64,000 nt of DNA from positions 124,001 to 188,000 of the forward strand of contig JAJDDY010000067.1 of the NCBI GenBank assembly GCA_029260075.1. Direction: 5' to 3'. A program made the position numbers and the translations under genes. Of the stretch, positions 1 through 64,000 are shown one piece after another (the stretch's first letter is position 1; every line of letters starts with the position of its first letter). The notes beneath the pieces were generated by a model. That model worked only from the letters and a program-made list of their open reading frames with translations, had not been told where the DNA came from and did not search any database. Source of the DNA: Phycisphaerae bacterium (GTDB taxonomy: Bacteria; Planctomycetota; Phycisphaerae; UBA1845).

Positions 1-177
1 AGTGTGGGACCGGTGGAGCGGGGTCCGGTGGAACGACAACCGACCGTCGCCATGGCAATGAGGACGCCGGCGCCCACGAGTCCGAACGATCTAAACGTCG
101 GTAGTATCGTTGTCGGTTTCAAGGTGCTCCCCTCGTTCGACGGATTCATCGGCCCCAGCTTCGGGGTAGGAGGCGAT

Positions 178-208
178 GGATCACCGGCTGGAAGCCGGTG
201 CCACACTT
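178..208 (+). repeat. Dispersed repeat family A
   Basis: A roughly 30-base unit beginning GATCACCGGCTGGAAGCCGG and ending GTGCCACACTT. Its core CCGGCT-GGA-AGCCGG is a small perfect inverted repeat. Further copies lie at 16366, 17034, 36111, 42829, 43925, 58116 (inverted) and 61935, with a half copy near 1600. Confidence 0.85.
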
Positions 209-292
209 TCCCAATGGGCCACACGATCCCAACGTGCCGCTCCACATTGATGGCGATACTACTCAAAGCGTGTTCAAGAAACCATGTTCCGC

Positions 293-410
293 GCCGCGCC
301 CGTGAGGAAGCGGTCTGACTCTCCCGCCGAAAACCACTCCCTTACGGTCGCGGCTCGGTTCGACGAGACCCTTCTTAGGCACGCTCTCAGGGCTACGCGC
401 CGGCGTCAAC
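293..410. repeat. Dispersed foldback repeat family B
   Basis: The left arm resembles CCGCGCCCGTGAGGAAGCGG and the right arm CCCTTACGGTCGCGGCTCGG, followed by a tail with a TTAGGCACGCTCTCAGGG segment that is also seen, inverted, at 55486-55510. Arms of this family face each other across a spacer of 30-50 bases. Confidence 0.75.
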
Positions 411-445
411 CGATGAACTCGAACCGCTGGAAGCACCGACGCTGG

Positions 446-1387
446 TTACCTCATCGACCCATCACCGTCGAGGACTTGACCCACGTGCCCGCGCGCCTGT
501 TCGAGCTTGTCTCCGGCGGTGGCGGCGTTCGCGTTCAGCCGATGCATCACGACGGTTGTCTTTACGCTCCCGTCTGCGGCGTCGAGCAACTGCACCGCAG
601 CCTCTCGACCAAGACCAGTCAGCATGATGACGGTGCGAACGCCCCGTTCACGCAGCTTCGCATTGACTTTGGTATTCATATCCACCATCAAATTCTCAAA
701 CACCTTACCCATACGAACCATAGCGATTGTGGTCACCATGTTGAGTACCATTTTTGTGGCGGTTCCGGCTTTGAGTCGGGTACTTCCGGTGAGCACTTCC
801 GGACCGGTAATCACGCGAATGGATACGTCGGCTTTGTCGTCTACTTCATGTTGGCTCACGCAACTCAGAAACACGGTCTTCGCCCCAAGCTGTTTGGCCC
901 GGGCGATGGCACCGTGAACGTAGGGCGTGGTGCCGCCGGTGGCGATGGCGAATACGACATCGCCCGCGACGACGGTGTGCTCGTCCATCGCTTCGGCGCC
1001 CGAGGCGAATTGGTCTTCCGCTGACTCGACGCTTCGCGTCAGCGCCTTCGTACCGCCGGCGATAATGCCAACGACCATAGTCGGATCAGTCTGAAAGGTC
1101 GGTGGACATTCTGTGGCGTCGAGCACGCCGAGCCGACCGCTGGTTCCGGCGCCGACGTAGAGCAATCGCCTGTGCGCACAAAAAGCATCGACCACAAAAT
1201 CGATCGCCTGACAAATCGCATCGCGCGCTTGCGCGACAGCTGCCGCGACCGTGGCATCCTCGGAATGCATCAAGTCGAACGCCGCCTTGGTGTCAAGGCA
1301 GTGCAGGTTCGTCGAACGCGGATTGCGCAACTCGGTGGTCAGACTTCCGCGATCGCCGACGGTGTGTCGCTCCTGTGTGCTTTTCAT
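446..1387 (-). CDS. murQ: N-acetylmuramic acid 6-phosphate etherase
   Basis: MurQ cleaves the lactyl ether of MurNAc-6-phosphate to give GlcNAc-6-phosphate and D-lactate in cytoplasmic peptidoglycan recycling. The SIS domain is evident: GAGTSGRLGVLDATECPPTF carries the sugar-phosphate loop and the catalytic Glu of the ECPPT motif, and GGTKALTRSVESAED supplies the second acidic cluster. About 313 residues, normal for the family. The frame is open 17 codons further upstream (to 1438), but family members begin just before a TELRNPRSTNL-like segment, so I place the start at the ATG at 1387. It stands alone, with repeat-filled sequence between it and topA. No murK or anhydro-MurNAc kinase is visible nearby. 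Identity is secure; the start is less so. Confidence 0.92.
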   Translation of the reverse strand: MKSTQERHTVGDRGSLTTELRNPRSTNLHCLDTKAAFDLMHSEDATVAAAVAQARDAICQAIDFVVDAFCAHRRLLYVGAGTSGRLGVLDATECPPTFQTDPTMVVGIIAGGTKALTRSVESAEDQFASGAEAMDEHTVVAGDVVFAIATGGTTPYVHGAIARAKQLGAKTVFLSCVSQHEVDDKADVSIRVITGPEVLTGSTRLKAGTATKMVLNMVTTIAMVRMGKVFENLMVDMNTKVNAKLRERGVRTVIMLTGLGREAAVQLLDAADGSVKTTVVMHRLNANAATAGDKLEQARGHVGQVLDGDGSMR

Positions 1388-1440
1388 GGGCTCGAAGTCT
1401 TCGTCCGTGCGATGCTGTCGACGACCTTCCCGCACCAATC

Positions 1441-1694
1441 ACGGAGCGAGAAGGGATTCGCTCTCCAGCAAGTTCAACAGTCTGGGTGGCCAATCTCTTC
1501 AGAGGTGGGGGAGTCGAATCAAGTGTCGATTCGCGTCCCCCACGGCCAAAGCCATGGGCCACCCGACAATCACGGAGCGAGAAGGGATTCACGCTCCAGC
1601 GGTGCCACACTTGTTCCGCAAGCTGCTTGAGAACGCTCCCTCACGGTCGCGGCTCGGTTCGGACGAACCCGTCTCTTGAGTCGTGACAAAGCAC
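1441..1694. repeat. Repeat cluster between murQ and topA (families C, D, A, B)
   Basis: In order: a family C unit (1441-1469, GAGCGAGAAGGGATTC type); a family D long foldback (1484-1564) whose arms resemble GGTGGCCCATGGCTT and AAGCCATGGGCCACC around a GTCGATTCG centre; a second family C unit (1572-1600); a half copy of family A (about 1600-1618); and a family B right arm with its tail (1631-1694). No gene lies in the gap. Confidence 0.8.
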
Positions 1695-1722
1695 CAAACG
1701 GTACCGATCATCGGGCGGATTG

Positions 1723-4700
1723 TCACGCGGTCGAGGCGAGGCTTGCAGCCGTCGTGCCTTCGGGGAGCGGTTTGCTGAAGCGACATTTGGGATACTTGCT
1801 GCAACCGAGGAACTGCCCCGATCGACCCGTGCGGATGAGCATGGGCTCCCCGCACTCGTCGCAGGGGACGTCCGTGGGAATTGGTTTGGGCTTGTCCGGC
1901 GTGGGCATTTCGATGGCGGCGCGTTTCTTGGCGTCACCGCGCAGGTTGGAGACAAACCTGCACTTGGGATAAGCGCCACAGCCATAGTACGGTCCGAATC
2001 GACCGTCCTTGAGCGAAACTTCGTTGCCGCATTCGGGACAGTTCAGGGGTTCTTCGGGCCATGTTTCGACCACGGGTCGGCCTGTGCGTGTCCACGCGAA
2101 ACCTTCGGGTGGAGCCCCGAGCGCCGTGATGTCGACCTTTACCTGCTTGCCGGCTGCACCCTTCTTACCACGGGCGCCGGGCTTGATCTCCGGCGGGGCG
2201 TCGGGGATTTTCCCCTCCGCTTCCAATGTGCGCAGGTGTTCGATTTTGTCTTCGGGCATGGCGTTGCGGCAGCGCGGAAACCCAACGCAACTAAGGAACG
2301 CACCGCGCCGTCCCTTACGAATCACCATGGCCCGACCGCACTTGTCGCACCGCACACCGGCGTCGACCGGCTTGGGTTTTTCGACGAAGAGACCGTCGGG
2401 GATTTGCTTGGTGGCTTTACACTTCGGGTATGCATCGCAACCAAGGAAGGAACGACCGCGCGCGAACTTCACGCTCATCGGCGACCGGCAATCGTCGCAC
2501 GTCTCTTTGATGTCTTCGGGCTTGACTTTTTTGAGTTCGTTGCCGTGCTCATCGCTGGGCAGCGTGTTGGTACACTCGGGGTAACCGGTGCAGCCGAGGA
2601 ATGGTCCGATGCGACTCTTGCGAAGAATCATTGGCTTGCCGCAAAGCGCACACGGCGCCTCGGCCACAACCTCTTCGACAATACGACCTTCGCGGTCGAC
2701 GTTCCTTGTGGTCTTGCACTCGGGGTATCCAGTGCAGGAAAGGAACCGCCCATTGCGTCCCAACCGATAGACCATCTCGCGATCACACTCGGGACAGCGG
2801 TAGTCACTCGGTTCGGCGCGGACTACGTCCATTTCTACGCCGGCCAGGTCGAGCGCCGCCTTGAACGGTTCGTAGAACTCTTGGAGCACCTTGACCCAGT
2901 CGAGATGGGCGTCCTCGATCTTGTCGAGTTCGTCCTCCATGTACGAGGTGAACTTGAAGTCCATGATCTTCGGGAAATGGGCCACCAGTTTTTGCGTCAC
3001 GACTTCGCCGCGATCTGTCGGGTGCATCTTCTTGTCGACAAGCTCGACATAGCCGCGATCTTGAATGGTGTGAATGATCGCGGCGTACGTACTCGGTCGT
3101 CCGATGCCCTCAGCTTCGAGCTTCTTAACCAGCGACGCTTCGGAATATCGCGGTGGCGGCGAGGTGAATTGCTGTTTGGGCTCGAGATCAACAAGCCCCA
3201 ATTCGCTCTTGTCTGCGATATCCGGAAGAATCACATCCGAGGTGTCAGCCGCACGGGATACGCGGAGGAAGCCATCAAAAACAAGGCGGCGTCCGTTGGT
3301 TCGGAAGACGGCTTCACCCAGCGTCGTGTCGGCGCTGACGAGAATTGTTGTGCTGTCCCACTTGGCCGGGGTCATCTGACAAGCGACGTAGCGGCGCCAG
3401 ATCAAGTCGTATAGTCGAAACTGCTCGGAGGAGAGCTTGTCGCGCAGCGATTCCGGCTGGCGCTGCGGATCGCTGGCGCGAACGGCTTCGTGGGCTTCTT
3501 GCGCACGCTTGCCGGCGGCGAACACGTTCGGTTTGGCCGGGAGGTAGTCACCCCCGAATTCGCCTTGGATCAGATCGCGCGCCGCAGCCACGGCGTCTTT
3601 GCTCAGGTTGACTGAGTCGGTTCGCATATAGGTGATCAAACCCACCGGACCGTCCGCGTCGCCCAGGTCGATGCCTTCGTACAGCTGCTGCGCCACACGC
3701 ATCGTTCGTGACGGGGCGAACCCCAACGCGCTCGAAGCCGCCTGCTGCAAACTCGCGGTGGTAAACGGTGGGCTCGGTTTCGAAGTTGTTCGCCGCGTTT
3801 GAATGCTCGACACGGAGTACTTCGGCGCAGCCTCTGCGTCCGTCTTCCCTTTCAGCGTGATGACCTTCAAGCCCTTGTCGGCGTGTCCCTCCAAGTCGCT
3901 TTCGATCACGTCGTCGGTAACGAAACCCAGCGCTTCGGCGATCGCCGTCGCTTCCGTGACATTGGCCGAGCGCGGATCCTTGCCGTCGACTTTGATGAGT
4001 TCGGCGTGGAGGCAGGCGTGTTTGGATAGCCAAGCCGTGCGTTGTTTGACGGTCGGTCCGGCGTTCGGATCCTTAGCTCCAGCCAAGAACTTTTCCCATT
4101 GTTCTTGGCGCTTGCCGGTTTTCTCCGGTTGCGTGGCCAAACATGCGAAGATTCGCCACGACTCTTCCGGTTGGAAGGCGCGAATCTCTTCCTCGCGAGC
4201 TACGATCAGGCGAACAGCCACTGACTGCACGCGTCCGGCGGATAAGCCCTTGCCGATTTTCTGCTGCAACAACGGACTGAGTTGGTACCCGACGATTCGG
4301 TCGAGCACGCGGCGGGCCTGCTGAGCGTTCACCTTGTCCATGTCCAGCACATGCGGGGTGGCGAACGCCTGTTGAATGGCTGACTTCGTGATCTCGTTGA
4401 AGACGACGCGTTGCGTATGCTCGGCGTCGAGTTCGAGGGCGGCGAAGAGATGCCAAGCGATGGCCTCTCCTTCGCGGTCAAGGTCCGTGGCGAGGTACAC
4501 CGTGTCGGCTTTGTCGGCTACTTTTCTTAGCTCGCGGACGATTTTTTGCTTGTCGCCCAGAATCTCATATACGGGTTCGAATCGGTTATCCAGATCGACG
4601 CCCAGGTCTCGCGCAGGGAGATCTCGGACGTGTCCCATGCTGGCCATGACCTTGAAGGACGAGCCCAGGTAGCGGTTGATGGTCTTGGCCTTCGCCGGCG

Positions 4701-4749
4701 ATTCGACGATAACCAATGATTTGCCAGTAGTTTGTGACTTTGACGCCAC
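1723..4749 (-). CDS. topA: DNA topoisomerase I with six zinc ribbons
   Basis: Type IA topoisomerase that relaxes negative supercoils. The 1008-residue protein has an N-terminal Toprim domain (VIVESPAK with Glu16; DLDREGEA at about 89-96) and the catalytic tyrosine Tyr374 in LITYMRTDS. From about residue 650 to the C-terminus there are six CxxC...C-P/K-C zinc ribbons of the form CPECDREM...CTGYPEC, more than the three or four usual in enterobacterial TopA. The start is GTG at 4749, preceded by an AGGGGG ribosome site about eight bases upstream. It is transcribed away from the PpiD-like gene, with 261 bp between them. The function is certain; what the extra ribbons bind (DNA or RNA polymerase) is inference. 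Confidence 0.97.
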   Translation of the reverse strand: MASKSQTTGKSLVIVESPAKAKTINRYLGSSFKVMASMGHVRDLPARDLGVDLDNRFEPVYEILGDKQKIVRELRKVADKADTVYLATDLDREGEAIAWHLFAALELDAEHTQRVVFNEITKSAIQQAFATPHVLDMDKVNAQQARRVLDRIVGYQLSPLLQQKIGKGLSAGRVQSVAVRLIVAREEEIRAFQPEESWRIFACLATQPEKTGKRQEQWEKFLAGAKDPNAGPTVKQRTAWLSKHACLHAELIKVDGKDPRSANVTEATAIAEALGFVTDDVIESDLEGHADKGLKVITLKGKTDAEAAPKYSVSSIQTRRTTSKPSPPFTTASLQQAASSALGFAPSRTMRVAQQLYEGIDLGDADGPVGLITYMRTDSVNLSKDAVAAARDLIQGEFGGDYLPAKPNVFAAGKRAQEAHEAVRASDPQRQPESLRDKLSSEQFRLYDLIWRRYVACQMTPAKWDSTTILVSADTTLGEAVFRTNGRRLVFDGFLRVSRAADTSDVILPDIADKSELGLVDLEPKQQFTSPPPRYSEASLVKKLEAEGIGRPSTYAAIIHTIQDRGYVELVDKKMHPTDRGEVVTQKLVAHFPKIMDFKFTSYMEDELDKIEDAHLDWVKVLQEFYEPFKAALDLAGVEMDVVRAEPSDYRCPECDREMVYRLGRNGRFLSCTGYPECKTTRNVDREGRIVEEVVAEAPCALCGKPMILRKSRIGPFLGCTGYPECTNTLPSDEHGNELKKVKPEDIKETCDDCRSPMSVKFARGRSFLGCDAYPKCKATKQIPDGLFVEKPKPVDAGVRCDKCGRAMVIRKGRRGAFLSCVGFPRCRNAMPEDKIEHLRTLEAEGKIPDAPPEIKPGARGKKGAAGKQVKVDITALGAPPEGFAWTRTGRPVVETWPEEPLNCPECGNEVSLKDGRFGPYYGCGAYPKCRFVSNLRGDAKKRAAIEMPTPDKPKPIPTDVPCDECGEPMLIRTGRSGQFLGCSKYPKCRFSKPLPEGTTAASLASTA

Positions 4750-4889
4750 GCGTGTACCCCCTGTTCGAATCTCGCCGGTATCGGACCTCGGGTCGGCGAC
4801 GATTGTTTGTATCGACCTCAGAGCCGAGGAACTTCACGGCGGATTATAGACCCAGCCGTGGGTTGGCGATTTATCAGCAGTCACAGGCG

Positions 4890-4919
4890 CTGTCAAATCG
4901 GCTCCGGAGCGTGTACAAT
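4890..4919 (+). promoter_or_regulatory. Possible sigma-70 promoter for the PpiD-like gene
   Basis: CTGTCA (4890-4895) and TACAAT (4914-4919) are separated by 18 bases, about 90 bases before the start at 5011. The -10 box is good and the -35 box is 4 of 6. It lies in the only gap between divergent topA and the PpiD-like gene. Confidence 0.35.
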
Positions 4920-5010
4920 GTCGAGGCCTGAGCCTACCGGTCCATCGGCCGGACTGCGTGCGGGTATCGACTAAGCCGTAAGCTACTACATATAAGGGAT
5001 TTACGTCATC

Positions 5011-6918
5011 ATGATGAAGTTTTTCCGTAAGCACACGAAGGTGCTCCTGGTCGGTTCCATGACCCTCCTGATGATCGTGTTCGTTGGCGGTTCCGCGTTG
5101 CAGGGCATGCTCACGACCGATCCGAACCGGGATGTCGCCACCACGACGCGTGGGAAAATAACGCTCAAGGACCAGCGCATCGCCCAAGGCACGACGAAAA
5201 TCCTGGAATCGTGGGGCATCGCTTGGCAGCGGATGGGCGGTAGCGGTACGCCGCTCGAGCTTACCGATTGGATTTTGCTCGTTCGCGAAGCCGAACGACT
5301 TGGCATGAAAGCTGACATCGCGGAAATCCGCTCGTCGGCGCCACCGGACGTGCTGAACGAGATGGCCCGAAGCCTCAAGGTTCGCCCCGACGACATTCTC
5401 TATGCGCTAGCGCAGTACAACACGGTGCAGCAGGCGGTCTCAGCCGTCGGTCAAGTCACGACGCCGAGTGAGGCTGAGGTGGCGGCTGCGGCGCGGCGGA
5501 GCTTTGAACGCGTTTCGGTTCACGCGGTTGTGATTCCCGCAGAAGCGTTTGTAGACGACGGCGCGAAGTTCACCGAAGAGGAAATCAACGCCCAATTCAC
5601 CGCGCACCGCGAGAGCGAGCCGGGTGCGGGTCTAAACTTCGGTTACTACGTGGACCCAACGATTCAGGTGCAGTACATCAAGATCGACCGTGACGTGCTG
5701 GCCAGCCCGAACCAGGTGCGCGTCGCTAACCTCGACCGAAAAGCCCGCTCGTTCTACGACGCGCGACGTGCCTCCGATCCGGCGTTCCGACGACCCATCG
5801 AAGAACTCATTGAGGAGACCACGGGCGATTCTATTGGTCCCGACGCGCCGAAGCCCGAGCCGTACTTGTCGTGGGAAGAAGCCAAGGACAAAGCCGTCGA
5901 AATCATTCGGCGGCAAGAGGCCGACACGGCGGCGGCGCAGCTCGCAGATGCGCTGATCCAACGAGCCGCCAACGATCTCTACGACGCCGACCGTGGCGAC
6001 GACGGATATGTCGTGGTGCCCGAGTCGGTGAAGTCGACCGACTATCTTGCGGCGCTCGTCGGGCACATCCCCGCGTCGCTTTCGTATCCGGACGCCGTGT
6101 CCATCGTTACGACGGATTTCTTCGATGTGTCGCAGGCGGACGACATCGACGGAATCGGCGAGGGGTACTACGTTCCCCAGCGAATCGGAAAATATGAGAC
6201 TCTCCGTTCGATCCTACTGAAGACCAAGGCCATCTTGCAGAACGTTCCCGACGACAAGGGCATCAACCGATCCGACTACATCGCCACATCTCAACTCAGC
6301 AACTATGCGCTCAGGGACGGCAAGGGCAACGTCTACGTCTTTCGCGTAGTCGACTCGAAGGCCGGGCACATCCCGGCGTCGGTCGACGAAGTACGCGACC
6401 GCGTCGTGGCTGACCTACGACTCAAGAAAGCATTCAGGGAAGCACAGTTTCGGGCTTCGGCGATCAGCGATTGCGACGATTGCGAAAACCTCAAAGAGGC
6501 GTACGAAAAGGATGGGGATCTTTCCGCAACCATTACCGCCAAGGCCATAACCGGTAGCGGTTTTATCGAGCCGCCGCCTATCGTTCGAGCCACCCGGTGG
6601 GAGGTCGCCAGCGGAGCGGTCAAGACCATGGTCAATGCGGGCGGCGGACTCGGCGAGATTCCGATGGACGTCGTGGAACAGTTCTTCGCGCTTGAACATG
6701 CCGATCTCCCGATCGGCGTGTTCGACCTGCCGTCACGATCAGCCGTGCTCGTTGTCGAATGGATCGAAACGCAACTCACCAAGACCCACGAGCTCGACGA
6801 CCAACGCAAGGGTCTGCTAAGCCTGATGGCCAGCGAACGCTCGCGCCAAGCCGTTCAAGATTGGCTCAACCCCGACAACATCCGCGCCCGAAACGGCTTC
6901 GAACTGATCACCGGGTAG
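5011..6918 (+). CDS. PpiD/SurA-like membrane-anchored periplasmic protein
   Basis: A 635-residue protein with one uncleaved N-terminal membrane segment (about residues 10-32, LLVGSMTLLMIVFVGG) after a basic KFFRKHTK stretch, then a long soluble part rich in charged helices. This is the architecture of PpiD: inner-membrane anchor, SurA-like N-terminal chaperone region (about 50-160), then parvulin-related regions. I cannot see a well-conserved parvulin active site, so isomerase activity is doubtful and a chaperone or secretion-foldase role is the best guess. A CDDC pair occurs near residues 490-495. It begins with ATG ATG, with a modest AAGGGA about 15 bases upstream. Alternative: a lineage-specific membrane protein that only shares the SurA_N fold. 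Confidence 0.65.
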   Translation: MMKFFRKHTKVLLVGSMTLLMIVFVGGSALQGMLTTDPNRDVATTTRGKITLKDQRIAQGTTKILESWGIAWQRMGGSGTPLELTDWILLVREAERLGMKADIAEIRSSAPPDVLNEMARSLKVRPDDILYALAQYNTVQQAVSAVGQVTTPSEAEVAAAARRSFERVSVHAVVIPAEAFVDDGAKFTEEEINAQFTAHRESEPGAGLNFGYYVDPTIQVQYIKIDRDVLASPNQVRVANLDRKARSFYDARRASDPAFRRPIEELIEETTGDSIGPDAPKPEPYLSWEEAKDKAVEIIRRQEADTAAAQLADALIQRAANDLYDADRGDDGYVVVPESVKSTDYLAALVGHIPASLSYPDAVSIVTTDFFDVSQADDIDGIGEGYYVPQRIGKYETLRSILLKTKAILQNVPDDKGINRSDYIATSQLSNYALRDGKGNVYVFRVVDSKAGHIPASVDEVRDRVVADLRLKKAFREAQFRASAISDCDDCENLKEAYEKDGDLSATITAKAITGSGFIEPPPIVRATRWEVASGAVKTMVNAGGGLGEIPMDVVEQFFALEHADLPIGVFDLPSRSAVLVVEWIETQLTKTHELDDQRKGLLSLMASERSRQAVQDWLNPDNIRARNGFELITG

Positions 6919-6951
6919 CGCGCGACCGTTGATGCAGAGAGTTGTCGCACC

Positions 6952-6963
6952 GAGTCTTGCCAG
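6952..6963 (+). repeat. Direct repeat, left of the restriction-modification pair
   Basis: GAGTCTTGCCAG occurs here and again at 8431-8442, bracketing the methyltransferase and endonuclease genes. The flanks are similar too (GTCGCAC before the first copy, GTCTGCAC before the second). Confidence 0.35.
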
Positions 6964-7107
6964 CCGTTTCGCTGTTGTCCGCGAGGTCGATGAATTGCGG
7001 CGCCCGCTTTGCGCGCAGAATCAGTGGACCATTGATTGACGCGCGCAAAACGACTGTGGTCTCCCTTTGTACCGGTCGGCCTTACAAGGGATGGAAAGGA
7101 ACAGTGC

Positions 7108-7773
7108 ATGATCAACCCAAACGGCACCTTGAAGGGCGTTAGTGGGCGGTTCGGAACCCTTCTAATCGATCCCCCATGGCGCTTCACTAATCGAACGGGC
7201 AAGGTCGCGCCCGAACACAAACGGCTTCGTCGTTACGACACGATGGGCTTCGACGAAATCGCGGCGATGCGAGTTGGCGATGTCGCTAGGCTCCAAAGTC
7301 ATCTCTACATGTGGTGCCCGAATGCCTTGCTATTCGAAGGACTTCAGATCATGAAGGCGTGGGGATTCGAGTACAAGACGAACATCGTTTGGTACAAGAT
7401 CCGAAAAGACGGCGGTCCCGATGGTCGGGGCGTTGGGTTCTATTTTCGCAACGTCACTGAGATGCTCCTTTTCGGCGTCAAAGGAAAGCTCCGGACGCTC
7501 CAGCCGGGGCGCACGCAAGTCAACATCGTCCTGAGTCGCAAGAGAGAGCATTCACGCAAACCTGACGAAGTCTATGATGTAATCCAATCATGCAGCCCCG
7601 GTCCGTTTATCGAGTTGTTCGCCCGCGAGAAGGTCGCGGGATGGACCCAATGGGGTGATGAACTGGCGACCTACGCAGAATCCAAGAGCGTTCATCGTGG
7701 GTATCGCGGCGACGGTGACTCGAAACGCACGATTCGAAATAACGGTGCGGTAACAGCGGGGACGCTTTTCTAG
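7108..7773 (+). CDS. MT-A70 family DNA adenine N6-methyltransferase
   Basis: A 221-residue methyltransferase of the MT-A70 family: the catalytic DPPW motif lies at about residues 21-24 (LLIDPPWRF), followed by a conserved LYMWCPNALL segment and a CSPGPFIELFARE segment typical of the family's SAM-binding region. It should methylate adenine in the target of its partner restriction enzyme. The open frame extends to 7036, but an AAAGGA seven bases before the ATG at 7108 decides the start. It converges on the BglII/BstYI-type gene, and the two stop codons share the palindrome CTAG at 7770-7773. The island sits between housekeeping genes and is probably acquired. The family is secure; target specificity cannot be read from sequence. 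Confidence 0.88.
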   Translation: MINPNGTLKGVSGRFGTLLIDPPWRFTNRTGKVAPEHKRLRRYDTMGFDEIAAMRVGDVARLQSHLYMWCPNALLFEGLQIMKAWGFEYKTNIVWYKIRKDGGPDGRGVGFYFRNVTEMLLFGVKGKLRTLQPGRTQVNIVLSRKREHSRKPDEVYDVIQSCSPGPFIELFAREKVAGWTQWGDELATYAESKSVHRGYRGDGDSKRTIRNNGAVTAGTLF

Positions 7774-8406
7774 CGGTTTCCTACTTGGTAAAGATCTTCG
7801 CAGTCCACGTCAAATGCGTTCGCTTTGATACCGAACACCAGGATCGGGCAACCGCCCCCGCCCCTTCCGTCAATTCGCGGAACGAGTTTCGACATCCAGG
7901 TCGTGGACGCGCCATATTTCCTGTAGAGCGTTTCCCGTTCCTTGACCTGGATACGTTTGAACACATCCTTGAGTTCATCCGATTTCGTGACTATGACGCC
8001 AACGCTAACGGCTCGCAGGTCAAAGAGAAGTCGGAAATTGTTCAGGTCTCGATCGAAAAACGGGTCTTTGTTACTCCACTCGATTTCCACGGCGATTCGG
8101 TTCTTGAAGCAATCAACCGCGTGGGTCGGCGTCTCAAACACCCGGTCATCTGCGCGAATGCTCGTATCGAAAGATCTTTCTTCCCACCCGAGTCGGAGGA
8201 ACGCGCCATCAAGCCGACCCGCGACGGGTGACTTGCGTCCGCCGCTTGCTACGACTTCTGACTTCCTTAAACGAAAGTCGCTCAAGACATGGCAGATGTC
8301 GTCCCATTCGTCTCGAAACTCGCCTTAAGACCGCGCAGGCATGACGCCATTCGTGGATTTCGTATTTGTCCCACAAGTCAGTTGGCACATAGTCCCTGGC
8401 CACCAT
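7770..8406 (-). pseudogene. BglII/BstYI-type restriction endonuclease, frameshifted
   Basis: The intact 3' part (7770-8285, 171 residues) carries the nuclease core: THAVDCFKNRIAVEIEW gives an Asp58...Glu67-x-Glu69 array like the active site of BglII/BstYI enzymes, followed by the conserved KDPFFDRDLNNFRLLFDL and, near the end, GGGGCPILVFGI. The natural N-terminus lies in another frame: from ATG at 8406 it reads WDKYEIHEWRHACAVLR, and the matching continuation FRDEWDDICHVLSDFRLRKS is in the downstream frame. Removing one base near 8322 (the C in AGG-C-GAG on the coding strand) joins them into about 210 residues. Either the gene is newly inactivated or this is a sequencing error. Its partner is the adjacent adenine methyltransferase. 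The ATG at 8285 could give a truncated product. Confidence 0.75.
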
Positions 8407-8929
8407 ACCGCGAGCATATTACGTCTGCACGAGTCTTGCCAGTCCGCATGCCGAGTTTCTTGGTTCGTCGCCCTCAGAATACTTGTGGATCTTCGAACAC
8501 GGTGGAGTCATTGTCCCTAGCATTCGCCAGACGCAAAGTCTGCGAGAGCAGGCAGCATCTCGAAAGTCGGGCGAGGTCCGTCCATTCCCGACGGCAACCT
8601 TTCAAAGACGCTGAAACATTGTCCGGATGGAATCGGCCCGCCTGCACATCCAACCTGCGTGCAAGCGAGAACCCGAACGACATCGAGGTCTCCGGGCCAA
8701 GATGACAGAAACGGCGGCCGGTCTAGCCGGCGTTCTTGCGTAACGGTCGCCATGCTGGGTGGATTGCTCGTTTGGCCCCGGATTCGTGGGTCAGTATTGG
8801 CCACGCGGTTTGCAACCGAATGGGCGACGACTTTACTCGGGGTGGCCGGACGCGTATCGTGCTCGGCATACTGTCTGGGTTTGAGCCCAGTGATGCCCGG
8901 GAAGCTATTTTTTTTTGGGAGCTAGACGA
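8407..8929. other. Gap without a supportable gene
   Basis: About 520 bases after the endonuclease gene. The open frames here have no recognisable family and atypical composition. It holds the right-hand copy of the 12-base direct repeat (8431-8442) and a run of nine T's at 8908-8916 immediately before the cytochrome gene. Confidence 0.5.
8431..8442 (+). repeat. Direct repeat, right of the restriction-modification pair
   Basis: Second copy of GAGTCTTGCCAG; see 6952-6963. Confidence 0.35.
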
Positions 8930-9721
8930 ATGACAACGCGTGCGCTGTTTGCAAGGTTGAGTATGCTGACGATAGGCGTCGGCCTGTTGGGACTCTCCGC
9001 AGGTTGCCCGGAGGTTGACATGGGTGGCGGTGTTTCTGAGCCGCCGCAAGCGTTTACCGACGCGAGCGCCACGCGAGGCGGTGCGCTGTACGACAAGTTC
9101 TGGGAAGCGGCGGGGCTGAACGAGCCCACGACTGACCACCCGCTGTGGGCAACACGCCCAGACACAGACTCCAACACGCGCGTCGGCTCCGACACCTGGC
9201 GTTGCAAGGAATGCCACGGTTGGGATTACAAGGGTGTCAGTGGTGCCTACAGTTCCGGAAGCCATCGAACCGGTATCGCCGGCATCTTCAATACCACGAT
9301 CTCCGCACAGGATGCGTTCGACCTCATCAAGACCGACCACGCATACGGCGACGCCGGGCTTAGTGACGACGACATCTGGGACTTGACCAAGTTCGTTCTC
9401 GACGGGCAGATCGACACGGATGATATTATCGATGGGGCGGGCTTCAACGGCTCGGCGGGCGCAGGCGAAGCGGTGTACGCCTCGGCGTGCATGGCCTGTC
9501 ACGGCGCTGACGGTCTGATGATTCCTCCGGGAGCTGATGAAGATCATGACGAGTTCGTCGGGCTGCTCGCCAACGATAATCCCGCGGAGTATCAGCACAA
9601 AATCCGGTTCGGCCAACCTGGGTCAATCATGCCCCCACAAGCCGAATTGCTCACGAACGAACAGGTCGCCGACTTAGGCGCGTTCTCCCAGACGCTCCCG
9701 GAAGCACCCGCGGCTCCGTGA
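8930..9721 (+). CDS. Diheme cytochrome c lipoprotein
   Basis: A 263-residue exported protein. The signal ends in a lipobox LSAGC (Cys26), so it is probably membrane-anchored outside the cytoplasm. Two heme c attachment motifs are present: CKECH (Cys92, Cys95, His96) and CMACH (Cys187, Cys190, His191). A Met in SIMPPQAELL near the end is a likely distal ligand of the second heme. The role should be electron transfer; the partner is unknown and there is no oxidoreductase next door. The start is the ATG at 8930, with GGGAG eight bases upstream; a TTG start 15 bases earlier is less likely. The second domain is an ordinary class I cytochrome c; the first is less conserved. Confidence 0.88.
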   Translation: MTTRALFARLSMLTIGVGLLGLSAGCPEVDMGGGVSEPPQAFTDASATRGGALYDKFWEAAGLNEPTTDHPLWATRPDTDSNTRVGSDTWRCKECHGWDYKGVSGAYSSGSHRTGIAGIFNTTISAQDAFDLIKTDHAYGDAGLSDDDIWDLTKFVLDGQIDTDDIIDGAGFNGSAGAGEAVYASACMACHGADGLMIPPGADEDHDEFVGLLANDNPAEYQHKIRFGQPGSIMPPQAELLTNEQVADLGAFSQTLPEAPAAP

Positions 9722-9961
9722 TCGTCCACGCGCTGAACCGGTAACCGACCGGCTTCTCCGAGACGTATGCATTGAGCCGAGTTGGGGCGCGTCGCACGGC
9801 AACGCCCGACTCGGTCGCCTCGGTTCCCCATCGTTCGTCAATGGCGAAGGGTGGGGGATCGAGCGTCCGTTTGGGCGAAAGGCGGCGTTGGTTCGTTCCC
9901 GAAGCGCGTTCCGTTTGCGCGTCGCAGGCGCGTTCGTTAAATGTGTGCGAAGAGCTTCTTA

Positions 9962-10035
9962 CCGAGCCGCGCCCGTGAGGAAATGATCCGGGCTCGTACG
10001 TGAAAACCGCTTCCTCACGGGCGCGGCTCGGTTCG
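9962..10035. repeat. Family B repeat with perfect 20-bp arms
   Basis: CCGAGCCGCGCCCGTGAGGA at 9962-9981 is exactly the reverse complement of 10012-10031, with a 30-base spacer. It is the cleanest member of family B in the window and lies in the 350-base gap after the cytochrome gene. The rest of that gap (9722-9961) shows nothing I can name. Confidence 0.9.
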
Positions 10036-10072
10036 TCGTTAGTTCTCTAATACATCTTCTCAAACGCGTGCG

Positions 10073-10687
10073 TTAGTGTTTGAACTCCGCCCGCTTTCCG
10101 TCCTCAAGAAAGTTCTTCAGTTTTCGATAGAGTCCTTCGTTGGCTGGGATGAAGAATTTCAAGAGGTTTTCATAGGCCGGTGTGTTGCGGTAGCCGACGC
10201 CGTTGGACGTAATGTGCGTTCTGTTCGCTGCGACAGGCTCGAAGACCACGACGTTCATCAAGTTTCCCGCGTCCTCTTTCATGACTTCAGGCCAGTTCGC
10301 CGCCAACTCCGCGCGAAGCGTCAACACACGCTGGGGAACGTAGTTGAGGATGTGCAGGACGTTCGTGCCGGGGTCGCCGATGCGGGCGCCTGGAGTGTAG
10401 TGCGTGCGAATCGTGCCGCCGGCGCGCAGGTCGATCTTCGCCACGGGCGACGCCCAGCCTGTCTACCCTTCATCCGTAACGTACGCGTTCCAAACCTTGG
10501 CGACCGATGCGTCGATCCAGACCTCCTGGATCAACACCTTTTCGTTTGCGGTTGTCGTGATGACGCGACTGGAAATGGATTCCTTTTTGGTGTGATCCGC
10601 GGATGCGGTCGCGGCATCGCCGACCGCAAGCACATAGCCGGCTAGAGATACTGACGCAACGAAGAATACGAAACGTATCGAGTGCAT
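10073..10687 (-). pseudogene. Secreted SRPBCC/AHSA1-like protein, interrupted by in-frame TAG
   Basis: The two halves are in one frame, separated by a single TAG (10463-10465 on the + strand). The upstream half has a signal peptide (start ATG 10687, MHSIRFVFFVASVSLAGYVL) and the start of the fold (VWIDASVAKVWNAYVTDEG). The downstream half continues with ASPVAKIDLRAGGTIRTHY, GYRNTPAYENLLKFF and the C-terminal helix. In relatives of the AHSA1/START-like group the interrupted spot reads EG-W/Q-x-x-W, so a TGG or CAG to TAG change would explain it. Function in this family is ligand binding or unknown. A nonsense pseudogene is the simplest reading; stop readthrough or a sequence error are alternatives. 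Confidence 0.7.
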
Positions 10688-10764
10688 GCGCGGTCCGGAT
10701 GGCGCATGACGGTCTGAACAGTGGGGTGGAACGCAAGGCATGTCGGCAAGAGTGAGGCCGACCC

Positions 10765-11187
10765 ATGAGAACTCGCGCGAGGACATTGCGGAGTGCACTT
10801 TGGGCACCGCTGATCATCGTGGCCGTCGTCAGTACCGGCTGCCGCGGTGTTACGGTTCTGCTCGGCGGCGGTCAGCCCTACGACGGTTACTACCACGATG
10901 ACTTCTACTACGATTACGGCGACTACTCATACTACGACTCGTACTGGTACTACTACGACTACTCGTACGATTACGACGATTACTACTTCGTCGATTACAT
11001 CGACGGCTGGTACGACGGCTGCTACGACTGCAAATCGGGCGACGTTGACACGACGTCGCCGGAGGAACCGGCGAACTGGGATGTTGAACGGGGCCCGTGG
11101 GAGAGATTCGTCAGGGCGCGGGTGGATTTCTTGCAGGCAACGGGCGCACGAGGTACGTCCAAGCCGCGGTTGCTGGCTGACCCATGA
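10765..11187 (+). CDS. Tyr/Asp-rich small lipoprotein
   Basis: A 140-residue protein with a lipoprotein signal (lipobox VSTGC, Cys26). After a GGGQPYDGYY start, about 50 residues consist almost entirely of Tyr and Asp with a few Ser and Trp (YDYSYDYDDYYFVDYIDGWY), then CYDC and an ordinary charged tail. I do not recognise a family. The tract has negative charge plus aromatic rings, compatible with metal or surface interaction, but that is speculation. A GTGAGG about seven bases upstream supports the ATG at 10765. It is divergent from the broken SRPBCC gene with 77 bases between. Codons for Tyr and Asp (TAC, GAC, GAT) dominate, which gives the DNA a repetitive look. Confidence 0.65.
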   Translation: MRTRARTLRSALWAPLIIVAVVSTGCRGVTVLLGGGQPYDGYYHDDFYYDYGDYSYYDSYWYYYDYSYDYDDYYFVDYIDGWYDGCYDCKSGDVDTTSPEEPANWDVERGPWERFVRARVDFLQATGARGTSKPRLLADP

Positions 11188-11396
11188 CGCGTAAGAACAT
11201 CCCGGCACGGACGACCGGATGGCACGCGGTATGCTGGCTGTCCCTGAGAAGACGAAACCGATGCACCTTGGCTCCTACGGTGAGAAGAGCCGTTTGGACT
11301 GGAGCAGGCGACTCCTGTTTGACCCGCTTCGGTTGTGTCGCGCTGTGGTGGATGTAGCGGTAATAGTGAATAACTTTTCAGCAAGGAGTAAGGACT

Positions 11397-12095
11397 ATGC
11401 TCGGACGGATTCGGAACCTATCGTTAACAACGGCCGCCATGTTGTTGATCGCCGGCTGTATGAACGGAGTCGTTGCTCCCGGTGGCGGGGAGTCGACAGG
11501 GGTGGCTGGCGTGGCCGCCAAGGCCCTCAATGTCGCCGCGCAAGTCGGTGGCGCGGACGGATTCGGCGGTTCGCTGATGGACGGTTACATCGATCACATG
11601 CCCGGTCAGATGGGGTTTCTCGGCGCTGACGACCTTGCGCCCGAAGCGACAAACATGATGGTCCTGGTGCGCAACGAATCGGTCGAGGACGGGACGTTCC
11701 GTCTGTCCTACTTCGCGAGCCATATGGGTCTTGAAGAGCAGATGCTGGTCGTCGCGGTCGGCGCTGGCGAAGAAGTAACGGTCGAAATTCCCTGCTCCGA
11801 GATCGTAGGCATGGGGCCGCTCGACGGGCCTGGAGAGCCAGGTTGCCACCTGGAGGACGGTGAAGCCGTGGACAACACGATGGTCGTACCCGGCTTCCTG
11901 GGACAGGACTTCATGTGCGACGGTACGTACGAGTGCGTGCTAACTCGAGATGTAGACGATCTTGACGGTGACGGTAACACCGAAGAGCTGATCATCGTAA
12001 GCGATGCGATGGAGTTCCACATGATGAACGGCGGCCCGACGGGGCATGGGCATGGCACCGGTTCGGGCATGATGGGCTCGCACATGGGAATGTAA
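11397..12095 (+). CDS. Met/His-rich-tailed lipoprotein
   Basis: A 232-residue lipoprotein (lipobox LIAGC, Cys21) with a strong AAGGAG at 11383-11388 ahead of the ATG. The middle (about 85-130) reads as a beta-rich segment, VLVRNESVEDGTFRLSY...EVTVEIPCSEIVGMG, like other lipoproteins with a modest immunoglobulin-type fold. A calcium-site-like DVDDLDGDGNTEEL occurs near 190-203. The last 25 residues are Gly, His and Met (GHGHGTGSGMMGSHMGM), the kind of tail that binds Cu or Ni. No family recognised; metal binding is inference. The His-tailed lipoprotein follows 61 bases downstream with its own AAGGAG, so they may be co-transcribed. Confidence 0.7.
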   Translation: MLGRIRNLSLTTAAMLLIAGCMNGVVAPGGGESTGVAGVAAKALNVAAQVGGADGFGGSLMDGYIDHMPGQMGFLGADDLAPEATNMMVLVRNESVEDGTFRLSYFASHMGLEEQMLVVAVGAGEEVTVEIPCSEIVGMGPLDGPGEPGCHLEDGEAVDNTMVVPGFLGQDFMCDGTYECVLTRDVDDLDGDGNTEELIIVSDAMEFHMMNGGPTGHGHGTGSGMMGSHMGM

Positions 12096-12156
12096 ACGCC
12101 CGACGGATTCGGGTGCTGATTGGCCCTCGAATGGGTTATTAGTAAGGAGTTCGTTC

Positions 12157-12348
12157 ATGATTCGAGCACTACTACGGTACGGGATCGTTGTGGCCGTACC
12201 GCTGCTAACGCTGATTCTCGCCGTGGGCTGCCAGAGTTCCGGTCGCCACGGACGAGTTGACGCCTGCTCTGGTTGCGGCCGCAGCCATCAAAGCACTGAT
12301 GTCGGACACAGCCAGGCCGATGACGGCCACGACCACGCGCATCCTTGA
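12157..12348 (+). CDS. Small His-tailed lipoprotein
   Basis: A 63-residue peptide with a full lipoprotein signal (lipobox AVGC, Cys25) and a short mature part containing CSGCG and ending DDGHDHAHP. An AAGGAG at 12144-12149 is well placed. It follows the Met/His-tailed lipoprotein; both end in metal-ligand-rich tails, which suggests a shared metal-related role, though nothing in the sequence proves it. No family recognised. Confidence 0.6.
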   Translation: MIRALLRYGIVVAVPLLTLILAVGCQSSGRHGRVDACSGCGRSHQSTDVGHSQADDGHDHAHP

Positions 12349-12589
12349 CACGGTACTGACCTGGACGATAACCCTCAAGCAAGAAGACAACTTCAACCGC
12401 CCCAGCAAGCGGCGGTCGATCGGGAACGCGGGGGACGTAGTTCATTGGGGGAGAGCGGCATCGGTTGCTGATCGCGGGTGTCTACGCACGACCGTACCTT
12501 TTGATCAAGTAGTGCGCGAGGACCCCACTCAGATGGCGCAGGCGACCGTTCCTTCGCTCGCGAACAGTGTCGCTAGTCCGCCCGAACCG

Positions 12590-12928
12590 TTACCCCTCAA
12601 ACGCAGCCGCCTTGAACTTGTCGAGTTTTTCTTCTTCTTTCGCGGCGTCGTCGGCGCCGGCCATCGGCTCCTTCTGGGCGTCGATCACTGGCCAGTCGGG
12701 GGCGTACTTCGTGTTGAGTTCGACGTAGCTGCTCCACTTATCGGGAAGATCTTCCTCGGCGAAGATGGCCGTGGTGGGACACTCGGGCGGACACAGGCCG
12801 CAATCGATGCAGGTCTCCGGATCGATCACCAGGAAGTTTACACCCTCGTGAAAACAGTCCACCGGGCAGACGGCGACACAGTCGGTGTACTTGCAATTGA
12901 TGCACGGTTCAGCCACGAAATGCGACAT
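12590..12928 (-). CDS. fdxA: 7Fe ferredoxin (3Fe-4S/4Fe-4S)
   Basis: A 112-residue ferredoxin with the FdxA pattern: an N-terminal cluster motif [17 protein letters not shown] (Cys9, 12, 17, 21, 25) in which the CxxC second position usually does not bind, giving a 3Fe-4S cluster, and [12 protein letters not shown] (Cys40, 43, 46, 50) for a 4Fe-4S cluster. A C-terminal tail rich in Lys, Glu and Ala follows. A soluble, low-potential electron carrier. A GGGAG sits upstream of the ATG at 12928. It is convergent with the lipoproteins across about 240 bases of featureless sequence. Confidence 0.93.
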
Positions 12929-13586
12929 TGGTTCAATCTCCCTTTCGTCAAGACCCTTACCGGTCTGACATGCAGGTCAACCGGTGGGCTCCGACACACT
13001 TCCGGCGGGACAACTACGCCGCGTCGGCGTCGCAGGCGCCAGCCCGCAGACTCCGATGCAGACCCGCACGCGCAGGCCCGCGGATCCCCGCATCAACACA
13101 TCACCGCGCTCACGCTCGTCGGAAACTCGATCCTACGAATGCGGTAAGAAAGCCCGACGCCACGCACGGTGTACTCAATCGCCCGTAGTGTGCCGCCGGA
13201 TGCCATCCGGTGCAAGTACATGAACCGCAAGCGCTCCGGGTTTTTCCGGCAATATGACCGGTTCACCGGCCGCGCTACTGTTCTGTCACGTCCTAGGCGA
13301 CGTGTTCGTCCGATCCGATCCGAGCCGCGACCGTGAGGGAGCGTTTTCGAGCTTCCACGATCGACTCTCAAACGTCCGCTTCCTTACGGTCGCGGCTCGG
13401 TTCACCCGTCATTCGATGTGTGAACAGAGCACTACGACTAACCCGAACTCGATCATGACGACCGCGCGCCACGCCGAGGTCCGAGCGTGTAACCAACGAA
13501 GCCAATCGATCGCGAGCGCCGCACATCGATCCGCACGGTGCGGACCTGCCTTGCCGTCCATCGCGGCCGGCGCTAAGGTGTCGGTG
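12929..13586. other. Gap with a family B foldback
   Basis: About 660 bases between fdxA and murJ. The frame of murJ stays open upstream to 13254, but that extension encodes repeat-derived peptide (PSRDREGAF...LTVAARF). The family B copy lies at 13320-13405. Nothing else recognised. Confidence 0.6.
13320..13405. repeat. Family B foldback repeat
   Basis: CCGAGCCGCGACCGTGAGGG on the left and CTTCCTTACGGTCGCGGCTC on the right, imperfect arms around a 40-base spacer. Confidence 0.85.
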
Positions 13587-15128
13587 ATGACCATCGCCCG
13601 CCGAGTCGTGACTTCCGCCGCCACGATCTCCGCGCTGACGTTCTGTTCGCGCATCTTGGGGCTGGTTCGTGAGTACGTGTTTGCTCAGTACTTCGGCACC
13701 AGCGGCGCGCTCTCCGCCTTCCGAATCGCGTTTATGCTACCCAATCTGGCTAGGAGATTATTCGGCGAGGGAGCCCTTTCGTCCGCAATGATTCCCGTGC
13801 TAACCCAAACACTCCGCGACCGAGGCGACGAGGCGTCACGGCGATTCGTCGGCTCACTCCTCACACTCTTGATGATGGGGTTGGCGGCGCTCGTTCTCGT
13901 GGCAGAAGGCGTTATCGCCATTTGGCGATATTTCCACGACGACCTGGCCATCGAACTGACGGCCATCCTGCTGCCGTACATGCTGCTGATTTGCACTGTG
14001 GCTGTCGCGGGCGGTGTGCTCAACGTTCGGCGACATTTCTTCACGCCGGCGGCGCTGCCCGTGATTCTCAACGTGAGCGTCATATTGGGCACGTTGTTCG
14101 GAGCACGCTGGTGGGGATTGACCGGTGTGCCTCTGCTGCATGTGGCCTGCGTCAGCGTTTTGGTTGGCGGGGTCATTCAGGTGGTTTCGACCGGTATGGC
14201 GCTGAAGTGGATCCGCTTCTTCCCGCGATTCGGCGGTCCGCTCGATCGAACGCGCGTTCGCGCCGTCGGCGTGTTGATGGCGCCGATGGTCTTGGGCCTG
14301 TCGGCTGTTCAGCTCAACGCCCTGGCTGACCATGTCATAGCCTATCTCTTCGTGGTCGAGGGGGGCGAAGCCGTCGGACCGGCGGTGCTTGGTTATGCCC
14401 AATGTTTGTATCAGCTCCCGCTCGGCGTGTTCGGGATCGCCATCGCCACAGCCATCTTTCCCGTGCTCTCACAGCGAGCGGCGGACGGCGATCGTTCGGG
14501 AACGGCTGCAGTCCTTGGTCGAGGGATTCGTCTCGCACTGTTCATCGCATTACCCGCGACCGTGGGGTTGATGTTCATCGCCAAGCCGCTGGTGGCTACG
14601 GTCTTTGAGCACGGAAAATTCGACGCCGCGACCACCGGTCGCGTGGCTGGCACGCTGACGTTTTATAGTATCGGGCTGGTTGCGTATTTCGTTCAGCACC
14701 TCTTGGTTCGAACGTTCTATGCGTTGCACGAAAGTCGAACGCCCGCCCGCATCGCCGCCACGATGGTCGTGGTCAACCTGACGATGAATCTCACGCTCGT
14801 CTTTCGGTTGGAGGAGCGTGGCCTTGCGCTGGCTACGTCGATCTGCGCTTTTGTGCAGGTGGTATGGTTGGGTATCGCGCTGCGGCGCAAGCTTCCGGAA
14901 ATGGCGTGGCGCAACATCGCATGGGGTGCGGCCAAGGTGTGTTTGGCTACGGCTGTCATGTGGTTGGCACTCACTCTGGTCAGCACGCCGTCGGTGGGGA
15001 TATCGATTGTCGAATGGCGGCCCATCACAGTGTTGGCGTTGTATGTTGTGGTCGGGGTTGTGTCGTATGCGGCTGCGGCGTGGGTGTTACGTATTGGTGA
15101 GATGAATTGGCTTCGCTCGCGAGGGTGA
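13587..15128 (+). CDS. murJ: Lipid II flippase MurJ
   Basis: Integral membrane flippase of the MVF/MOP superfamily that moves lipid II across the inner membrane for peptidoglycan synthesis. The 513-residue product has about 13-14 hydrophobic segments and family hallmarks: an N-terminal SRILGLVREYVFAQYFG, then FRIAFMLPNLARRLFGEGALSSAMIPV (the conserved region around the essential Arg and Glu), and an internal Q-L-P-L-GVFGIAIATAIFP. The frame is open 111 codons upstream, but that stretch is repeat-derived. An AAGGTG six bases before the ATG at 13587 and the family's N-terminus fix the start. Monocistronic as far as can be seen. Confidence 0.95.
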   Translation: MTIARRVVTSAATISALTFCSRILGLVREYVFAQYFGTSGALSAFRIAFMLPNLARRLFGEGALSSAMIPVLTQTLRDRGDEASRRFVGSLLTLLMMGLAALVLVAEGVIAIWRYFHDDLAIELTAILLPYMLLICTVAVAGGVLNVRRHFFTPAALPVILNVSVILGTLFGARWWGLTGVPLLHVACVSVLVGGVIQVVSTGMALKWIRFFPRFGGPLDRTRVRAVGVLMAPMVLGLSAVQLNALADHVIAYLFVVEGGEAVGPAVLGYAQCLYQLPLGVFGIAIATAIFPVLSQRAADGDRSGTAAVLGRGIRLALFIALPATVGLMFIAKPLVATVFEHGKFDAATTGRVAGTLTFYSIGLVAYFVQHLLVRTFYALHESRTPARIAATMVVVNLTMNLTLVFRLEERGLALATSICAFVQVVWLGIALRRKLPEMAWRNIAWGAAKVCLATAVMWLALTLVSTPSVGISIVEWRPITVLALYVVVGVVSYAAAAWVLRIGEMNWLRSRG

Positions 15129-15144
15129 CCACTGCAAACGATCG

Positions 15145-15174
15145 TGGGTGCGAGAAAGGATTCACGCACCAGCT
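15145..15174 (+). repeat. Family C repeat unit
   Basis: GGTGCGAGAAAGGATTCACG followed by CACCAGCT. The ends GGTGCG and CGCACC form a 6-bp inverted repeat around GAGAAAGGATTC. It lies directly after murJ. Confidence 0.85.
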
Positions 15175-15238
15175 GCGGCAGCAGTAACCGCGAACACACC
15201 GATAAGCTTCCGGTGCCGGAAAATTGGCACCATAGAGA

Positions 15239-16210
15239 TCAAGAAGAGGCGTTGTTCCGCGCGATGCGTGCGTTGCGTTGCAACATGTCGAGCTTGGCAC
15301 GTTTGATCGCGCTGCCGCGCAGGTGCAAACGGTAGTCTTCGATTGTCCAAGTAGACACGTCGTCAAGATCCAATCGCGGCGACGGGGGGCGAAGTTGGAA
15401 CCTTGGTTCGCGGGTCGTAGGTGCATGGCGATTGTGCGGACAGACTTCCTGACACACATCGCACCCAAACACCCAATCACTCATACGATCGGCGAGTTCG
15501 TCGGCGATGTGGCTTCGATGCTCGATGGTGAGGTAGCTGATACAACGAGAGGCGTCCATCTCGTAGGGCGCGGGGAACGCGCCGGTGGGGCAGGCGTCGA
15601 GGCAGGCGGTACACGTGCCGCAGTGGTCGACTTCGGGCGTGTCGGGTGCAAGGTCCAAGGTTGTCACCAGTCCGCCGAGAAAAAAGTAGCTGCCCAGTTT
15701 GCGGTCGAGCACCAGGGTGTTCTTACCGATCCACCCGAGCCCAGCCGCCGCAGCCACTTCTCGTTCGAGCAGCGGCGCGGTGTCGACGCATGCCTTCACC
15801 TCAAACGCCTCCGCCAGTTCTTCACGCATTCGATCCGCCATTTGGAAGAGCTTGGTTTTGACTACCTTGTGGTAGTCGTCGCCCCACGCATACATCGCAA
15901 CACGACCACGATTCGTCGGTTCATGCGGCGTCGATCGGCCAACTGTCTCAACTCCATCCTGCTTGTAGAGCAGCGTCACCATGATGATGCTCTTGGCGTT
16001 CTTAAGAAGCAGGGTCGGATCGGTGCGGGGCTCGAAGTATTTGTGCATATACTGCATTGTTCCTGCACGACCGCGGTCCAGCCATTCGCGCACGTAGTCG
16101 GATCGCCCGATCGGTGCGGCGCCCGCGATGCCGCAGGAGTCGAACCCGACGGATCGGGCAATCCGTTTGACGTATTGGCTCAACTCGGCGGGTGTGGGGG
16201 TGAGGGTCAC
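15239..16210 (-). CDS. queG: Epoxyqueuosine reductase
   Basis: QueG reduces epoxyqueuosine to queuosine in the wobble position of GUN-anticodon tRNAs, using cobalamin and two 4Fe-4S clusters. Seen here: an N-terminal SVGFDSCGIAGA region, the central LLEREVAAAAGLGWIGKNTL and GSYFFLGGLVTTLDL blocks, then two ferredoxin-type cluster motifs (CGTCTACLDACPTGAF and CDVCQEVCPHN). About 323 residues from a GTG at 16210, which matches where relatives begin. The frame is open to an ATG at 16372, but that extension has no family counterpart and I see no good ribosome site for either start. No other queuosine genes are in the window. Confidence 0.93.
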   Translation of the reverse strand: MTLTPTPAELSQYVKRIARSVGFDSCGIAGAAPIGRSDYVREWLDRGRAGTMQYMHKYFEPRTDPTLLLKNAKSIIMVTLLYKQDGVETVGRSTPHEPTNRGRVAMYAWGDDYHKVVKTKLFQMADRMREELAEAFEVKACVDTAPLLEREVAAAAGLGWIGKNTLVLDRKLGSYFFLGGLVTTLDLAPDTPEVDHCGTCTACLDACPTGAFPAPYEMDASRCISYLTIEHRSHIADELADRMSDWVFGCDVCQEVCPHNRHAPTTREPRFQLRPPSPRLDLDDVSTWTIEDYRLHLRGSAIKRAKLDMLQRNARIARNNASS

Positions 16211-16365
16211 CGACGCATGGTAGCTTGGGGATCCGTCGAAACAACTCCGGGCCAGGCGATTGACGCGCCTTTCCGCTACCGATAGGTTGCCGTGCTCGAC
16301 CCATGACCGGGTTGTGGGCTGGCCAATGCGGGCTCGGTCCCTGATAAGAGCGGAAAATCGCTCAT

Positions 16366-16413
16366 GGATCACCGGCTGGAAGCCGGTGCCACACTTGTTC
16401 GACAGCCTGTTGG
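16366..16413 (+). repeat. Family A repeat
   Basis: A full copy with the downstream tail (CACACTTGTTCGACAGCCTG) between divergent queG and the small gene at 16446. Confidence 0.85.
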
Positions 16414-16445
16414 GCGATTACGATCACTACCAAAGCGAGGGTGCA

Positions 16446-16901
16446 ATGTTCAACTACGACTGGTTTCATGGACCCGCCTATCAGCAGCAAAAAGATGTGG
16501 CTAGGTGGCATTGCGCGTTGGCCCATTTTCCGGATGTCGATCCCGAGAAAGCTCGCGAAAACGAAGAGGTCATGACCTTTCACGACGCGCTCGACGCCCG
16601 AACGTTGATTTACCTCCGTGACGGGTTCAGCTACGAAATCAAGAAGCTTCCGGAAGTGGACGCCCGATCGCACCTCGTTCTTGAATGCGTCCCGGTGGAC
16701 GAACAGTACAAGGTCGGCACCTTCATCGTCGCCCTCCCGTTCGAAGACATTGCCCGGGTCGAGGTGTTTGCGGTTCATCCGGACGAGAAGCCGGAAGACT
16801 TGCCCCAGATCACCGGATTCCGAAGTCAAGCGGACGCGCCCGACGGCGCCAAACCCGACGCGGCGCCGGGTAAGAAACTGCCGGGTGCACCGCGTCGATA
16901 G
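16446..16901 (+). CDS. Conserved-looking hypothetical protein
   Basis: A 151-residue soluble protein starting MFNYDWFHGPAYQQQKD at an ATG preceded by GAGGG. It has no signal peptide or membrane segment. The C-terminal 30 residues are Pro/Ala/Asp-rich and probably disordered. The body (about 55-130) alternates hydrophobic and charged residues in a beta-rich pattern. I do not recognise it. The open frame extends upstream through a family A repeat, and that part is not believable as protein. Confidence 0.55.
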   Translation: MFNYDWFHGPAYQQQKDVARWHCALAHFPDVDPEKARENEEVMTFHDALDARTLIYLRDGFSYEIKKLPEVDARSHLVLECVPVDEQYKVGTFIVALPFEDIARVEVFAVHPDEKPEDLPQITGFRSQADAPDGAKPDAAPGKKLPGAPRR

Positions 16902-17033
16902 GCGAAAATCCTTCACGAACAGCCACGCCACAGTTCATATTCACTGGGTCCGTTACGCGTTGAGTGGCGCGGCGAGACTCCGTGCGCCGGTGTGACGACG
17001 AGCTGCATACCCGTTACAAGGAGAAGAGCTAAT

Positions 17034-17066
17034 AGATCACCGGCTGGAAGCCGGTGCCACACTTTT
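17034..17066 (+). repeat. Family A repeat
   Basis: Copy in the 200-base gap before priA, reading AGATCACCGGCTGGAAGCCG then GTGCCACACTTTTC. Confidence 0.85.
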
Positions 17067-17109
17067 CATTAGATTGCTCGGTAACTCGATTGCGGGATAG
17101 GCCGACTAG

Positions 17110-19476
17110 GTGGAACATATTCTCGGTGTTGGGGGTTTCGGTTTGTCCAAGAGCCGCGGCGGCGATGCATCCGGTCATCTATGGGTTGAAGAGGGGGAAG
17201 AGTGCGCCGGCCTGATTGCTGAGGTGGCGCCCATTATACGAAGCTGGCGCACCTACAGCTACGTCGTGCCGGAGGCGATGGAATCGTCGTTGAAACCAGG
17301 CCACCGCGTGAACATACCTATGGGTCGTGGTGGCCGGATGGTGCAGGGGTTTGTGGTCGCATTGAGTCACCAAGTTTGGGATACGACGATTCGACCGATC
17401 GATTCGTTCGTAGATGATGACAGCTACCTGACACCGGAATTGATCGAACTCGGTCGCGAGATCGCGTTGCACTACGCCTGCCCGCTCGGACGGACGCTCA
17501 AAGCCATGACGCCGGAAGCTGTGCGACTCGGGCGGGGCTTACGCCGCATTCGATACGCACGTCTCGTCACACCCGTCAAAAACGAACCGGAAGCGGGGCG
17601 GCGATGGAGTCCGCAGCGACGGCGACTGATGGACCGGCTCGTCGAAGCTCAGTCGGACTCGTCTTCAAACAAGGACGACGTGGTTCCGGTCGCACCGCTG
17701 CTCGAAGCTGCCGACGCCTCTGTGGCTGTGCTTCGCGCGATGGAGCGCGACGGGTTGGTCGAAATCATCACGCGGCGCGAAGACGTGACGCAGGAAGCGC
17801 CGACCACGCCGCCGGTAGAACCAACCTTCGACCTCAACGACGAACAGGTCGCAGCCCTGAGCAAAGTGCGCGAAGCCATCGACGCCGAAACGTTTTCAGC
17901 CACGTTGTTGTACGGCGTTAGCGGGAGCGGAAAGACGGAGGTTTATGTCCGGGCCATGCAACAGGTGGTCGCCGCCGGAGGGCAGGCCATCATGTTGGTG
18001 CCGGAGATCGTACTGACCACGCAACTCGTCGGACGCCTGGCGCAGCGGTTCGAGCACGTAGCGGTTAACCATAGTGGACTGACGGATGCGGAGCGGTCAC
18101 GCATCTGGCGACAAGTTGCACGCGGCGAGAAGAACGTGATCATCGGCACGCGCAGCGCGGTGTTCGCGCCGTGCAAAAAGCTCGGACTGATTTGCGTTGA
18201 TGAAGAGCAGGAGTCGAGCTACAAGAACCTGCAAGCCCCTCGGTTCCATGTGCGAGACGTCGCCCTGATGCGTGCCCGGCGTTTGGGCGTTCCGGTCGTG
18301 CTCGGTTCGGCCACACCTTCGATCGAAACCTGGTTCAACAGTGGTTACCGCAGCGACTACCAACGCATCACGATCAGCCGGCGCGTAAGCGACCTTCCCA
18401 TGCCGAAGGTTCACGTCATCGACATGGGTGACGAAAGCGCCGAGACCCGCCGCACGGTGGCGCTGTCACGAACGTTGCACCGCATGTTGGGTGAGACGCT
18501 GGAGGCGGGCGCGCAAGCACTGATCCTGTTGAACCGCCGGGGGTTCGCGCCACACCTCTGCTGCCCCGCGTGTCGCACACGAATCACCTGCCCGAACTGC
18601 AACGTCGGACTCGTCGCCCACAGCGCTACCGGCGAATCGGTGTGTCATTATTGTAGCCGGCGCATCCCCACGCCGCGCGTGTGCCCGACCGTCGGCTGCG
18701 GAGCCAACCTCGTGCAGTCGGGTCGCGGCACGCAACGGGTCGAGGAGGTGCTGGTTCAGTTGTTTCCTTCGGCGCGAATCGCCCGCGTCGACAGCGACAC
18801 GATGAAGCATCAGCGCGACTACCAAGGGATCATCGACGATTTCGAGCAACGTCGCGTCGACGTGTTGGTGGGTACGCAGATGATCGCCAAGGGTCTGGAT
18901 TTTCCATTCGTTTCGTTCGTCGGAGTGATCGACGCCGACCCACAGGCGCTGTCCGGCGACTTTCGCGCGACGGAACGATTGTTTCAGTTGATCACTCAGG
19001 TGGCTGGTCGCGCCGGTCGAGCGGACGCTTCGGGGCGCGTCGTCGTGCAGACCACCGACCCGAAAATTCCCGCGCTGCAGTTCGCACTGAACCACGACTA
19101 CGACGCCTTCGCCGCGCACGAACTTCGTCAACGTCGCGCCGCGGGTCTTCCACCCTTCCGCCGATTGACCCGGGTGATTATCGCCGATCCGCGCGAGGAG
19201 CGAGCACGCAGCGAAGCCGAAGCGGTTGTGTTGCGCGTACGCGAAGCCATGGGCAAACTCGACGTGGGCGATCTTGAGGTGGGTCAGTCCGAAGTCTTCG
19301 GTCCGAATCCGTGTATGCTCTCCCGACTGCAGGGGAACTACCGCTACGACCTGTTGATTTCGACGCCGACCCCAAGGCTGATGCGTCAACTCCTTAGCGA
19401 GCTGACAGGTAAGCACGCACTGAACACGAGAGCCAAGTCGTTGATTGTCGACGTCGATCCGGTGACGCTGACGTGA
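17110..19476 (+). CDS. priA: Primosomal replication-restart helicase PriA
   Basis: PriA reloads the replisome at stalled forks. The 788-residue product has the N-terminal 3'-DNA-binding domain (about 35-135, with RTYSYVVPEAM and GHRVNIPMGRG), helicase lobe 1 with Walker A GVSGSGKT (269-276) and a DEEQ box (364-367; most PriA have DEEH), then the zinc region with Cys484/485-488, 494-497, 512-515 and 525-530. Lobe 2 follows, with GTQMIAKGLDFP and QVAGRAGRA. The annotated GTG at 17110 has no clear ribosome site, and the first 30 residues look non-conserved, so the true start may lie a little downstream. It converges on the cysteine desulfurase gene with only three bases between stop codons. Confidence 0.95.
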   Translation: MEHILGVGGFGLSKSRGGDASGHLWVEEGEECAGLIAEVAPIIRSWRTYSYVVPEAMESSLKPGHRVNIPMGRGGRMVQGFVVALSHQVWDTTIRPIDSFVDDDSYLTPELIELGREIALHYACPLGRTLKAMTPEAVRLGRGLRRIRYARLVTPVKNEPEAGRRWSPQRRRLMDRLVEAQSDSSSNKDDVVPVAPLLEAADASVAVLRAMERDGLVEIITRREDVTQEAPTTPPVEPTFDLNDEQVAALSKVREAIDAETFSATLLYGVSGSGKTEVYVRAMQQVVAAGGQAIMLVPEIVLTTQLVGRLAQRFEHVAVNHSGLTDAERSRIWRQVARGEKNVIIGTRSAVFAPCKKLGLICVDEEQESSYKNLQAPRFHVRDVALMRARRLGVPVVLGSATPSIETWFNSGYRSDYQRITISRRVSDLPMPKVHVIDMGDESAETRRTVALSRTLHRMLGETLEAGAQALILLNRRGFAPHLCCPACRTRITCPNCNVGLVAHSATGESVCHYCSRRIPTPRVCPTVGCGANLVQSGRGTQRVEEVLVQLFPSARIARVDSDTMKHQRDYQGIIDDFEQRRVDVLVGTQMIAKGLDFPFVSFVGVIDADPQALSGDFRATERLFQLITQVAGRAGRADASGRVVVQTTDPKIPALQFALNHDYDAFAAHELRQRRAAGLPPFRRLTRVIIADPREERARSEAEAVVLRVREAMGKLDVGDLEVGQSEVFGPNPCMLSRLQGNYRYDLLISTPTPRLMRQLLSELTGKHALNTRAKSLIVDVDPVTLT

Positions 19477-19479
19477 TCG

Positions 19480-20604
19480 TCACGCACGAACGGACGCGAC
19501 GGCTTCGAGAAGCTGAGCGATGGCCTGATCCACTTCGGCTTCTGTAGTCGTCCGTCCAACGCTAAAGCGAACGGCACCGAACGCGATGGCTTCGGCAACG
19601 TCCATCGCAGCCAGTGTGGCTGAGCGTTTTCGATTACCTGCGTGACAAGCGGCGCCGGTACTGGCGGCGATGTTCGGACACGCTGCCAACACATCGCCGC
19701 CGACCAATCCACGGAACCCAACCGCCAGCGTATTGGGCAGTCGGTCCACCGGGTGACCCAAGCGCACGATGTCTTCGCCCATTTTGCTTTGAATTCCCTC
19801 GAACAGCCGGTCGCACAACGCCCGCATGGCGTCCGCGTCGTTGGTGCTCGCAGCGACTTCCGCAGCCCTGCCCAACCCGACGATTGTAGGTACCGGTTCG
19901 GTGCCACTGCGCCGACCGCCTTGATGTCCGGCGCCGTGGTGAAACGGATCAAGTTCGACGCCGCTGCGTACGTATAGCGCCCCGATGCCCTGGGGAGCGT
20001 AGAACTTGTGTCCCGCAAGTGACAAAAAATCGACACCAAGCTCGCGGACGTCCACCGGGATTTTCCCGATCGCCTGCGCGGCGTCGGTGTGCATGAAGAT
20101 GCCGTGCTTCCTTGCGAGTGCGGATATCTCGGCAATGGGCTGAATCGTGCCGACCTCGTTGTTGGCCAGCATGACGGAGATCAAAACAGTATCGGGTCTG
20201 ATCGCCCCCGCTACATCACGCGGATCCACGCGGCCCGTCTTGTCCACCCCGATTAGTGTGAGATCGTAGCCGCAGGTTTCGAGGTATCGGCAGGGGTTGG
20301 TGACGGCTGGATGCTCGACGGCTGAGATGATGAGGTGTCTACCCGACTCGCGCCGGGCATGTGCGACGGTCTTGATCACGTGGTTATTGGACTCAGTGCC
20401 GCCAGAGGTGAAGACGATTTCCTCCGCAGTGGCGCCGATCAAACCGGCCAACTGCGTCCGCGCCGTTTCCACGGCCTCGCGAAGCCGGCGACCGATGGCG
20501 TGCCCGCTCGTGGGATTGCCGTGAATTTCAGACAGAAACGGCAGCATGGCGTCCCGAGCAGCCGGGTCGAGCGGAGTGGATGCGTTGTGGTCGAGGTAGA
20601 TCAT
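19480..20604 (-). CDS. Cysteine desulfurase (NifS/IscS type)
   Basis: PLP enzyme that takes sulfur from cysteine for Fe-S clusters and thionucleosides. Fold type I signatures: GNPTSGHAIGRR near residue 30, SGGTESNN (67-74), HTDAAQAIGK, the PLP lysine Lys200 in SLAGHKFYAP, and the catalytic Cys320 in STGAACHAG. The short active-site loop around Cys320 fits the NifS/IscS class, not SufS. 374 residues, with AGGGAAAG upstream of the ATG. No iscU, iscA or regulator is adjacent, so it may also serve MnmA (42.2 kb). Confidence 0.93.
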   Translation of the reverse strand: MIYLDHNASTPLDPAARDAMLPFLSEIHGNPTSGHAIGRRLREAVETARTQLAGLIGATAEEIVFTSGGTESNNHVIKTVAHARRESGRHLIISAVEHPAVTNPCRYLETCGYDLTLIGVDKTGRVDPRDVAGAIRPDTVLISVMLANNEVGTIQPIAEISALARKHGIFMHTDAAQAIGKIPVDVRELGVDFLSLAGHKFYAPQGIGALYVRSGVELDPFHHGAGHQGGRRSGTEPVPTIVGLGRAAEVAASTNDADAMRALCDRLFEGIQSKMGEDIVRLGHPVDRLPNTLAVGFRGLVGGDVLAACPNIAASTGAACHAGNRKRSATLAAMDVAEAIAFGAVRFSVGRTTTEAEVDQAIAQLLEAVASVRA

Positions 20605-20640
20605 CGGTCTTTCCCTTGTCTTGACGGTGTATCAGAAGGA

Positions 20641-20836
20641 CGCCGGGACGAACATCCCACGAACATGGGCGCGACAAGCCCTTTGTCGCTGAGTCCCTTT
20701 GTTCCCCAGTCCCTTCCTCCCCGGGCTTCCCACGTACATGGTGCGAGAAAGGATTCGCGCACCAGCTTCACGCACCAGCAAGGCGTCTGGGCGGCTCGCG
20801 GGTGAAAAACGTTTCCTTACGGGCGCGGGTCGGTTT
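20641..20836. repeat. Repeat cluster (families F, C, B)
   Basis: A family F unit of about 95 bases (20641-20734; CGGGACGAACATCCCACGAA... CTTTGTTCCCCAGTCCC), also seen at 23123-23215. Next a family C unit with an extra half (20739-20778), then a family B right arm (20806-20836) that overlaps the end of the next gene and supplies its stop codon. Confidence 0.8.
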
Positions 20837-22247
20837 TCTTGGTGGCTGGTTTCTTCGGCGCCAGACGCTTGAGCCCGCGAACCAGAACTTGCTGGAACAC
20901 GTTCTCCGTGTGGGCTTCGAAGACGGCGAGTCTTTTCGTGTCTTGGCGGCGCTCGGCCTTGCGAATGTCCGACTTGTTCTTCTGTAGATAGACGTCGCGC
21001 AGCTTCTTGGCACGGTCGAGCGTCATCTTTGCACGCTTGATGCGCGGCTTATCGAACTTGTGCTTCTTGATGAACTTCTCGACGTAGATATCCCACTCGT
21101 CCTTCTCTTTCGACGTCACTGTAAGCCAAGGGGATTCGCCGTGTTCCTCGTAGTACTTCGCGCGAAACCGTATCGAAATCCGATCTATACGCGCGACATA
21201 CTCCTCTACGGTTTGTCCAAAGTCCTTAGCCAGCATTTCCATGATTTTTGGGTCAGGACGAACGCCGTAGACGTAAAGAAGTTCATAGTACTCATCGAGA
21301 CTCAACAACTCCGTCCCGTTCCAGAATCGCATACCGTCGTCGCCATTCACCTGCGTACCGAACAACATGCCCATATCACTGGGCGTGATCTCCTTCTCAT
21401 GCCACGGCTTGTCGAACGTCACCTTGTCTACGTCAACCACCTTGTACGGTGCGTCGGCGTCTCCCTTGTAGAAGCTGATCGACACAGGCATCCACCGGCC
21501 ATCGACTTCGGCAAGCTCGGTTTCCGAGGAGTACACAAGTCGACCACCCTGATAAAATGCCGCGTGGATCGGTTCGCCGCCCTGCCGGGAATCGAGCTGC
21601 CACTCCAACCGTTTCCCGTTGAACTCAGCCGAGACCACCTCGATTTGACCGCTTCGTTGCTCGGTCCATTCGGCCGAATCGAACCCGGCCAGGTACCGCT
21701 CCGGCAGCCCGAGAGGCTCGGTGTTAAACACATCAGCCCAGTACGGGGCCAATCCAGCGGCGGCCATGTCTCGCGGACGTTTCTGTGTTTCGAGTACGGA
21801 CGATGGAGACGTGAGCCGTGCGCTTAGGGGTGATTCCGCTCGGAAAAGCTCCCAAAACTGCCCATCGTGGGCGAGTGAAATTCGCGTTCCGGCGCTCTCT
21901 TCCGGCGGAACCGCGTATTCCCACAAAGCGTCCGCCGATACGTCAGCTGGCGGATGACTGCGAAAAACTTTCCAGTGAAACCCTTGTGCATCGCCCCGAT
22001 TCGATTGGAAGATACTGCCGTTGGCCGTCCGAGTCGTATAGCGTTCGACCAACCCATCATCCCGACCTCCGTGCCAGCTTAGCGTCCATTCAACCTCCGA
22101 GGTGTCAGCGGTTCGCGACTCGATGACCTCCGTCAGCCGGTCCGGGAGAAGGGATCGCACGTCCAGCCGCTCCGGGGCAAGGGGACCTACTTCCGGTTGG
22201 GCTGAGAGCAACCATACGATATGAAATAACACGTTTGTCGTGTGCAT
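20817..22247 (-). CDS. Secreted hypothetical protein, coupled to upstream Cys-rich gene
   Basis: About 476 residues with a short N-terminal signal (TTNVLFHIVWLLSA). The central part (about 60-260) is beta-rich with paired segments like outer-membrane-lipoprotein-sorting or beta-propeller proteins (FHWKVFRSH, RLEWQLDSRQGGEPIHAAFYQGGRLVYSSETELAEVDGRW split over neighbouring strands). The last 150 residues are helical and very basic (KFIKKHKFDKPRIKRAKMTLDRAKKLR). No family recognised. The stop of the upstream gene and this ATG overlap as TGATG (22245-22249), indicating translational coupling. The last four codons and the TAA lie inside a family B repeat arm. Confidence 0.65.
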   Translation of the reverse strand: MHTTNVLFHIVWLLSAQPEVGPLAPERLDVRSLLPDRLTEVIESRTADTSEVEWTLSWHGGRDDGLVERYTTRTANGSIFQSNRGDAQGFHWKVFRSHPPADVSADALWEYAVPPEESAGTRISLAHDGQFWELFRAESPLSARLTSPSSVLETQKRPRDMAAAGLAPYWADVFNTEPLGLPERYLAGFDSAEWTEQRSGQIEVVSAEFNGKRLEWQLDSRQGGEPIHAAFYQGGRLVYSSETELAEVDGRWMPVSISFYKGDADAPYKVVDVDKVTFDKPWHEKEITPSDMGMLFGTQVNGDDGMRFWNGTELLSLDEYYELLYVYGVRPDPKIMEMLAKDFGQTVEEYVARIDRISIRFRAKYYEEHGESPWLTVTSKEKDEWDIYVEKFIKKHKFDKPRIKRAKMTLDRAKKLRDVYLQKNKSDIRKAERRQDTKRLAVFEAHTENVFQQVLVRGLKRLAPKKPATKKTDPRP

Positions 22248-22723
22248 CACTGTCCAATCATCTCGCAGCTACCGCCGAACTTAGGCGTACCCATGCTGAT
22301 CTGGGTCAGCTCTCCGTTGCCCAGGCAGGTGCCATCGCAGAACCCGTCGGCTCCACCAGTACATTCGATGCTTGAGCAGACCACTACCAGGTCGCCGGAG
22401 AATGAGATACACGTGCCGCTACTTGACCTCTTGTACTTATCAAATGCAGAGGGGCTTTGCGCTGCGCCAGCGCAGTACGTTTGCCCGCCCCCACAGCACG
22501 TTTGCGTGGGGCAACCTGTGGCAAATCCGTCCCGCTTGCCGCAGAAAAAGCCCTCCGGGCAAACCGCAGCCGTGGGAACGAACTTCGACACCGGCTGCGG
22601 CCCGGCGTGGGCTGTCGCCAATATCGGAACGGCAGCTTCCCCCTGAAGGTACAGCGATGCGGCGACAAGAAGCCCCAAGGCAAGAATCGTGATCCTCGAT
22701 CGTGTAAGTTCTTGAGACGCCAT
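22247..22723 (-). CDS. Small secreted Cys-rich protein
   Basis: A 158-residue exported protein: basic start, hydrophobic segment (ITILALGLLVAASLYL), then a mature part with twelve cysteines, many in short-spaced pairs (CPEGFFCG, GCPTQTCCGGGQTYC, CSSIEC, FCDGTC). This suggests a disulfide-knotted extracytoplasmic domain. A strong AAGGAG precedes the ATG at 22723. The gene downstream overlaps it by one base, so they should act together. Function unknown; the family is not recognised. Confidence 0.7.
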   Translation of the reverse strand: MASQELTRSRITILALGLLVAASLYLQGEAAVPILATAHAGPQPVSKFVPTAAVCPEGFFCGKRDGFATGCPTQTCCGGGQTYCAGAAQSPSAFDKYKRSSSGTCISFSGDLVVVCSSIECTGGADGFCDGTCLGNGELTQISMGTPKFGGSCEMIGQ

Positions 22724-23122
22724 CGACTGTTCTCCTTATCAAAAGAGACTACGGCGTGTTTCCTCGCACGCCGAAATGAACAAGTTTATGGTTACTCGGA
22801 ACTCCGCTCCGTGGGCATCGCCAGTAGAGCATCAACCCCAAACAGCACGCCGACACACCTGCACCCCTAACACATCGGCGAAGACATGTCAATGCGAAAT
22901 GTAAAAAAACAAGATGGGATTGACCAGAAACTGTGGAACGTCAAGGGTAAAGCGGGTTCCACCGACCTTTCGGCACAATTGCGACGGCCATGGTGCCCCA
23001 TTCTTCGCGCAGCGAGGGGTGGGGGAAGGACGATCCATGAAATCAGAACGCCCGAACGCCGCAATCCGACACTACGGGAAGCCGTCCCCCACCCTTTTCG
23101 AGTACGAAAAGAATGGGGCACC

Positions 23123-23215
23123 CGCCGGGACGAACATCCCAGGAACATGGGTGCGACAAGCCCTTCGTCCCTGAGTCCCTTTGTTCCCCAGTCCACTCCT
23201 CCCGGGCTTCCCACG
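23123..23215 (+). repeat. Family F repeat
   Basis: About 93 bases nearly identical to 20641-20734, with the shared stretch CTGAGTCCCTTTGTTCCCCA. Both copies lead directly into family C units. Confidence 0.8.
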
Positions 23216-23217
23216 AA

Positions 23218-23332
23218 TACGGGTGCGAGAAAGGATTCACGCACCAGCTTGCTTCCCACGAACATGGGTGCGAGAAAGGATTCACGCACCAGCTAATTCA
23301 CGCACCAGCTAGGAAAGGATTCACGCGCCAGA
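23218..23332 (+). repeat. Clustered family C units
   Basis: Two full units (23220-23248 and 23265-23294) and two shortened ones, separated by copies of CTTCCCACGAACATGGGTGC. Spacers are short, related to each other and uneven. Confidence 0.85.
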
Positions 23333-23336
23333 CGCG

Positions 23337-23690
23337 CTACGGCGTTTCCGCGAATAGCCAGTCGTCTCCGGACCCGGAGAGGGTAAATCGGCCTTGGAGT
23401 CGCTCGCCGGTCAGGCGGATCACCGCCTCGTCCGCGTCGAAGCATTCGTATTGTACTGTCCCGCTGTCAACGCGCGTCACGGTTCCGCGGTTCCGGCTGA
23501 CCGGTCCCTCGTAGGTGAGGTATTCCAAGCGGTGATCGGCGATCTTTCGGGCCGAAACGGGTAGGCTCGTCGGGTCGACCGGCTCAGACAGGAGCTGCCA
23601 GGTGGCCAGCACGTCGCCGCGCTGCAGCATGAGGTCCCAGTGCTCGCACAGGCCGACCTGATGATGTAGAATCACGAACCGTGTAGTCAT
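23337..23690 (-). CDS. LigD-type 3'-phosphoesterase domain protein
   Basis: A 117-residue stand-alone version of the LigD N-terminal phosphoesterase domain. It begins MTTRFVILHHQVGLCEHWDLML, carrying the histidines and Asp of the family's H-x-DL motif, and continues with WQLL, DHRLEYLTYEGPVS and RGTVTRVDSGTV, which match the conserved strands of that domain. In LigD this domain removes 3'-phosphates and ribonucleotides at breaks during end joining. No Ku, ligase or polymerase domain is adjacent. The frame is open to 23783 but homology begins at the ATG at 23690, which abuts the divergent TPR gene region. Confidence 0.75.
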   Translation of the reverse strand: MTTRFVILHHQVGLCEHWDLMLQRGDVLATWQLLSEPVDPTSLPVSARKIADHRLEYLTYEGPVSRNRGTVTRVDSGTVQYECFDADEAVIRLTGERLQGRFTLSGSGDDWLFAETP

Positions 23691-23786
23691 ATGCGGATGC
23701 ACCAACCCACCATCAGATCGCGACGGGCGCGCGGCGCGCTGTGGCTTCGATTGATGGGTGCCTTGGAACGCATGAGGAAACAATCC

Positions 23787-24512
23787 ATGAACGCCCGGTG
23801 GAACAGTTCAATGTCACTACGATCTACGATTCTTGGCATATTTTGCGCTGCGTCGTTGTGCGTCGGCGGATGCGCCGCGGCGCAGTATGACGAATGGCGT
23901 GTGCAGGGTCAAAACGCCATGGTGGACGGCATGCCGGACACGGCGCGGGTTTTCTTCGAAAAAGCGGAGGCTGCACGACCCCGGGTCGTGGAAAACCTGC
24001 ACGATCTTGGTGCTTGTTCCGTGGCGATGGCTCAGGAACGGCTGAGCTATGGGCAGCAGGCGGCGGCGATGCGCGAGCTCGATACGGCCATCGGTTACTA
24101 CTCGCAAGCGCTCGACGTCTTCCCCGGTCATCGTGCTTCGCTGAAAGGCAAGAACGTGGCTTTGGAACTCAAGGGGCGGTTCGGCGAGGCGCTTGACGAA
24201 GCTGAGTGGGCTGCGGCCACACTGGGTCCTGCCCCTGAGCAATACATTTTTCTGGCCGAAGAACTTGAGCAGCGTGGCGACGTCGACGGTGCTTTGCTGC
24301 GCTATCGCCAAGCGGTGGCCATGGGTCCGGACGTAGCCGAATCACACGTGGCGTTCGCGAAGTTCCTTCTTCGACACCAGCGGGAAGAGGCGGCTATTTA
24401 CCACTTGCGGGCTGCGTATCGGCTGAACCCGCTCGATGACTGGGTGATGGACCAACTCGCTCGCCGTGGGGCGGTGCCGACGTTGATCCGCGAGGAAGTT
24501 GAAACCCCGTAG
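23787..24512 (+). CDS. TPR-repeat lipoprotein
   Basis: A 241-residue lipoprotein (hydrophobic signal TILGIFCAASLCVGGC) with four to five tetratricopeptide-like helical pairs: about 45-75 (GQNAMVDGMPDTARVFFEKAEAARP split over a helix pair), 80-120, 120-150 (ALDVFPGHRASLKGKNVALE) and 170-225. GAGGAAA at 23774-23780 with the correct spacing picks the ATG at 23787 over the earlier 23691. It is likely a scaffold protein in the periplasm; partners are unknown. Confidence 0.75.
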   Translation: MNARWNSSMSLRSTILGIFCAASLCVGGCAAAQYDEWRVQGQNAMVDGMPDTARVFFEKAEAARPRVVENLHDLGACSVAMAQERLSYGQQAAAMRELDTAIGYYSQALDVFPGHRASLKGKNVALELKGRFGEALDEAEWAAATLGPAPEQYIFLAEELEQRGDVDGALLRYRQAVAMGPDVAESHVAFAKFLLRHQREEAAIYHLRAAYRLNPLDDWVMDQLARRGAVPTLIREEVETP

Positions 24513-24719
24513 GTGTCATCCCTTGACTGGTCGCCTCGCCTCGATGTTTGGCAATGGCCGGGAAGCCGTAGAGCCGATAATTAGGGCGGACCGGCGTGGC
24601 ATGGAACGTGCTCGTATTCAATCGGTTCTTGTTACGTCCGGGGCGCTTAAGCCGTGTTGCTTGTGCTCGACACGCCGAATCGTAGCAATTGGTTCTTTTT
24701 GGGCTTCGCAAGCGTCACG

Positions 24720-25241
24720 ATGACTGATACACGACTCAACTGGCGTTACACGGTCGTTCGCTACCTCGGGTGGTCGCTGATGGCCGCGGCCCACTTGCCG
24801 GGTTTCGTAGCGTCCTGGTCTGCGGTGATCCAAAACGGCGCGTCCAGCGGTAGCCTCGGCGGCTGCATCTACCTGACCGTATCGATGCTCTTCTTCGGCC
24901 TGAAGTTGGCCGACGTTGCGTGGCTTCGCTTTCGAACGGACCGGCGATCGCTCGTGGCGTGCTTCATCGTTCTTGGCGTGCTGCACTGTGACGTGATGCG
25001 TCACAACAGTGACGCTTCGGGCGTACCGGAATACGCCGCGATCGCTGCCTCGGCCGTCCTCCTGAGCACGCTTCTCCCGATCCGTCGACTCGTTATCTCC
25101 ATCGCGCAGCAATTCAACGCCGGGCCGTCGCCACTCAATCACCTAGCGCGATCGGCCGACTCTGTCTGGTTTGACGCCTTTCATCCTCACTGTTGGGCGC
25201 TGGTCTTCCGACTCCTTCCTCCGCGAGCACCTCCGGTCTAA
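24720..25241 (+). CDS. Hypothetical multi-span membrane protein
   Basis: About 173 residues with four hydrophobic segments: YLGWSLMAAAHLPGFVASW, IYLTVSMLFFGLKLADVAW, SLVACFIVLGVLHCDVM and YAAIAASAVLLSTLLPI. The remaining C-terminus is soluble. No family recognised; it is not HemJ, although it sits just upstream of the heme operon. The ATG at 24720 is my choice; a GTG at 24654 in the same frame is possible and neither has a good ribosome site. Roughly 145 bases follow before the heme operon. Confidence 0.5.
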   Translation: MTDTRLNWRYTVVRYLGWSLMAAAHLPGFVASWSAVIQNGASSGSLGGCIYLTVSMLFFGLKLADVAWLRFRTDRRSLVACFIVLGVLHCDVMRHNSDASGVPEYAAIAASAVLLSTLLPIRRLVISIAQQFNAGPSPLNHLARSADSVWFDAFHPHCWALVFRLLPPRAPPV

Positions 25242-25386
25242 CCATTGAGCAAGCGCGACACCGATACGGGTGTCTACTCGGGGCGTATGCCCGATCTTGC
25301 ACTTCGGCGGACGATATGGTGAACGTGATGCAATCGGGCTGCTGCGCGCGGTCCTTTGCGGGACGAAGAATCTGGAGAACCGTCCT

Positions 25387-27732
25387 ATGACTTATTCTAT
25401 CCGAGAATCATCCGACTGTGCCCCTGACGAGGGGCGCGGGCGGTCGTGTAGCTCGTCGCCGCGCCGACGCGGTGTGCTCTTGATCAACCTCGGTACGCCG
25501 GAGCGCCCGGACGTGCCGTCTGTTCGGCGCTACCTAGCTGAGTTTCTTTCCGACCCGACGGTCATCCGCCTACCCACGGGGCTCGGTATGTTCAACGGGC
25601 TTTTGGGTTCGACGATCGCACGCTTTCGCGCACCCGCGAGCGCCGAAATGTATGAGCGCATTTGGAGCGAACGTGGATCGCCGCTCAAATCGATTACCGA
25701 CGATCAAGTGGTCGCCTTACAAGATGCGTTGCCTCGCGAATGGCGGGTGTTCAGTGCCATGCGTTACGGTCAACCGGGAATTTTGGAGACGCTGCGCCGG
25801 ATCGCGCGATCAGGCGTGGACGAGCTCATCGTCATTCCGATGTACCCGCAGTACAGCGAGCCGACGACGGGCACGGCGCTGCGCATCGTGTATGAATATT
25901 TGAAGACCGAGAACCGTCACATGCACGTGACCGTTCGCACCACGTGGTATGACGACCAAGGCTATATCAATGCTCAAACGCGGTTGATCCAAGAGTATGC
26001 CGACTCGCACGGGCTGACGCCGGACAACACGTTTCTCTTGTTCTCTACGCACGGATTACCGACTTCATACGTCGAGCGCGGCGACCCATACCCCGAGCAC
26101 ATCGCACGCACCGTGGGGCTTGTGCGCCATCAGCTCGGCTGGCCTGTGGATCGCATGTCGCTTGCGTTCCAAAGTCGCTTCGGTCCGGTGTCTTGGCTCC
26201 AACCCTTCACCGATTTCAAATTGGAAGAGCTGGCCCGCGGTGGCGAACGGCGCATTTTGGTATGCCCGATCAGCTTCACCGTCGACTGCCTGGAAACGTT
26301 GGAAGAGATCGACATACGCTATCGCGAAGTTGTAGAAGCCGCCGGTGCTGAACTCTATCTGACGCCGGCGCTGAACAACTTCGCCCCATTCATGTCGGCA
26401 CTGAAACATCTGGCGATGCGCGGCCCTCGACGGCTCGAGCGCCCCGTGCCGACGGTGGATGTGTATACAGCGCCGCCCGCGCCGCACAGTGGGAATCCGA
26501 TCGACGGATTGGTGGCGGTTGGCGTATCCGTTCGTGGTCGACTCGGTGCGGGAAGCGGTCCGAAACTCGCGCACACCAACGCCGAAACACTCCAGCGCGT
26601 CAAGAAATCGCAATGCGACGTGCCCGACCTGCTGCGCGACATTCGCCATCAAACACAGCTTACGGAATGCTGGCTGTGGAACACGTGTCATCGATTCGAG
26701 CTGTACGGCTGGTTGAATCAATCCGACATGTCACCGACGGCCGTGGCTGACATCCGTCGCGCCTTGTTGGGCGACCGCGATACGTCCGAGTTGGAAGTCA
26801 ACGTGCTGTTCGGTGCCGACGCGTGGCACCACCTGCTGCGTACGGCCATGGGACTCAACAGCGAGTTGCCCGGCGAACGCGACGTCATGGAGCAACTGCA
26901 CGCGGCGCAGCGGTTGGCGGGTTGTACGGAGACCGCCGGCCTCCTCTCCGGCCGACTGGTCAAGCAAGTAGTCAACGTGGCTGAGGACGTGCGAACGCGC
27001 ACCGGTTGGGATCGCTACGATACCGACTACACAGACGCGGCGCTTGCGCCCATCTTGACCGAACCAGCGCTCGATTTCTCGGACAAGCGCATCGTCGTCA
27101 TCGGTGGGTCGACTACATCCGCCGGCGTCATTCGCACTCTTGCGTCAAACTTCGACGTACCGCAGCGCAACATGACTTTGATTTATCGCGGCCACAAGCG
27201 CGGCGGTCAGATCAAAATGCTACGCCGCGCGATCGGCAGCGGCCGGCGCCTTCGCGTTCAATCTTACTCAGACCAAGCCGTGTTCGATGCGATCGCCGAC
27301 GCCGATCTTGTCGTGCTGGGCGTGGACCGAAACGAACCCATCTTGACCGGCGAGCGACTTCGTCACGTCCGCCCGTGGGGCGATAGGCCGCTGGCCGTGA
27401 TCGACTTCAACATACACGGGTCGACCCAAGGGCTTGAATCGCTGGACGGCGTAACCGTGTTCGATGCACCGAAGCTTGCTCAACACGTCTCAAGTTTCGC
27501 TGCGGCGCGTGGCCTGTCGGACGGATTCCGCAAGACGGTCGACGCCGTCGAGGGCGCCTTGGTCGAACTTGTCGCGTCGGCGCGAACGACGGAACCGAAA
27601 TCTGGAACCGTTACTGACGTTTCCGAGTTGGCGACGGACTTGGTACCAGCCACTGCGTCGACGAGTGGTTCGGCGTCGCGATGCACGGTAGGAAGTGGGG
27701 CGTCAACGGTGAGGGGATCCAATCATGATTGA
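25387..27732 (+). CDS. hemHA: Ferrochelatase - glutamyl-tRNA reductase fusion
   Basis: A 781-residue two-domain enzyme. Residues about 28-350 are ferrochelatase: LLINLGTPERPDVPSVRRYL, the catalytic His222 in FSTHGLP, and the conserved acid in DCLETLEEID (Glu303). Residues about 375-725 are glutamyl-tRNA reductase: the catalytic Cys434 in WNTCHRFELY, the GLNSELPGERDVMEQL block (canonical G-L-x-S-x-x-x-GE), and an NADPH-domain GG at 573-574 (VVIGGSTTSAG). The four-helix dimerisation domain that normally ends GluTR is missing; instead there is about 50 residues of low-complexity Ser/Thr. The start is the ATG at 25387, with GGAG nine bases upstream. The stop overlaps hemN by eight bases. It joins the first committed enzyme of C5 heme synthesis to the last. 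Confidence 0.9.
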   Translation: MTYSIRESSDCAPDEGRGRSCSSSPRRRGVLLINLGTPERPDVPSVRRYLAEFLSDPTVIRLPTGLGMFNGLLGSTIARFRAPASAEMYERIWSERGSPLKSITDDQVVALQDALPREWRVFSAMRYGQPGILETLRRIARSGVDELIVIPMYPQYSEPTTGTALRIVYEYLKTENRHMHVTVRTTWYDDQGYINAQTRLIQEYADSHGLTPDNTFLLFSTHGLPTSYVERGDPYPEHIARTVGLVRHQLGWPVDRMSLAFQSRFGPVSWLQPFTDFKLEELARGGERRILVCPISFTVDCLETLEEIDIRYREVVEAAGAELYLTPALNNFAPFMSALKHLAMRGPRRLERPVPTVDVYTAPPAPHSGNPIDGLVAVGVSVRGRLGAGSGPKLAHTNAETLQRVKKSQCDVPDLLRDIRHQTQLTECWLWNTCHRFELYGWLNQSDMSPTAVADIRRALLGDRDTSELEVNVLFGADAWHHLLRTAMGLNSELPGERDVMEQLHAAQRLAGCTETAGLLSGRLVKQVVNVAEDVRTRTGWDRYDTDYTDAALAPILTEPALDFSDKRIVVIGGSTTSAGVIRTLASNFDVPQRNMTLIYRGHKRGGQIKMLRRAIGSGRRLRVQSYSDQAVFDAIADADLVVLGVDRNEPILTGERLRHVRPWGDRPLAVIDFNIHGSTQGLESLDGVTVFDAPKLAQHVSSFAAARGLSDGFRKTVDAVEGALVELVASARTTEPKSGTVTDVSELATDLVPATASTSGSASRCTVGSGASTVRGSNHD

Positions 27733-29149
27733 TCTTGCTGATACAGTCGATCTGGATGTCTTTCGGCGCTACGCGGGTATCAGCCTGCCGCGACACGTTT
27801 CCTATCCCATGCCCTCGTGGTGGAAGGATGTCGACGGTGATGAGGCTTCGTCTATGCTTCGCGAAAGCGACGAGCAGGATCCCGGTTTCGATCTGTCGCT
27901 CTATCTGCACATTCCGTTTTGCGAAACGCTGTGCAAGTTCTGCGCGTGCAATCGCGTGATTCAGCGACACGACGCCACCGGTGCCGTCGAGGTGACCAAC
28001 AGTTACGTATCCGCCCTCAAGCGCGACATTCGGTCACTGGCGGGATCGATCGATAACAAACGGTCTATGCGACAGGTTCACTACGGCGGGGGCAGCCCGA
28101 CCTATCTCTCCGACGAGCAACTTCGAGAAATACATACCACACTGCTCGAATCGTTCGCGTTGGCGCCTGACGCCGAAGTGGCGATGGAAGTCGATCCGCG
28201 CAACCTCGACGCCGACCGGCTGCAAGCGCTGCACGATACGGGCATCAAACGCCTTTCGATGGGGATTCAAGATTTCGACGAGCAGGTGCAGAAGCACATT
28301 CGCCGCGTGCAACCGTTCGACTTGGTGTCGGGTATCGTGTCACACGCGCGCGACGTGGGATTCGAAAGCATCAACTTTGATCTGATCTACGGTATGCCCT
28401 ATCAATCGCCGGACACCATTCGCGACGTCGTCGACAAGACGATCGAACTGGCGCCCGACCGCATCGCATACTACCACTACGCACAAATTCCCGAACGCAT
28501 CGCCACGCAACGCGGTATGGACTATACGAAGCTGCCCGACAGCGAAACGAAGCTGGAGATGTTCTTGATCGGTCTTGAACGCTTCGAAGCCGCCGGATAT
28601 GCGTTCATCGGGCTCGACCACTTCGCCAAGCCCGACGAAGGGTTAAGCAAAGCCCTCGACGACGGCTCGCTTCAACGAAATTTCCAGGGCATGACAACCG
28701 GCGGTGGACTGCGTCTGCTCGGCGTGGGTGCGTCGGCGATCAGTCAGTTGCCCGACGTGGGTTTTCTTCAACACTTCAAGGACCATGCCGAGTACGCGGC
28801 GTGTATCGACGCCAACCGATCGCCGGTGCAGCGAGGGATGCGTTTCTCTTTCGACGACCGCGTGCGGCAGGCGGTGCTTTCTGACCTGTACTGCACGGCG
28901 CGGCTGCAACGTGCTACGATCGAATCTCGGTTCGACATTGATGTCGCCGATTATTTTTCTCGCGAGATGACGATTCTTCGCGATCTTGAACGCGACGGGC
29001 TTGTGACCATCGACGACAACGGCGACGTCGAAGTCACGTGTCCGTTGGGGCGCGTGCTGATACGGAACGTCGCGGCGGTGTTCGATGCGTATCTAGATCC
29101 CGAGGCGTATCGGCTCGGCGACGCTGTACGCTTCTCCGCCAACGCCTGA
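27725..29149 (+). CDS. hemN: Oxygen-independent coproporphyrinogen III dehydrogenase
   Basis: Radical SAM enzyme that oxidatively decarboxylates coproporphyrinogen III. The 474-residue protein carries CETLCKFCAC (Cys66, 70, 73 for the 4Fe-4S cluster, plus Cys75, as in true HemN), VHYGGGSPTYLS (SAM binding) and LSMGIQDFDEQVQK, all in canonical order, and the C-terminal HemN domain (about 370-450). This is the HemN type, not HemW. Its ATG lies inside the end of the fused hemHA frame (8-base overlap), so translation is coupled. Confidence 0.95.
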   Translation: MIDLADTVDLDVFRRYAGISLPRHVSYPMPSWWKDVDGDEASSMLRESDEQDPGFDLSLYLHIPFCETLCKFCACNRVIQRHDATGAVEVTNSYVSALKRDIRSLAGSIDNKRSMRQVHYGGGSPTYLSDEQLREIHTTLLESFALAPDAEVAMEVDPRNLDADRLQALHDTGIKRLSMGIQDFDEQVQKHIRRVQPFDLVSGIVSHARDVGFESINFDLIYGMPYQSPDTIRDVVDKTIELAPDRIAYYHYAQIPERIATQRGMDYTKLPDSETKLEMFLIGLERFEAAGYAFIGLDHFAKPDEGLSKALDDGSLQRNFQGMTTGGGLRLLGVGASAISQLPDVGFLQHFKDHAEYAACIDANRSPVQRGMRFSFDDRVRQAVLSDLYCTARLQRATIESRFDIDVADYFSREMTILRDLERDGLVTIDDNGDVEVTCPLGRVLIRNVAAVFDAYLDPEAYRLGDAVRFSANA

Positions 29150-29167
29150 CACTGAGCGGTAGGAACC

Positions 29168-30235
29168 ATGACAGAACTCAAGAACGACTTGTTAATTCGC
29201 GCCGCCCGGCGCGAGCGAACCGAACGCACGCCGGTCTGGATGATGCGTCAGGCTGGGCGCACAGATCCGGACTACGTAGCTCTGCGTCGCCGCGCCGACC
29301 AGCCGCTCGAATCGCTGTTCGCCGACGCCGACCTGGCCGCAGAAATCTCCTTACTCCCCAAGCGCATCGGCGTCGACGCGATCATCTTGTTTCAGGATAT
29401 CCTCACGCCGCTCGCGCCGATGGGGGCACGATTTGTCTTTCGTCCCGGTCCGCAGTTGGCCACACCCGTTCGGTCGATCAGTGATGTGAACGCACTCCAA
29501 TCGTACGATCCATGCAGCGAGTTACAGTTCATTCCTCGCGCTATCCGGTTGGTGCGCACGGCGCTTGACGGCGAACTTCCGCTGCTCGGTTTTGCGGGTG
29601 CGCCGTGGACGCTCGCGGCTTTCTTGCTCGAGGGAGGTAGCCCTTCTCGATCGTCGCCGCACATTGAGTGCATGATGCGCGACGACCCGGTAACGCTGCA
29701 TCGTTTGTTGGCCATGTTGTCCGACATGACGGTCGATTACCTGACGATGCAGATCGAAGCCGGCGTCGATGCGGTCCAGTTGTTCGAATCGTTCGCCGAC
29801 GCCCTGTCGCCTCAGCAGTACGAAGAATTCGCGCACCCTTATCACGTGCGCATTTTTTCAGGGCTACAGCGCCGCGTGCCGACCATTCTCTTCGTCAAGG
29901 ACCATACCGCGCTCGACCTGATGGCCTCCAGCGGCGCCGACGTGTTGAGCATCGACACGTGCGTCGACTTGGCGGACGCCAAGGCACACTTGTGCGATCG
30001 CGTGGCGTTTCAAGGCAACGTCAATAACAAGCTGCTCGTGACCGGTTCGCTGGAAGAGATTGACGAAGCGGTTCATGCGTGTATCCAAGCCGGCGGACAC
30101 GAAGGACATATTCTCAACCTCAGCCACGGCTTGCTAAAAGAAACGCCATTCGAAAACGTACGCCGCTTCGTTCACGCGGCGAAGCAGTATGGCCACGCGG
30201 CAGGGTCTTTGAACCCAGCCACTCGTGAAATGTGA
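29168..30235 (+). CDS. hemE: Uroporphyrinogen decarboxylase
   Basis: Removes four carboxyl groups from uroporphyrinogen III. 355 residues, normal length. Hallmarks: WMMRQAGRTDPDY (canonical WxMRQAGRxxPEY, the substrate-binding Arg), GVDAIILFQDILTPL, the GFAGAPWTLAAFLLEG block, and GNVNNKLL near the C-terminus. A TAGGAA precedes the ATG; the gene follows hemN by 18 bases and its TGA overlaps the ATG of the next gene (TGATG). Confidence 0.96.
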   Translation: MTELKNDLLIRAARRERTERTPVWMMRQAGRTDPDYVALRRRADQPLESLFADADLAAEISLLPKRIGVDAIILFQDILTPLAPMGARFVFRPGPQLATPVRSISDVNALQSYDPCSELQFIPRAIRLVRTALDGELPLLGFAGAPWTLAAFLLEGGSPSRSSPHIECMMRDDPVTLHRLLAMLSDMTVDYLTMQIEAGVDAVQLFESFADALSPQQYEEFAHPYHVRIFSGLQRRVPTILFVKDHTALDLMASSGADVLSIDTCVDLADAKAHLCDRVAFQGNVNNKLLVTGSLEEIDEAVHACIQAGGHEGHILNLSHGLLKETPFENVRRFVHAAKQYGHAAGSLNPATREM

Positions 30236-31710
30236 TGAACACCCAACGTTCAGAGGTCGTTGTCATCGGTGGGGGTATCAGCGGACTGACAGCCGCATGG
30301 CACCTCCAACGCGCGGGTGTCTCGGTACGCCTGTTGGAGGCGGGGCCGGTCGTTGGCGGTAGCGTGGGCACGCTTCGGCGCGACGGGTTCCTGCTCGAAA
30401 AAGGACCGTTCAACGTCATCATCCGCGACCCGAGTTTCGAATCGCTTCTGGGACACCTTGCCGACGAACTGAACGTGGTGGCGGCTGACAAGTCAGCGAA
30501 CAAGAGATTCGTGTTCTGTCGCGGACGCCTCCGCGCCGTACCCACCAACCCCGTCTCGCTTATGACCAGCGGACTGCTCAGCGTGACCGGTCGGTTCCGA
30601 TTGCTTACCGGGCTAATGCTCAGCCGGCGCGCTGTGGGGGAGGAAACCATCGAGCAAGCGGCGGTCCGTCGCTTCGGGCGAGAAGTGGCGGACACGCTGA
30701 TCAGCGCCGTGGTCTCGGGTATCTTCGCGGGCGACATCAGCAAGCTCAGCCTAGCGGCATGCTTCCCGTCTGCCGCCGAGGTGGACGCCGGCGCGAGAAG
30801 CCTGATCGGTTACGGTTTGATGTCTGTGTTTCGCGGCAGGGGATCGAAGCCCAAGCGCCGGTGGCGCGGTTTGGTCAGCATCGACGGTGGATTGGGCGCG
30901 ATCACCGAAGCCATCGCCCGCCGACTTGGCGACGATCTCCAGTGCAACACACGTGTCACTCAGCTACGCGCGACGGACGATGGTTATGACGTAGATTTCA
31001 CGGACTCTTCGGGGGCACCGGGGTCGATCCATTGTGATCGCGTCGTGTTGGCTACACCTGCGCCAGCCACCGCCGGCTTGCTTACGTCGATCGTTCCCCG
31101 CGCCGCCGCTATGCTTGACACGCTGGAGTCGGGCTCGGTCGTCGTGATCAACCTGGCGATTCGTCGAGCGGACGTAGCTCATCCGATGGAGGGGTTCGGC
31201 TTCCTCGTTCCTCGCACCGAAACCGAATGCCCGTTCCTCGGGGTGCTCTTTGCGGATAGCGTGTTCCCGCACCACGCCCCGACCGATCAGCGGTTGCTCC
31301 GCGTGTTCGTCGGCGGATCGCGCGACCGACGTGCCATCACGCGTAGCGACGACGAGTTGATGTCCGAAACGATGGCTGCCCTTCGTGAGATGCTGAACAT
31401 TTCGGGCGAGCCGACCCTTGTGGATGTGCAACGCCACGGACAGGCCATCCCGCAGTACCACATCGGGCATCAACAGAAAATCGAGCGCATACGAGCGCTC
31501 ACATCCGCTCGACACGGTTTGCACCTTGTGGGAAATTACTTGGACGGCGTGTCGCTGAACGATTGCGTGGGTCTGGCCACGCGCGTCGCCGACGACATCA
31601 TTGCGTCGCCGAGCGACCGATCGCAGCAACAAGCTGACGATCACGAATTGCATCGAGCCTCGGTGGTCGCGCCCGGCGCGAGCACGGATTGCAGCGCCCA
31701 CGCGGTTTGA
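30235..31710 (+). CDS. hemY: Protoporphyrinogen/coproporphyrinogen oxidase (HemY type)
   Basis: FAD enzyme of about 491 residues. N-terminal dinucleotide fold VVVIGGGISGLTAAWHLQRAG, a FLLEKGPFNVI segment that lines the active site in PPOX enzymes, and a C-terminal LHLVGNYLDGVSLNDCVGLA that binds FAD. It needs O2 or another acceptor, in contrast to the oxygen-independent hemN next door. The last 35 residues are Ser/Gln/His-rich and probably disordered. The start is the ATG that overlaps the hemE stop codon; a GTG three bases earlier is possible. Whether it acts on proto- or coproporphyrinogen cannot be told by eye; hemN and hemE in the operon favour the protoporphyrin route. Confidence 0.9.
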   Translation: MNTQRSEVVVIGGGISGLTAAWHLQRAGVSVRLLEAGPVVGGSVGTLRRDGFLLEKGPFNVIIRDPSFESLLGHLADELNVVAADKSANKRFVFCRGRLRAVPTNPVSLMTSGLLSVTGRFRLLTGLMLSRRAVGEETIEQAAVRRFGREVADTLISAVVSGIFAGDISKLSLAACFPSAAEVDAGARSLIGYGLMSVFRGRGSKPKRRWRGLVSIDGGLGAITEAIARRLGDDLQCNTRVTQLRATDDGYDVDFTDSSGAPGSIHCDRVVLATPAPATAGLLTSIVPRAAAMLDTLESGSVVVINLAIRRADVAHPMEGFGFLVPRTETECPFLGVLFADSVFPHHAPTDQRLLRVFVGGSRDRRAITRSDDELMSETMAALREMLNISGEPTLVDVQRHGQAIPQYHIGHQQKIERIRALTSARHGLHLVGNYLDGVSLNDCVGLATRVADDIIASPSDRSQQQADDHELHRASVVAPGASTDCSAHAV

Positions 31711-31802
31711 AACAGTAGGGCGTGGATTCGGTACGAACATTGAATTGAAGTCGGCGCCACCATTGGGCGGGCGCTGAAGCACAGCAGGAAGGGGACGATC
31801 TC

Positions 31803-32822
31803 ATGACGACACCGAACGAGCCAACCAAGCTACAGCGGCGCCCTCGACGATTGCGCCGATCCGAAACGATTCGAAGTCTGGTGCGCGAAACGCGGTTGAC
31901 GCCGGATCGATTGGTGCTGCCTCAGTTCATTGTCGAAGGTGACGGTCGTGTCGAACCGATCGACGCCATGCCGGGTCGCGCACGGATGTCGATGGATCGA
32001 ACGATCGCGGAATGTTCGCAGGCTATGGACCTTGGCGTGCGTGCGTTCGCCCTGTTCCCCGCCCTCGATTCGTCGCTCAAGACGCCCGACGGACGCGAAG
32101 GCCTCAACCCAGACAACCTGCTGTGTCGCGCCGTGCATGCGATCAAGGAAACGTGCCCGGGTGCCTGTGTGATTACCGACGTCGCGCTCGACCCCTATTC
32201 GTCGATGGGTCACGACGGGATCGTCTCCGACCGCGGGGTCATACTCAACGACGAAACGGTCGACGTGCTCGCGAAGATGGCCGTCGTGCATGCACGGGCC
32301 GGTGCCGATATGGTGGCACCGTCGGATATGATGGACGGTCGCGTCGGAGCGATACGCGGGGCGCTCGACGACGCCGACCTGACCGACACAGCCATCCTAA
32401 GCTATACGGCCAAGTATGCGTCGGCGTTTTACGGCCCCTTCCGCGAGGCGCTCGACTCGGCCCCCGTCGACGCGCCGCACGTTCCGCACGATAAGAAGAC
32501 CTACCAGATGGACCCGGCCAACGCCCGCGAAGCCATCATCGAAGCCATGCTCGACGAGGGTGAAGGCGCGGACATTATGATGGTCAAACCGGGGCTTCCC
32601 TACCTCGACATTATCGTTCGCCTGCGCGAGCGCACGTCGTTGCCCATCGCGGCGTATCACGTCAGCGGCGAGTACGCCATGATCAAAGCCGCCGCCGCCA
32701 ACGGTTGGCTTGACGAACGAGCGTGCATGACCGAATCACTCACCGCCCTAGCCCGCGCCGGCGCGGACATCATCTTCACGTACGCCGCCCTGGATTTCGC
32801 CCGGTGGTTTAAGGACGAGTAA
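31803..32822 (+). CDS. hemB: Porphobilinogen synthase
   Basis: Condenses two 5-aminolevulinates. The 339-residue protein has the Schiff-base lysines Lys204 (SYTAKYASAFYGPF) and Lys262 (MMVKPGLPYLD). The metal-site segment reads DVALDPYSSMGHDG (126-139), an Asp/Ala version lacking the cysteines of Zn enzymes, so this belongs to the Mg-dependent or metal-independent class. AAGGGG lies upstream of the ATG. It is the last gene of the heme run, 92 bases after hemY. Confidence 0.96.
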   Translation: MTTPNEPTKLQRRPRRLRRSETIRSLVRETRLTPDRLVLPQFIVEGDGRVEPIDAMPGRARMSMDRTIAECSQAMDLGVRAFALFPALDSSLKTPDGREGLNPDNLLCRAVHAIKETCPGACVITDVALDPYSSMGHDGIVSDRGVILNDETVDVLAKMAVVHARAGADMVAPSDMMDGRVGAIRGALDDADLTDTAILSYTAKYASAFYGPFREALDSAPVDAPHVPHDKKTYQMDPANAREAIIEAMLDEGEGADIMMVKPGLPYLDIIVRLRERTSLPIAAYHVSGEYAMIKAAAANGWLDERACMTESLTALARAGADIIFTYAALDFARWFKDE

Positions 32823-33431
32823 CCGTAGCGTTCGGTTCAGTGCAGTTCAGCGCATTGAGGGGGCATCGCGGCGGTCGCTGGGTGCCTGGGTGGCCCATGG
32901 CTTCAGCCGTGGGGAACACGAGTCGACGCCGGGCATTGCTGGGACGAGATTCCTATCTCGTCCCTCCGCTCATACAGAATTCCCATCCTGTGTTTGGTTG
33001 GCCCGGCGGCCTAAGCGTAGGGATCTCCGCGACTGTGGGTGCGAGAAAGGATTCACGCACCAGCGGGTCGATCTGGAGCGCGTACGAGAAAGCCTAGTCT
33101 GACGCAAGTGCTTTGTCACGCGTCGCATAACGGGCTCACAGAGCCGCGCCCGTAAGGAAGCGGAGGTTTGCAATCCGGCGGTGACAGCTTGACATCTCTC
33201 CCTCACGGTCGCGGTTCGGACCGGACGAACCCGTCACAGGAGTCGAGACAGATCACTAGGACGAGAGGGCTATCGATGTAGATGCGAGAAAGGATTCACG
33301 CACGAGCGGATCTGGGCGCGCGACTGGAACGCACGCAGATGCGGGTACACATGGATCCGCGAAAGGGTCCACGAGCCAGCGTGAGTTCGAGCAAGGGTTT
33401 GCGAGCCACCTCGCGTTTTCGACGGGCGGTG
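32823..33431. repeat. Repeat-filled gap after hemB (families D, C, B)
   Basis: Contains half of a family D unit (32890-32935), a perfect 10-bp hairpin GGGACGAGAT...ATCTCGTCCC (32941-32964), family C units at 33036-33064, 33280-33306 and a diverged one near 33358-33382, and a family B foldback with its CACAGGAGTCGAGACA tail (33133-33260). No gene recognised. Confidence 0.8.
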
Positions 33432-33623
33432 TTAGCTGTCGCTGCTCTCGGCGGCTTTGGCTGCGGCGGCTTTCGCCTTTTTGTTACGTTTGCTTTCGGT
33501 GTGCTCTTTCAGCGAGGCGGACGCCTTCTCCCAAAGCTTGTAGGCCTCTTCCTTCTCACCGCGTTTATAGGCCGCTGCCGCGTTGATTTTCTGCCGCCTG
33601 AAGGCCTTCGTTGGTCTGGGCAT
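33432..33623 (-). CDS. Small basic protein
   Basis: A 63-residue, strongly basic, helix-forming peptide: MPRPTKAFRRQKINAAAAYK, then KRGEKEEAYKLWEKASASLKE and a Lys/Ala tail. The repeated KEEAYKLW resembles one TPR helix pair. GAGAGA precedes the ATG. I do not recognise a named family, but the composition is clearly coding-like. Perhaps an RNA- or DNA-associated peptide. Confidence 0.55.
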   Translation of the reverse strand: MPRPTKAFRRQKINAAAAYKRGEKEEAYKLWEKASASLKEHTESKRNKKAKAAAAKAAESSDS

Positions 33624-34077
33624 CTCTCGTCTCTCGATTCGTTAGCACCCGGCCATGGTTCGCCGACGCCGACGCCACCATGGCAGGAGCCCCGCAGTCT
33701 ATGCCGTATGGTCGATAGATGCAACCGCAACCTGGAGGCGTGTGCCTGAGAATGTCACAACGCTCGTCCGGGCGACCTGAGACCCAGTCCGCAGCGATTC
33801 CCTACCGCATCCAGGGCACCCAAGCACGATCGAAGAGGCGGCATTCTGTCGGTCGGACCGCCCGTGTATCGCTGGACGCACACGCGAGACCGGATCCCGC
33901 ACGTCGCGTAGCAGCTCCAAGAAGGGCCTACGCTCAATCTCAGCGGCTGACCTCGTTTGCCAAGTGAGTCCGTCTCTGTCTCGGTCGGCCACAGTCCGAC
34001 CTTCCCCTTCAGCAGACAGTCAGATATGTGTCGTTCGAGGTGGCCGTGGATAATGACCAAGCGACAATCCGCGGAAT
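33624..34077. other. Gap without a supportable gene
   Basis: About 450 bases between the small basic gene and the protease. I see no conserved product on either strand and no copy of the main repeat families. Confidence 0.45.
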
Positions 34078-34938
34078 CTAGCGCTCGCGGACGCTAGCAT
34101 CCGCTTGCTCTTTCAGGCGGGTCAGGCAGCGTAGGGTCTGTTGATTGAATGATAGGGCATAGCCACGGCAGGTGTCGGATTGCGGCGACCCGAGCATCGC
34201 GACGTTGAGACCGATCAGTCGGCCGTGACGATCCAGCAACGGTCCCCCGCTAAACCCCGGCTGTAGCTTCGCCGTGCTTTCGATAAGCATGCCATAGTCG
34301 ATGGTTTCCGCCGGGTTGAGCTGCGCTTGCAGCGACGCCATGGTGTTGGTGACGATACCTCGGCGGACGCGGCATATTCCGGTCATGTTTCGCTTGGCAA
34401 CAGCCACCACCGCCGCGCCAACCAGTGGCGGACTCGATGGCGTAAGCACGGGCAGGTCGTGCGCGTCGATTTTCACAATGGCCAGATCGAGTTCATTCGC
34501 CGACCAGACGCCCACCGGTACGAGACGCGTACCGTCGGGTAGAATCACCACGCTGGAGACGGAGTCTCGAAACACGTGCGCGCTGGTGACGATCCAGCCG
34601 TCAGCGCCGATAACGATACCGCAACCACGTGCGTTCTTGGCGATCGTAACCGTGCGGCCTCGCACCACGGGTCTCGGCGCTCCCGCCGCAAGCTCCGCGC
34701 GAATGGTCACGACAGACTCGGCAGCGATCAGCGCGGCGGCGTCGAGCGCGTCTCGCTGTTCCGAGTTGAGTTCATCTAGCACGTAAGGTTGGACAGCCGC
34801 GTGCTCGGTATGTGTGCTGGCCGACTCGTAAGTCGAAAGCGCTTCCGGATGATGCTGGACGTGTAGGTTACCCGCGCCCCCAGCTGTGCATCCGCTGATC
34901 GATGTGGCAAGAACGCCTATGTAACACCAGTTGCGCAT
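34078..34938 (-). CDS. Trypsin-like S1C serine protease lipoprotein
   Basis: A 286-residue DegP-like protease without PDZ domain. A lipoprotein signal (lipobox ISGC, Cys17) puts it in the envelope. The catalytic triad is visible: His121 in WIVTSAHVF, Asp151 in ANELDLAIVKI and Ser230 in LQPGFSGGPLL. The oxyanion segment reads GFSGG instead of the common GNSGG. A GAAGGGG upstream of the ATG at 34938 and the signal peptide decide the start; the frame runs open another 71 codons upstream without sense. Substrate unknown. Confidence 0.85.
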   Translation of the reverse strand: MRNWCYIGVLATSISGCTAGGAGNLHVQHHPEALSTYESASTHTEHAAVQPYVLDELNSEQRDALDAAALIAAESVVTIRAELAAGAPRPVVRGRTVTIAKNARGCGIVIGADGWIVTSAHVFRDSVSSVVILPDGTRLVPVGVWSANELDLAIVKIDAHDLPVLTPSSPPLVGAAVVAVAKRNMTGICRVRRGIVTNTMASLQAQLNPAETIDYGMLIESTAKLQPGFSGGPLLDRHGRLIGLNVAMLGSPQSDTCRGYALSFNQQTLRCLTRLKEQADASVRER

Positions 34939-35502
34939 GAGACCCCTTCCCCCGAAGAGCTGTCGCCTGACAATACAACTGTAAGATATGTGGCGCTGCG
35001 CTCGGTCGGCCGATATGCGCGCGCCAGGCCAAGCCCGGTAATAGCTCAGCCGATGGGCTCCAACCGGCACGCGGCCGCACGATGAGTTTCCGATTTCGTC
35101 GCACAAACCGCGCGTCTTCCTGAACGCCGTACCCCACGGCACGGGGTGCATGACACAATCGGCGGGCAGCTTTCAGAGCCCGAAGCGCCAGCGCCGGCTC
35201 TTGGGTGATCAATCAAGCGTGTTGGAACCCGCTCGCTTGCGCTCGGGGCTCTGACAAAAACTACGGCGCAGACAGAATCGCGCACAGGTTCGATGATTCG
35301 CAAGCCGCCAAGAGTGTCACGCACCCCACGGCACGTTGCGTATGCGATAAGCATGGCGTCGCGAGGCGGAACGCGTTAGATTCCCGATTGCTTCCTACCC
35401 TCCGGGAAATGTAGTTCGCAGCGAAGGTTGGCTAGACGCCGACGCAGCGCGGTCGGCAAGCGACGGTGTGGCCGCAGCGGGGGTAGCCACGGAGTGACGA
35501 GC
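34939..35502. other. Gap with family G repeats
   Basis: About 560 bases. Two pieces of another repeat, family G, lie at 35141-35181 and 35303-35333 around the segment GTGTCACGCACCCC; a third, longer copy is at 55271-55308. No gene recognised. Confidence 0.5.
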
Positions 35503-35901
35503 ATGAAGCGGCGAGCGGTCTTAGGTGGGCGAAACCGAACCGGCGTGGCGATGGTGTTGCTTACGCTCAGCATCATTGCTGTTGTCGGTGGGTGCATCGA
35601 CGAAGGGTCACACCGAAGCGTCGTTTCCGTCGATGGTCATATCGCGTCGGTCGATCCCGCGCAGGGTGGCGGGGGCGATATGGGACAAATCGGCATCGCT
35701 TATCAGGACGATCGAGGTGAAGGTGAAATCATCAAGCCAGCCATCGTCTTGCGCCAAACGGAGATCGTGATCAACGGCGTGCTGAGTACGCTTGCGGACC
35801 TGCGCGCCGGCGACAGCATGCACGGTGATTTTCGCGTGGAACGAAACGGTAACGGCAAGCGCTACGTGGCCCTGACGATTCACGTCGAGCGTCTTCCCTA
35901 G
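35503..35901 (+). CDS. Small lipoprotein, unknown function
   Basis: A 132-residue lipoprotein with a long signal (lipobox VVGGC, Cys31) and a mature domain of alternating hydrophobic strands (GQIGIAYQDDRGEGEIIKP, VINGVLSTLADLRAGDSMHG) that could be a single small beta-barrel. GGAG precedes the ATG at 35503. It is not recognised. It lies alone between repeat regions. Confidence 0.6.
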   Translation: MKRRAVLGGRNRTGVAMVLLTLSIIAVVGGCIDEGSHRSVVSVDGHIASVDPAQGGGGDMGQIGIAYQDDRGEGEIIKPAIVLRQTEIVINGVLSTLADLRAGDSMHGDFRVERNGNGKRYVALTIHVERLP

Positions 35902-35947
35902 TGCTCTGTCTAAATTAAAGATTAGGGTTGTCGTCGCCCGCACCACT

Positions 35948-36054
35948 GGAGCCAGGCGCGCCGGTCAGAGCCCGCCGCGCTAGCGGTGGGACCGGTCCGC
36001 GGGCTGGCGCCCACGGCTCTGATGCCGTTGCCAACCCGTAGATTTGGCTGTGAC
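35948..36054 (-). repeat. Family E repeat (first copy)
   Basis: About 107 bases. Its reverse complement matches 40843-40953 almost base for base, with only about three differences by eye. It contains ACCGGTCCCACCGCTAGCGC and several nested GC-rich inverted segments. Confidence 0.85.
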
Positions 36055-36110
36055 GGAGCACTAGCAAGTTTCGGACTGCGTCGAACAATCGGGAACGCCA
36101 CGTCGCATTG

Positions 36111-36158
36111 TTCCACCGGTTGGAAGCCGGTGCCACACTTTTTCAACAGACCGCTACG
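36111..36158 (+). repeat. Family A repeat overlapping a gene end
   Basis: A full copy ending TTTTCAACAGACCGCTACGG. The CTA of this tail (36154-36156) is the TAG stop codon of the S41 protease gene on the minus strand. Confidence 0.85.
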
Positions 36159-37392
36159 GCTGCACAGCGTTCGGTAGTCCGTCAATTCCCTCAGTGATCA
36201 TGCGGGCGAGTAGGTCTTTGCCGGCGACGAGTTGCGCATCTTGGCCGGCACAAAACGGGATGGGTCGAGGCACGAGATAATCCGGTTGCGTCGGGTGGCC
36301 TTCGAGTTCGAAGGGCATTCCCGGCAGCATGAGCATGCCATCTTTCCCAACGCGGTGAAAACCACCGACCGAGGTGACGGCGCCCGGCGTCGGTTCACCC
36401 ACAAGCGGCGCGCGTCGGGTTCGCCGAACGGTGTCCACGACGATTTCTTTCGCGCTGCGCGTGCCGTCGTCGATGAGAATGACAACTGGTTTTTCCCATT
36501 GCGGGCCATGCGGTCCGTTGGTGAGCGAACCGTTGCCGACAAGAAATCGCTGAGCTCGGAACCACGTCCCGCCGAACCCGTCACGGAAGTCAAGCACGAG
36601 ACCGTCGACGTCGTCTTGAAGCTCCGTAAGCAGATCGTATTCCTTGCCGTTTCCCAATAAACTCCATGCGTGCATGTACGCCATTCGATGACCGTCGTGC
36701 TTGATCACGCTGATGCTGTTGCGTATCGCGCGCTGCGTGGCGGAATGGAGCGATTCCTTGACTGGTGTCAGCTCGACCGAAAAGGTGGGACCGTCGACGT
36801 GGCGGCGCAGCGTTAATGTCACCTTCGTTTCCGCTTTACCTCGAAACGGGGCGATTGGCGAAAACGGCTTGCCATCGACGGCTACGAGTTGGTCACCGAC
36901 GACGATGTCCACGCCGTCGGCGGGGGACTCTTCGAAGATACCGCGAACGAACCAGCGGTTGTCGATGCGCTCAGGGAAGATACCGACGTGTTCAACCAGC
37001 GTGTCCGCGCCGCCACCGAACGCGCTACGCACATGCCAGAAGCTCCAGTCGTCATCAGTGTAGTATTTGAAGTGCGACCAGTGGGCGGCTTTGACCAGCT
37101 TGTTGGTCAGCGCGGCGAACTGTTTGTGTGTGGTGCAGCCGGTGATTCCGGGTCGAAAGGATTCGACCAGCGCCTCCCATCGATCCACACCGATGAGGTT
37201 CGGCAGGTTGGATTTCGATACCGCGGCGTCTATTTCTTCCAGGCGTGCCGCGGCGCCGTCATGTTCAAAGTAGCCCGATCGATCGACCGGCGCGACACGT
37301 TTCAGAGGCTTGCCCGGTACCGGCCGGCCAAAGACCGGCGGCAGTGTAACCAACGTAAGGCACAAGACAATCCAAGATTGGCGTTTGATCAT
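36154..37392 (-). CDS. S41 (C-terminal processing) family peptidase
   Basis: A 412-residue secreted protease. Signal peptide MIKRQSWIVLCLTLVTLPPV; a PDZ domain at about 140-208 (GIFEESPADGVDIVVGDQLV); the catalytic core begins with the helix around HDGHRMAYMHAW and holds the nucleophile Ser313 in DDGTRSAKEIV, followed by LVGEPTPGAVTS. Ser with the conserved motif order fits the S41 family; the general base could be Lys or Glu and is not obvious. Envelope proteolysis or processing; substrate unknown. The last codons and stop overlap a family A repeat. Confidence 0.88.
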   Translation of the reverse strand: MIKRQSWIVLCLTLVTLPPVFGRPVPGKPLKRVAPVDRSGYFEHDGAAARLEEIDAAVSKSNLPNLIGVDRWEALVESFRPGITGCTTHKQFAALTNKLVKAAHWSHFKYYTDDDWSFWHVRSAFGGGADTLVEHVGIFPERIDNRWFVRGIFEESPADGVDIVVGDQLVAVDGKPFSPIAPFRGKAETKVTLTLRRHVDGPTFSVELTPVKESLHSATQRAIRNSISVIKHDGHRMAYMHAWSLLGNGKEYDLLTELQDDVDGLVLDFRDGFGGTWFRAQRFLVGNGSLTNGPHGPQWEKPVVILIDDGTRSAKEIVVDTVRRTRRAPLVGEPTPGAVTSVGGFHRVGKDGMLMLPGMPFELEGHPTQPDYLVPRPIPFCAGQDAQLVAGKDLLARMITEGIDGLPNAVQP

Positions 37393-37974
37393 ACGGTGAC
37401 TCCGTGAACAGATTCAGGCTCGATTATATGACCAAGACGATCGCAGATGTGTCGACGGCTCAGAAAAACGTCGCCGCTGACGAGAATCGACATGCAGGAG
37501 AGGTGCGCTCGTGCCTTGTCATACATTGAATGACGGGTTTACCGAGCCGCGCCTGTAAGGAAGCGGACGTTTGAAACCCGGTCGTGACGGCTTGCCAGCG
37601 CTCCCTCACGGTCGCGGCTCGGATGGGACGGCCCCGTCGCTTGAGTCGTGGCAAATCACTAATGCTTTGTCGGCGTTGCATTGAGGGGTTGCGATTGACC
37701 TGGGTGGCGCGCCTATTCAGAGGCTGGGGACGCGAATCCAGCGTCGATTCGTGTTCCCCACGGCCAAAGCCATAGGCAACGCACTTGGTTGGTGCGAGAA
37801 GGGATTCACGCGCTAGCTTGCAATAGATGCGAGACGGGATTCACGCACCAGCTTATTGTTGGTTGGTGCGAGACGGGATTCACGCACCAGCTTGCAACGA
37901 TGATTCACGCACCTGCCTACAACGAGGAATCATGCGCTGATGCTTGCTCGGTGAAACTCCGTGGGCGCGATGTG
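37393..37974. repeat. Repeat-filled gap (families B, D, C)
   Basis: A family B foldback with the TTGAGTCGTGGCAAATCACT tail (37533-37662), a family D foldback with shortened arms (37700-37776), and a cluster of four family C units (37790-37920) with spacers such as TTGCAATA and TTATTGTTGGTT. No gene recognised. Confidence 0.8.
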
Positions 37975-39078
37975 CTACGCCGCGAGCAATCGCCACGCGA
38001 TCCAGCCGATTGCGGCTGCGAGTGGGAGCGTGGTGATCCACGCCAGTACGATTTGGCCCACCATCCCGCCGTGAATCTTCCGGTTCATCAGTCCGATGCC
38101 AAACAGACTGCCGCAACTGACGTGGGTCGTACTGACCGGCACACCGAAGCGCGACGCGACAATTACCAGTCCGGCCGTCACGAGGTTGGCGGTAAAGGCT
38201 TGCCCGTCGTTCATCTCCGTGATCTTATCGCTCATGGTGTGGGCGACGCGGCGCGCAGCGAGCAGACCGCCAGCCGCCATGGCCAGTCCGATCCACACGT
38301 TCGACATGCCGCTCGAGACCATCCCGGCGGTGATCATGATGGCGGCGATTTTCGGTGTATCGTTGAGTCCGCGGGCAAAGCTGATGGCCCCGGCGGTGAA
38401 GAGGTGCGACCAATCCAACGTGCGTTGGGCACTAACGCCGACGACCCGACCGTCGTATCGCTGCACGCATCGTGCCACGTCATGCTCATCACTGATCTTC
38501 AACCCAGTCGCGGTGAGCATCATCGCGCCATCCGATGTAATGTTGACCGGATGATATTCCTCTTCGATGCACACGCACGTCTGTTTCGTTGCACCGAGTC
38601 GCAGACGGGTCCAACGAAAGCACCCGTACGTGATCGCCGCGACGACCAGCGCGAGTATCGGTGCAGCCAATAGCGGGATGGCGAACGCGCTAACCATGGC
38701 GCCACCGTGCAAGCCGTGCGCCGACAGTCCAACGCCGACCAATCCGCCCACCAAGGCGTGGGTGGTGGATATGGGGATTCCGATGCGTGTGGCCAAGAGC
38801 ACCGTCATCATCGCCGCGAGCCCCACGCAACCGAGGAAGCCGGACGCGTCGAGCAAGGATTGATCCACAAGCCCCTTACCGCTGAACTTGCGAACCAACT
38901 CTCCGGCTAAGAGAACCGCCGCGAACGAGCCCAGAATCGTGGCGACCGCGGCATATCGAAGCGCTGAGCGTTGCGACATCGTGCCGCTACCGACCAGCGT
39001 GGCGACGCCTTTGGCGTTGTCGTTCGCACCGTTGGCGAAAGCGAGCACGGCGGCGGCGATGATAGCTAGAATGATCAC
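37975..39078 (-). CDS. pit: PiT-family inorganic phosphate transporter
   Basis: A 367-residue integral membrane transporter with about ten hydrophobic segments. The two PiT signatures are both present: FANGANDNAKGVATLVGSG near the N-terminus and SFARGLNDTPKIAAIM in the second half, as expected for the duplicated PD001131-type motif. Both TTH segments (IPISTTHALVGG and VPVSTTHVSCG) are present. It imports phosphate using a cation gradient. A central cytoplasmic loop holds a CVCIEEEYH segment. AAGGAG lies upstream of the ATG. No PhoU-like partner is adjacent. Confidence 0.94.
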   Translation of the reverse strand: MIILAIIAAAVLAFANGANDNAKGVATLVGSGTMSQRSALRYAAVATILGSFAAVLLAGELVRKFSGKGLVDQSLLDASGFLGCVGLAAMMTVLLATRIGIPISTTHALVGGLVGVGLSAHGLHGGAMVSAFAIPLLAAPILALVVAAITYGCFRWTRLRLGATKQTCVCIEEEYHPVNITSDGAMMLTATGLKISDEHDVARCVQRYDGRVVGVSAQRTLDWSHLFTAGAISFARGLNDTPKIAAIMITAGMVSSGMSNVWIGLAMAAGGLLAARRVAHTMSDKITEMNDGQAFTANLVTAGLVIVASRFGVPVSTTHVSCGSLFGIGLMNRKIHGGMVGQIVLAWITTLPLAAAIGWIAWRLLAA

Positions 39079-39331
39079 TGCGAATCTCCTTGGGGTTTAT
39101 GGTCTACTGACAACTCAAACGCAGCCCGAGTTGTTGATATTCCCAAAAACTTTCGTCGTCTTAATTGTGTTGCAGCCTGCAGCAGAGATCGCCCGAAGCA
39201 GCCCGAAAACGCTATCGCCACGACGGTTGCGAACAAGTCTCGGGCGACGGAACGTACGATCGGGTAGTCTAGTCCCTCGACTCAACCGATAATCAAAACA
39301 GCTTTCATCTGATTTGTCGAGGAGCCACAGC

Positions 39332-40714
39332 ATGCATCAGGCCACCATGGGAATCGTCGTCGGCGGCGGACCCGCACCGGGAATTAACGGCGTCATCGGC
39401 GCCGCAGCCATCGAAGCCATCAACAATGGGTTGACCGTGCAGGGTTTCTACGACGGGTTTAGCCATCTCGTCGCGGAAGATTTCGACCCGGCGGAACACG
39501 TCACCGAGCTGACGATCGCGGGGATCAGTCGCATCCACTTCGAAGGCGGGTCGGTGTTGCGCACCGCCCGCGCCAGCCTGTTGGACAACGACAAGCTCGA
39601 TACGTCCACGGTCGTTCAGCCGGACTCCGAAAAAACCGAACTCGTTTGTGGCCGGTTGACCGAACTCGGCATCACCCATCTCCTAACGATCGGCGGAGAC
39701 GACACGGCGCTGAGTTCCCGCTTCATCGCCGAAGCCGCCGGCGGACGCATCCGCGTCGTCCACGTACCCAAGACCATCGACAACGACCTTCCCCTGCCCG
39801 GCGACATCCCCACGTTCGGGTTCAACACCGCGCGACACATCGGAGCCGACATCGTGTGCAACCTCATGGAAGACTCACGCACGACACGCCGATGGTACAT
39901 CGTCGTGACCATGGGGAGAAATGCCGGATTTTTGGCACTGGGAATCGGCAAGTCCGCCGGGGCGACCCTTTCTCTTGTGCCCGAGGAGTTCCCCGAGACG
40001 ATCACGATTGCGGACATCGCCGATGTGATCGAAGGGGCCATGCTCAAACGCCGGGTCATGGGTCGATCGGACGGCGTCGTCGTGTTGGCTGAGGGGTTGG
40101 CGTATCGGCTTGGCGATCGGGAAGAACTGTCCAGACTGCTCGGTCAGGAAGTTCCGGTCGATGCGGCCGGTCATCCTCGACTGTCGGAGGTGCCGCTCGC
40201 TCGGATTCTCAAAGAGGAACTTGTGCGCCGGTTCGCGGCGCGGAACGACAAGGTGACCCTCGTCGCCCATACGCTGGGGTATGAGTTGCGCTGCGCAAGG
40301 CCCACCGCGTCGGACCTATCGTATACGCGTGACTTGGGTCACGGCGGCGTTCGCCTGCTGCTCGACTCGACGCGCGACCTCCCGCCGGGTGTTATGGTCA
40401 CGTTGCAATCGGGCAACCTCGTACCGGTGGCGTTCGACGACATGGTCGACCCCGCCACCCACCGCACGCGCATCCGTCAGGTCGATCTGACGAGTTATAC
40501 CTACCACGTCGCCCGGGCGTACATGATTAAGTTGGAGCCGGCTGACTTCGAATCACCCACGCAACTGGCCGCCCTCGCCGCCGAAGCCAAGCTAACCCCC
40601 CACGGCTTCCGCGAACAGTTCGAACCCATCGTCTTGCGCACCACACCGCCACCCATCGCCGACACCGAGCCCGTCAAACCCGTCGCCAACAACGCACCAT
40701 CGATGGTGCGCTAG
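39332..40714 (+). CDS. pfp: Pyrophosphate-type 6-phosphofructokinase
   Basis: A 460-residue phosphofructokinase. The donor-site reads GGDD (121-124, LLTIGGDDTAL) and the active site PKTIDNDLP (146-154). In this superfamily Asp in the second position of GGDD and Lys before TIDND mark pyrophosphate as phosphoryl donor, whereas ATP enzymes have GGDG and PGTIDND. MGRNAGF, the substrate-binding motif, is also present. It therefore probably catalyses a reversible step between fructose 6-phosphate and 1,6-bisphosphate. GAGGAG at 39319-39324 marks the ATG at 39332; the frame is open six codons upstream from a TTG. The C-terminal 20 residues are Pro-rich. Confidence 0.92.
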   Translation: MHQATMGIVVGGGPAPGINGVIGAAAIEAINNGLTVQGFYDGFSHLVAEDFDPAEHVTELTIAGISRIHFEGGSVLRTARASLLDNDKLDTSTVVQPDSEKTELVCGRLTELGITHLLTIGGDDTALSSRFIAEAAGGRIRVVHVPKTIDNDLPLPGDIPTFGFNTARHIGADIVCNLMEDSRTTRRWYIVVTMGRNAGFLALGIGKSAGATLSLVPEEFPETITIADIADVIEGAMLKRRVMGRSDGVVVLAEGLAYRLGDREELSRLLGQEVPVDAAGHPRLSEVPLARILKEELVRRFAARNDKVTLVAHTLGYELRCARPTASDLSYTRDLGHGGVRLLLDSTRDLPPGVMVTLQSGNLVPVAFDDMVDPATHRTRIRQVDLTSYTYHVARAYMIKLEPADFESPTQLAALAAEAKLTPHGFREQFEPIVLRTTPPPIADTEPVKPVANNAPSMVR

Positions 40715-40771
40715 TGCTTTGTCACCGCTAAGAACGTGTGTGAGAAGACGTATTAGAGGGTTTGCGACGAA

Positions 40772-40805
40772 CCGAGCCGCGACCGTGAGGGAGTGAACAT
40801 TGCCA
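40772..40805 (-). repeat. Family B repeat (single arm)
   Basis: CCGAGCCGCGACCGTGAGGG after the pfp stop codon, without a clear partner arm. Confidence 0.7.
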
Positions 40806-40842
40806 ACCCGAACATTAAGGTGTGACACAACGCCAGTGGTGC

Positions 40843-40953
40843 GTCACAGCTAAATCTACGGGTTGGCGACGGCATCAGAGCCGTGGGCGCCAGCCCGCGG
40901 ACCGGTCCCACCGCTAGCGCGGCGGGCTCTGACCGGCGCGCCTGGCTCCGGTG
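40843..40953 (+). repeat. Family E repeat (second copy)
   Basis: Inverted relative to 35948-36054 and nearly identical over about 107 bases; see there. Confidence 0.85.
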
Positions 40954-41079
40954 CCACCGTGCGCTCGGGGGTCATACCTAAGCGCAGCGCAGGCATGCTC
41001 GTTCGCGGACGAACTCAGCTCAGCCGCAGACATGCCCGCGCCTTCAGCTTGGGTATGGCACCCGACCCCAAAGCGCGAA

Positions 41080-41517
41080 CTACGCTTCAATCTTCCTGCC
41101 GCACTCCGGGCAGACGCCCGACTCGTTGCCCGTCAAATCGTAGCCGCACGTGAGGCACTGGCCGAGTTTGCTGCGACGGCGTCGTCGCATTGGCCCGCGC
41201 GCTAGAAGTGCCGGGTAGATGCAACAAATTGGCACAAGAACCCACGCGGGTATAGTCACTTCTCGATGGTGCCAACGCCGCCCTCCGTGAGACTCCACGA
41301 CAACGCCGATGGCTGTGAATGAGAAATCGCGTAGGTCAAAAACCTCCGGGCCACCGTCATAGAGCAGACCGACACCTCCGTTGACCACACGGAGGCGCAG
41401 ACAGTATCGATCCGTGCTTCGGTAAAACGTCCGTGGTGCGACGAGCCCCATGGCGCAAAGCCCCAGACCCCCAACCGTGACCCCGCCAAGCAGCATCCGA
41501 GCGATTCGGCGAATCAT
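41080..41517 (-). CDS. Membrane protein with C-terminal zinc ribbon
   Basis: A 145-residue protein with an N-terminal hydrophobic segment (MLLGGVTVGGLGLCAMGLV), a second one near 91-107 (AWVLVPICCIYPALLA), an RRRRR stretch and a C-terminal ribbon CLTCGYDLTG...CPECGRK with a perfect CxxC...CxxC. Proteins with this tail are common in Planctomycetota; their function is unknown. The ATG overlaps the stop of the upstream gene (ATGA at 41514-41517), so the two are translated together. The frame is open far upstream across the neighbour, but that part is its shadow. Confidence 0.65.
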   Translation of the reverse strand: MIRRIARMLLGGVTVGGLGLCAMGLVAPRTFYRSTDRYCLRLRVVNGGVGLLYDGGPEVFDLRDFSFTAIGVVVESHGGRRWHHREVTIPAWVLVPICCIYPALLARGPMRRRRRSKLGQCLTCGYDLTGNESGVCPECGRKIEA

Positions 41518-42158
41518 GGTATCACAATCTTCTTCCCACACTCCGGGCACACGCCGGATGTGTCGGCGGCCAAGTTGCAGGCGCATTGATTGGAGGGACC
41601 ACGTGGGGTCGAAGGTCGGAGTCGCCAGAGAATGTACTTCACTGTGAAGGCCGCGAGAAACGGGAAGAGGAGGTACTCGCCCAAGAGATCGTAGTAGACG
41701 CCTGGACCTATCCTCAAGCCTCGCAAGTCGAAGACATCGAGGTAGCGATGAGGGTCCAGCCTCAATCCGCCCACGAGTAGAATGGCAAGCGCAACGGCCA
41801 CGAAGACGCGCATTCCTACTCCGTGCCCCCGTCTGATTCCAACCAAAAGGTACGCGGGCGCAAGGATCAGGGCGGATGCCTGAGCGTTCAGGTATCCTCC
41901 GTGGGATGATAACGGACAAGACGCCCACGCAAAGCTCGCCCACACTACGCCGATGGCGAAAACGGCTCGCGCATGCACGCTTCTTGCTCCGTACCTCATG
42001 CCAGTTACGACGAGGACTGATGTTACAACCAACATCGCAGCGCATCCCGAGGGATCCAACAAGAACCAACGAACACGATACGCACTAGCTGCGACAACAA
42101 GTGCAACGCCGACCGCGAAAAGTACCGCCGTCACGAGATTGCCTACTTTTCTGCTCAT
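41514..42158 (-). CDS. Membrane protein with degenerate zinc ribbon
   Basis: A 214-residue protein with five to six hydrophobic segments (VTAVLFAVGVALVVAASAY, AAMLVVTSVLVVTG, AVFAIGVVWASFAWAS, ALILAPAYLLVG, VFVAVALAILLVGG, YLLFPFLAAFTVKY) and the same C-terminal motif as its neighbour, here NQCACNLAADTSGVCPECGK. The first CxxC is reduced to CxC, so metal binding may be altered. It is probably a paralogue of the next gene, with which it overlaps by four bases. Function unknown. Confidence 0.65.
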   Translation of the reverse strand: MSRKVGNLVTAVLFAVGVALVVAASAYRVRWFLLDPSGCAAMLVVTSVLVVTGMRYGARSVHARAVFAIGVVWASFAWASCPLSSHGGYLNAQASALILAPAYLLVGIRRGHGVGMRVFVAVALAILLVGGLRLDPHRYLDVFDLRGLRIGPGVYYDLLGEYLLFPFLAAFTVKYILWRLRPSTPRGPSNQCACNLAADTSGVCPECGKKIVIP

Positions 42159-42240
42159 TCAAGAGTACCCGACGGCTCGCAGCGCGGCCGCGACCTCTCA
42201 GAATTACGACACTTTGTCATCTGATCATAGCACAGCTACA

Positions 42241-43695
42241 ATGGACCCGATGTCTGGAAAGCGTGAAAAAGTCGTCGTCGCCATGAGCGGCGGGGTGGAT
42301 TCGAGCGTGGCGGCCTGTCTGCTTGTCGAGCAGGGGTACGACGTCGTCGGTCTCTTTATGCGCACCGGCGTTAAGGAACCGGAGCAAGCCACGCAAGACG
42401 GACCGACTGTAAAATCGGTTCCACAGGGGGATGCTTCTCGGGACGACGCAGGGAATGCGCGGGACGATACTAAGGATACGCCGGACGCCGCGACCATCTC
42501 CCTGCCGGTTGTTGGTGACAGCAGCGACAATGGTCAACAGTCCAATCCACCGGCCCGCGAGCACCGTGGTTGTTGCAGTGCGTCCGACGCAGCCGACGCT
42601 CGCTTCGTCGCTGGCATGCTTGGCATTCCGTTCTATGTTCTCGACTTCGAGAAGGACTTCGATCAGCTCATCGATTACTTCGCCGACGAGTACGCCGCCG
42701 GCCGCACGCCCAACCCGTGCGTGGTGTGCAACGACCGACTCAAGTTCGGTCGACTCGTTGAGTATGCGGATGCGGTCGGTGCGAAGTTTGTCGCCACCGG
42801 GCACTATGCCCGCATTGGTGTTAGTACAGGATCACCGGCTGGAAGCCAGTGCCACACAAGAGAAGAGCCACTGGCGCAGCGGGATCCAATGTCGCAGGGC
42901 GATACTGACCGGGATCAGTCTGCGCCTATCGACCAATCCACTCCCGGCGACCTATCCGATGCAAGCGACGGCGGGGGTGCTCCGTTGCTCATGCGCAGCG
43001 TCGACACGAAGAAGGATCAGACGTACGTGCTTTTCGGGATCGATCGATCGTTGCTCGGTCGTTTGCTGTTCCCCATAGGCCATCTCGAAAAAAGCGAAGT
43101 CCGCCGCATCGCCGAACGATACGATTTTCCCAATCAGAACAAGCCCGACTCCGTCGAGATATGCTTCGTGCCCGATCGCGACTACGCACGCGTCGTCCGC
43201 GAGCGCCGGCCCGACGCCTTCAAAGAGGGCGACGTGATCGACGAATCCGGCGAGGTCATCGGTCGCCACAACGGTATCGGCCACTACACGATCGGCCAGC
43301 GACGCGGGCTTGGCATCGCCGCCGGCAAGCCAATCTACGTGACCGAGCTCAACGTGCCCAACAACGTCGTCACCATGGGCGGCGTCGACGCCCTGCTCGC
43401 CGATACACTCATCGCCGACCGCGCAAGCTTCCTTGTCGATCCACCGGGCGATTGCTTTTGCGCAAACGTCAAGATTCGTTACCTACACCAAGCCGCACCG
43501 GCCACGGTGACGCTTCTGCCGGACAACCAGATACGCATCGTGTTCGACGAGCCGCAAAAAGCCATAACCCCCGGCCAAGCGGTCGTGCTGTACGACGACG
43601 ACGTCGTCATCGGTGGAGCATGGATACACCGTGCGGAGCAGATAGAAACGACGCACGGCACGGGTCAACTTGCGGAATCCGGACAGGCGAAGTAG
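42241..43695 (+). CDS. mnmA: tRNA-specific 2-thiouridylase with two insertions
   Basis: MnmA makes the 2-thio group of s2U34 in tRNA Lys, Glu and Gln. The PP-loop is MSGGVDSSVAA (15-25); the catalytic Cys160 is in TPNPCVVCN and Cys308 in VEICFVP, and the C-terminal beta-barrel follows. At 484 residues it is about 100 longer than usual. One insertion (about 45-105) is acidic and Gln/Ser-rich. The other (about 195-246) follows GHYARIG and contains the family A repeat in frame, giving TGSPAGSQCHT. The insertions sit in surface loops, so the enzyme may still work. Start: ATG at 42241 or the ATG nine bases later; an open frame further upstream (41953) is not believable. Confidence 0.93.
   Translation: MDPMSGKREKVVVAMSGGVDSSVAACLLVEQGYDVVGLFMRTGVKEPEQATQDGPTVKSVPQGDASRDDAGNARDDTKDTPDAATISLPVVGDSSDNGQQSNPPAREHRGCCSASDAADARFVAGMLGIPFYVLDFEKDFDQLIDYFADEYAAGRTPNPCVVCNDRLKFGRLVEYADAVGAKFVATGHYARIGVSTGSPAGSQCHTREEPLAQRDPMSQGDTDRDQSAPIDQSTPGDLSDASDGGGAPLLMRSVDTKKDQTYVLFGIDRSLLGRLLFPIGHLEKSEVRRIAERYDFPNQNKPDSVEICFVPDRDYARVVRERRPDAFKEGDVIDESGEVIGRHNGIGHYTIGQRRGLGIAAGKPIYVTELNVPNNVVTMGGVDALLADTLIADRASFLVDPPGDCFCANVKIRYLHQAAPATVTLLPDNQIRIVFDEPQKAITPGQAVVLYDDDVVIGGAWIHRAEQIETTHGTGQLAESGQAK
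42829..42858 (+). repeat. Family A repeat inside mnmA
   Basis: GGATCACCGGCTGGAAGCCA then GTGCCACACA within the mnmA reading frame, with one or two changes from the consensus. Confidence 0.85.
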
Positions 43696-43731
43696 GAACG
43701 TCAATCGAAGACGGGGTCTAGTCAGGGTCTT

Positions 43732-43805
43732 TCCGAGCCGCGACCGTAAGGATGCGGTGCATGTACGAGGCGAAGAACCGCTTCCTTACGGTCGCGGCTC
43801 GGTTC
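43732..43805. repeat. Family B foldback repeat
   Basis: CCGAGCCGCGACCGTAAGGA on the left and CTTACGGTCGCGGCTCGG on the right, just after mnmA. Confidence 0.85.
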
Positions 43806-43924
43806 GCAACGTTCTTCAAATGCACGCGCTGGCAGCGTGTTGAACAAAGCAGGCATTCAAGCGCGTCACGGCGAACTCGCACGTGAAAACGGGACTTGCC
43901 CCGCCATGAGCGGAAATCGCTAAT

Positions 43925-43974
43925 GGATCACCGGCTGGAAGCCGGTGCCACACTTGTTCAACGGACTGCTAAGG
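43925..43974 (+). repeat. Family A repeat
   Basis: A full copy with tail CACACTTGTTCAACGGACTG upstream of the MBL-fold gene. Confidence 0.85.
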
Positions 43975-44002
43975 TATTTCAAACCATCCGGAGATAGCAC
44001 AG

Positions 44003-44908
44003 ATGAAACGAACACGTATACATGGCCGACCATTCGTCGCCCTTCTTATCACGACCTTCGCTATGAACACCGGCGCGGCGATGGGTCAGCGGGACTTTTC
44101 CAAGGTAGAAATCAAAACCACGCACGTCGCCGGCGGCGTATACATGCTCGAAGGTAGCGGCGGCAACATCGGCGTGTCGGCAGGTGCGGACGGGTTGATC
44201 ATTGTGGATGATCAGTTCGCCCCGCTGGCCGACAAGATCAAAGCCGCACTCAAGAAGATCGACAAGGGTAAGCTGGCGTTCGTGCTCAACACCCACTATC
44301 ACGGTGACCACGTCGGCGGCAACGTCGCGTTCGGCCGCGACGCCACCATCATCGCCCACACGAACGTGCGCCGCCGTCTCGCCACCGAACAGAAATTGTT
44401 CGGCCGAACGACCCCGCCACTCCCCAAAGAAGGGCTGCCCGTCATCACGTTCGACGAAAGCCTCGCCATTCACTTCAACGACGAAGAGATTACCGCTCTG
44501 CATTTCCCACACGGTCACACAGACGGCGACAGCGTGATCTTCTTTTCGAAATCCAACGTGATCCACATGGCCGACCTCTACTTCAACGGTATGTTCCCCT
44601 TTGTCGACCTTGACCACGGGGGAGACGTGCAGGGCGTGGCCGACAACGTGCAGGCCGTCATAAAGCTTGCCGACCCCAATGCGAAAATCATCCCCGGACA
44701 CGGACCATTGGCGACCGTCAGCGATATGAAGAACTACCACGAGATGCTCACCGACTCGATCGACTTGGTGACCAAGGCGATGACCGAGGGTAAGACTCTG
44801 GCCGAAATCAAGAAAGGCGGCATGCCCGCCAAGTGGAAGTCGTGGGAAGGCGGATTCATTCCGACAGACAAATGGCTCGAAACGGTGCATCGGAGTCTGT
44901 CCAGATAG
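44003..44908 (+). CDS. Secreted metallo-beta-lactamase-fold hydrolase
   Basis: A 301-residue exported protein (signal peptide with ALLITTFAMNTGAAM). The MBL zinc motif is NTHYHGDHVGG (His98, His100, Asp102, His103), followed by PHGHTDGDSVIFF (next His and bridging Asp) and IIPGHGPLA. It is closest in appearance to the quinoprotein-relay/SoxH-like group of periplasmic MBL proteins, though the substrate cannot be told. The start is the ATG just after a family A repeat. The next gene begins inside its end. Confidence 0.85.
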   Translation: MKRTRIHGRPFVALLITTFAMNTGAAMGQRDFSKVEIKTTHVAGGVYMLEGSGGNIGVSAGADGLIIVDDQFAPLADKIKAALKKIDKGKLAFVLNTHYHGDHVGGNVAFGRDATIIAHTNVRRRLATEQKLFGRTTPPLPKEGLPVITFDESLAIHFNDEEITALHFPHGHTDGDSVIFFSKSNVIHMADLYFNGMFPFVDLDHGGDVQGVADNVQAVIKLADPNAKIIPGHGPLATVSDMKNYHEMLTDSIDLVTKAMTEGKTLAEIKKGGMPAKWKSWEGGFIPTDKWLETVHRSLSR

Positions 44909-45885
44909 ACACGACGGATTGTCACGCCGAACCAAGACCGCTGGACGTGCTCGTATTGCACGGCGGGGCGTTGGGCGATTGCGTGTTGACGCTTCACCTG
45001 ATCGAAGCCATGCGCGACGCTTGGAGCCCATCGCGCATAACGCTGGTCGCACGGTCCGGGATCGCGCAGTGGGCTGCCGTTCATGGACTTGTTCACCAAG
45101 CTCCGACGCCCGACGAATTCGGTGTTCCATTCCTCTATCGTGACCTGCAAGATTGGCCGGCGGACGTTCGCCTGCGTTTTCAACGTTTCGATAGGATCAT
45201 CAATCTGCTCGGCGGGTCCGATGTGGCGATGGCTGAGCGCTTGTGCTCAGTCTGTCACGCGGACGTGGTCAACGTCAATCCTAAACCCTTCGAGGCGGCC
45301 GGGCGCGATGCGATCCACATCACACAACAATGGGCCGATCAGTTGGCCAAGGTTTTTCAATCGTCGGTCGCGCCGACGTCCCCCGCGCTGATCGCCCGGT
45401 CGGCGCAGCGTGTTCAGCGATACAGTAGCCGCAAGGAACTTGAGTTAGTCGTCGGCGGTCAAGCGCGTCGAATCGTGATCGTGCATCCCGGCAGCGGTGG
45501 CTTGGATAAGTGTTGCCCGCCGGAAGTACTCAAGCAGTGGATGACCACACTTTGCGGAAGGGGTTGGCGTGGCGTGTGGATGATCGGGCCTGACGAAGTC
45601 GAACGCTTCGGTGATCGCTATGTGGATCGTTGGCGCGCCACCGCGCCGGTGATCTTCGAACCAAACCTGCTCGCAGCGGCTGATCTCGTGTGCAGCGCCG
45701 ATCACTACATCGGCCACGACGCCGGCATGACTCACGTCGCGGCGCTGGCGGGTGTACCTACAACGGTTTGGTTCGGTCCGACCGATCCGGCGGTATGGCG
45801 ACCACTCGGGCCGGACTGCACGGTTGTCCAACACTCGCACGAATGTCCGGACATCGACGCGACTTCGAACGCACCGCCGCGCTGA
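44872..45885 (+). CDS. Glycosyltransferase family 9 (heptosyltransferase-like)
   Basis: About 337 residues of GT-B fold like ADP-heptose:LPS heptosyltransferases: N-terminal VLVLHGGALGDCVLTLHLIEA, a middle IVIVHPGSGGLDKC, and the donor-site DAGMTHVAALAGVPTTVWFGPTDP. It probably adds a sugar to surface polysaccharide or lipopolysaccharide. The start is uncertain: an ATG at 44872 in frame overlaps the MBL gene by 37 bases; a GTG at 44833 and a GTG at 44948 are alternatives. The last 20 residues are less conserved. Confidence 0.85.
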   Translation: MARNGASESVQIDTTDCHAEPRPLDVLVLHGGALGDCVLTLHLIEAMRDAWSPSRITLVARSGIAQWAAVHGLVHQAPTPDEFGVPFLYRDLQDWPADVRLRFQRFDRIINLLGGSDVAMAERLCSVCHADVVNVNPKPFEAAGRDAIHITQQWADQLAKVFQSSVAPTSPALIARSAQRVQRYSSRKELELVVGGQARRIVIVHPGSGGLDKCCPPEVLKQWMTTLCGRGWRGVWMIGPDEVERFGDRYVDRWRATAPVIFEPNLLAAADLVCSADHYIGHDAGMTHVAALAGVPTTVWFGPTDPAVWRPLGPDCTVVQHSHECPDIDATSNAPPR

Positions 45886-45987
45886 TCGAAGGGTTACGAG
45901 AAGATTCAACAAGAAGCGAACGCCGATCCGTGGCGCCCGCTTCTTGTGTCGTTGACACCGGTGCTCGTTAAGACCAACCAGAGCAAC

Positions 45988-46020
45988 AAGCGATACCGCT
46001 CGCTCAACAGTGTATCGCTA
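45988..46020 (-). terminator. Hairpin after dnaA
   Basis: AGCGATAC (45989-45996) and GTATCGCT (46012-46019) form an 8-bp perfect stem. It lies in the gap between the convergent glycosyltransferase and dnaA, 12 bases after the dnaA stop. There is no T-run, so it may stop transcription only weakly or serve another role. Confidence 0.35.
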
Positions 46021-46031
46021 AATCGTTTCCG

Positions 46032-47462
46032 TCACGCAGCCGGCGGCGTGCAGTGACAGCATTGTGTTTCCAACTCCGCCACGAGTTCGGCGAGGTTCTG
46101 TTCCTTCTGACCAGCCGGCGTCATCCATCGGGCCACACCGTTGTCCTGCAACACCTTGGAGATACGCCGGCACGCGAGAATCACCGTAGAGTGGTTCTTG
46201 TTACCCATGAACCGCCCAATCTCTGGATAGCTCATGTCGGTGTGTTTGCGCGCCAGGTACATGGCGATGCCGCGAGCCAGCGCGATCGTGCGGGACTTAC
46301 GCGACGTGTGCAAGTCGGCAGGGGTCAGTCCGAAGAAGATGGCCACGACGCTTTCAATGTCGGAGAGCATGACGACGGGTGCCGTTTGACGGATCAAGTC
46401 GCGAATCGCCCGCTCGGCCAGCGTTGTGGTGATGGCCTCGCCGCTGACTTGCGCCTGAGCGACCACCTTAAGCAACGCGCCTTCGAGTTCACGAAGATTG
46501 GAGCGGAAGTTTTCGGCGATGTGCATGATGACCGCATCGCCGATGGCCACGTTGAGTTGCGTCGCCTTATTCCGAAGAAAGCCGACACGCACGTCGAGAT
46601 CGGGCGGCTCGATCCGCACGACCATGCCCGAAAGAAACCGGCTGACGAGTTGATCCGAAAAATGGCCGATCATCTTGGGCTGCGTGTCCGAAGCCAGAAC
46701 GACCTGCTTGCCCGCGGTTTCGATTGCTTTGTAGGTGTGCAAGAACTCTTCCTGCGTCGCGCGTTTGTTGGCCAAGAAGTGAACGTCGTCGATCACCAGC
46801 ACGTCGAGGTTGCGGTAGCGTTTGTGGAATGCACTCGTCTCGCGTGATTTGATGGCGTAGACGTAGTCGTTGGTGAACTCCTCGCCGGTGACGTAGCGCC
46901 ACTGCAGGTCGGGTTTGTGCTTGGTCAACCCATTACAAATGGCTTGGAGAAGGTGCGTCTTGCCGATCCCGCATCCGCCGTGGAGGAACAGCGGGTTGTA
47001 ATGGTTGGCGGGTTTGTCGATCACGTGTTTGGCCGCCGCATGCGCCAGCCGGTTGGACTCGCCGACCACGAAGGCGTCGAGCTGTCCACGAAGGTTCTGC
47101 CCAATCGGAAGCGAACCCGAGCGGCGATGGTGTCGCGCCATGCGTGCCGGATTGTTCGCAACGAAATCTACCTGGCGATCCGGTTGCTTCTTGCCGAGAC
47201 TCCGCGCGATCTCAGGATCCGTCGCGAAGCTCAACGTATACGTTGTGCCCATCACCTCGCACGCTGCGTCGGTGATCGCCTGCGAAAAATGACGCTCGAT
47301 CCAGTCGCCCACGAAATGGTTCGGGACGCTGACACGCAAGAACCCTTCGGCAAATGAAAAGCGTGTGGCGTTCTTGAACCAAACACCGAATCGCTGCGGG
47401 CCTACCTTCTGGGCAATCTTTGCCTCAAGCTGTCGTACGGAATCCTCTGCGCACGTAATCAC
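46032..47462 (-). CDS. dnaA: Chromosomal replication initiator DnaA
   Basis: AAA+ initiator that opens the origin. A 476-residue protein: N-terminal domain I (about 1-80), Walker A HGGCGIGKTHLL (162-170 region), Walker B VLVIDDVHFLA (about 221-231), and domain IV with the DnaA-box-binding signature MGNKNHSTVILACRRI. The start is a GTG at 47462, with AAGGAG six bases before it (47469-47474 on the + strand); an ATG 12 codons earlier is less well placed. It is not next to dnaN, recF or gyrB in this window, so the usual origin-proximal gene order is absent. Confidence 0.96.
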   Translation of the reverse strand: MITCAEDSVRQLEAKIAQKVGPQRFGVWFKNATRFSFAEGFLRVSVPNHFVGDWIERHFSQAITDAACEVMGTTYTLSFATDPEIARSLGKKQPDRQVDFVANNPARMARHHRRSGSLPIGQNLRGQLDAFVVGESNRLAHAAAKHVIDKPANHYNPLFLHGGCGIGKTHLLQAICNGLTKHKPDLQWRYVTGEEFTNDYVYAIKSRETSAFHKRYRNLDVLVIDDVHFLANKRATQEEFLHTYKAIETAGKQVVLASDTQPKMIGHFSDQLVSRFLSGMVVRIEPPDLDVRVGFLRNKATQLNVAIGDAVIMHIAENFRSNLRELEGALLKVVAQAQVSGEAITTTLAERAIRDLIRQTAPVVMLSDIESVVAIFFGLTPADLHTSRKSRTIALARGIAMYLARKHTDMSYPEIGRFMGNKNHSTVILACRRISKVLQDNGVARWMTPAGQKEQNLAELVAELETQCCHCTPPAA

Positions 47463-47762
47463 CAGCAGCTCCTTAGAAAAAGGCGGAACCTTGAACAAAC
47501 CAGAACAGGATATTGTTGACTAACTGACTCTACGAAGACAAGGCATTCGAGCCCGAACTTCCTCGAACCCCTCCCAACACGGCGTCGGCGGCGACGGTGC
47601 GATACGGCCACCACTCGAGCGTACAAATTAACGCCCGACGCCGAGCACGTCAAGCCTTTTGTCGTCCGCACAACGACCGACCACGTGGCGATTCCCACTT
47701 CGCAAGCACTTAACGCAACAAAGTTTTTTTTTCCCACCGATTCCACTTGGCCACGAACACTT

Positions 47763-47771
47763 TGTGGAAAA
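47763..47771 (-). promoter_or_regulatory. Possible single DnaA box upstream of dnaA
   Basis: TGTGGAAAA is the complement of TTTTCCACA, one base from TTATCCACA. It lies 300 bases upstream of dnaA, beside a run of nine T's (47725-47733). It is the only good box I find in the 320-base gap (47463-47781), which otherwise shows no feature. Confidence 0.3.
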
Positions 47772-47781
47772 CTTCCGCTCC

Positions 47782-48735
47782 TTACGCGCTGGATGATCCA
47801 ACCAAACCACGGTGAGCGATCCACGCCTCGCGCAAACCCGTCTCTTCAAAGCCCCATCGAGCGTACAGACGCCGTGCCGGAGCGTTTCGCTCGTCCACGG
47901 CTAGTGCCAATGACTTGGCACCGATCGACACGCTCAGATCTACCGCCCGCCGCATCACGGCGTCCCCAGCGCCCGTGCCCCGAACGCTTGGCGCCACGCC
48001 CATATACACCACTTCCAGCATCGGCTCGCCAGATACTCTGCTCAGTAGCATGACGCCCACGGGTTCATCACCGCGCAAGGCGACAAGCCACAGCGCCGGG
48101 TCGAAATGACCAGCGGCACGATGCGCCTCAAGCACCGCCGTCATCGTCCGAAGTCCCGTAAGCTCCGGACAGTCAAGACTTTGCGAATACGTTCGCTCGA
48201 CCGCATCACAGAACAGTCCCTCGCGGTCCGGTCGGTACGTCAGCCAGGATAGGTCATCAGCCACGCGCCCGGGTGGTGGTGGCTGCGCGAGGCGCCTCAC
48301 ATAGACCAACCGTGTAAGGAGTCGAAACCCCGCCTGATCCAGCGATTTCGACTTGTCCGTCATCTCCGGATCGAGCAATGCTTCGAGCAAACTGATGGTC
48401 GAATCCCACGCTGCGTCCTGCACCGCAGAAAGGAGCAGTGAAGACGCTTCGCGCCCCGAATCCAACACAGTGTCGCTGCCGAAGAAGACCATGGCCGTGC
48501 CGCCCGGCGACGAGATGGCTATAGCCGCTCCGGCGAGTTGTCCGTTGTTGTACGCACCGAAGAGCAGGTCCAAGCCGACGGAGCCTCGTCGCTCTGCGGA
48601 GATGAGGTTGTCGACGGGCGATTCGACGTTGCCGGTTGGGACAGGCGGCGATAGATCGAGGGCCAAGCGCAGGGCGGGGCGGAACGCGTCACTGTCGCGG
48701 TTGAGCTGCCGAATCGTTAGGTCGCACCCACTCAT
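47782..48735 (-). CDS. GNAT-family N-acetyltransferase
   Basis: A 317-residue protein whose C-terminal half is a clear GNAT domain: VVYMGVAPSVRGTGAGDAVM (acetyl-CoA-binding strand and R/QxxGxG/A loop, here RGTGAG) and ERNAPARRLYARWGFEETG. The first half has similar secondary structure and may be a degenerate GNAT copy, as in the tandem MshD-like enzymes. Substrate not predictable. It is convergent with nothing obvious; about 220 featureless bases separate it from the FapA gene. Confidence 0.8.
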   Translation of the reverse strand: MSGCDLTIRQLNRDSDAFRPALRLALDLSPPVPTGNVESPVDNLISAERRGSVGLDLLFGAYNNGQLAGAAIAISSPGGTAMVFFGSDTVLDSGREASSLLLSAVQDAAWDSTISLLEALLDPEMTDKSKSLDQAGFRLLTRLVYVRRLAQPPPPGRVADDLSWLTYRPDREGLFCDAVERTYSQSLDCPELTGLRTMTAVLEAHRAAGHFDPALWLVALRGDEPVGVMLLSRVSGEPMLEVVYMGVAPSVRGTGAGDAVMRRAVDLSVSIGAKSLALAVDERNAPARRLYARWGFEETGLREAWIAHRGLVGSSSA

Positions 48736-48957
48736 GCCGTTCTCGCCGGGCCAAGTTCGTCACGGATAGCATATCGACTTCCACCGCCTGGCGCAAGCCC
48801 GGTCATATGTTCGCGTTGGGAAACTTCTCGTATTTTCGTTGTGTACAGGGAGTGGCGACTGCGGTGTTGAATCGGCGCAGCGACACGCAATCCGACTCAG
48901 CCGGTGATGTCGGAGGATTCACTCGACGCAGGATGGGGAAAGCGGACGGAGAACACG

Positions 48958-50475
48958 TCAGTCGGCATCTTCGACCGACTCCGCAGCGGGTGGCGGGGGC
49001 AGTAGTGGTGCGAAGTCGCTGACGAGATCCTCCACAGAGATCCTTTGACTCGTAAGGACCGTGATGGAAGCGGTAAGCGAGTTGACAGCCACGACTTCAG
49101 TGACGTTTCCGATCTGGCGTTCTTCAAGTGTGACCGGTGCTTTGAGCATTTCGTTGAATGCGATCACGCGCCGACCGAAGCTGACCGTAACGCGCGCGTA
49201 GATGGTTCCGGCGATGCGAATTCTCGGCGCGCCATGACTTGACGTGAACATTTCGTCGAAGCGTTCCTGCTCTTCGTCGGCCGTGCAGTCCGCCTCCTCT
49301 GCTTTGAACATCAACTCCGTCGCCTGTTCACGCTGTTGACTTGTCAGGCGCTTGAGGTTGTCCAGTAACGGCTGCACTTTCTCACGAATCTGCGCACCGG
49401 CCTTACGTCGCGCTTGAATCTTGGATTCCAACGCGGCGTGTTCAAGGAGTTTGTCCGGCCGTACGCCGACGAAGACGCGCGTCGGGGTGTTCGATTCACT
49501 GCCGAGTACACCCACATCGATCTCGTCGCCGGCATACGTGTACCCGCCGATGATCGCCGCACGGCTGGCGATCAGCCGATGTTCGATGCGTACTCGCGAT
49601 TGCATGATTTGCTTGGTGATCATCAAGTCGCCGCACGACTCCACGTCGGCGTCAGAGCAGAACTTAGCCACGAGGCACCCACCGGCCCGCACGTGGCCTT
49701 CGTTTCTCCCGACGATGCCCCCGCCCACCGTGATGTCGCCCTCGGCCACGACTTGGGCGGCTTCGATCACGCCGCGCACCGTGATCGACTTCGCGGACCG
49801 CACTTCGAACCGATCGGGCACCCCGCCTTCGATGTTGACGTCGGTTGTCGAATCGATATTCCCCGTCGAGAAATCAACATCGCCGGAAACCATATAGACC
49901 TCTCGAATCGCCAACTTGAAACCGTCGACGGCCACGCGACCGGCAACGTTGGCGAGGATTCGGCGTGGATCGTCGTCGCCGCGCCGAATCGTGGAATCGA
50001 GTTCCATCAAACACGGTGTCTTGGTCGGTAGAATCGGCGCCCCGTACACATCAACGCCGCTTCGGGCCTCGACTAGGGGCGAGAGTGTTCCGATCGTCTC
50101 GTCTTTGTCTACGGTCACGATCGAGTTCAAATTGTAGTAGTTGACCGCGTCGTCGCCCTGCCAATCCACTGCAGATTTCTGGAAACTCGGATCCCAAACG
50201 AACTCCTCGTCCTTGCCGTTGTCCGCAGGTTCACCCGTCGCCACAACGAAACCTTCTGTGACGGTAGCGCCTTGGCCGACAAGCGAAACGAACTCGTTGA
50301 TCTTCTCGCGAACCGGGGTGTTGAGTGCAATCTTGTGCTCACGAAGTGCGGCGGTGACGTCGTCGGCAGTTGGTGGATCGCCGCCATCAGCCTGGACTGC
50401 CCAAATCGTAACGGACAGGCACGCATCATCTACTGCGATACGAATGCGACCGGTTGCGGCTGTGGTTGTCGTCAT
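48958..50475 (-). CDS. FapA/DUF342-family protein
   Basis: A 505-residue protein with the architecture of the FapA (DUF342) family: an N-terminal part, then a stretch of glycine-rich parallel beta-helix turns (about 200-340), with VYMVSGDVDFSTGNIDSTT, AEGDITVGGGIVGRNEGHVRAGG and VESCGDLMITKQIMQSRV, then a helical coil (about 365-420) and a C-terminal domain. The family name comes from a Vibrio and Myxococcus motility/polysaccharide context, but most members are uncharacterised. Cytosolic, with no signal peptide. Confidence 0.8.
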   Translation of the reverse strand: MTTTTAATGRIRIAVDDACLSVTIWAVQADGGDPPTADDVTAALREHKIALNTPVREKINEFVSLVGQGATVTEGFVVATGEPADNGKDEEFVWDPSFQKSAVDWQGDDAVNYYNLNSIVTVDKDETIGTLSPLVEARSGVDVYGAPILPTKTPCLMELDSTIRRGDDDPRRILANVAGRVAVDGFKLAIREVYMVSGDVDFSTGNIDSTTDVNIEGGVPDRFEVRSAKSITVRGVIEAAQVVAEGDITVGGGIVGRNEGHVRAGGCLVAKFCSDADVESCGDLMITKQIMQSRVRIEHRLIASRAAIIGGYTYAGDEIDVGVLGSESNTPTRVFVGVRPDKLLEHAALESKIQARRKAGAQIREKVQPLLDNLKRLTSQQREQATELMFKAEEADCTADEEQERFDEMFTSSHGAPRIRIAGTIYARVTVSFGRRVIAFNEMLKAPVTLEERQIGNVTEVVAVNSLTASITVLTSQRISVEDLVSDFAPLLPPPPAAESVEDAD

Positions 50476-50960
50476 GGCAGCGGTAACAATTCCTATGACG
50501 TCTCAACTGGCGAATCGCCAAAGAGCTGTCGCCTCAGATACAAACAATCACGTTGCTTGCGTACCGGGTTATTGCCCCCCCGAAACGGTCTAAAGGCTAA
50601 TGCTACATCGACCGACAGCACGCAGTTCTGCCTACGCGATCACGAAAAATTTTCAGTCCGATAGTGCTGGCTACCGTACAGTTCGATAGCCGTAGGAACA
50701 CCGCGTACCGCATACGAAAGCACCGACCGTTTGATCGTTATGGGCCACAACCAATACCCCCTAACCCAATGGGACGTCGACGCCAGGGACTTCACCTACC
50801 CAATGATGTCAAGTCATAGTCGCGGTGTTCCGACGTTCACATGCGCGCTGGCGCTCGGCGTGCATCCGACACTGGCCTGCGACTCGTTCGGTGGCTGTGC
50901 CGTCTTCACCGTATCAAGCGTATCGCTACGCGGACAAGTCTGATCAACGTGGGGTGCATC
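50476..50960. other. Gap without a supportable gene
   Basis: About 485 bases between the divergent FapA gene and the small membrane gene. I see no repeat copy and no conserved frame. Confidence 0.4.
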
Positions 50961-51599
50961 ATGCGTTTCCTCTTCAACCTGTTTCTCGTCTTGGTGTGTG
51001 TCGCTTTTGTTTGGGGCGGTGGGGGTAATACCTATGTGGCTCTGACCAATACCAAACCCACGGCCGTTACTTGTACGGAACTCCTCAACAACCCGCCCAG
51101 CGCCAAGTGGTTGGAGATTCGGGAATGTACGGTCAACATCGACGACATCGTTGAGGTCAAGTACAAGTCGGGCACAGTGGAAGGCTACTACGCCCCGCTC
51201 GTCCCGACCCTTAGACCCGGAAGCCAATCGGCTGTGCTGGTCAAAGCCGAGTCGATCAAAGAACTGCGCAAACTCGCCCAAGCCCATGAGTTCAGCGGCA
51301 TCGTTCAGTTCGGTATCGAGAGCGATGACTCCGTTCGCGAGATTATCGAAAACGCCCATCTCAACCTGAGCAAGAAGTTTCTGATCCTCGATGCAGGTGA
51401 AAAGCCCGAACTCGCAGTTTCGATGACGATGCTCTCGATGGGACTCCTGATTGGGTGGTACCTATGGCGGAAGGTCAGCAAGGTGACCGACAAGCCCGCA
51501 GGCGTCGAGTCGGCGGAGGCGTCACTACCACCCATGGCCTCGCCGTCCACGTCCAAGACGAAATCCGAACCCGAGGTTCTCGAACCCGTCTCGCGGTAG
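50961..51599 (+). CDS. Hypothetical membrane protein
   Basis: A 212-residue protein with an N-terminal signal or anchor (MRFLFNLFLVLVCVAFVWG), a soluble region with QFGIESDDSVREIIENAHLN, and a second hydrophobic segment near 160-178 (LAVSMTMLSMGLLIGWYLW) followed by a basic, Ser/Pro-rich tail. It resembles other planctomycete two-span proteins; no family recognised. A GGGG precedes the ATG at 50961. Confidence 0.6.
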   Translation: MRFLFNLFLVLVCVAFVWGGGGNTYVALTNTKPTAVTCTELLNNPPSAKWLEIRECTVNIDDIVEVKYKSGTVEGYYAPLVPTLRPGSQSAVLVKAESIKELRKLAQAHEFSGIVQFGIESDDSVREIIENAHLNLSKKFLILDAGEKPELAVSMTMLSMGLLIGWYLWRKVSKVTDKPAGVESAEASLPPMASPSTSKTKSEPEVLEPVSR

Positions 51600-51642
51600 A
51601 TGCAGATCGATGGCTGTGTCCAGGGTCGCGTGCGGTACCTGA

Positions 51643-51724
51643 TGGGTGGCCCATTGCTTCAGCGGTGGGGGACTCGAATCCAGCGTTGACTGGCGTCCCC
51701 AACGGCGAACGCCACGGGCCACCC
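51643..51724. repeat. Family D foldback repeat
   Basis: GGGTGGCCCATTGCTTCAGC on one side and ACGCCACGGGCCACCC on the other, with the GACTCGAATCCAGCGT core, matching 1484-1564. Confidence 0.8.
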
Positions 51725-51984
51725 AAGCCGTCAATGGATCGCTTGCAGGACGGCAGCAGCTGATCGATGGCGTCATCGAGAATAACGCTCGATGATTGGG
51801 CGCCATCGCACGCCCCGCAACACAGATTAGCCGCCTCCAGCACGGCGGCGATGTTGACCCCGCCAAACCACCTTCGTACGCTCTCGGTCCCGGTATAGAT
51901 CGGGATCGCGTGAACGCCCATGCCTCGTGACAACCTGGCGCGGTTCACGCCTACGCCCACGATGGCCCACACGAAGGCGGTTCG

Positions 51985-53013
51985 ATGAACAAACTGCAAG
52001 CAGCCGCCGCCCTGATTACGATCGGTACGTGGCTTGGCGGCTGCGGGTCCGAACAGCCCCGATCCTCTGAGAATCCCTCACCCTCATCGAACGCGGCGTC
52101 GGACCCAACATCGTTGTTGAGCAAGGGTCGGGTGGCCTACTCGCAATACTGCATCGGTTGCCACGGCGTCGACGGCGATGGTCGCGGCGATGCAGCCCCC
52201 TTTCTCCACCCGAGCCCGCGCGATTTTCGACGCGCCGCCTTCAAGTTCAGTTCAACCAGAACCGGGCTCCTCCCCACCGACGCCGATCTGCGCCGCACCA
52301 TCGTCGACGGATTACCGGGCAGCGCCATGACCGGATTCCCCCTCCTCCCGGAATCAACGGTCGACGCCCTCATCGCGTACATCAAGTCCTTTTCTCCGCG
52401 TTGGCAGGGCACGGCTGCATCCGAGATTCCTTTCGTCGCTAATCCGTACGGTGCGAGCGACCGCATCGCCGATGCAATCGCGCGCGGCGAAGTCGTGTAC
52501 CATGGGTTCGCGACCTGTTGGAGTTGTCACCCCGCCTACGTATCCGCGGAGAGAATCAACGCGCACCTTGTGGCTATGGAAAACCCACCGAGGGATTCCT
52601 TTCGATCCAACCTGTCCGAGTCCGTATGCGAGCCCGACGCCTCGAGCACTGAGATCGTCCCGCCCGATTTTCAAAGAGACCCCGTGCGCGCCGGTCGCAA
52701 CGTTCGTGACCTTTACCGGTCCATCGCCGCCGGCATCACCGGGACCGCCATGCCCACTTGGATCGACTCGATGGACATCCCCGCCAACGACGGCAGCCCA
52801 CTTGTCGAGTCGGCGGACCTGTGGGCGACGGCGTACTATGTACGCAGCCTGATTCAACAACGTCCAGCCAAGCTGACGCCCGATGGCCTGACGGTACGTG
52901 ATCGACGACAACCCATCATGCTCACCGACGCGGCGCGGGATGCAGAAGTTGGTTCCAAGAAAACAGCCGTCCCCGCGCCGACCGAAGCTGAAGTGTTCGA
53001 GGAGGACGAGTAG
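51985..53013 (+). CDS. Diheme cytochrome c lipoprotein
   Basis: A 342-residue lipoprotein (lipobox LGGC, Cys20) with two heme c motifs: CIGCH (Cys56, Cys59, His60) and CWSCH (Cys178, Cys181, His182). The first is followed by GVDGDGRGDAAPFLHP, as in cytochromes of oxidase complexes. The stop codon is directly followed by the ATG of the CcoN-like gene, so all three genes of this cluster are one operon. It probably feeds electrons to the CcoO/CcoN pair. Confidence 0.88.
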   Translation: MNKLQAAAALITIGTWLGGCGSEQPRSSENPSPSSNAASDPTSLLSKGRVAYSQYCIGCHGVDGDGRGDAAPFLHPSPRDFRRAAFKFSSTRTGLLPTDADLRRTIVDGLPGSAMTGFPLLPESTVDALIAYIKSFSPRWQGTAASEIPFVANPYGASDRIADAIARGEVVYHGFATCWSCHPAYVSAERINAHLVAMENPPRDSFRSNLSESVCEPDASSTEIVPPDFQRDPVRAGRNVRDLYRSIAAGITGTAMPTWIDSMDIPANDGSPLVESADLWATAYYVRSLIQQRPAKLTPDGLTVRDRRQPIMLTDAARDAEVGSKKTAVPAPTEAEVFEEDE

Positions 53014-54468
53014 ATGGGACAGGTTGCGACGTCCATGGTCCCCACCGAGCAGGGCGAGCACCAACTCGCGGATAGCCTTGTAGACAAGCGACTCGTGCTC
53101 GCTTGTTTCATTGCCGCCATTGCGTACCTTTTCTTTGCGATGCTCGCCGGCTGGTTCTTTTCGTTCCAGTTTCTTCAAATCAACGCGTTCCCAGACAACG
53201 AATACTTGTCACCCGGTCGGTGGCGCATGGTTCATACCAATGTCGTGCTCTACGGGTTTCTCGCCAACGCCTACCTCGGCGCGCTCCATTGGTGTACGCC
53301 GCGACTAAGTTTGCGTCCGGTGCTAAGCCGCAAACTCTCGTGGTTCGTGTTCGTCGCGTGGCAAACTATGACGGTCGCGACCATCCTTGCGCTGCTCGGC
53401 GGACACGCTCAGGCCGTCGAATGGGGCGAGGCGCCGCCCGTCATCGATGTGGGTAATCTTGTCGTACTCGTCTTGGTGGCGATCAACTTCTCAATCCCAA
53501 TACTTCGCATGCGCGGGCCGATGTACGCGACGTTGTGGTACTTCCTGATCGGTTTCGCTTGGGTTGTCCCGCTCTACCTGACGGGCAACCTCGTTCCGCA
53601 ATACGTGGCCGGTGACGGGACCGGCGCGATCACGAAACTCGTCTTCTACGAATCGGTACAGCTCGGCGTCATGCCAATCGCGTGCGGACTGATCTACTAC
53701 TTTGTACCCGTGCTGGTCGGTCGACCCATCTGGAGTCATCGTTTGGCGATGGCGGGGTTCTTGTGTCTGATGATCGTAGCGCCGTGGGGTGGCCTCTTCG
53801 AGTTTGCCCACGGAAGCGTTTCGCCCACGCTGCACACGATTACCATGGTGGGCATGCTCGGCAACGCCGCGGTCGCAGCCATGTTGATCATCAACTACGT
53901 CGCGTCGACAGGTGGCGCCGCCCGCTCCAACGGTCGAACCTCCGTGGCTCGCCGATGGTTCGCCGCGGGCATGTTCTGCTATCTGATCGTTTGCATCCAA
54001 GGGGCGTTGCTAGGATCTTCCGCGTTTCAAGACGTCGTTCGTTTTTCAGATTGGGTCGTGGGTCACTCCCATCTCGTGATGTTCGGCGCGCTTGGGTTTT
54101 GGATGTTGGGAATCATGACCCACCTGCTCCCCAGCCTTCTCGGGGCGCGGTGCTGGTGGAGCGATCGCCTAAACGCATGGCATTTTTGGCTAAGCTGCGC
54201 CGGCTTGCTCATCATGATTTCCGCATTGATGATCGCCGGATGGCGCCAGGGATCCATGTGGGGCGAGCCCATTCCATGGGCGTCGACCGTGATTGCTGTT
54301 GTTTCGTTTTGGGCTTTGCGCACCGTGGCCGGTCTCGTGATCATCGTCGCCCAATTGTTCTTCGTCTGGAACATTCTCATGACCGCCGTGGATCAGCTAT
54401 CCCGCGACGAAGAACCTCATCAGTCAAACACGAACCATCCCGAACCGCAATCGAGTTACGTGCAATGA
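53014..54468 (+). CDS. CcoN-like heme-copper oxidase subunit I lacking Cu-B ligands
   Basis: A 484-residue membrane protein with 12 or so hydrophobic segments, aligned with cbb3-oxidase subunit I. The heme ligands are there: His74 in WRMVHTNVVLYGF and His351/His353 in WVVGHSHLVMFG. By my hand alignment to CcoN around the conserved YYFVP anchor (228-232) and the RP pair (237-238), the first Cu-B His position is Tyr212, the HH pair is Phe262-Glu263, and the cross-linked Tyr position is Ala256. His266 is near, but is displaced. So it should bind both hemes b but not Cu-B in the normal way. It could be an NO reductase-like variant, an inactive electron carrier, or a novel oxidase. Confidence 0.78.
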   Translation: MGQVATSMVPTEQGEHQLADSLVDKRLVLACFIAAIAYLFFAMLAGWFFSFQFLQINAFPDNEYLSPGRWRMVHTNVVLYGFLANAYLGALHWCTPRLSLRPVLSRKLSWFVFVAWQTMTVATILALLGGHAQAVEWGEAPPVIDVGNLVVLVLVAINFSIPILRMRGPMYATLWYFLIGFAWVVPLYLTGNLVPQYVAGDGTGAITKLVFYESVQLGVMPIACGLIYYFVPVLVGRPIWSHRLAMAGFLCLMIVAPWGGLFEFAHGSVSPTLHTITMVGMLGNAAVAAMLIINYVASTGGAARSNGRTSVARRWFAAGMFCYLIVCIQGALLGSSAFQDVVRFSDWVVGHSHLVMFGALGFWMLGIMTHLLPSLLGARCWWSDRLNAWHFWLSCAGLLIMISALMIAGWRQGSMWGEPIPWASTVIAVVSFWALRTVAGLVIIVAQLFFVWNILMTAVDQLSRDEEPHQSNTNHPEPQSSYVQ

Positions 54469-55136
54469 TGGACAAGCCATCATCCAAGACGTTGCTGTTC
54501 GCGGGCATGGTGGGTTCTTCTCTTTCGCTACTCGTGGTGGCTGCCGTCGCGCACACAAGTCACCTATCGCGGACAGAGTTGACGGCAGAACAACTCGCCG
54601 CCGACGGCATCGTGTACGAGTTCGTTCAACTCGCTGAGCGTTTCCCGGTCGAGTTCAATCGCTACTTTCCCGCCGGCGCTACCACCGAGTCCTACGCCGA
54701 AGCACTTCGACTCGGGCGGGATATCTATGTGGCTGAAGCTTGCTGGCACTGCCACACGCAGCAGGTCCGACCGATACCCGCCGATGAGCAAAGATGGGGA
54801 CCGCGATCGCAAGCGAGCGAATACCGAAACGAACTTCAGCACCCCATCATGCGTGGCACGCGGCGCGTCGGCCCCGATCTTTCACGCGAAGGTGCTCGAC
54901 GCAGCAACGATTGGCATCTCGCACACTTCTACGACGCAACCAGTGTCGTACCCACATCGGTCATGCCGGCCTACCGCTGGTTCCACGACGCACGCGGATA
55001 CCCCAACAAACGCGGCATGGCCATCATCACCTACATGCAGTCGCTGGGCAGTTGGCTTGATTGCTACCCCAACTGCCTCGACCGGCCGCCTTCGACCATG
55101 CAACGCGACCCGTCCGGCACGCGCGAGGGTGTGTGA
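54465..55136 (+). CDS. CcoO-like monoheme cytochrome c
   Basis: A 223-residue membrane-anchored cytochrome (signal/anchor LLFAGMVGSSLSLLVVAAVA) with CWHCHTQQVRP (Cys93, Cys96, His97), the counterpart of CcoO's CxxCHxQxIRP. Later RRVGPDLSREG and SVMPAYRWF match the conserved GPDL and MPAY of CcoO, the latter supplying the Met ligand. Length is close to the family norm. The ATG overlaps the previous gene's TGA (ATGA at 54465-54468). There is no CcoP or CcoQ gene in the window. Confidence 0.88.
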   Translation: MMDKPSSKTLLFAGMVGSSLSLLVVAAVAHTSHLSRTELTAEQLAADGIVYEFVQLAERFPVEFNRYFPAGATTESYAEALRLGRDIYVAEACWHCHTQQVRPIPADEQRWGPRSQASEYRNELQHPIMRGTRRVGPDLSREGARRSNDWHLAHFYDATSVVPTSVMPAYRWFHDARGYPNKRGMAIITYMQSLGSWLDCYPNCLDRPPSTMQRDPSGTREGV

Positions 55137-55646
55137 CAGATTGGGCGGGTTGTGCAACAACGTTCGAAGGCGGCACACCCTGTCAGAGCTGTGGGCGCAA
55201 GCCCACAGACATGATACGAACGAGCACAGCCCTTCTTCGATACCAGGCCGGTCACAGGGCTCGCGCCCTATGCTCTGATAAATGCCCGCCGATTGTGTCA
55301 CGCACCCCGCGCGCGACGTCACGGTCGATCCAACTTGACAGGCGGGCGTCGCGGCCGGTACAAGCGATCCCCGGCGCTTGAGTCTCCGCTTGCCGTACGT
55401 CGCACCGGGCCGACATCTGCGCGTGAACACACCGTCTGATCTGTATGTTCACTGACCGAAGATTCGTACGACAGCGTGCGTACGCTCTGAGAGCGTGTCT
55501 AGGAAGGGTTGTTTCAAACCGGGCCGTGACCGTAAGGAAGCGGTTCTCGACCACGAAACCGGACCGTTTCCTCGCGGGCGCGGCTGTGAACGAGACTTCT
55601 GAAACACGCTCTGAGTTCCCAAAACGCTTACGGAAACAACGTCACC
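55137..55646. repeat. Gap with families G and B
   Basis: Family G copy at 55271-55308 (GCCCGCCGATTGTGTCACGC core), and a family B foldback at 55486-55592 (GGGCCGTGACCGTAAGGAAG to CTCGCGGGCGCGGC). No gene recognised. Confidence 0.7.
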
Positions 55647-56867
55647 ATGGTCGCACAACCTCCAGAGCTAACCGACAGTCAGGTAGGCCGAGCGCTCGGC
55701 GTCAAGAGTCGATACGGTGGCGGCGGCATTTCGGCGGATGCGTTCCTCTCGCTCGGATGCATGGAGGGCATGTTCGACCATATCGTCGAAGCCGCCCCGA
55801 CCCGCGTAGCCAAGCCAGCCGGTCCGACGATCGTTTCGGGCTATGTGCTCGTCGGCGCCGTGACCTCGGTGGCCTACATCATTCACGCACTACCCATTCC
55901 GTCGATCGGCGTCATCAGCACGATCGTCATCGCCATTCTGCTGGGTATGATCGTGCGCAACGTCCTTCCGCTGCCCGGCTCGGTCAGGCCCGGGTGTAAG
56001 CACCTCATCAGAAAAGGGATTCCGATCGCGATCGTGTTGACGGGTGCCGGACTGAATCTCCACGTGATGCAAGCCGTCGGAGTCCGCGCGATGATCATCA
56101 CCGCCCTCTGCGTCGTCATCGCCGTTTCCGCCGGTTACTACCTCGGGCGATTGTTCGGTCTTCCCTCGCGCGCCGCGATGCTTCTCGGTGTAGGGACGGG
56201 GATATGCGGCAACAGCGCCATCGTCGCCGTGGCGCCGCTGATCGATGCCGACGACGACGATCTTGTCCTTTCGGTAGGCGCCATCAACCTTCTCGGATTC
56301 CTCGTCATGTTGCTTCTGCCGATCGCGGGCAAATGGTTAGCGCTCGACGGACGCGCCTTCGGCATTTGGGCGGGCACGTCGATTCACGCCGTCCCGCAGG
56401 TCGTCGCCGCCGGTTTCGTACACAGCGACCAAGCCGGCGAATTGGCCACGGTGGTCAAGCTTTTCCGCGTCGTCTTGCTTGCCCCAATGGTGTTCATCCT
56501 GGCGCTCGCCCACGCGCGGCAAAAAGCCGCCAGCGCCGGTGCGTCCGGTGACGGCCTGCGGATCCACTATGCACGCTTCGTTCCCTGGTTCGTGTGGGGG
56601 TTCGTGGCCTGTGCGCTCATGGGCACGTTCGGCCTGCTACCGACGCTAAGTTTTCCCATCGCCGGTTCGTCTCACGACATCGATCTACCGGTCGCGATGA
56701 AGACGGCCGGTAAGGTCTTGCTGACACTCAGCGTCGCAGCCATCGGGCTCGAGGTCGACATCCGCCAACTCGCCGGAGTTGGTGGTCGGGCGTTGCTCGC
56801 CGGCCTGGCCGCCGCGATCGTACTGGCCGTATCCAGCCTGATCGCCATCAAAATTCTAATCCCCTGA
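55647..56867 (+). CDS. YeiH/UPF0324-type putative sulfate exporter
   Basis: A 406-residue integral membrane protein with about ten hydrophobic segments. It has the family's conserved blocks: LLGVGTGICGNSAIVAVAPL (about 179-198), the acidic IDADDDDLVLSVGAINLLG, and the GTSIHAVPQVVAAGF block, all of which mark YeiH-type transporters. The first 60 residues form a non-conserved N-terminal extension; an ATG at residue 39 or 42 could be the true start. Substrate (sulfate or sulfonate) is inferred from the family only. No LysR regulator is next to it. Confidence 0.85.
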   Translation: MVAQPPELTDSQVGRALGVKSRYGGGGISADAFLSLGCMEGMFDHIVEAAPTRVAKPAGPTIVSGYVLVGAVTSVAYIIHALPIPSIGVISTIVIAILLGMIVRNVLPLPGSVRPGCKHLIRKGIPIAIVLTGAGLNLHVMQAVGVRAMIITALCVVIAVSAGYYLGRLFGLPSRAAMLLGVGTGICGNSAIVAVAPLIDADDDDLVLSVGAINLLGFLVMLLLPIAGKWLALDGRAFGIWAGTSIHAVPQVVAAGFVHSDQAGELATVVKLFRVVLLAPMVFILALAHARQKAASAGASGDGLRIHYARFVPWFVWGFVACALMGTFGLLPTLSFPIAGSSHDIDLPVAMKTAGKVLLTLSVAAIGLEVDIRQLAGVGGRALLAGLAAAIVLAVSSLIAIKILIP

Positions 56868-57104
56868 CCGGACGGAACGCCCAAGAATCCATGGTCCCCG
56901 GAATAGTCACTCCGCGTCCGTAACAGAAGCCGTTCGCCAGAAGGACGGGGCCAGGCGGAGCTTCGTTATTCGATCTTTTCAAGACCACCCACGCGCGGTA
57001 CGGTAGTTGCTAGAGGCAGTCAATGGCGTTGCCCACGCGCAGCGCGACGAGCTTGGGGGCTGAATCGTCGGGTTAGTCGAACGACCATTCGAGGAGCAGG
57101 AGTC
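56868..57104. other. Short gap upstream of fbp
   Basis: About 240 bases with no repeat copy; it holds the GGAG ribosome site for fbp near 57097-57102. Confidence 0.4.
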
Positions 57105-58115
57105 GTGTTACCAAAGAACGCCGTGCCTAGGTTACAAACCGTCCAACAGCACATTCTCGATCGGCAGCGGACTCAACATCCCGACGCTACGGGCGAGTTC
57201 AGCTGGCTTCTTTCGGGCATCACCCTCGCCACTAAGATCATCGCCGACCACGTTCGCCGCGCCGGGCTCATCGACGTCCTTGGCACCGCTGGCCACACCA
57301 ACGTTCAGGGGGAGCAAGTAGAGAAGCTCGACATCATTGCCAACGAAACCATTGCCGCCTGCCTTGGCTATCGAGGCAACGTGGGCATCATGGTTTCGGA
57401 AGAGGATGACGAACCGCGAATCATCAAGGATCTTGACGACCAAGCTAGATACATCGTCCTGTTCGATCCGCTCGACGGATCAAGCAACATCGACGTCAAC
57501 GTCTCGATAGGAACAATATTTTCGATCCTGCAACGGCGCGAGGACGTGGCCGCCGGCCGCGTCATGGACCACATTCTCCAGCCCGGATACCAGCAGGTTG
57601 CTGCGGGCTACGTGGTGTACAGTAGCAGCACCGTAATGGCCTACACCACCGGCGACGGTGTCCACATGTTCACGCTCGACCCCGCCATCGGCGCGTTTCG
57701 ACTCAGCCGCGAAGGTGTCACCATGCCGGAGTCGGGTCGAATCTACAGCATGAACGAAGCCTACCGCCGCAAGTTCCCTGACGGCATTAAGCGATACCTC
57801 GATTGGGTCAAGAGTGAAGAGTCAGGTGGGTACACCGCGCGCTACATCGGCTCCCTCGTTGCCGATTTTCACCGTACGCTGCTCAAAGGTGGCGTCTTTT
57901 GCTATCCGCCCACAGTCAGTGCGCCGCGCGGAAAATTACGTCTACTCTACGAAGCCAACCCGTTGGCGTTCATCGCCGAGCAGGCCGGTGGTACCGCTAC
58001 CGACGGTCGAGAGCGGATTCTCGACAAGATCCCCGCCGCCCTGCACCAGCGAACCCCGCTCGTCATTGGAAGCAAGTCAGAAGTCGCCAAAATCGCCGAG
58101 TTTTGGCAACCCTAA
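57105..58115 (+). CDS. fbp: Fructose-1,6-bisphosphatase class I
   Basis: Gluconeogenic phosphatase. The 336-residue protein has VSEEDDEP (metal-site acids), FDPLDGSSNIDVNVSIGTIF (the classic DPLDGSSN metal/substrate motif) and YIGSLVADFHRTLLKGGVF, plus LYEANPLAFIAEQAGG near the end. The start is GTG at 57105, preceded by AGGAG. It ends directly at a family A repeat. With the PPi-phosphofructokinase at 39.3 kb it covers both directions of this step. Confidence 0.96.
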   Translation: MLPKNAVPRLQTVQQHILDRQRTQHPDATGEFSWLLSGITLATKIIADHVRRAGLIDVLGTAGHTNVQGEQVEKLDIIANETIAACLGYRGNVGIMVSEEDDEPRIIKDLDDQARYIVLFDPLDGSSNIDVNVSIGTIFSILQRREDVAAGRVMDHILQPGYQQVAAGYVVYSSSTVMAYTTGDGVHMFTLDPAIGAFRLSREGVTMPESGRIYSMNEAYRRKFPDGIKRYLDWVKSEESGGYTARYIGSLVADFHRTLLKGGVFCYPPTVSAPRGKLRLLYEANPLAFIAEQAGGTATDGRERILDKIPAALHQRTPLVIGSKSEVAKIAEFWQP

Positions 58116-58163
58116 CCGCCTGTTGAAGAAAGTGTGGCACCGGCTTCCGGCCGTTGATCCAAT
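58116..58163 (-). repeat. Family A repeat (inverted)
   Basis: A full copy on the minus strand (AAGTGTGGCACCGGCTTCCG). It begins at the first base after the fbp stop codon, so it could influence the fbp transcript end. Confidence 0.85.
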
Positions 58164-58399
58164 AGCGATTGCCGCCTCTTGACGGGGACAAGTCCTGTTG
58201 TCACGGGCGGGTTCGCGGTAGGCTGAATGAGTGCCCGCCTTGTTCAACACCCTGCTAGGCGAACATCCCCGCCGAGAAACACAGAACGAGAAGCACAAAT
58301 CCATTTCTCGTATCACCAGTATAATTTCCGATATGTGGCCAGAATAGTGTTGACCGATGCTGGCACGAGCGCCGCGGATCGAGTACAATCTCACTAAAT

Positions 58400-58416
58400 A
58401 GCACCATTTTGGTGCT
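58400..58416. promoter_or_regulatory. NtrC-like palindrome
   Basis: AGCACCATTTTGGTGCT: 7-bp perfect arms around TTT. This is the shape of enterobacterial NtrC sites (GCACC...GGTGC). It ends four bases before the -24 element of the promoter at 58421. It could be a site for a NtrC-family activator or for the gene's own Fis-type product. Confidence 0.5.
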
Positions 58417-58420
58417 TGAT

Positions 58421-58436
58421 TGGACAGGGGGTTGCG
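58421..58436 (+). promoter_or_regulatory. Putative sigma-54 promoter
   Basis: TGGACAGGGGGTTGCG: GG at 58422-58423 and GC at 58434-58435 with exactly ten bases between, matching the TGGCAC-N5-TTGCA pattern in nine or so positions. About 47 bases upstream of the ATG at 58483, a normal spacing. Confidence 0.5.
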
Positions 58437-58482
58437 CTGCAGACTATCGACCCCTACTTGCTATGCCCAAGGAGTTTGCACT

Positions 58483-59172
58483 ATGGCTACGACGATAACG
58501 ACACGCGAAATCTCGCTGCACGCGATCACGCACGACGCCGTCGATGGGCTATTCGTCGTCGATCGAAACCGAAAGATCACGGTGTTCACTGAAGGATGTG
58601 AACGCATCTGTGGTGCCAACGCCGCAAGCGCGATCGGTTCCGACTGCCCGCGTTCGGATGTCATGGATGGTTCGCCAGAGCAATCGCGCCGCTTGTCAGG
58701 TCTACTTTGCCCGGCGCATAAGATTCTTGACGGCGAAATCCAATCGTTCCGCCGGCGGATGAACGTCGACCCAAGCGATGGGCAACGGGTGTGCGTCGAA
58801 ACGACCTACTCTCCGATTCGTGACGAGCGCGGACACGTCAGCGGCGTCGTGGGCGTGGTGCGCGACGTGACTGGCGTCGTGGAACGCGAGAACGACGTGG
58901 GTGGCGTTCCCGCGACGTGCGCAGCGAGCGGGGATGACGCCGTATCCGACACTGTAGTCGAGCGCAACGAATCGGATGGCGCCAAATCCGGCCCGCTTGA
59001 TCAAGTCCTGACGTCGATTGAACGACGCGAAATACTCGGCGCGCTTCAACGTGCCAGGGGACAGCGGACGCTGGCCGCGCGTTTGCTCGGCATTTCGCGC
59101 AGCCGTCTATACCGGCGCATGGAAGCCATCGGCGTCGATCTTACGACCGTAAGTCGATCGACCTCGCATTGA
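58483..59172 (+). CDS. PAS-domain regulator with Fis-type HTH
   Basis: A 229-residue protein: N-terminal PAS fold (about 12-128, with VDGLFVVDRNRKITVFTEGCERI...VETTYSPIRDERGHVSGVVGVVRDVT), an acidic linker, and a C-terminal helix-turn-helix like that of NtrC and Fis (AARLLGISRSRLYRRM). It lacks the AAA+ sigma-54-activation domain that joins PAS and HTH in NtrC-family activators. An AAGGAG nine bases upstream fixes the start. It is downstream of a sigma-54-like promoter and NtrC-like palindrome, so nitrogen- or stress-linked control is plausible. Ligand unknown. The Cys residues in the PAS (CERICGAN...DCPRSD...LLCPAH) might hold a cofactor. Confidence 0.75.
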   Translation: MATTITTREISLHAITHDAVDGLFVVDRNRKITVFTEGCERICGANAASAIGSDCPRSDVMDGSPEQSRRLSGLLCPAHKILDGEIQSFRRRMNVDPSDGQRVCVETTYSPIRDERGHVSGVVGVVRDVTGVVERENDVGGVPATCAASGDDAVSDTVVERNESDGAKSGPLDQVLTSIERREILGALQRARGQRTLAARLLGISRSRLYRRMEAIGVDLTTVSRSTSH

Positions 59173-59259
59173 CACGTGGTCCCTCGGTTGTCATCATGAA
59201 CACCAGCATCAGACCGTGCAGCCAGCACTGTCGATGGCGCGTCGAGTGACCCTGAACCT

Positions 59260-59763
59260 ATGCCCAGTACGATCAGTCCGCCTTGCGAACTTGACGAACA
59301 ATCGCCCGCGATGAAGCCGTCCGGTCGGTCTGAGCAGCAGGGGAATGTTCTACCACTTAAAGCGCAAGCACCAAGATTTCACGGCGCGATAACAACTCTT
59401 GGGATCCATGCGCACGATCGCGTTTGGGTCGGCGGGCATGACGCGCGCGTCCGGAGTGTGATCAACGCGCTCGTCGCCGGAGCGAACCGCCCCGACGGCG
59501 GTCCGATCGATGTGGCCCTGCTCACGCCGTTGACGATCGACGAACTGCGTTACTTCGCGGGCAAGATCCGGAGCCGTCTCGTCGAAAACGGACTGATCGG
59601 CGTCGCGTGGTCAATACGCCCCGAAGATTGCGACGGGCCCCAATCACTCGCCAACGGTTCGGTTGTGGCGGCGATGGCGACGCTACGTTTCGTTGAGTGC
59701 GGCGAACGACGGCTCGACGACGCGATCATCTCCCTGCGATTTCGGTCCATGCGCAACGCATGA
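59260..59763 (+). CDS. Small hypothetical protein
   Basis: A 167-residue soluble protein: 45 non-conserved residues, then HDRVWVGGHDARVRSVINAL and LRYFAGKIRSRLVENGLIGVAW, an alternating alpha/beta pattern somewhat like small DUF3052-type proteins. The match is weak and I do not assign a family. The ribosome site is not clear. It lies 87 bases after the PAS gene, on the same strand. Confidence 0.5.
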   Translation: MPSTISPPCELDEQSPAMKPSGRSEQQGNVLPLKAQAPRFHGAITTLGIHAHDRVWVGGHDARVRSVINALVAGANRPDGGPIDVALLTPLTIDELRYFAGKIRSRLVENGLIGVAWSIRPEDCDGPQSLANGSVVAAMATLRFVECGERRLDDAIISLRFRSMRNA

Positions 59764-59850
59764 CCGTACAATGCCATGCCCTGAGTCGTTCGATAGTGCT
59801 ACGTCGTCGGTGAAAGTGATATGTCGTCGCCACGGAACGGCGTCTGCCCT

Positions 59851-60660
59851 CTACTCGACCAATTGCAAGCTGGTTCGAACGTGCGACGCCCGCTCGACAT
59901 ACAGCGGGATCAAACCGGCTTCGAGTTTGCGGTAGAGCTCCACGACCTGACGCACGTCGTAGTCCTTACGAAGACACAGCTTGGGATTGTCGACGGGCCA
60001 TTGCGGTACCGGATTCAATCGATCGTCTCGGAGATCGGCGAGCACTGCAATCATCGCCTCGATTCCCGACGCAATGGCCTTACATCCGATCGTGTGAGGA
60101 CCGTCATCAGCCGTGATGGCTGGTCTCGCATGTCTCAAGATCGGACCCGTGTCGATGCCCGTGTCGAGCAGGTGAATCGTCGCCCCTACGTACTCCGGCT
60201 CCTCGTTAAGCAGCGGGTAGAAATTTGTCGCGGTCCCCCGATAGTAAGGCGACAAGCCCAGGTGCATATTGACCATCCGGTCGGCGTATCGGTTCAGCAA
60301 GACCGACTTGATCAGATTGGTACCGAAGACCGCGACGGTATCCACGCCCGCGTCGTCGAGTGATTGAAGCGTCGCCGGATCGTTCAGCGTACCGGGTGCA
60401 AGTTTCAACACGACGCAGTCGCTGCCCGGCTCGATTGGGGCTGCGTCGGCGCCAAAGAATCGTAGCTCCTGTTGCGTGCGATCCTCGAAATGGTGATCGA
60501 CGATGCTCTGGTCGTGTGCGCTCAGCCGTGGCGGACGTACGTCCTCGGGCGCATACGCGATCGTTTCGTACGCTACAGCCCGCACTTCGAAGCATGATCG
60601 CAAACGGTTCGCGAAGTAGAGGTGTCGCGTCTGGACGCTGGTGAGGATGGCGAGTTTCAT
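59851..60660 (-). CDS. Formyltransferase-family protein
   Basis: A 269-residue protein with the formyl_trans_N fold: VNMHLGLSPYYRGTATNFYPLL (Asn and His of the catalytic triad) and ATIHLLDTGIDTGPIL (Asp). It starts MKLAILTSVQTRHLYFANRL, which fits the family's N-terminal beta strand. It is shorter than methionyl-tRNA formyltransferase and lacks the C-terminal tRNA domain, so a sugar-nucleotide or amino-sugar N-formyltransferase is more likely than Fmt. Substrate unproven. The frame is open upstream to 60777, but homology begins at the ATG at 60660. Confidence 0.8.
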   Translation of the reverse strand: MKLAILTSVQTRHLYFANRLRSCFEVRAVAYETIAYAPEDVRPPRLSAHDQSIVDHHFEDRTQQELRFFGADAAPIEPGSDCVVLKLAPGTLNDPATLQSLDDAGVDTVAVFGTNLIKSVLLNRYADRMVNMHLGLSPYYRGTATNFYPLLNEEPEYVGATIHLLDTGIDTGPILRHARPAITADDGPHTIGCKAIASGIEAMIAVLADLRDDRLNPVPQWPVDNPKLCLRKDYDVRQVVELYRKLEAGLIPLYVERASHVRTSLQLVE

Positions 60661-60712
60661 GGTCGTGGCCAGTGCAGCGGTATGTCGCGCGTCAAGCAAC
60701 CTTCGATAGCGC

Positions 60713-60750
60713 AAAAAACTCGGCCCGACGGCAAGCCGCCAGGCCGAGTC
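60713..60750 (-). terminator. Rho-independent terminator
   Basis: On the minus strand a GC-rich stem ACTCGGCC / GGCCGAGT (60742-60749 and 60718-60725 on the + strand) with an inner GGC/GCC pair is followed by six T's (60713-60718). It lies about 80 bases after the stop codon of the outer-membrane protein gene. Confidence 0.8.
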
Positions 60751-60827
60751 AGTGTTACGCGATAATGAGCACGCCAACGCTTGCGCCCATCAGGAAGGGC
60801 AGGGCGTTCGCGACCGGCGAAGCTCGA

Positions 60828-61643
60828 TTAGTTCATCAGCGTGTAGGCATACGTCATGCCGATACCGAAGTTAGACGTATCTTCGTTGTCGTCGAGACCG
60901 ACCTGCACATCCATTCCCAGTTTCTGTGCCGCGGCGATATTCCATTCCCAGCCCAGCTCAAGCATGTTGACGTTGCGGGCGCCGTAGTGGTAGCTGCTGC
61001 GGTGCATGTAGTCAGCCACCCAGCGAACGGCTCCGTTGCTGCACAGCGGACCGTCCATGCCGAGAACCATGCCCCACTGGAAGTTGCGCTCGTCGCCGGC
61101 CGTGTCCACATCACCATTGACGGTGGTGACGAAGCTGTTCACGTGCGACCGCATGCCGCTGTCGTAGTCCTTGGTCATTACCAAGCGAAGTTCGGCGTCG
61201 ACGCCGGACGAATCATTGCCGGTCGGGATACGGAGGGTTCCCGAAACGGCCATCGCCGGCCACATGCCGTCGGGCTCCATGAAACGCCAGAGACCGCCGA
61301 GGTACGCATCCGCGTTACCATCAACGCCAGCAGGCTTGTCGCCGGAATCACCAAGCCAAATCGGGAGACTTGCCGACAGCTCGAGGTTGTTGGCCACGCC
61401 CCAAAAAACCGTCGGCGTGAGCACAAAGTCGTCGTTCGAATCGCCACGATTGGCCGGTGCAGACGCCGTGATCCAACGGCCGGAAAGCCGCAAATCGATC
61501 TGTCCCGTGGAAACCGGAACGGCATCCTCAAAATTCCAAAGATCGCTAAGTACGTCAGGGGCTCCGTTGTCCTGAGCCTGCACCCGTGTCACACCAATCA
61601 CACACAACGCCAACGTGCAGGCAAACACTGCAATTCGTTTCAT
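60828..61643 (-). CDS. Putative outer-membrane beta protein
   Basis: A 271-residue exported protein (signal MKRIAVFACTLALCVIGVTRVQA). The mature part alternates short strands with turns: GQIDLRLSGRWITASA, FVLTPTVFWGVANNLELSASLPIWL, MVLGMDGPL, NIAAAQKLGMDVQVGL and a terminal FGIGMTYAYTLMN. The final aromatic-alternating strand is typical of outer-membrane beta barrels, and the whole resembles the MetA-pathway-of-phenol-degradation type. GAAGAGG precedes the ATG at 61643. A strong terminator follows the gene. Confidence 0.75.
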   Translation of the reverse strand: MKRIAVFACTLALCVIGVTRVQAQDNGAPDVLSDLWNFEDAVPVSTGQIDLRLSGRWITASAPANRGDSNDDFVLTPTVFWGVANNLELSASLPIWLGDSGDKPAGVDGNADAYLGGLWRFMEPDGMWPAMAVSGTLRIPTGNDSSGVDAELRLVMTKDYDSGMRSHVNSFVTTVNGDVDTAGDERNFQWGMVLGMDGPLCSNGAVRWVADYMHRSSYHYGARNVNMLELGWEWNIAAAQKLGMDVQVGLDDNEDTSNFGIGMTYAYTLMN

Positions 61644-61934
61644 AACCTCTTCACTCCAGTACAAAACAGGGAGGATCAGCAAGCAACGCCAAACCGCGCC
61701 GGTCAGCGTGTTGCAAGCAACATTTCCGCGACAGTCTACTACCCGATCGGCTCGCGCCAAGCACAAACGACAGTCAAATCCGAATTCAATCGTACAGAAT
61801 GCGCACCAAGACGCCGTGCTAATGCCCTAAATACCACGAAAACGACAAGAACTTACAGTGACACGGTACTAATCCGCAATGTCGCGTCGTTGGCCACCCG
61901 TCGCTGCAGCGGGCTCCTGCCACTCAGTGTGTCG

Positions 61935-61977
61935 CCCGACCGGGAAGCCGGTGCCACACTCGTTCAAATGGCGGCTA
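61935..61977 (+). repeat. Family A repeat overlapping a gene end
   Basis: GGGAAGCCGGTGCCACACTC to GGCGGCTAG. The tail CTA is the stop codon of the next lipoprotein gene. Confidence 0.8.
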
Positions 61978-63258
61978 GCCGCCGGTCGCCAGGGAGACCG
62001 GGCTGACGAGCGTAATGGGGTATGTGGCTTCGTCGGCGCGACCGGTCAGCTTGTCTTCGACGAGCAGCTTGAACACGTAGTCGCCGGATGGGAGCGTCGG
62101 CGGTAGGGCGATTCGTTGGGCGATGAAGAAGTCCTTGCGCCGCCGCCGGCAGCGATCAACGATCTCGGGCTCCTCATGCCGCCACATCGAGACGCCCGCG
62201 GTTGTCAGGAGTTCGATTCGCGTAGCCAAACGTGTTTCGAATTGGTTGTCGTTGGTCTGGTCTGATTGGAAGTTATCGAGTTCGAGGTAGACGATCATTT
62301 GTAGCGTCCGGCCCGACACGAAATCAGTCGGCAACAACTCCTCGAACACGCCGAACGTCACTACTTTTTGACAGAGCGCCACAGAGCTAACGATCGGATC
62401 TCCGTTTTCGATCAGCACGTCGCGCAGCCCTTCGAGAGATACCGTCGCTTGTTCCGTCGCCTGAAGTGGATCAGCAGCCACGCGGCGCACGCTTCTAGCC
62501 ACATCGATCAGGGACTGAAGCAGGCCTCGTTGGTTCTCCGACAGGCCGTCCGACACGCGGCGCGCCTCCGCATCGCGATGGACCGCCAGCAGCGCCAACC
62601 GATAGGACCATTCGGCGTCAAAGTCATCGTGCTCGGCCGTGCGCGATTTCAGGTGATGGACGAAGCGGTCCAACAGATCGGGTGTGTCTTTGCAAGCGGC
62701 TTCTAGCGGCGCGTTCGTCGTCCGAGTTGGCGCGGCGTCCGCAACGGTGGACGGCGCATCCTCGAACCCGCGAATCGAAATCGATTCCACGACGGGCAGG
62801 GCCACCGTCGGCATAGTCAGCCCGGGCGTTTCAATTGCCACCCGCGTGTTGGACGATGCCTCGACACCAACCACTGGCGTCGCAGGCGCATCGTTCGTCG
62901 CGATACGAAGACCGCCCGACGCCGGAGTTCGTAGCGTTGTGGCGTCGTCGTCGATGCGCTCGGCGATTGTCTTGGCCGACTGTCCTGGCGCAGATGCGTC
63001 CTTGAGTGAACCTCGTCGGTCCCCTTCCGGATAGACGGCGTATTCTGTGGTCCGTTCGAGAAAGTCCTCGACCGCAGCCAGCATGTTCTCCTCGCCGTTA
63101 CCCTCGTCGACGGTTTTCGATGCTAGCGGCTTGGCCGTAGTCAGTGATTGCGACGGGCCGGGCGCGACGCCACGTTGCGCGGGAAGAACCGCACACCCGC
63201 CGCCCGCAGCAGCCAAGGCAAGCACGAGCAAAGAAAGTGGGGTTCGGTATCCGGTCAT
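61975..63258 (-). CDS. Lipoprotein, unknown function
   Basis: A 427-residue lipoprotein (lipobox AAGGGC, Cys22). Residues 23-190 are Thr/Ala/Pro-rich and probably disordered. From about 195 the protein is ordered: helical to 290, then beta-rich, LQMIVYLELDNFQSDQTNDNQ...ETRLATRIELLT, and a terminal SGDYVFKLLVEDKLTGRADE. The latter looks like an immunoglobulin-type domain. The stop codon is provided by a family A repeat. The ATG overlaps the holA stop codon (ATGA at 63255-63258). Confidence 0.7.
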   Translation of the reverse strand: MTGYRTPLSLLVLALAAAGGGCAVLPAQRGVAPGPSQSLTTAKPLASKTVDEGNGEENMLAAVEDFLERTTEYAVYPEGDRRGSLKDASAPGQSAKTIAERIDDDATTLRTPASGGLRIATNDAPATPVVGVEASSNTRVAIETPGLTMPTVALPVVESISIRGFEDAPSTVADAAPTRTTNAPLEAACKDTPDLLDRFVHHLKSRTAEHDDFDAEWSYRLALLAVHRDAEARRVSDGLSENQRGLLQSLIDVARSVRRVAADPLQATEQATVSLEGLRDVLIENGDPIVSSVALCQKVVTFGVFEELLPTDFVSGRTLQMIVYLELDNFQSDQTNDNQFETRLATRIELLTTAGVSMWRHEEPEIVDRCRRRRKDFFIAQRIALPPTLPSGDYVFKLLVEDKLTGRADEATYPITLVSPVSLATGG

Positions 63259-64000
63259 ATTGCTTTTCCCATTTTGCGAGCCGCAGTCGAGGGTTGTACT
63301 GCAGTATGTAGAACAATGAACTTTTCAACCGCCGGACCGATCGATGAGGCTCCGGTCTTGATGGCCACGTCGGCGGCAAGAAGATCGCGCAGTTGGTCTT
63401 CCAGCTCGCGAATCGAAACGCGTTCCAGCCGCTGCTTGAGCACACCCGGATCGGTATAGGTTTTTCTCGCAAGGGTTTGGATGTTCGTGCCGTCTTCCCA
63501 CGCCCGACGCGTTTCCAACAGTCGACGAACCGCCCAAGCCAATCCGGCGATGGCACGGGCCGGCGCCGCTCGATCAGTGGCCAGAACCTGCTCCCACTGT
63601 CGCAACGCCCCGGCGGTGTCTCGCACGGCCATTGCATCGGTAACGGCAAACACCTTCTCTTCGCGCAGGTTGCCCGTAAGCGTGTCGATGTCTTCCGGAG
63701 TGATCGACTCTCGTGTTCCGATGAACGCCGAGAGTTTGGCTAGCTCGGCGTCGATTAGCCCGACGGCATCACCGAGATGCTCGAACAGGCGTTGCGCCGC
63801 GCCGGGCGCCAGCGGCTTCCCGTGTGCGGCGCGGGCGTGGTCGGTGATCCAGCGCACCACCGCTCGACCCTTCGGGGCAGCCACGGGTATTACTACGCCT
63901 TCGCGCACGATCGCCTTATACAGCCGTGTGTTTTTCGGCATCGAGTTGCAAAGCAACAGGAGCGATCCATCCGGCGCCGGCGATGCACAGTATCGCTCAA
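63255..64000 (-). CDS. holA: DNA polymerase III delta subunit, 5' end beyond window
   Basis: The C-terminal about 248 residues of the clamp-loader delta subunit. Frame is open to the window edge (upstream residues ASPAPDGSLLLLCNSMPKNTRLYK). Recognisable blocks: LLLLCN (strand) then KNTRLYKAIVREGVVIP, LGDAVGLIDAELAKLSAFIG (equivalent of the conserved G-D-N-E segment), ITPEDIDTLTG, EEKVFAVTDA, and a C-terminal all-helical domain (LKQRLERVSIRELEDQLRDL). The N-terminal nucleotide-binding part lies outside the window. Coupled to the downstream lipoprotein by a four-base overlap. Confidence 0.85.
   Translation of the reverse strand, partial: ERYCASPAPDGSLLLLCNSMPKNTRLYKAIVREGVVIPVAAPKGRAVVRWITDHARAAHGKPLAPGAAQRLFEHLGDAVGLIDAELAKLSAFIGTRESITPEDIDTLTGNLREEKVFAVTDAMAVRDTAGALRQWEQVLATDRAAPARAIAGLAWAVRRLLETRRAWEDGTNIQTLARKTYTDPGVLKQRLERVSIRELEDQLRDLLAADVAIKTGASSIGPAVEKFIVLHTAVQPSTAARKMGKAI

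Follow-up and report, generated by a model that had tools for sequence, protein, structure and literature searches.

A CcoN-like protein encoded in the window (the whole stretch of 64,000 nucleotides of Phycisphaerae DNA analysed here) keeps the heme ligands of a cbb3-type oxidase and has none of the histidines expected to hold CuB. This raises the question of what such a protein, still encoded among its partner cytochromes, may be for.

The gene unit and its metal sites

The unit lies on the forward strand and opens with a diheme cytochrome c carrying two CxxCH motifs (51985..53013; Pfam Cytochrom_C, 2e-11), which abuts the start of the gene for the CcoN-like subunit without CuB ligands (53014..54468; Pfam COX1, 1.9e-46) at 53013/53014. 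A CcoO/FixO-like monoheme cytochrome c with a CxxCH motif (54465..55136; Pfam FixO, 9.9e-34) follows and overlaps the CcoN-like gene by four bases (ATGA). The initial annotation had placed the gene between a diheme cytochrome c and a CcoO-like cytochrome, and both neighbours are confirmed by Pfam and coordinates. The CcoN-like frame runs for 484 codons from the ATG at 53014 to the stop at 54466-54468 and is free of internal stops, about 15 of which would be expected in 484 random codons. The host genome (G000) measures 4.9 Mb and is 96.87% complete in 93 contigs, the window gene being on a contig of 239 kb. Downstream of the unit are a YeiH-type transporter (Cons_hypoth698; window 55647-56867) and a fructose-1,6-bisphosphatase (window 57105-58115); different genes stand there in G001 and G027, the two genomes with comparable changes described below.

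With phmmer, the CcoN-like protein matches cbb3 CcoN (best 6xkw_n, 8.6e-28), and all five of the PDB sequence matches listed are cbb3-type chains. Its NCBIfam ccoN score (137.6) is far under the cut-off of 583, as is the ccoO score of its CcoO-like neighbour (108, cut-off 201). An AlphaFold model from a 36-row alignment (mean pLDDT 83.5, pTM 0.87, with pLDDT down to 61-80 in parts of TM6-8) is, among the structures compared, nearest in fold to cbb3 CcoN (3mk7_D; Z 46.6, rmsd 2.5, 442 aligned), followed by the NO reductases (NOR), represented by the cNOR 4xyd_A (Z 43.4, rmsd 2.4, 431 aligned).

Residues were mapped in an alignment of the window protein, 34 intact relatives and the P. stutzeri CcoN chain 3mk7, in which we take H60 and H347 to be the low-spin heme ligands, H345 the high-spin heme ligand, H207, H257 and H258 the CuB ligands, and Y251 the cross-linked tyrosine. 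The three CuB histidines are also named in the available part of a study on Nitrospina gracilis (PMC3578206). Both sets of heme ligands are kept, as had been claimed: His74 (codon 53233..53235, forward strand like those that follow) aligns with H60, and His351 and His353 (54064..54072) align with H345 and H347. At the CuB site, Tyr212 (53647..53649) takes the place of H207, and Phe262 with Glu263 (53797..53802) that of the pair H257 and H258, while Ala256 (53779..53781) replaces Y251; these substitutions had been read from the window alone, and the alignment with 3mk7 and the 34 relatives returns the same ones. The K-channel positions T215 and S240 of 3mk7 are Met and Ala in the window protein, and its Glu213 stands where 34 of 34 intact relatives have Asp. 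It had been suggested that a proper alignment might bring His266 to CuB. Neither sliding this residue into the site nor a gap shift achieves it, as alignment A1 shows no variation at the flanking V215, P221, Y228, P257 and F264, and the window row is gapless from 212 to 266 against the intact rows. On these residues, the window protein would have no CuB, and the known route of O2 reduction would probably be closed to it; the loss of the CuB and tyrosine residues supports the earlier expectation in this respect.

Compared with cbb3 oxidase (CcoN of 3mk7), the complex has the same fold, the same low- and high-spin heme histidines, and CcoO and diheme cytochrome partners. It differs in having neither the CuB histidines nor the cross-link tyrosine, in its K-channel positions, in the absence of an operon-type copper ATPase from the genome, and in its gene order, the diheme gene being upstream whereas ccoP is downstream. 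Judged by its sequence, the window complex appears to be derived from the C-type oxidases but does not carry the metal-site residues for which they are tested. The nearest printed case found is the cbb3-like oxidase of Nitrospina gracilis, also a cbb3-like protein, with fused subunits and unusual residues near CuB; according to the available part of that paper, the protein has most of its heme and CuB sites, with Gly in place of Trp203 (PMC3578206). The window protein, unlike that of Nitrospina gracilis, has lost all three CuB histidines. Gly is found at the Trp203 position in the intact relatives of the window protein as well. Among the matches listed in a search of open-licence literature, no CcoN without CuB was recognised from titles and the beginnings of abstracts, which is a weak indication.

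Intact relatives, altered genes and copper supply

Relatives were searched in the family (51 genomes), order (114), class (397) and phylum (392), sets that overlap, and further ones came from 77 named contig loci. From the phylum search, 40 new matches of at least 183 bits were retrieved, with G547, G599, a second match in G522 and all weaker matches left out; the weaker matches of the class and phylum searches lie mostly outside the residue survey. After collapse of duplicates, a few of which may persist, 139 CcoN-like genes were placed on the alignment. Identity to the window protein is at least 35% for 112 genes, and 102 of these keep all seven residues; seven, truncated or split, show no change in what can be read, and three (the window gene and those of G001 and G027) are altered; for this reason the loss is no slip of the alignment. 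All seven residues are kept in the remaining 27 genes (below 35% identity), and none of the 40 new phylum-search genes is altered where readable. Genes at L162 (G105), L157 (G348) and L024/L031 (G030) are interrupted, by what looks like a frameshift or by a contig end, and their readable sites are unchanged. A contig scan with the window CcoN-like protein as the sole query returned no relative. As many as 24 of the 51 family genomes are without any match to the CcoN-like protein, so the operon is often lost.

At positions 74, 212, 256, 262, 263, 351 and 353, the window protein reads HYAFEHH, that of G001 HGFCVHH and that of G027 HHYCHRH. All CuB ligands are replaced in G001, by residues other than those of the window, and a histidine is found one place on from a CuB position, where the stretch is two residues shorter. 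In G027, one CuB histidine and the high-spin histidine are lost, the latter to Arg at 351. What the three have in common is a binuclear site that is broken, differently in each, together with an intact low-spin pair. The ccoN and ccoO genes are fused in G001 and G027. Each host has a further COX1-family gene: a second, high-scoring one in G001; a 766-residue gene read as qNOR, the sole other member found, in G027 (87% complete); and one in G000 whose best model is CtaD/CoxA (580.7 bits, cut-off 670.75) and which is therefore read as A-type.

The intact operon, seen in Phycisphaerae and other phyla (e.g., G009, L167) and also on the Kuenenia contig L077, runs in the order hydrophobic protein, diheme cytochrome c, ccoN, ccoO, small protein, often a P-type ATPase, and a DsbD_2-family protein. 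The window shares with it the succession of diheme cytochrome c, CcoN and CcoO, with 40-51% identity in CcoN, but has neither the full set of catalytic residues nor the further genes. The upstream hydrophobic protein (L167:4489-5103, L070:4205-4897; alignment A3), about 205-240 aa long, lies 5' of the diheme gene in many intact operons of several phyla. It has three strong hydrophobic segments in both proteins tested and no Pfam family over the cut-off in the one protein tested, and may be a subunit or assembly factor that has so far gone unrecognised. The small protein (L167:8353-8721; alignment A4), 3' of ccoO in most intact loci, has two strong hydrophobic segments and matches FixS weakly (4.6e-4, below the cut-off). 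The operon ATPase of L070 scores over the NCBIfam cut-off as copper-translocating (435.5, cut-off 397), and from its place in the operon this ATPase would be CcoI.

Neither the upstream protein nor the small protein, the operon ATPase or the DsbD_2 protein is found beside the three changed genes. Whole-genome searches covered 20 genomes, namely the three changed ones and 17 chosen from the 34 intact genomes of the order. The upstream hydrophobic protein, the small two-segment protein, an operon-type copper ATPase (at least 437 bits) and a high-scoring DsbD_2 protein were each detected in 17/17 intact and 0/3 changed genomes. The best ATPase match reaches 323 bits in G000 and at most 332 across the changed genomes, which is the level of the paralogs of intact genomes. 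Operon-type copies are partial in G010 and G025, and they lie on a different contig from ccoN in the intact genomes G009, G067, G068, G010 and G050. A 49-residue ATPase stretch at a contig edge of G027 was considered as a remnant of the operon ATPase and rejected on identity: its identity is 80% with the CopA-like ATPase of G000 and 79% with that of G001, against 51-63% with six operon-type ones, and being nearer the former it is not counted as operon-type. The best DsbD_2 scores are 138-168 bits in 16 intact genomes and 73 in G019, where a contig end cuts the gene. The changed genomes give 55, 25 and 23, and proteins like the 55-bit one of G000 occur in intact genomes too. The joint absence of both small hydrophobic proteins suggests a role for them in the catalysis or assembly of the intact enzymes. 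As far as the available text of the respective reports goes, cbb3 depends on CcoI: R. capsulatus without CcoI has inactive cbb3 and scarce CcoN (PMC8475189), and in C. jejuni without CcoI the cbb3 activity is nearly abolished and is rescued by excess copper (PMC8267372).

Selective constraint and origin

Constraint was counted over positions that are the same in at least 97% of 32 intact operons (called invariant here), L035 and L038 being left out. Intact proteins, when left out singly, keep 95-100% of such positions. The window diheme cytochrome c keeps 53/54, all heme motifs included, CcoO keeps 56/66, CxxCH included, and CcoN keeps 101/168. The corresponding counts are 52/54, 48/66 and 86/168 in G001, and 55/66 (CcoO) and 100/162 (CcoN) in G027, whose diheme gene would lie off the contig. 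Among the ten CcoO positions lost in the window are 4, 18, 25, 29 and 33 in the N-terminal part. The losses in the window CcoN cluster in TM6-8 (24/66 kept vs. 77/102 elsewhere, p 9e-7), a clustering that is weaker in G001 (p 0.007) and G027 (p 0.03). The median identity is 48.6% for the diheme cytochrome c (48.7% among intact pairs), 52.0% for CcoO (64.2%) and 44.3% for CcoN (68.8%). End branches of the changed genes are 3.0-3.9 for CcoN (window 3.03; median 0.31) and 1.6-2.1 for CcoO (window 1.56; median 0.32); those of the diheme cytochrome c in the changed genomes are 1.0-1.1, about twice the median of 0.57. The proposal that selection keeps the complex is supported for the partner cytochromes, strongly for the diheme cytochrome c and less so for CcoO.

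Did the loss arise once? The RpoB tree, which leaves out the partial G015, places G000 beside the intact G011 (100/98) and G001 with the intact G019 and G025 (81/80), with G027 outside these groups. RpoB rejects both a clade of the three hosts (p 6e-5) and one of G000 with G001 (p 0.004). Since the hosts form no clade, there was either more than one loss or a transfer of the operon. The CcoN tree (L036, L037, L038 and L040 left out) joins the window gene with those of G001 and G027 at 97 SH-aLRT, a value obtained by a quick method and subject to a long-branch warning. With the same warning, the CcoO tree (L035 left out) joins the window and G001 (99/89), and one clade of the three is not rejected (p 0.26). 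In the diheme cytochrome c tree (L038 left out), a join of the window and G001 is not rejected (p 0.39). Several losses, or one loss followed by transfer, are both compatible with the trees. Met220 and Ala245, common to all three proteins, point towards one origin, and two of the three, G001 and G027, have the ccoN-ccoO fusion in common; mis-binning of the short contigs that bear the changed gene in G001 (12.4 kb) and G027 (5.4 kb) would weaken the RpoB argument. Beyond what the initial annotation gave, almost all other members of the family are intact, and the copper-type ATPase and the accessory membrane proteins are missing in the same three genomes. New here are this absence of the rest of the intact operon, copper-type P-ATPase included, the graded constraint, and hosts that form no RpoB clade.

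Possible functions of the altered complex

We propose that a C-type (cbb3-like) oxygen reductase gave rise to the membrane complex encoded by the three genes. The complex would be without the CuB half of the binuclear centre, would no longer need dedicated copper delivery and would not act as a terminal oxidase. Electrons would pass through the diheme cytochrome c, the heme c of CcoO and, in the CcoN-like subunit, the low-spin heme b. From there they would go to a different acceptor or return to c-type carriers in the periplasm; the A-type oxidase of G000 is one candidate end point. CcoN would serve as a membrane anchor and heme b relay, and the diheme cytochrome c would be the best-guarded part of the complex. 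In the genomes themselves, the CuB and tyrosine residues are lost and the heme-ligand residues kept, the copper-type ATPase and accessory genes are absent, and the diheme cytochrome c is strongly constrained; the absence of copper from the protein, the electron path and its acceptor are what we infer. Because the copper site and the copper-supply genes are lost and the partner heme proteins well kept, the unit probably survives as an electron-transfer complex, which is the best supported of the options first put forward. On the other hand, the very long CcoN branch, the faster CcoO with its ten lost invariant positions, the diheme branch at about twice the median and the frequent loss of the operon in the family count against it, and neither an acceptor nor a conserved neighbour gene was found. 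We give about an even chance to the reading that this is a cytochrome b/c complex without copper or oxidase function, retained for electron transfer.

A wider proposal is more tentative, and the balance leans somewhat against it. In this group of Phycisphaerae, a terminal oxidase would have become a copper-free respiratory pseudo-oxidase, either several times or a single time followed by transfer between lineages. It would have been stripped of the catalytic half of CcoN and of the copper and accessory gene set, while its c-c-c-b heme relay would have been retained to carry electrons or sense a gas in a new role. If true, this would be a case of a heme-copper oxidase that has naturally lost its catalytic metal, with the copper supply absent and the partner cytochromes still constrained, and it would make testable what the cbb3 scaffold does without oxygen reduction. 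Annotation of ccoN and ccoO is no proof of high-affinity oxygen respiration.

The strongest rival to the electron-transfer complex is decay in which the diheme cytochrome c has found a second use: copper supply and function would have been lost, ccoN would be a drifting relic, and the diheme cytochrome c, perhaps with CcoO, would be kept for other electron use. The length of the CcoN branches, the family genomes without a match, the disappearance of the accessory genes from the changed genomes and the different ways in which the three genes are broken agree with such a history. It fits less well with a frame that stays open across all its codons, with the 77/102 invariant CcoN positions kept outside TM6-8, with low-spin heme ligands kept in 3/3 genes, and with a ccoN still in register with its neighbours and even fused to ccoO in G001 and G027. 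We regard decay as rather unlikely.

A heme-only catalyst, also among the initial options, would need no second metal; heme b3, with its open distal side, would reduce NO, peroxide or some other small ligand, or would bind a gas for sensing. His351, kept in the window and G001, makes this possible for those two proteins, and c-type donors are present, but the Arg at 351 of G027 means that heme-only catalysis is no function common to all three. The TM6-8 stretches near the site, moreover, vary freely and hold no new residue set common to the three genes, and the reading appears distinctly improbable.

Even less can be said for NO chemistry at a glutamate-rich site, in which another metal would be held by Glu213, Glu263 and His266. 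In its favour, the window protein has acidic residues at 213 and 263. Neither Glu263 nor His266 is present in G001 or G027, however, and the NO reductases, although the next-best fold group, have FeB histidines and two Glu positions that the window protein has not kept. In an alignment with three qNOR-like genes of related genomes, called qNOR by motif, the FeB histidine positions are Tyr, Phe and Glu, the position of the FeB Glu is Gln216 and that of the TM8 Glu is Ala285. This option is very improbable. NO dismutase (NOD), of the qNOR branch, is a qNOR-like protein whose FeB ligands are altered. An artefact of alignment or assembly is barely credible and was rejected, for although the three changed genomes are assemblies of 93, 330 and 590 contigs and two of the genes lie on short contigs, the window gene is on a long one, without a frameshift and gapless through TM6-7, and two more genomes are altered at the same sites by other residues within a family that is otherwise intact.

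The intact family shows a further peculiarity. A near-constant TM8 Glu, at the position of window residue 285 (e.g., L004, L086, L099, L120), aligns with a qNOR Glu and was not found in the aligned cbb3 sequences. The proteins that have it carry the full oxidase residues, including the cross-link tyrosine, with Asp after the first CuB histidine. Judging from these residues, the intact family may represent an oxidase that is somewhat NOR-like.
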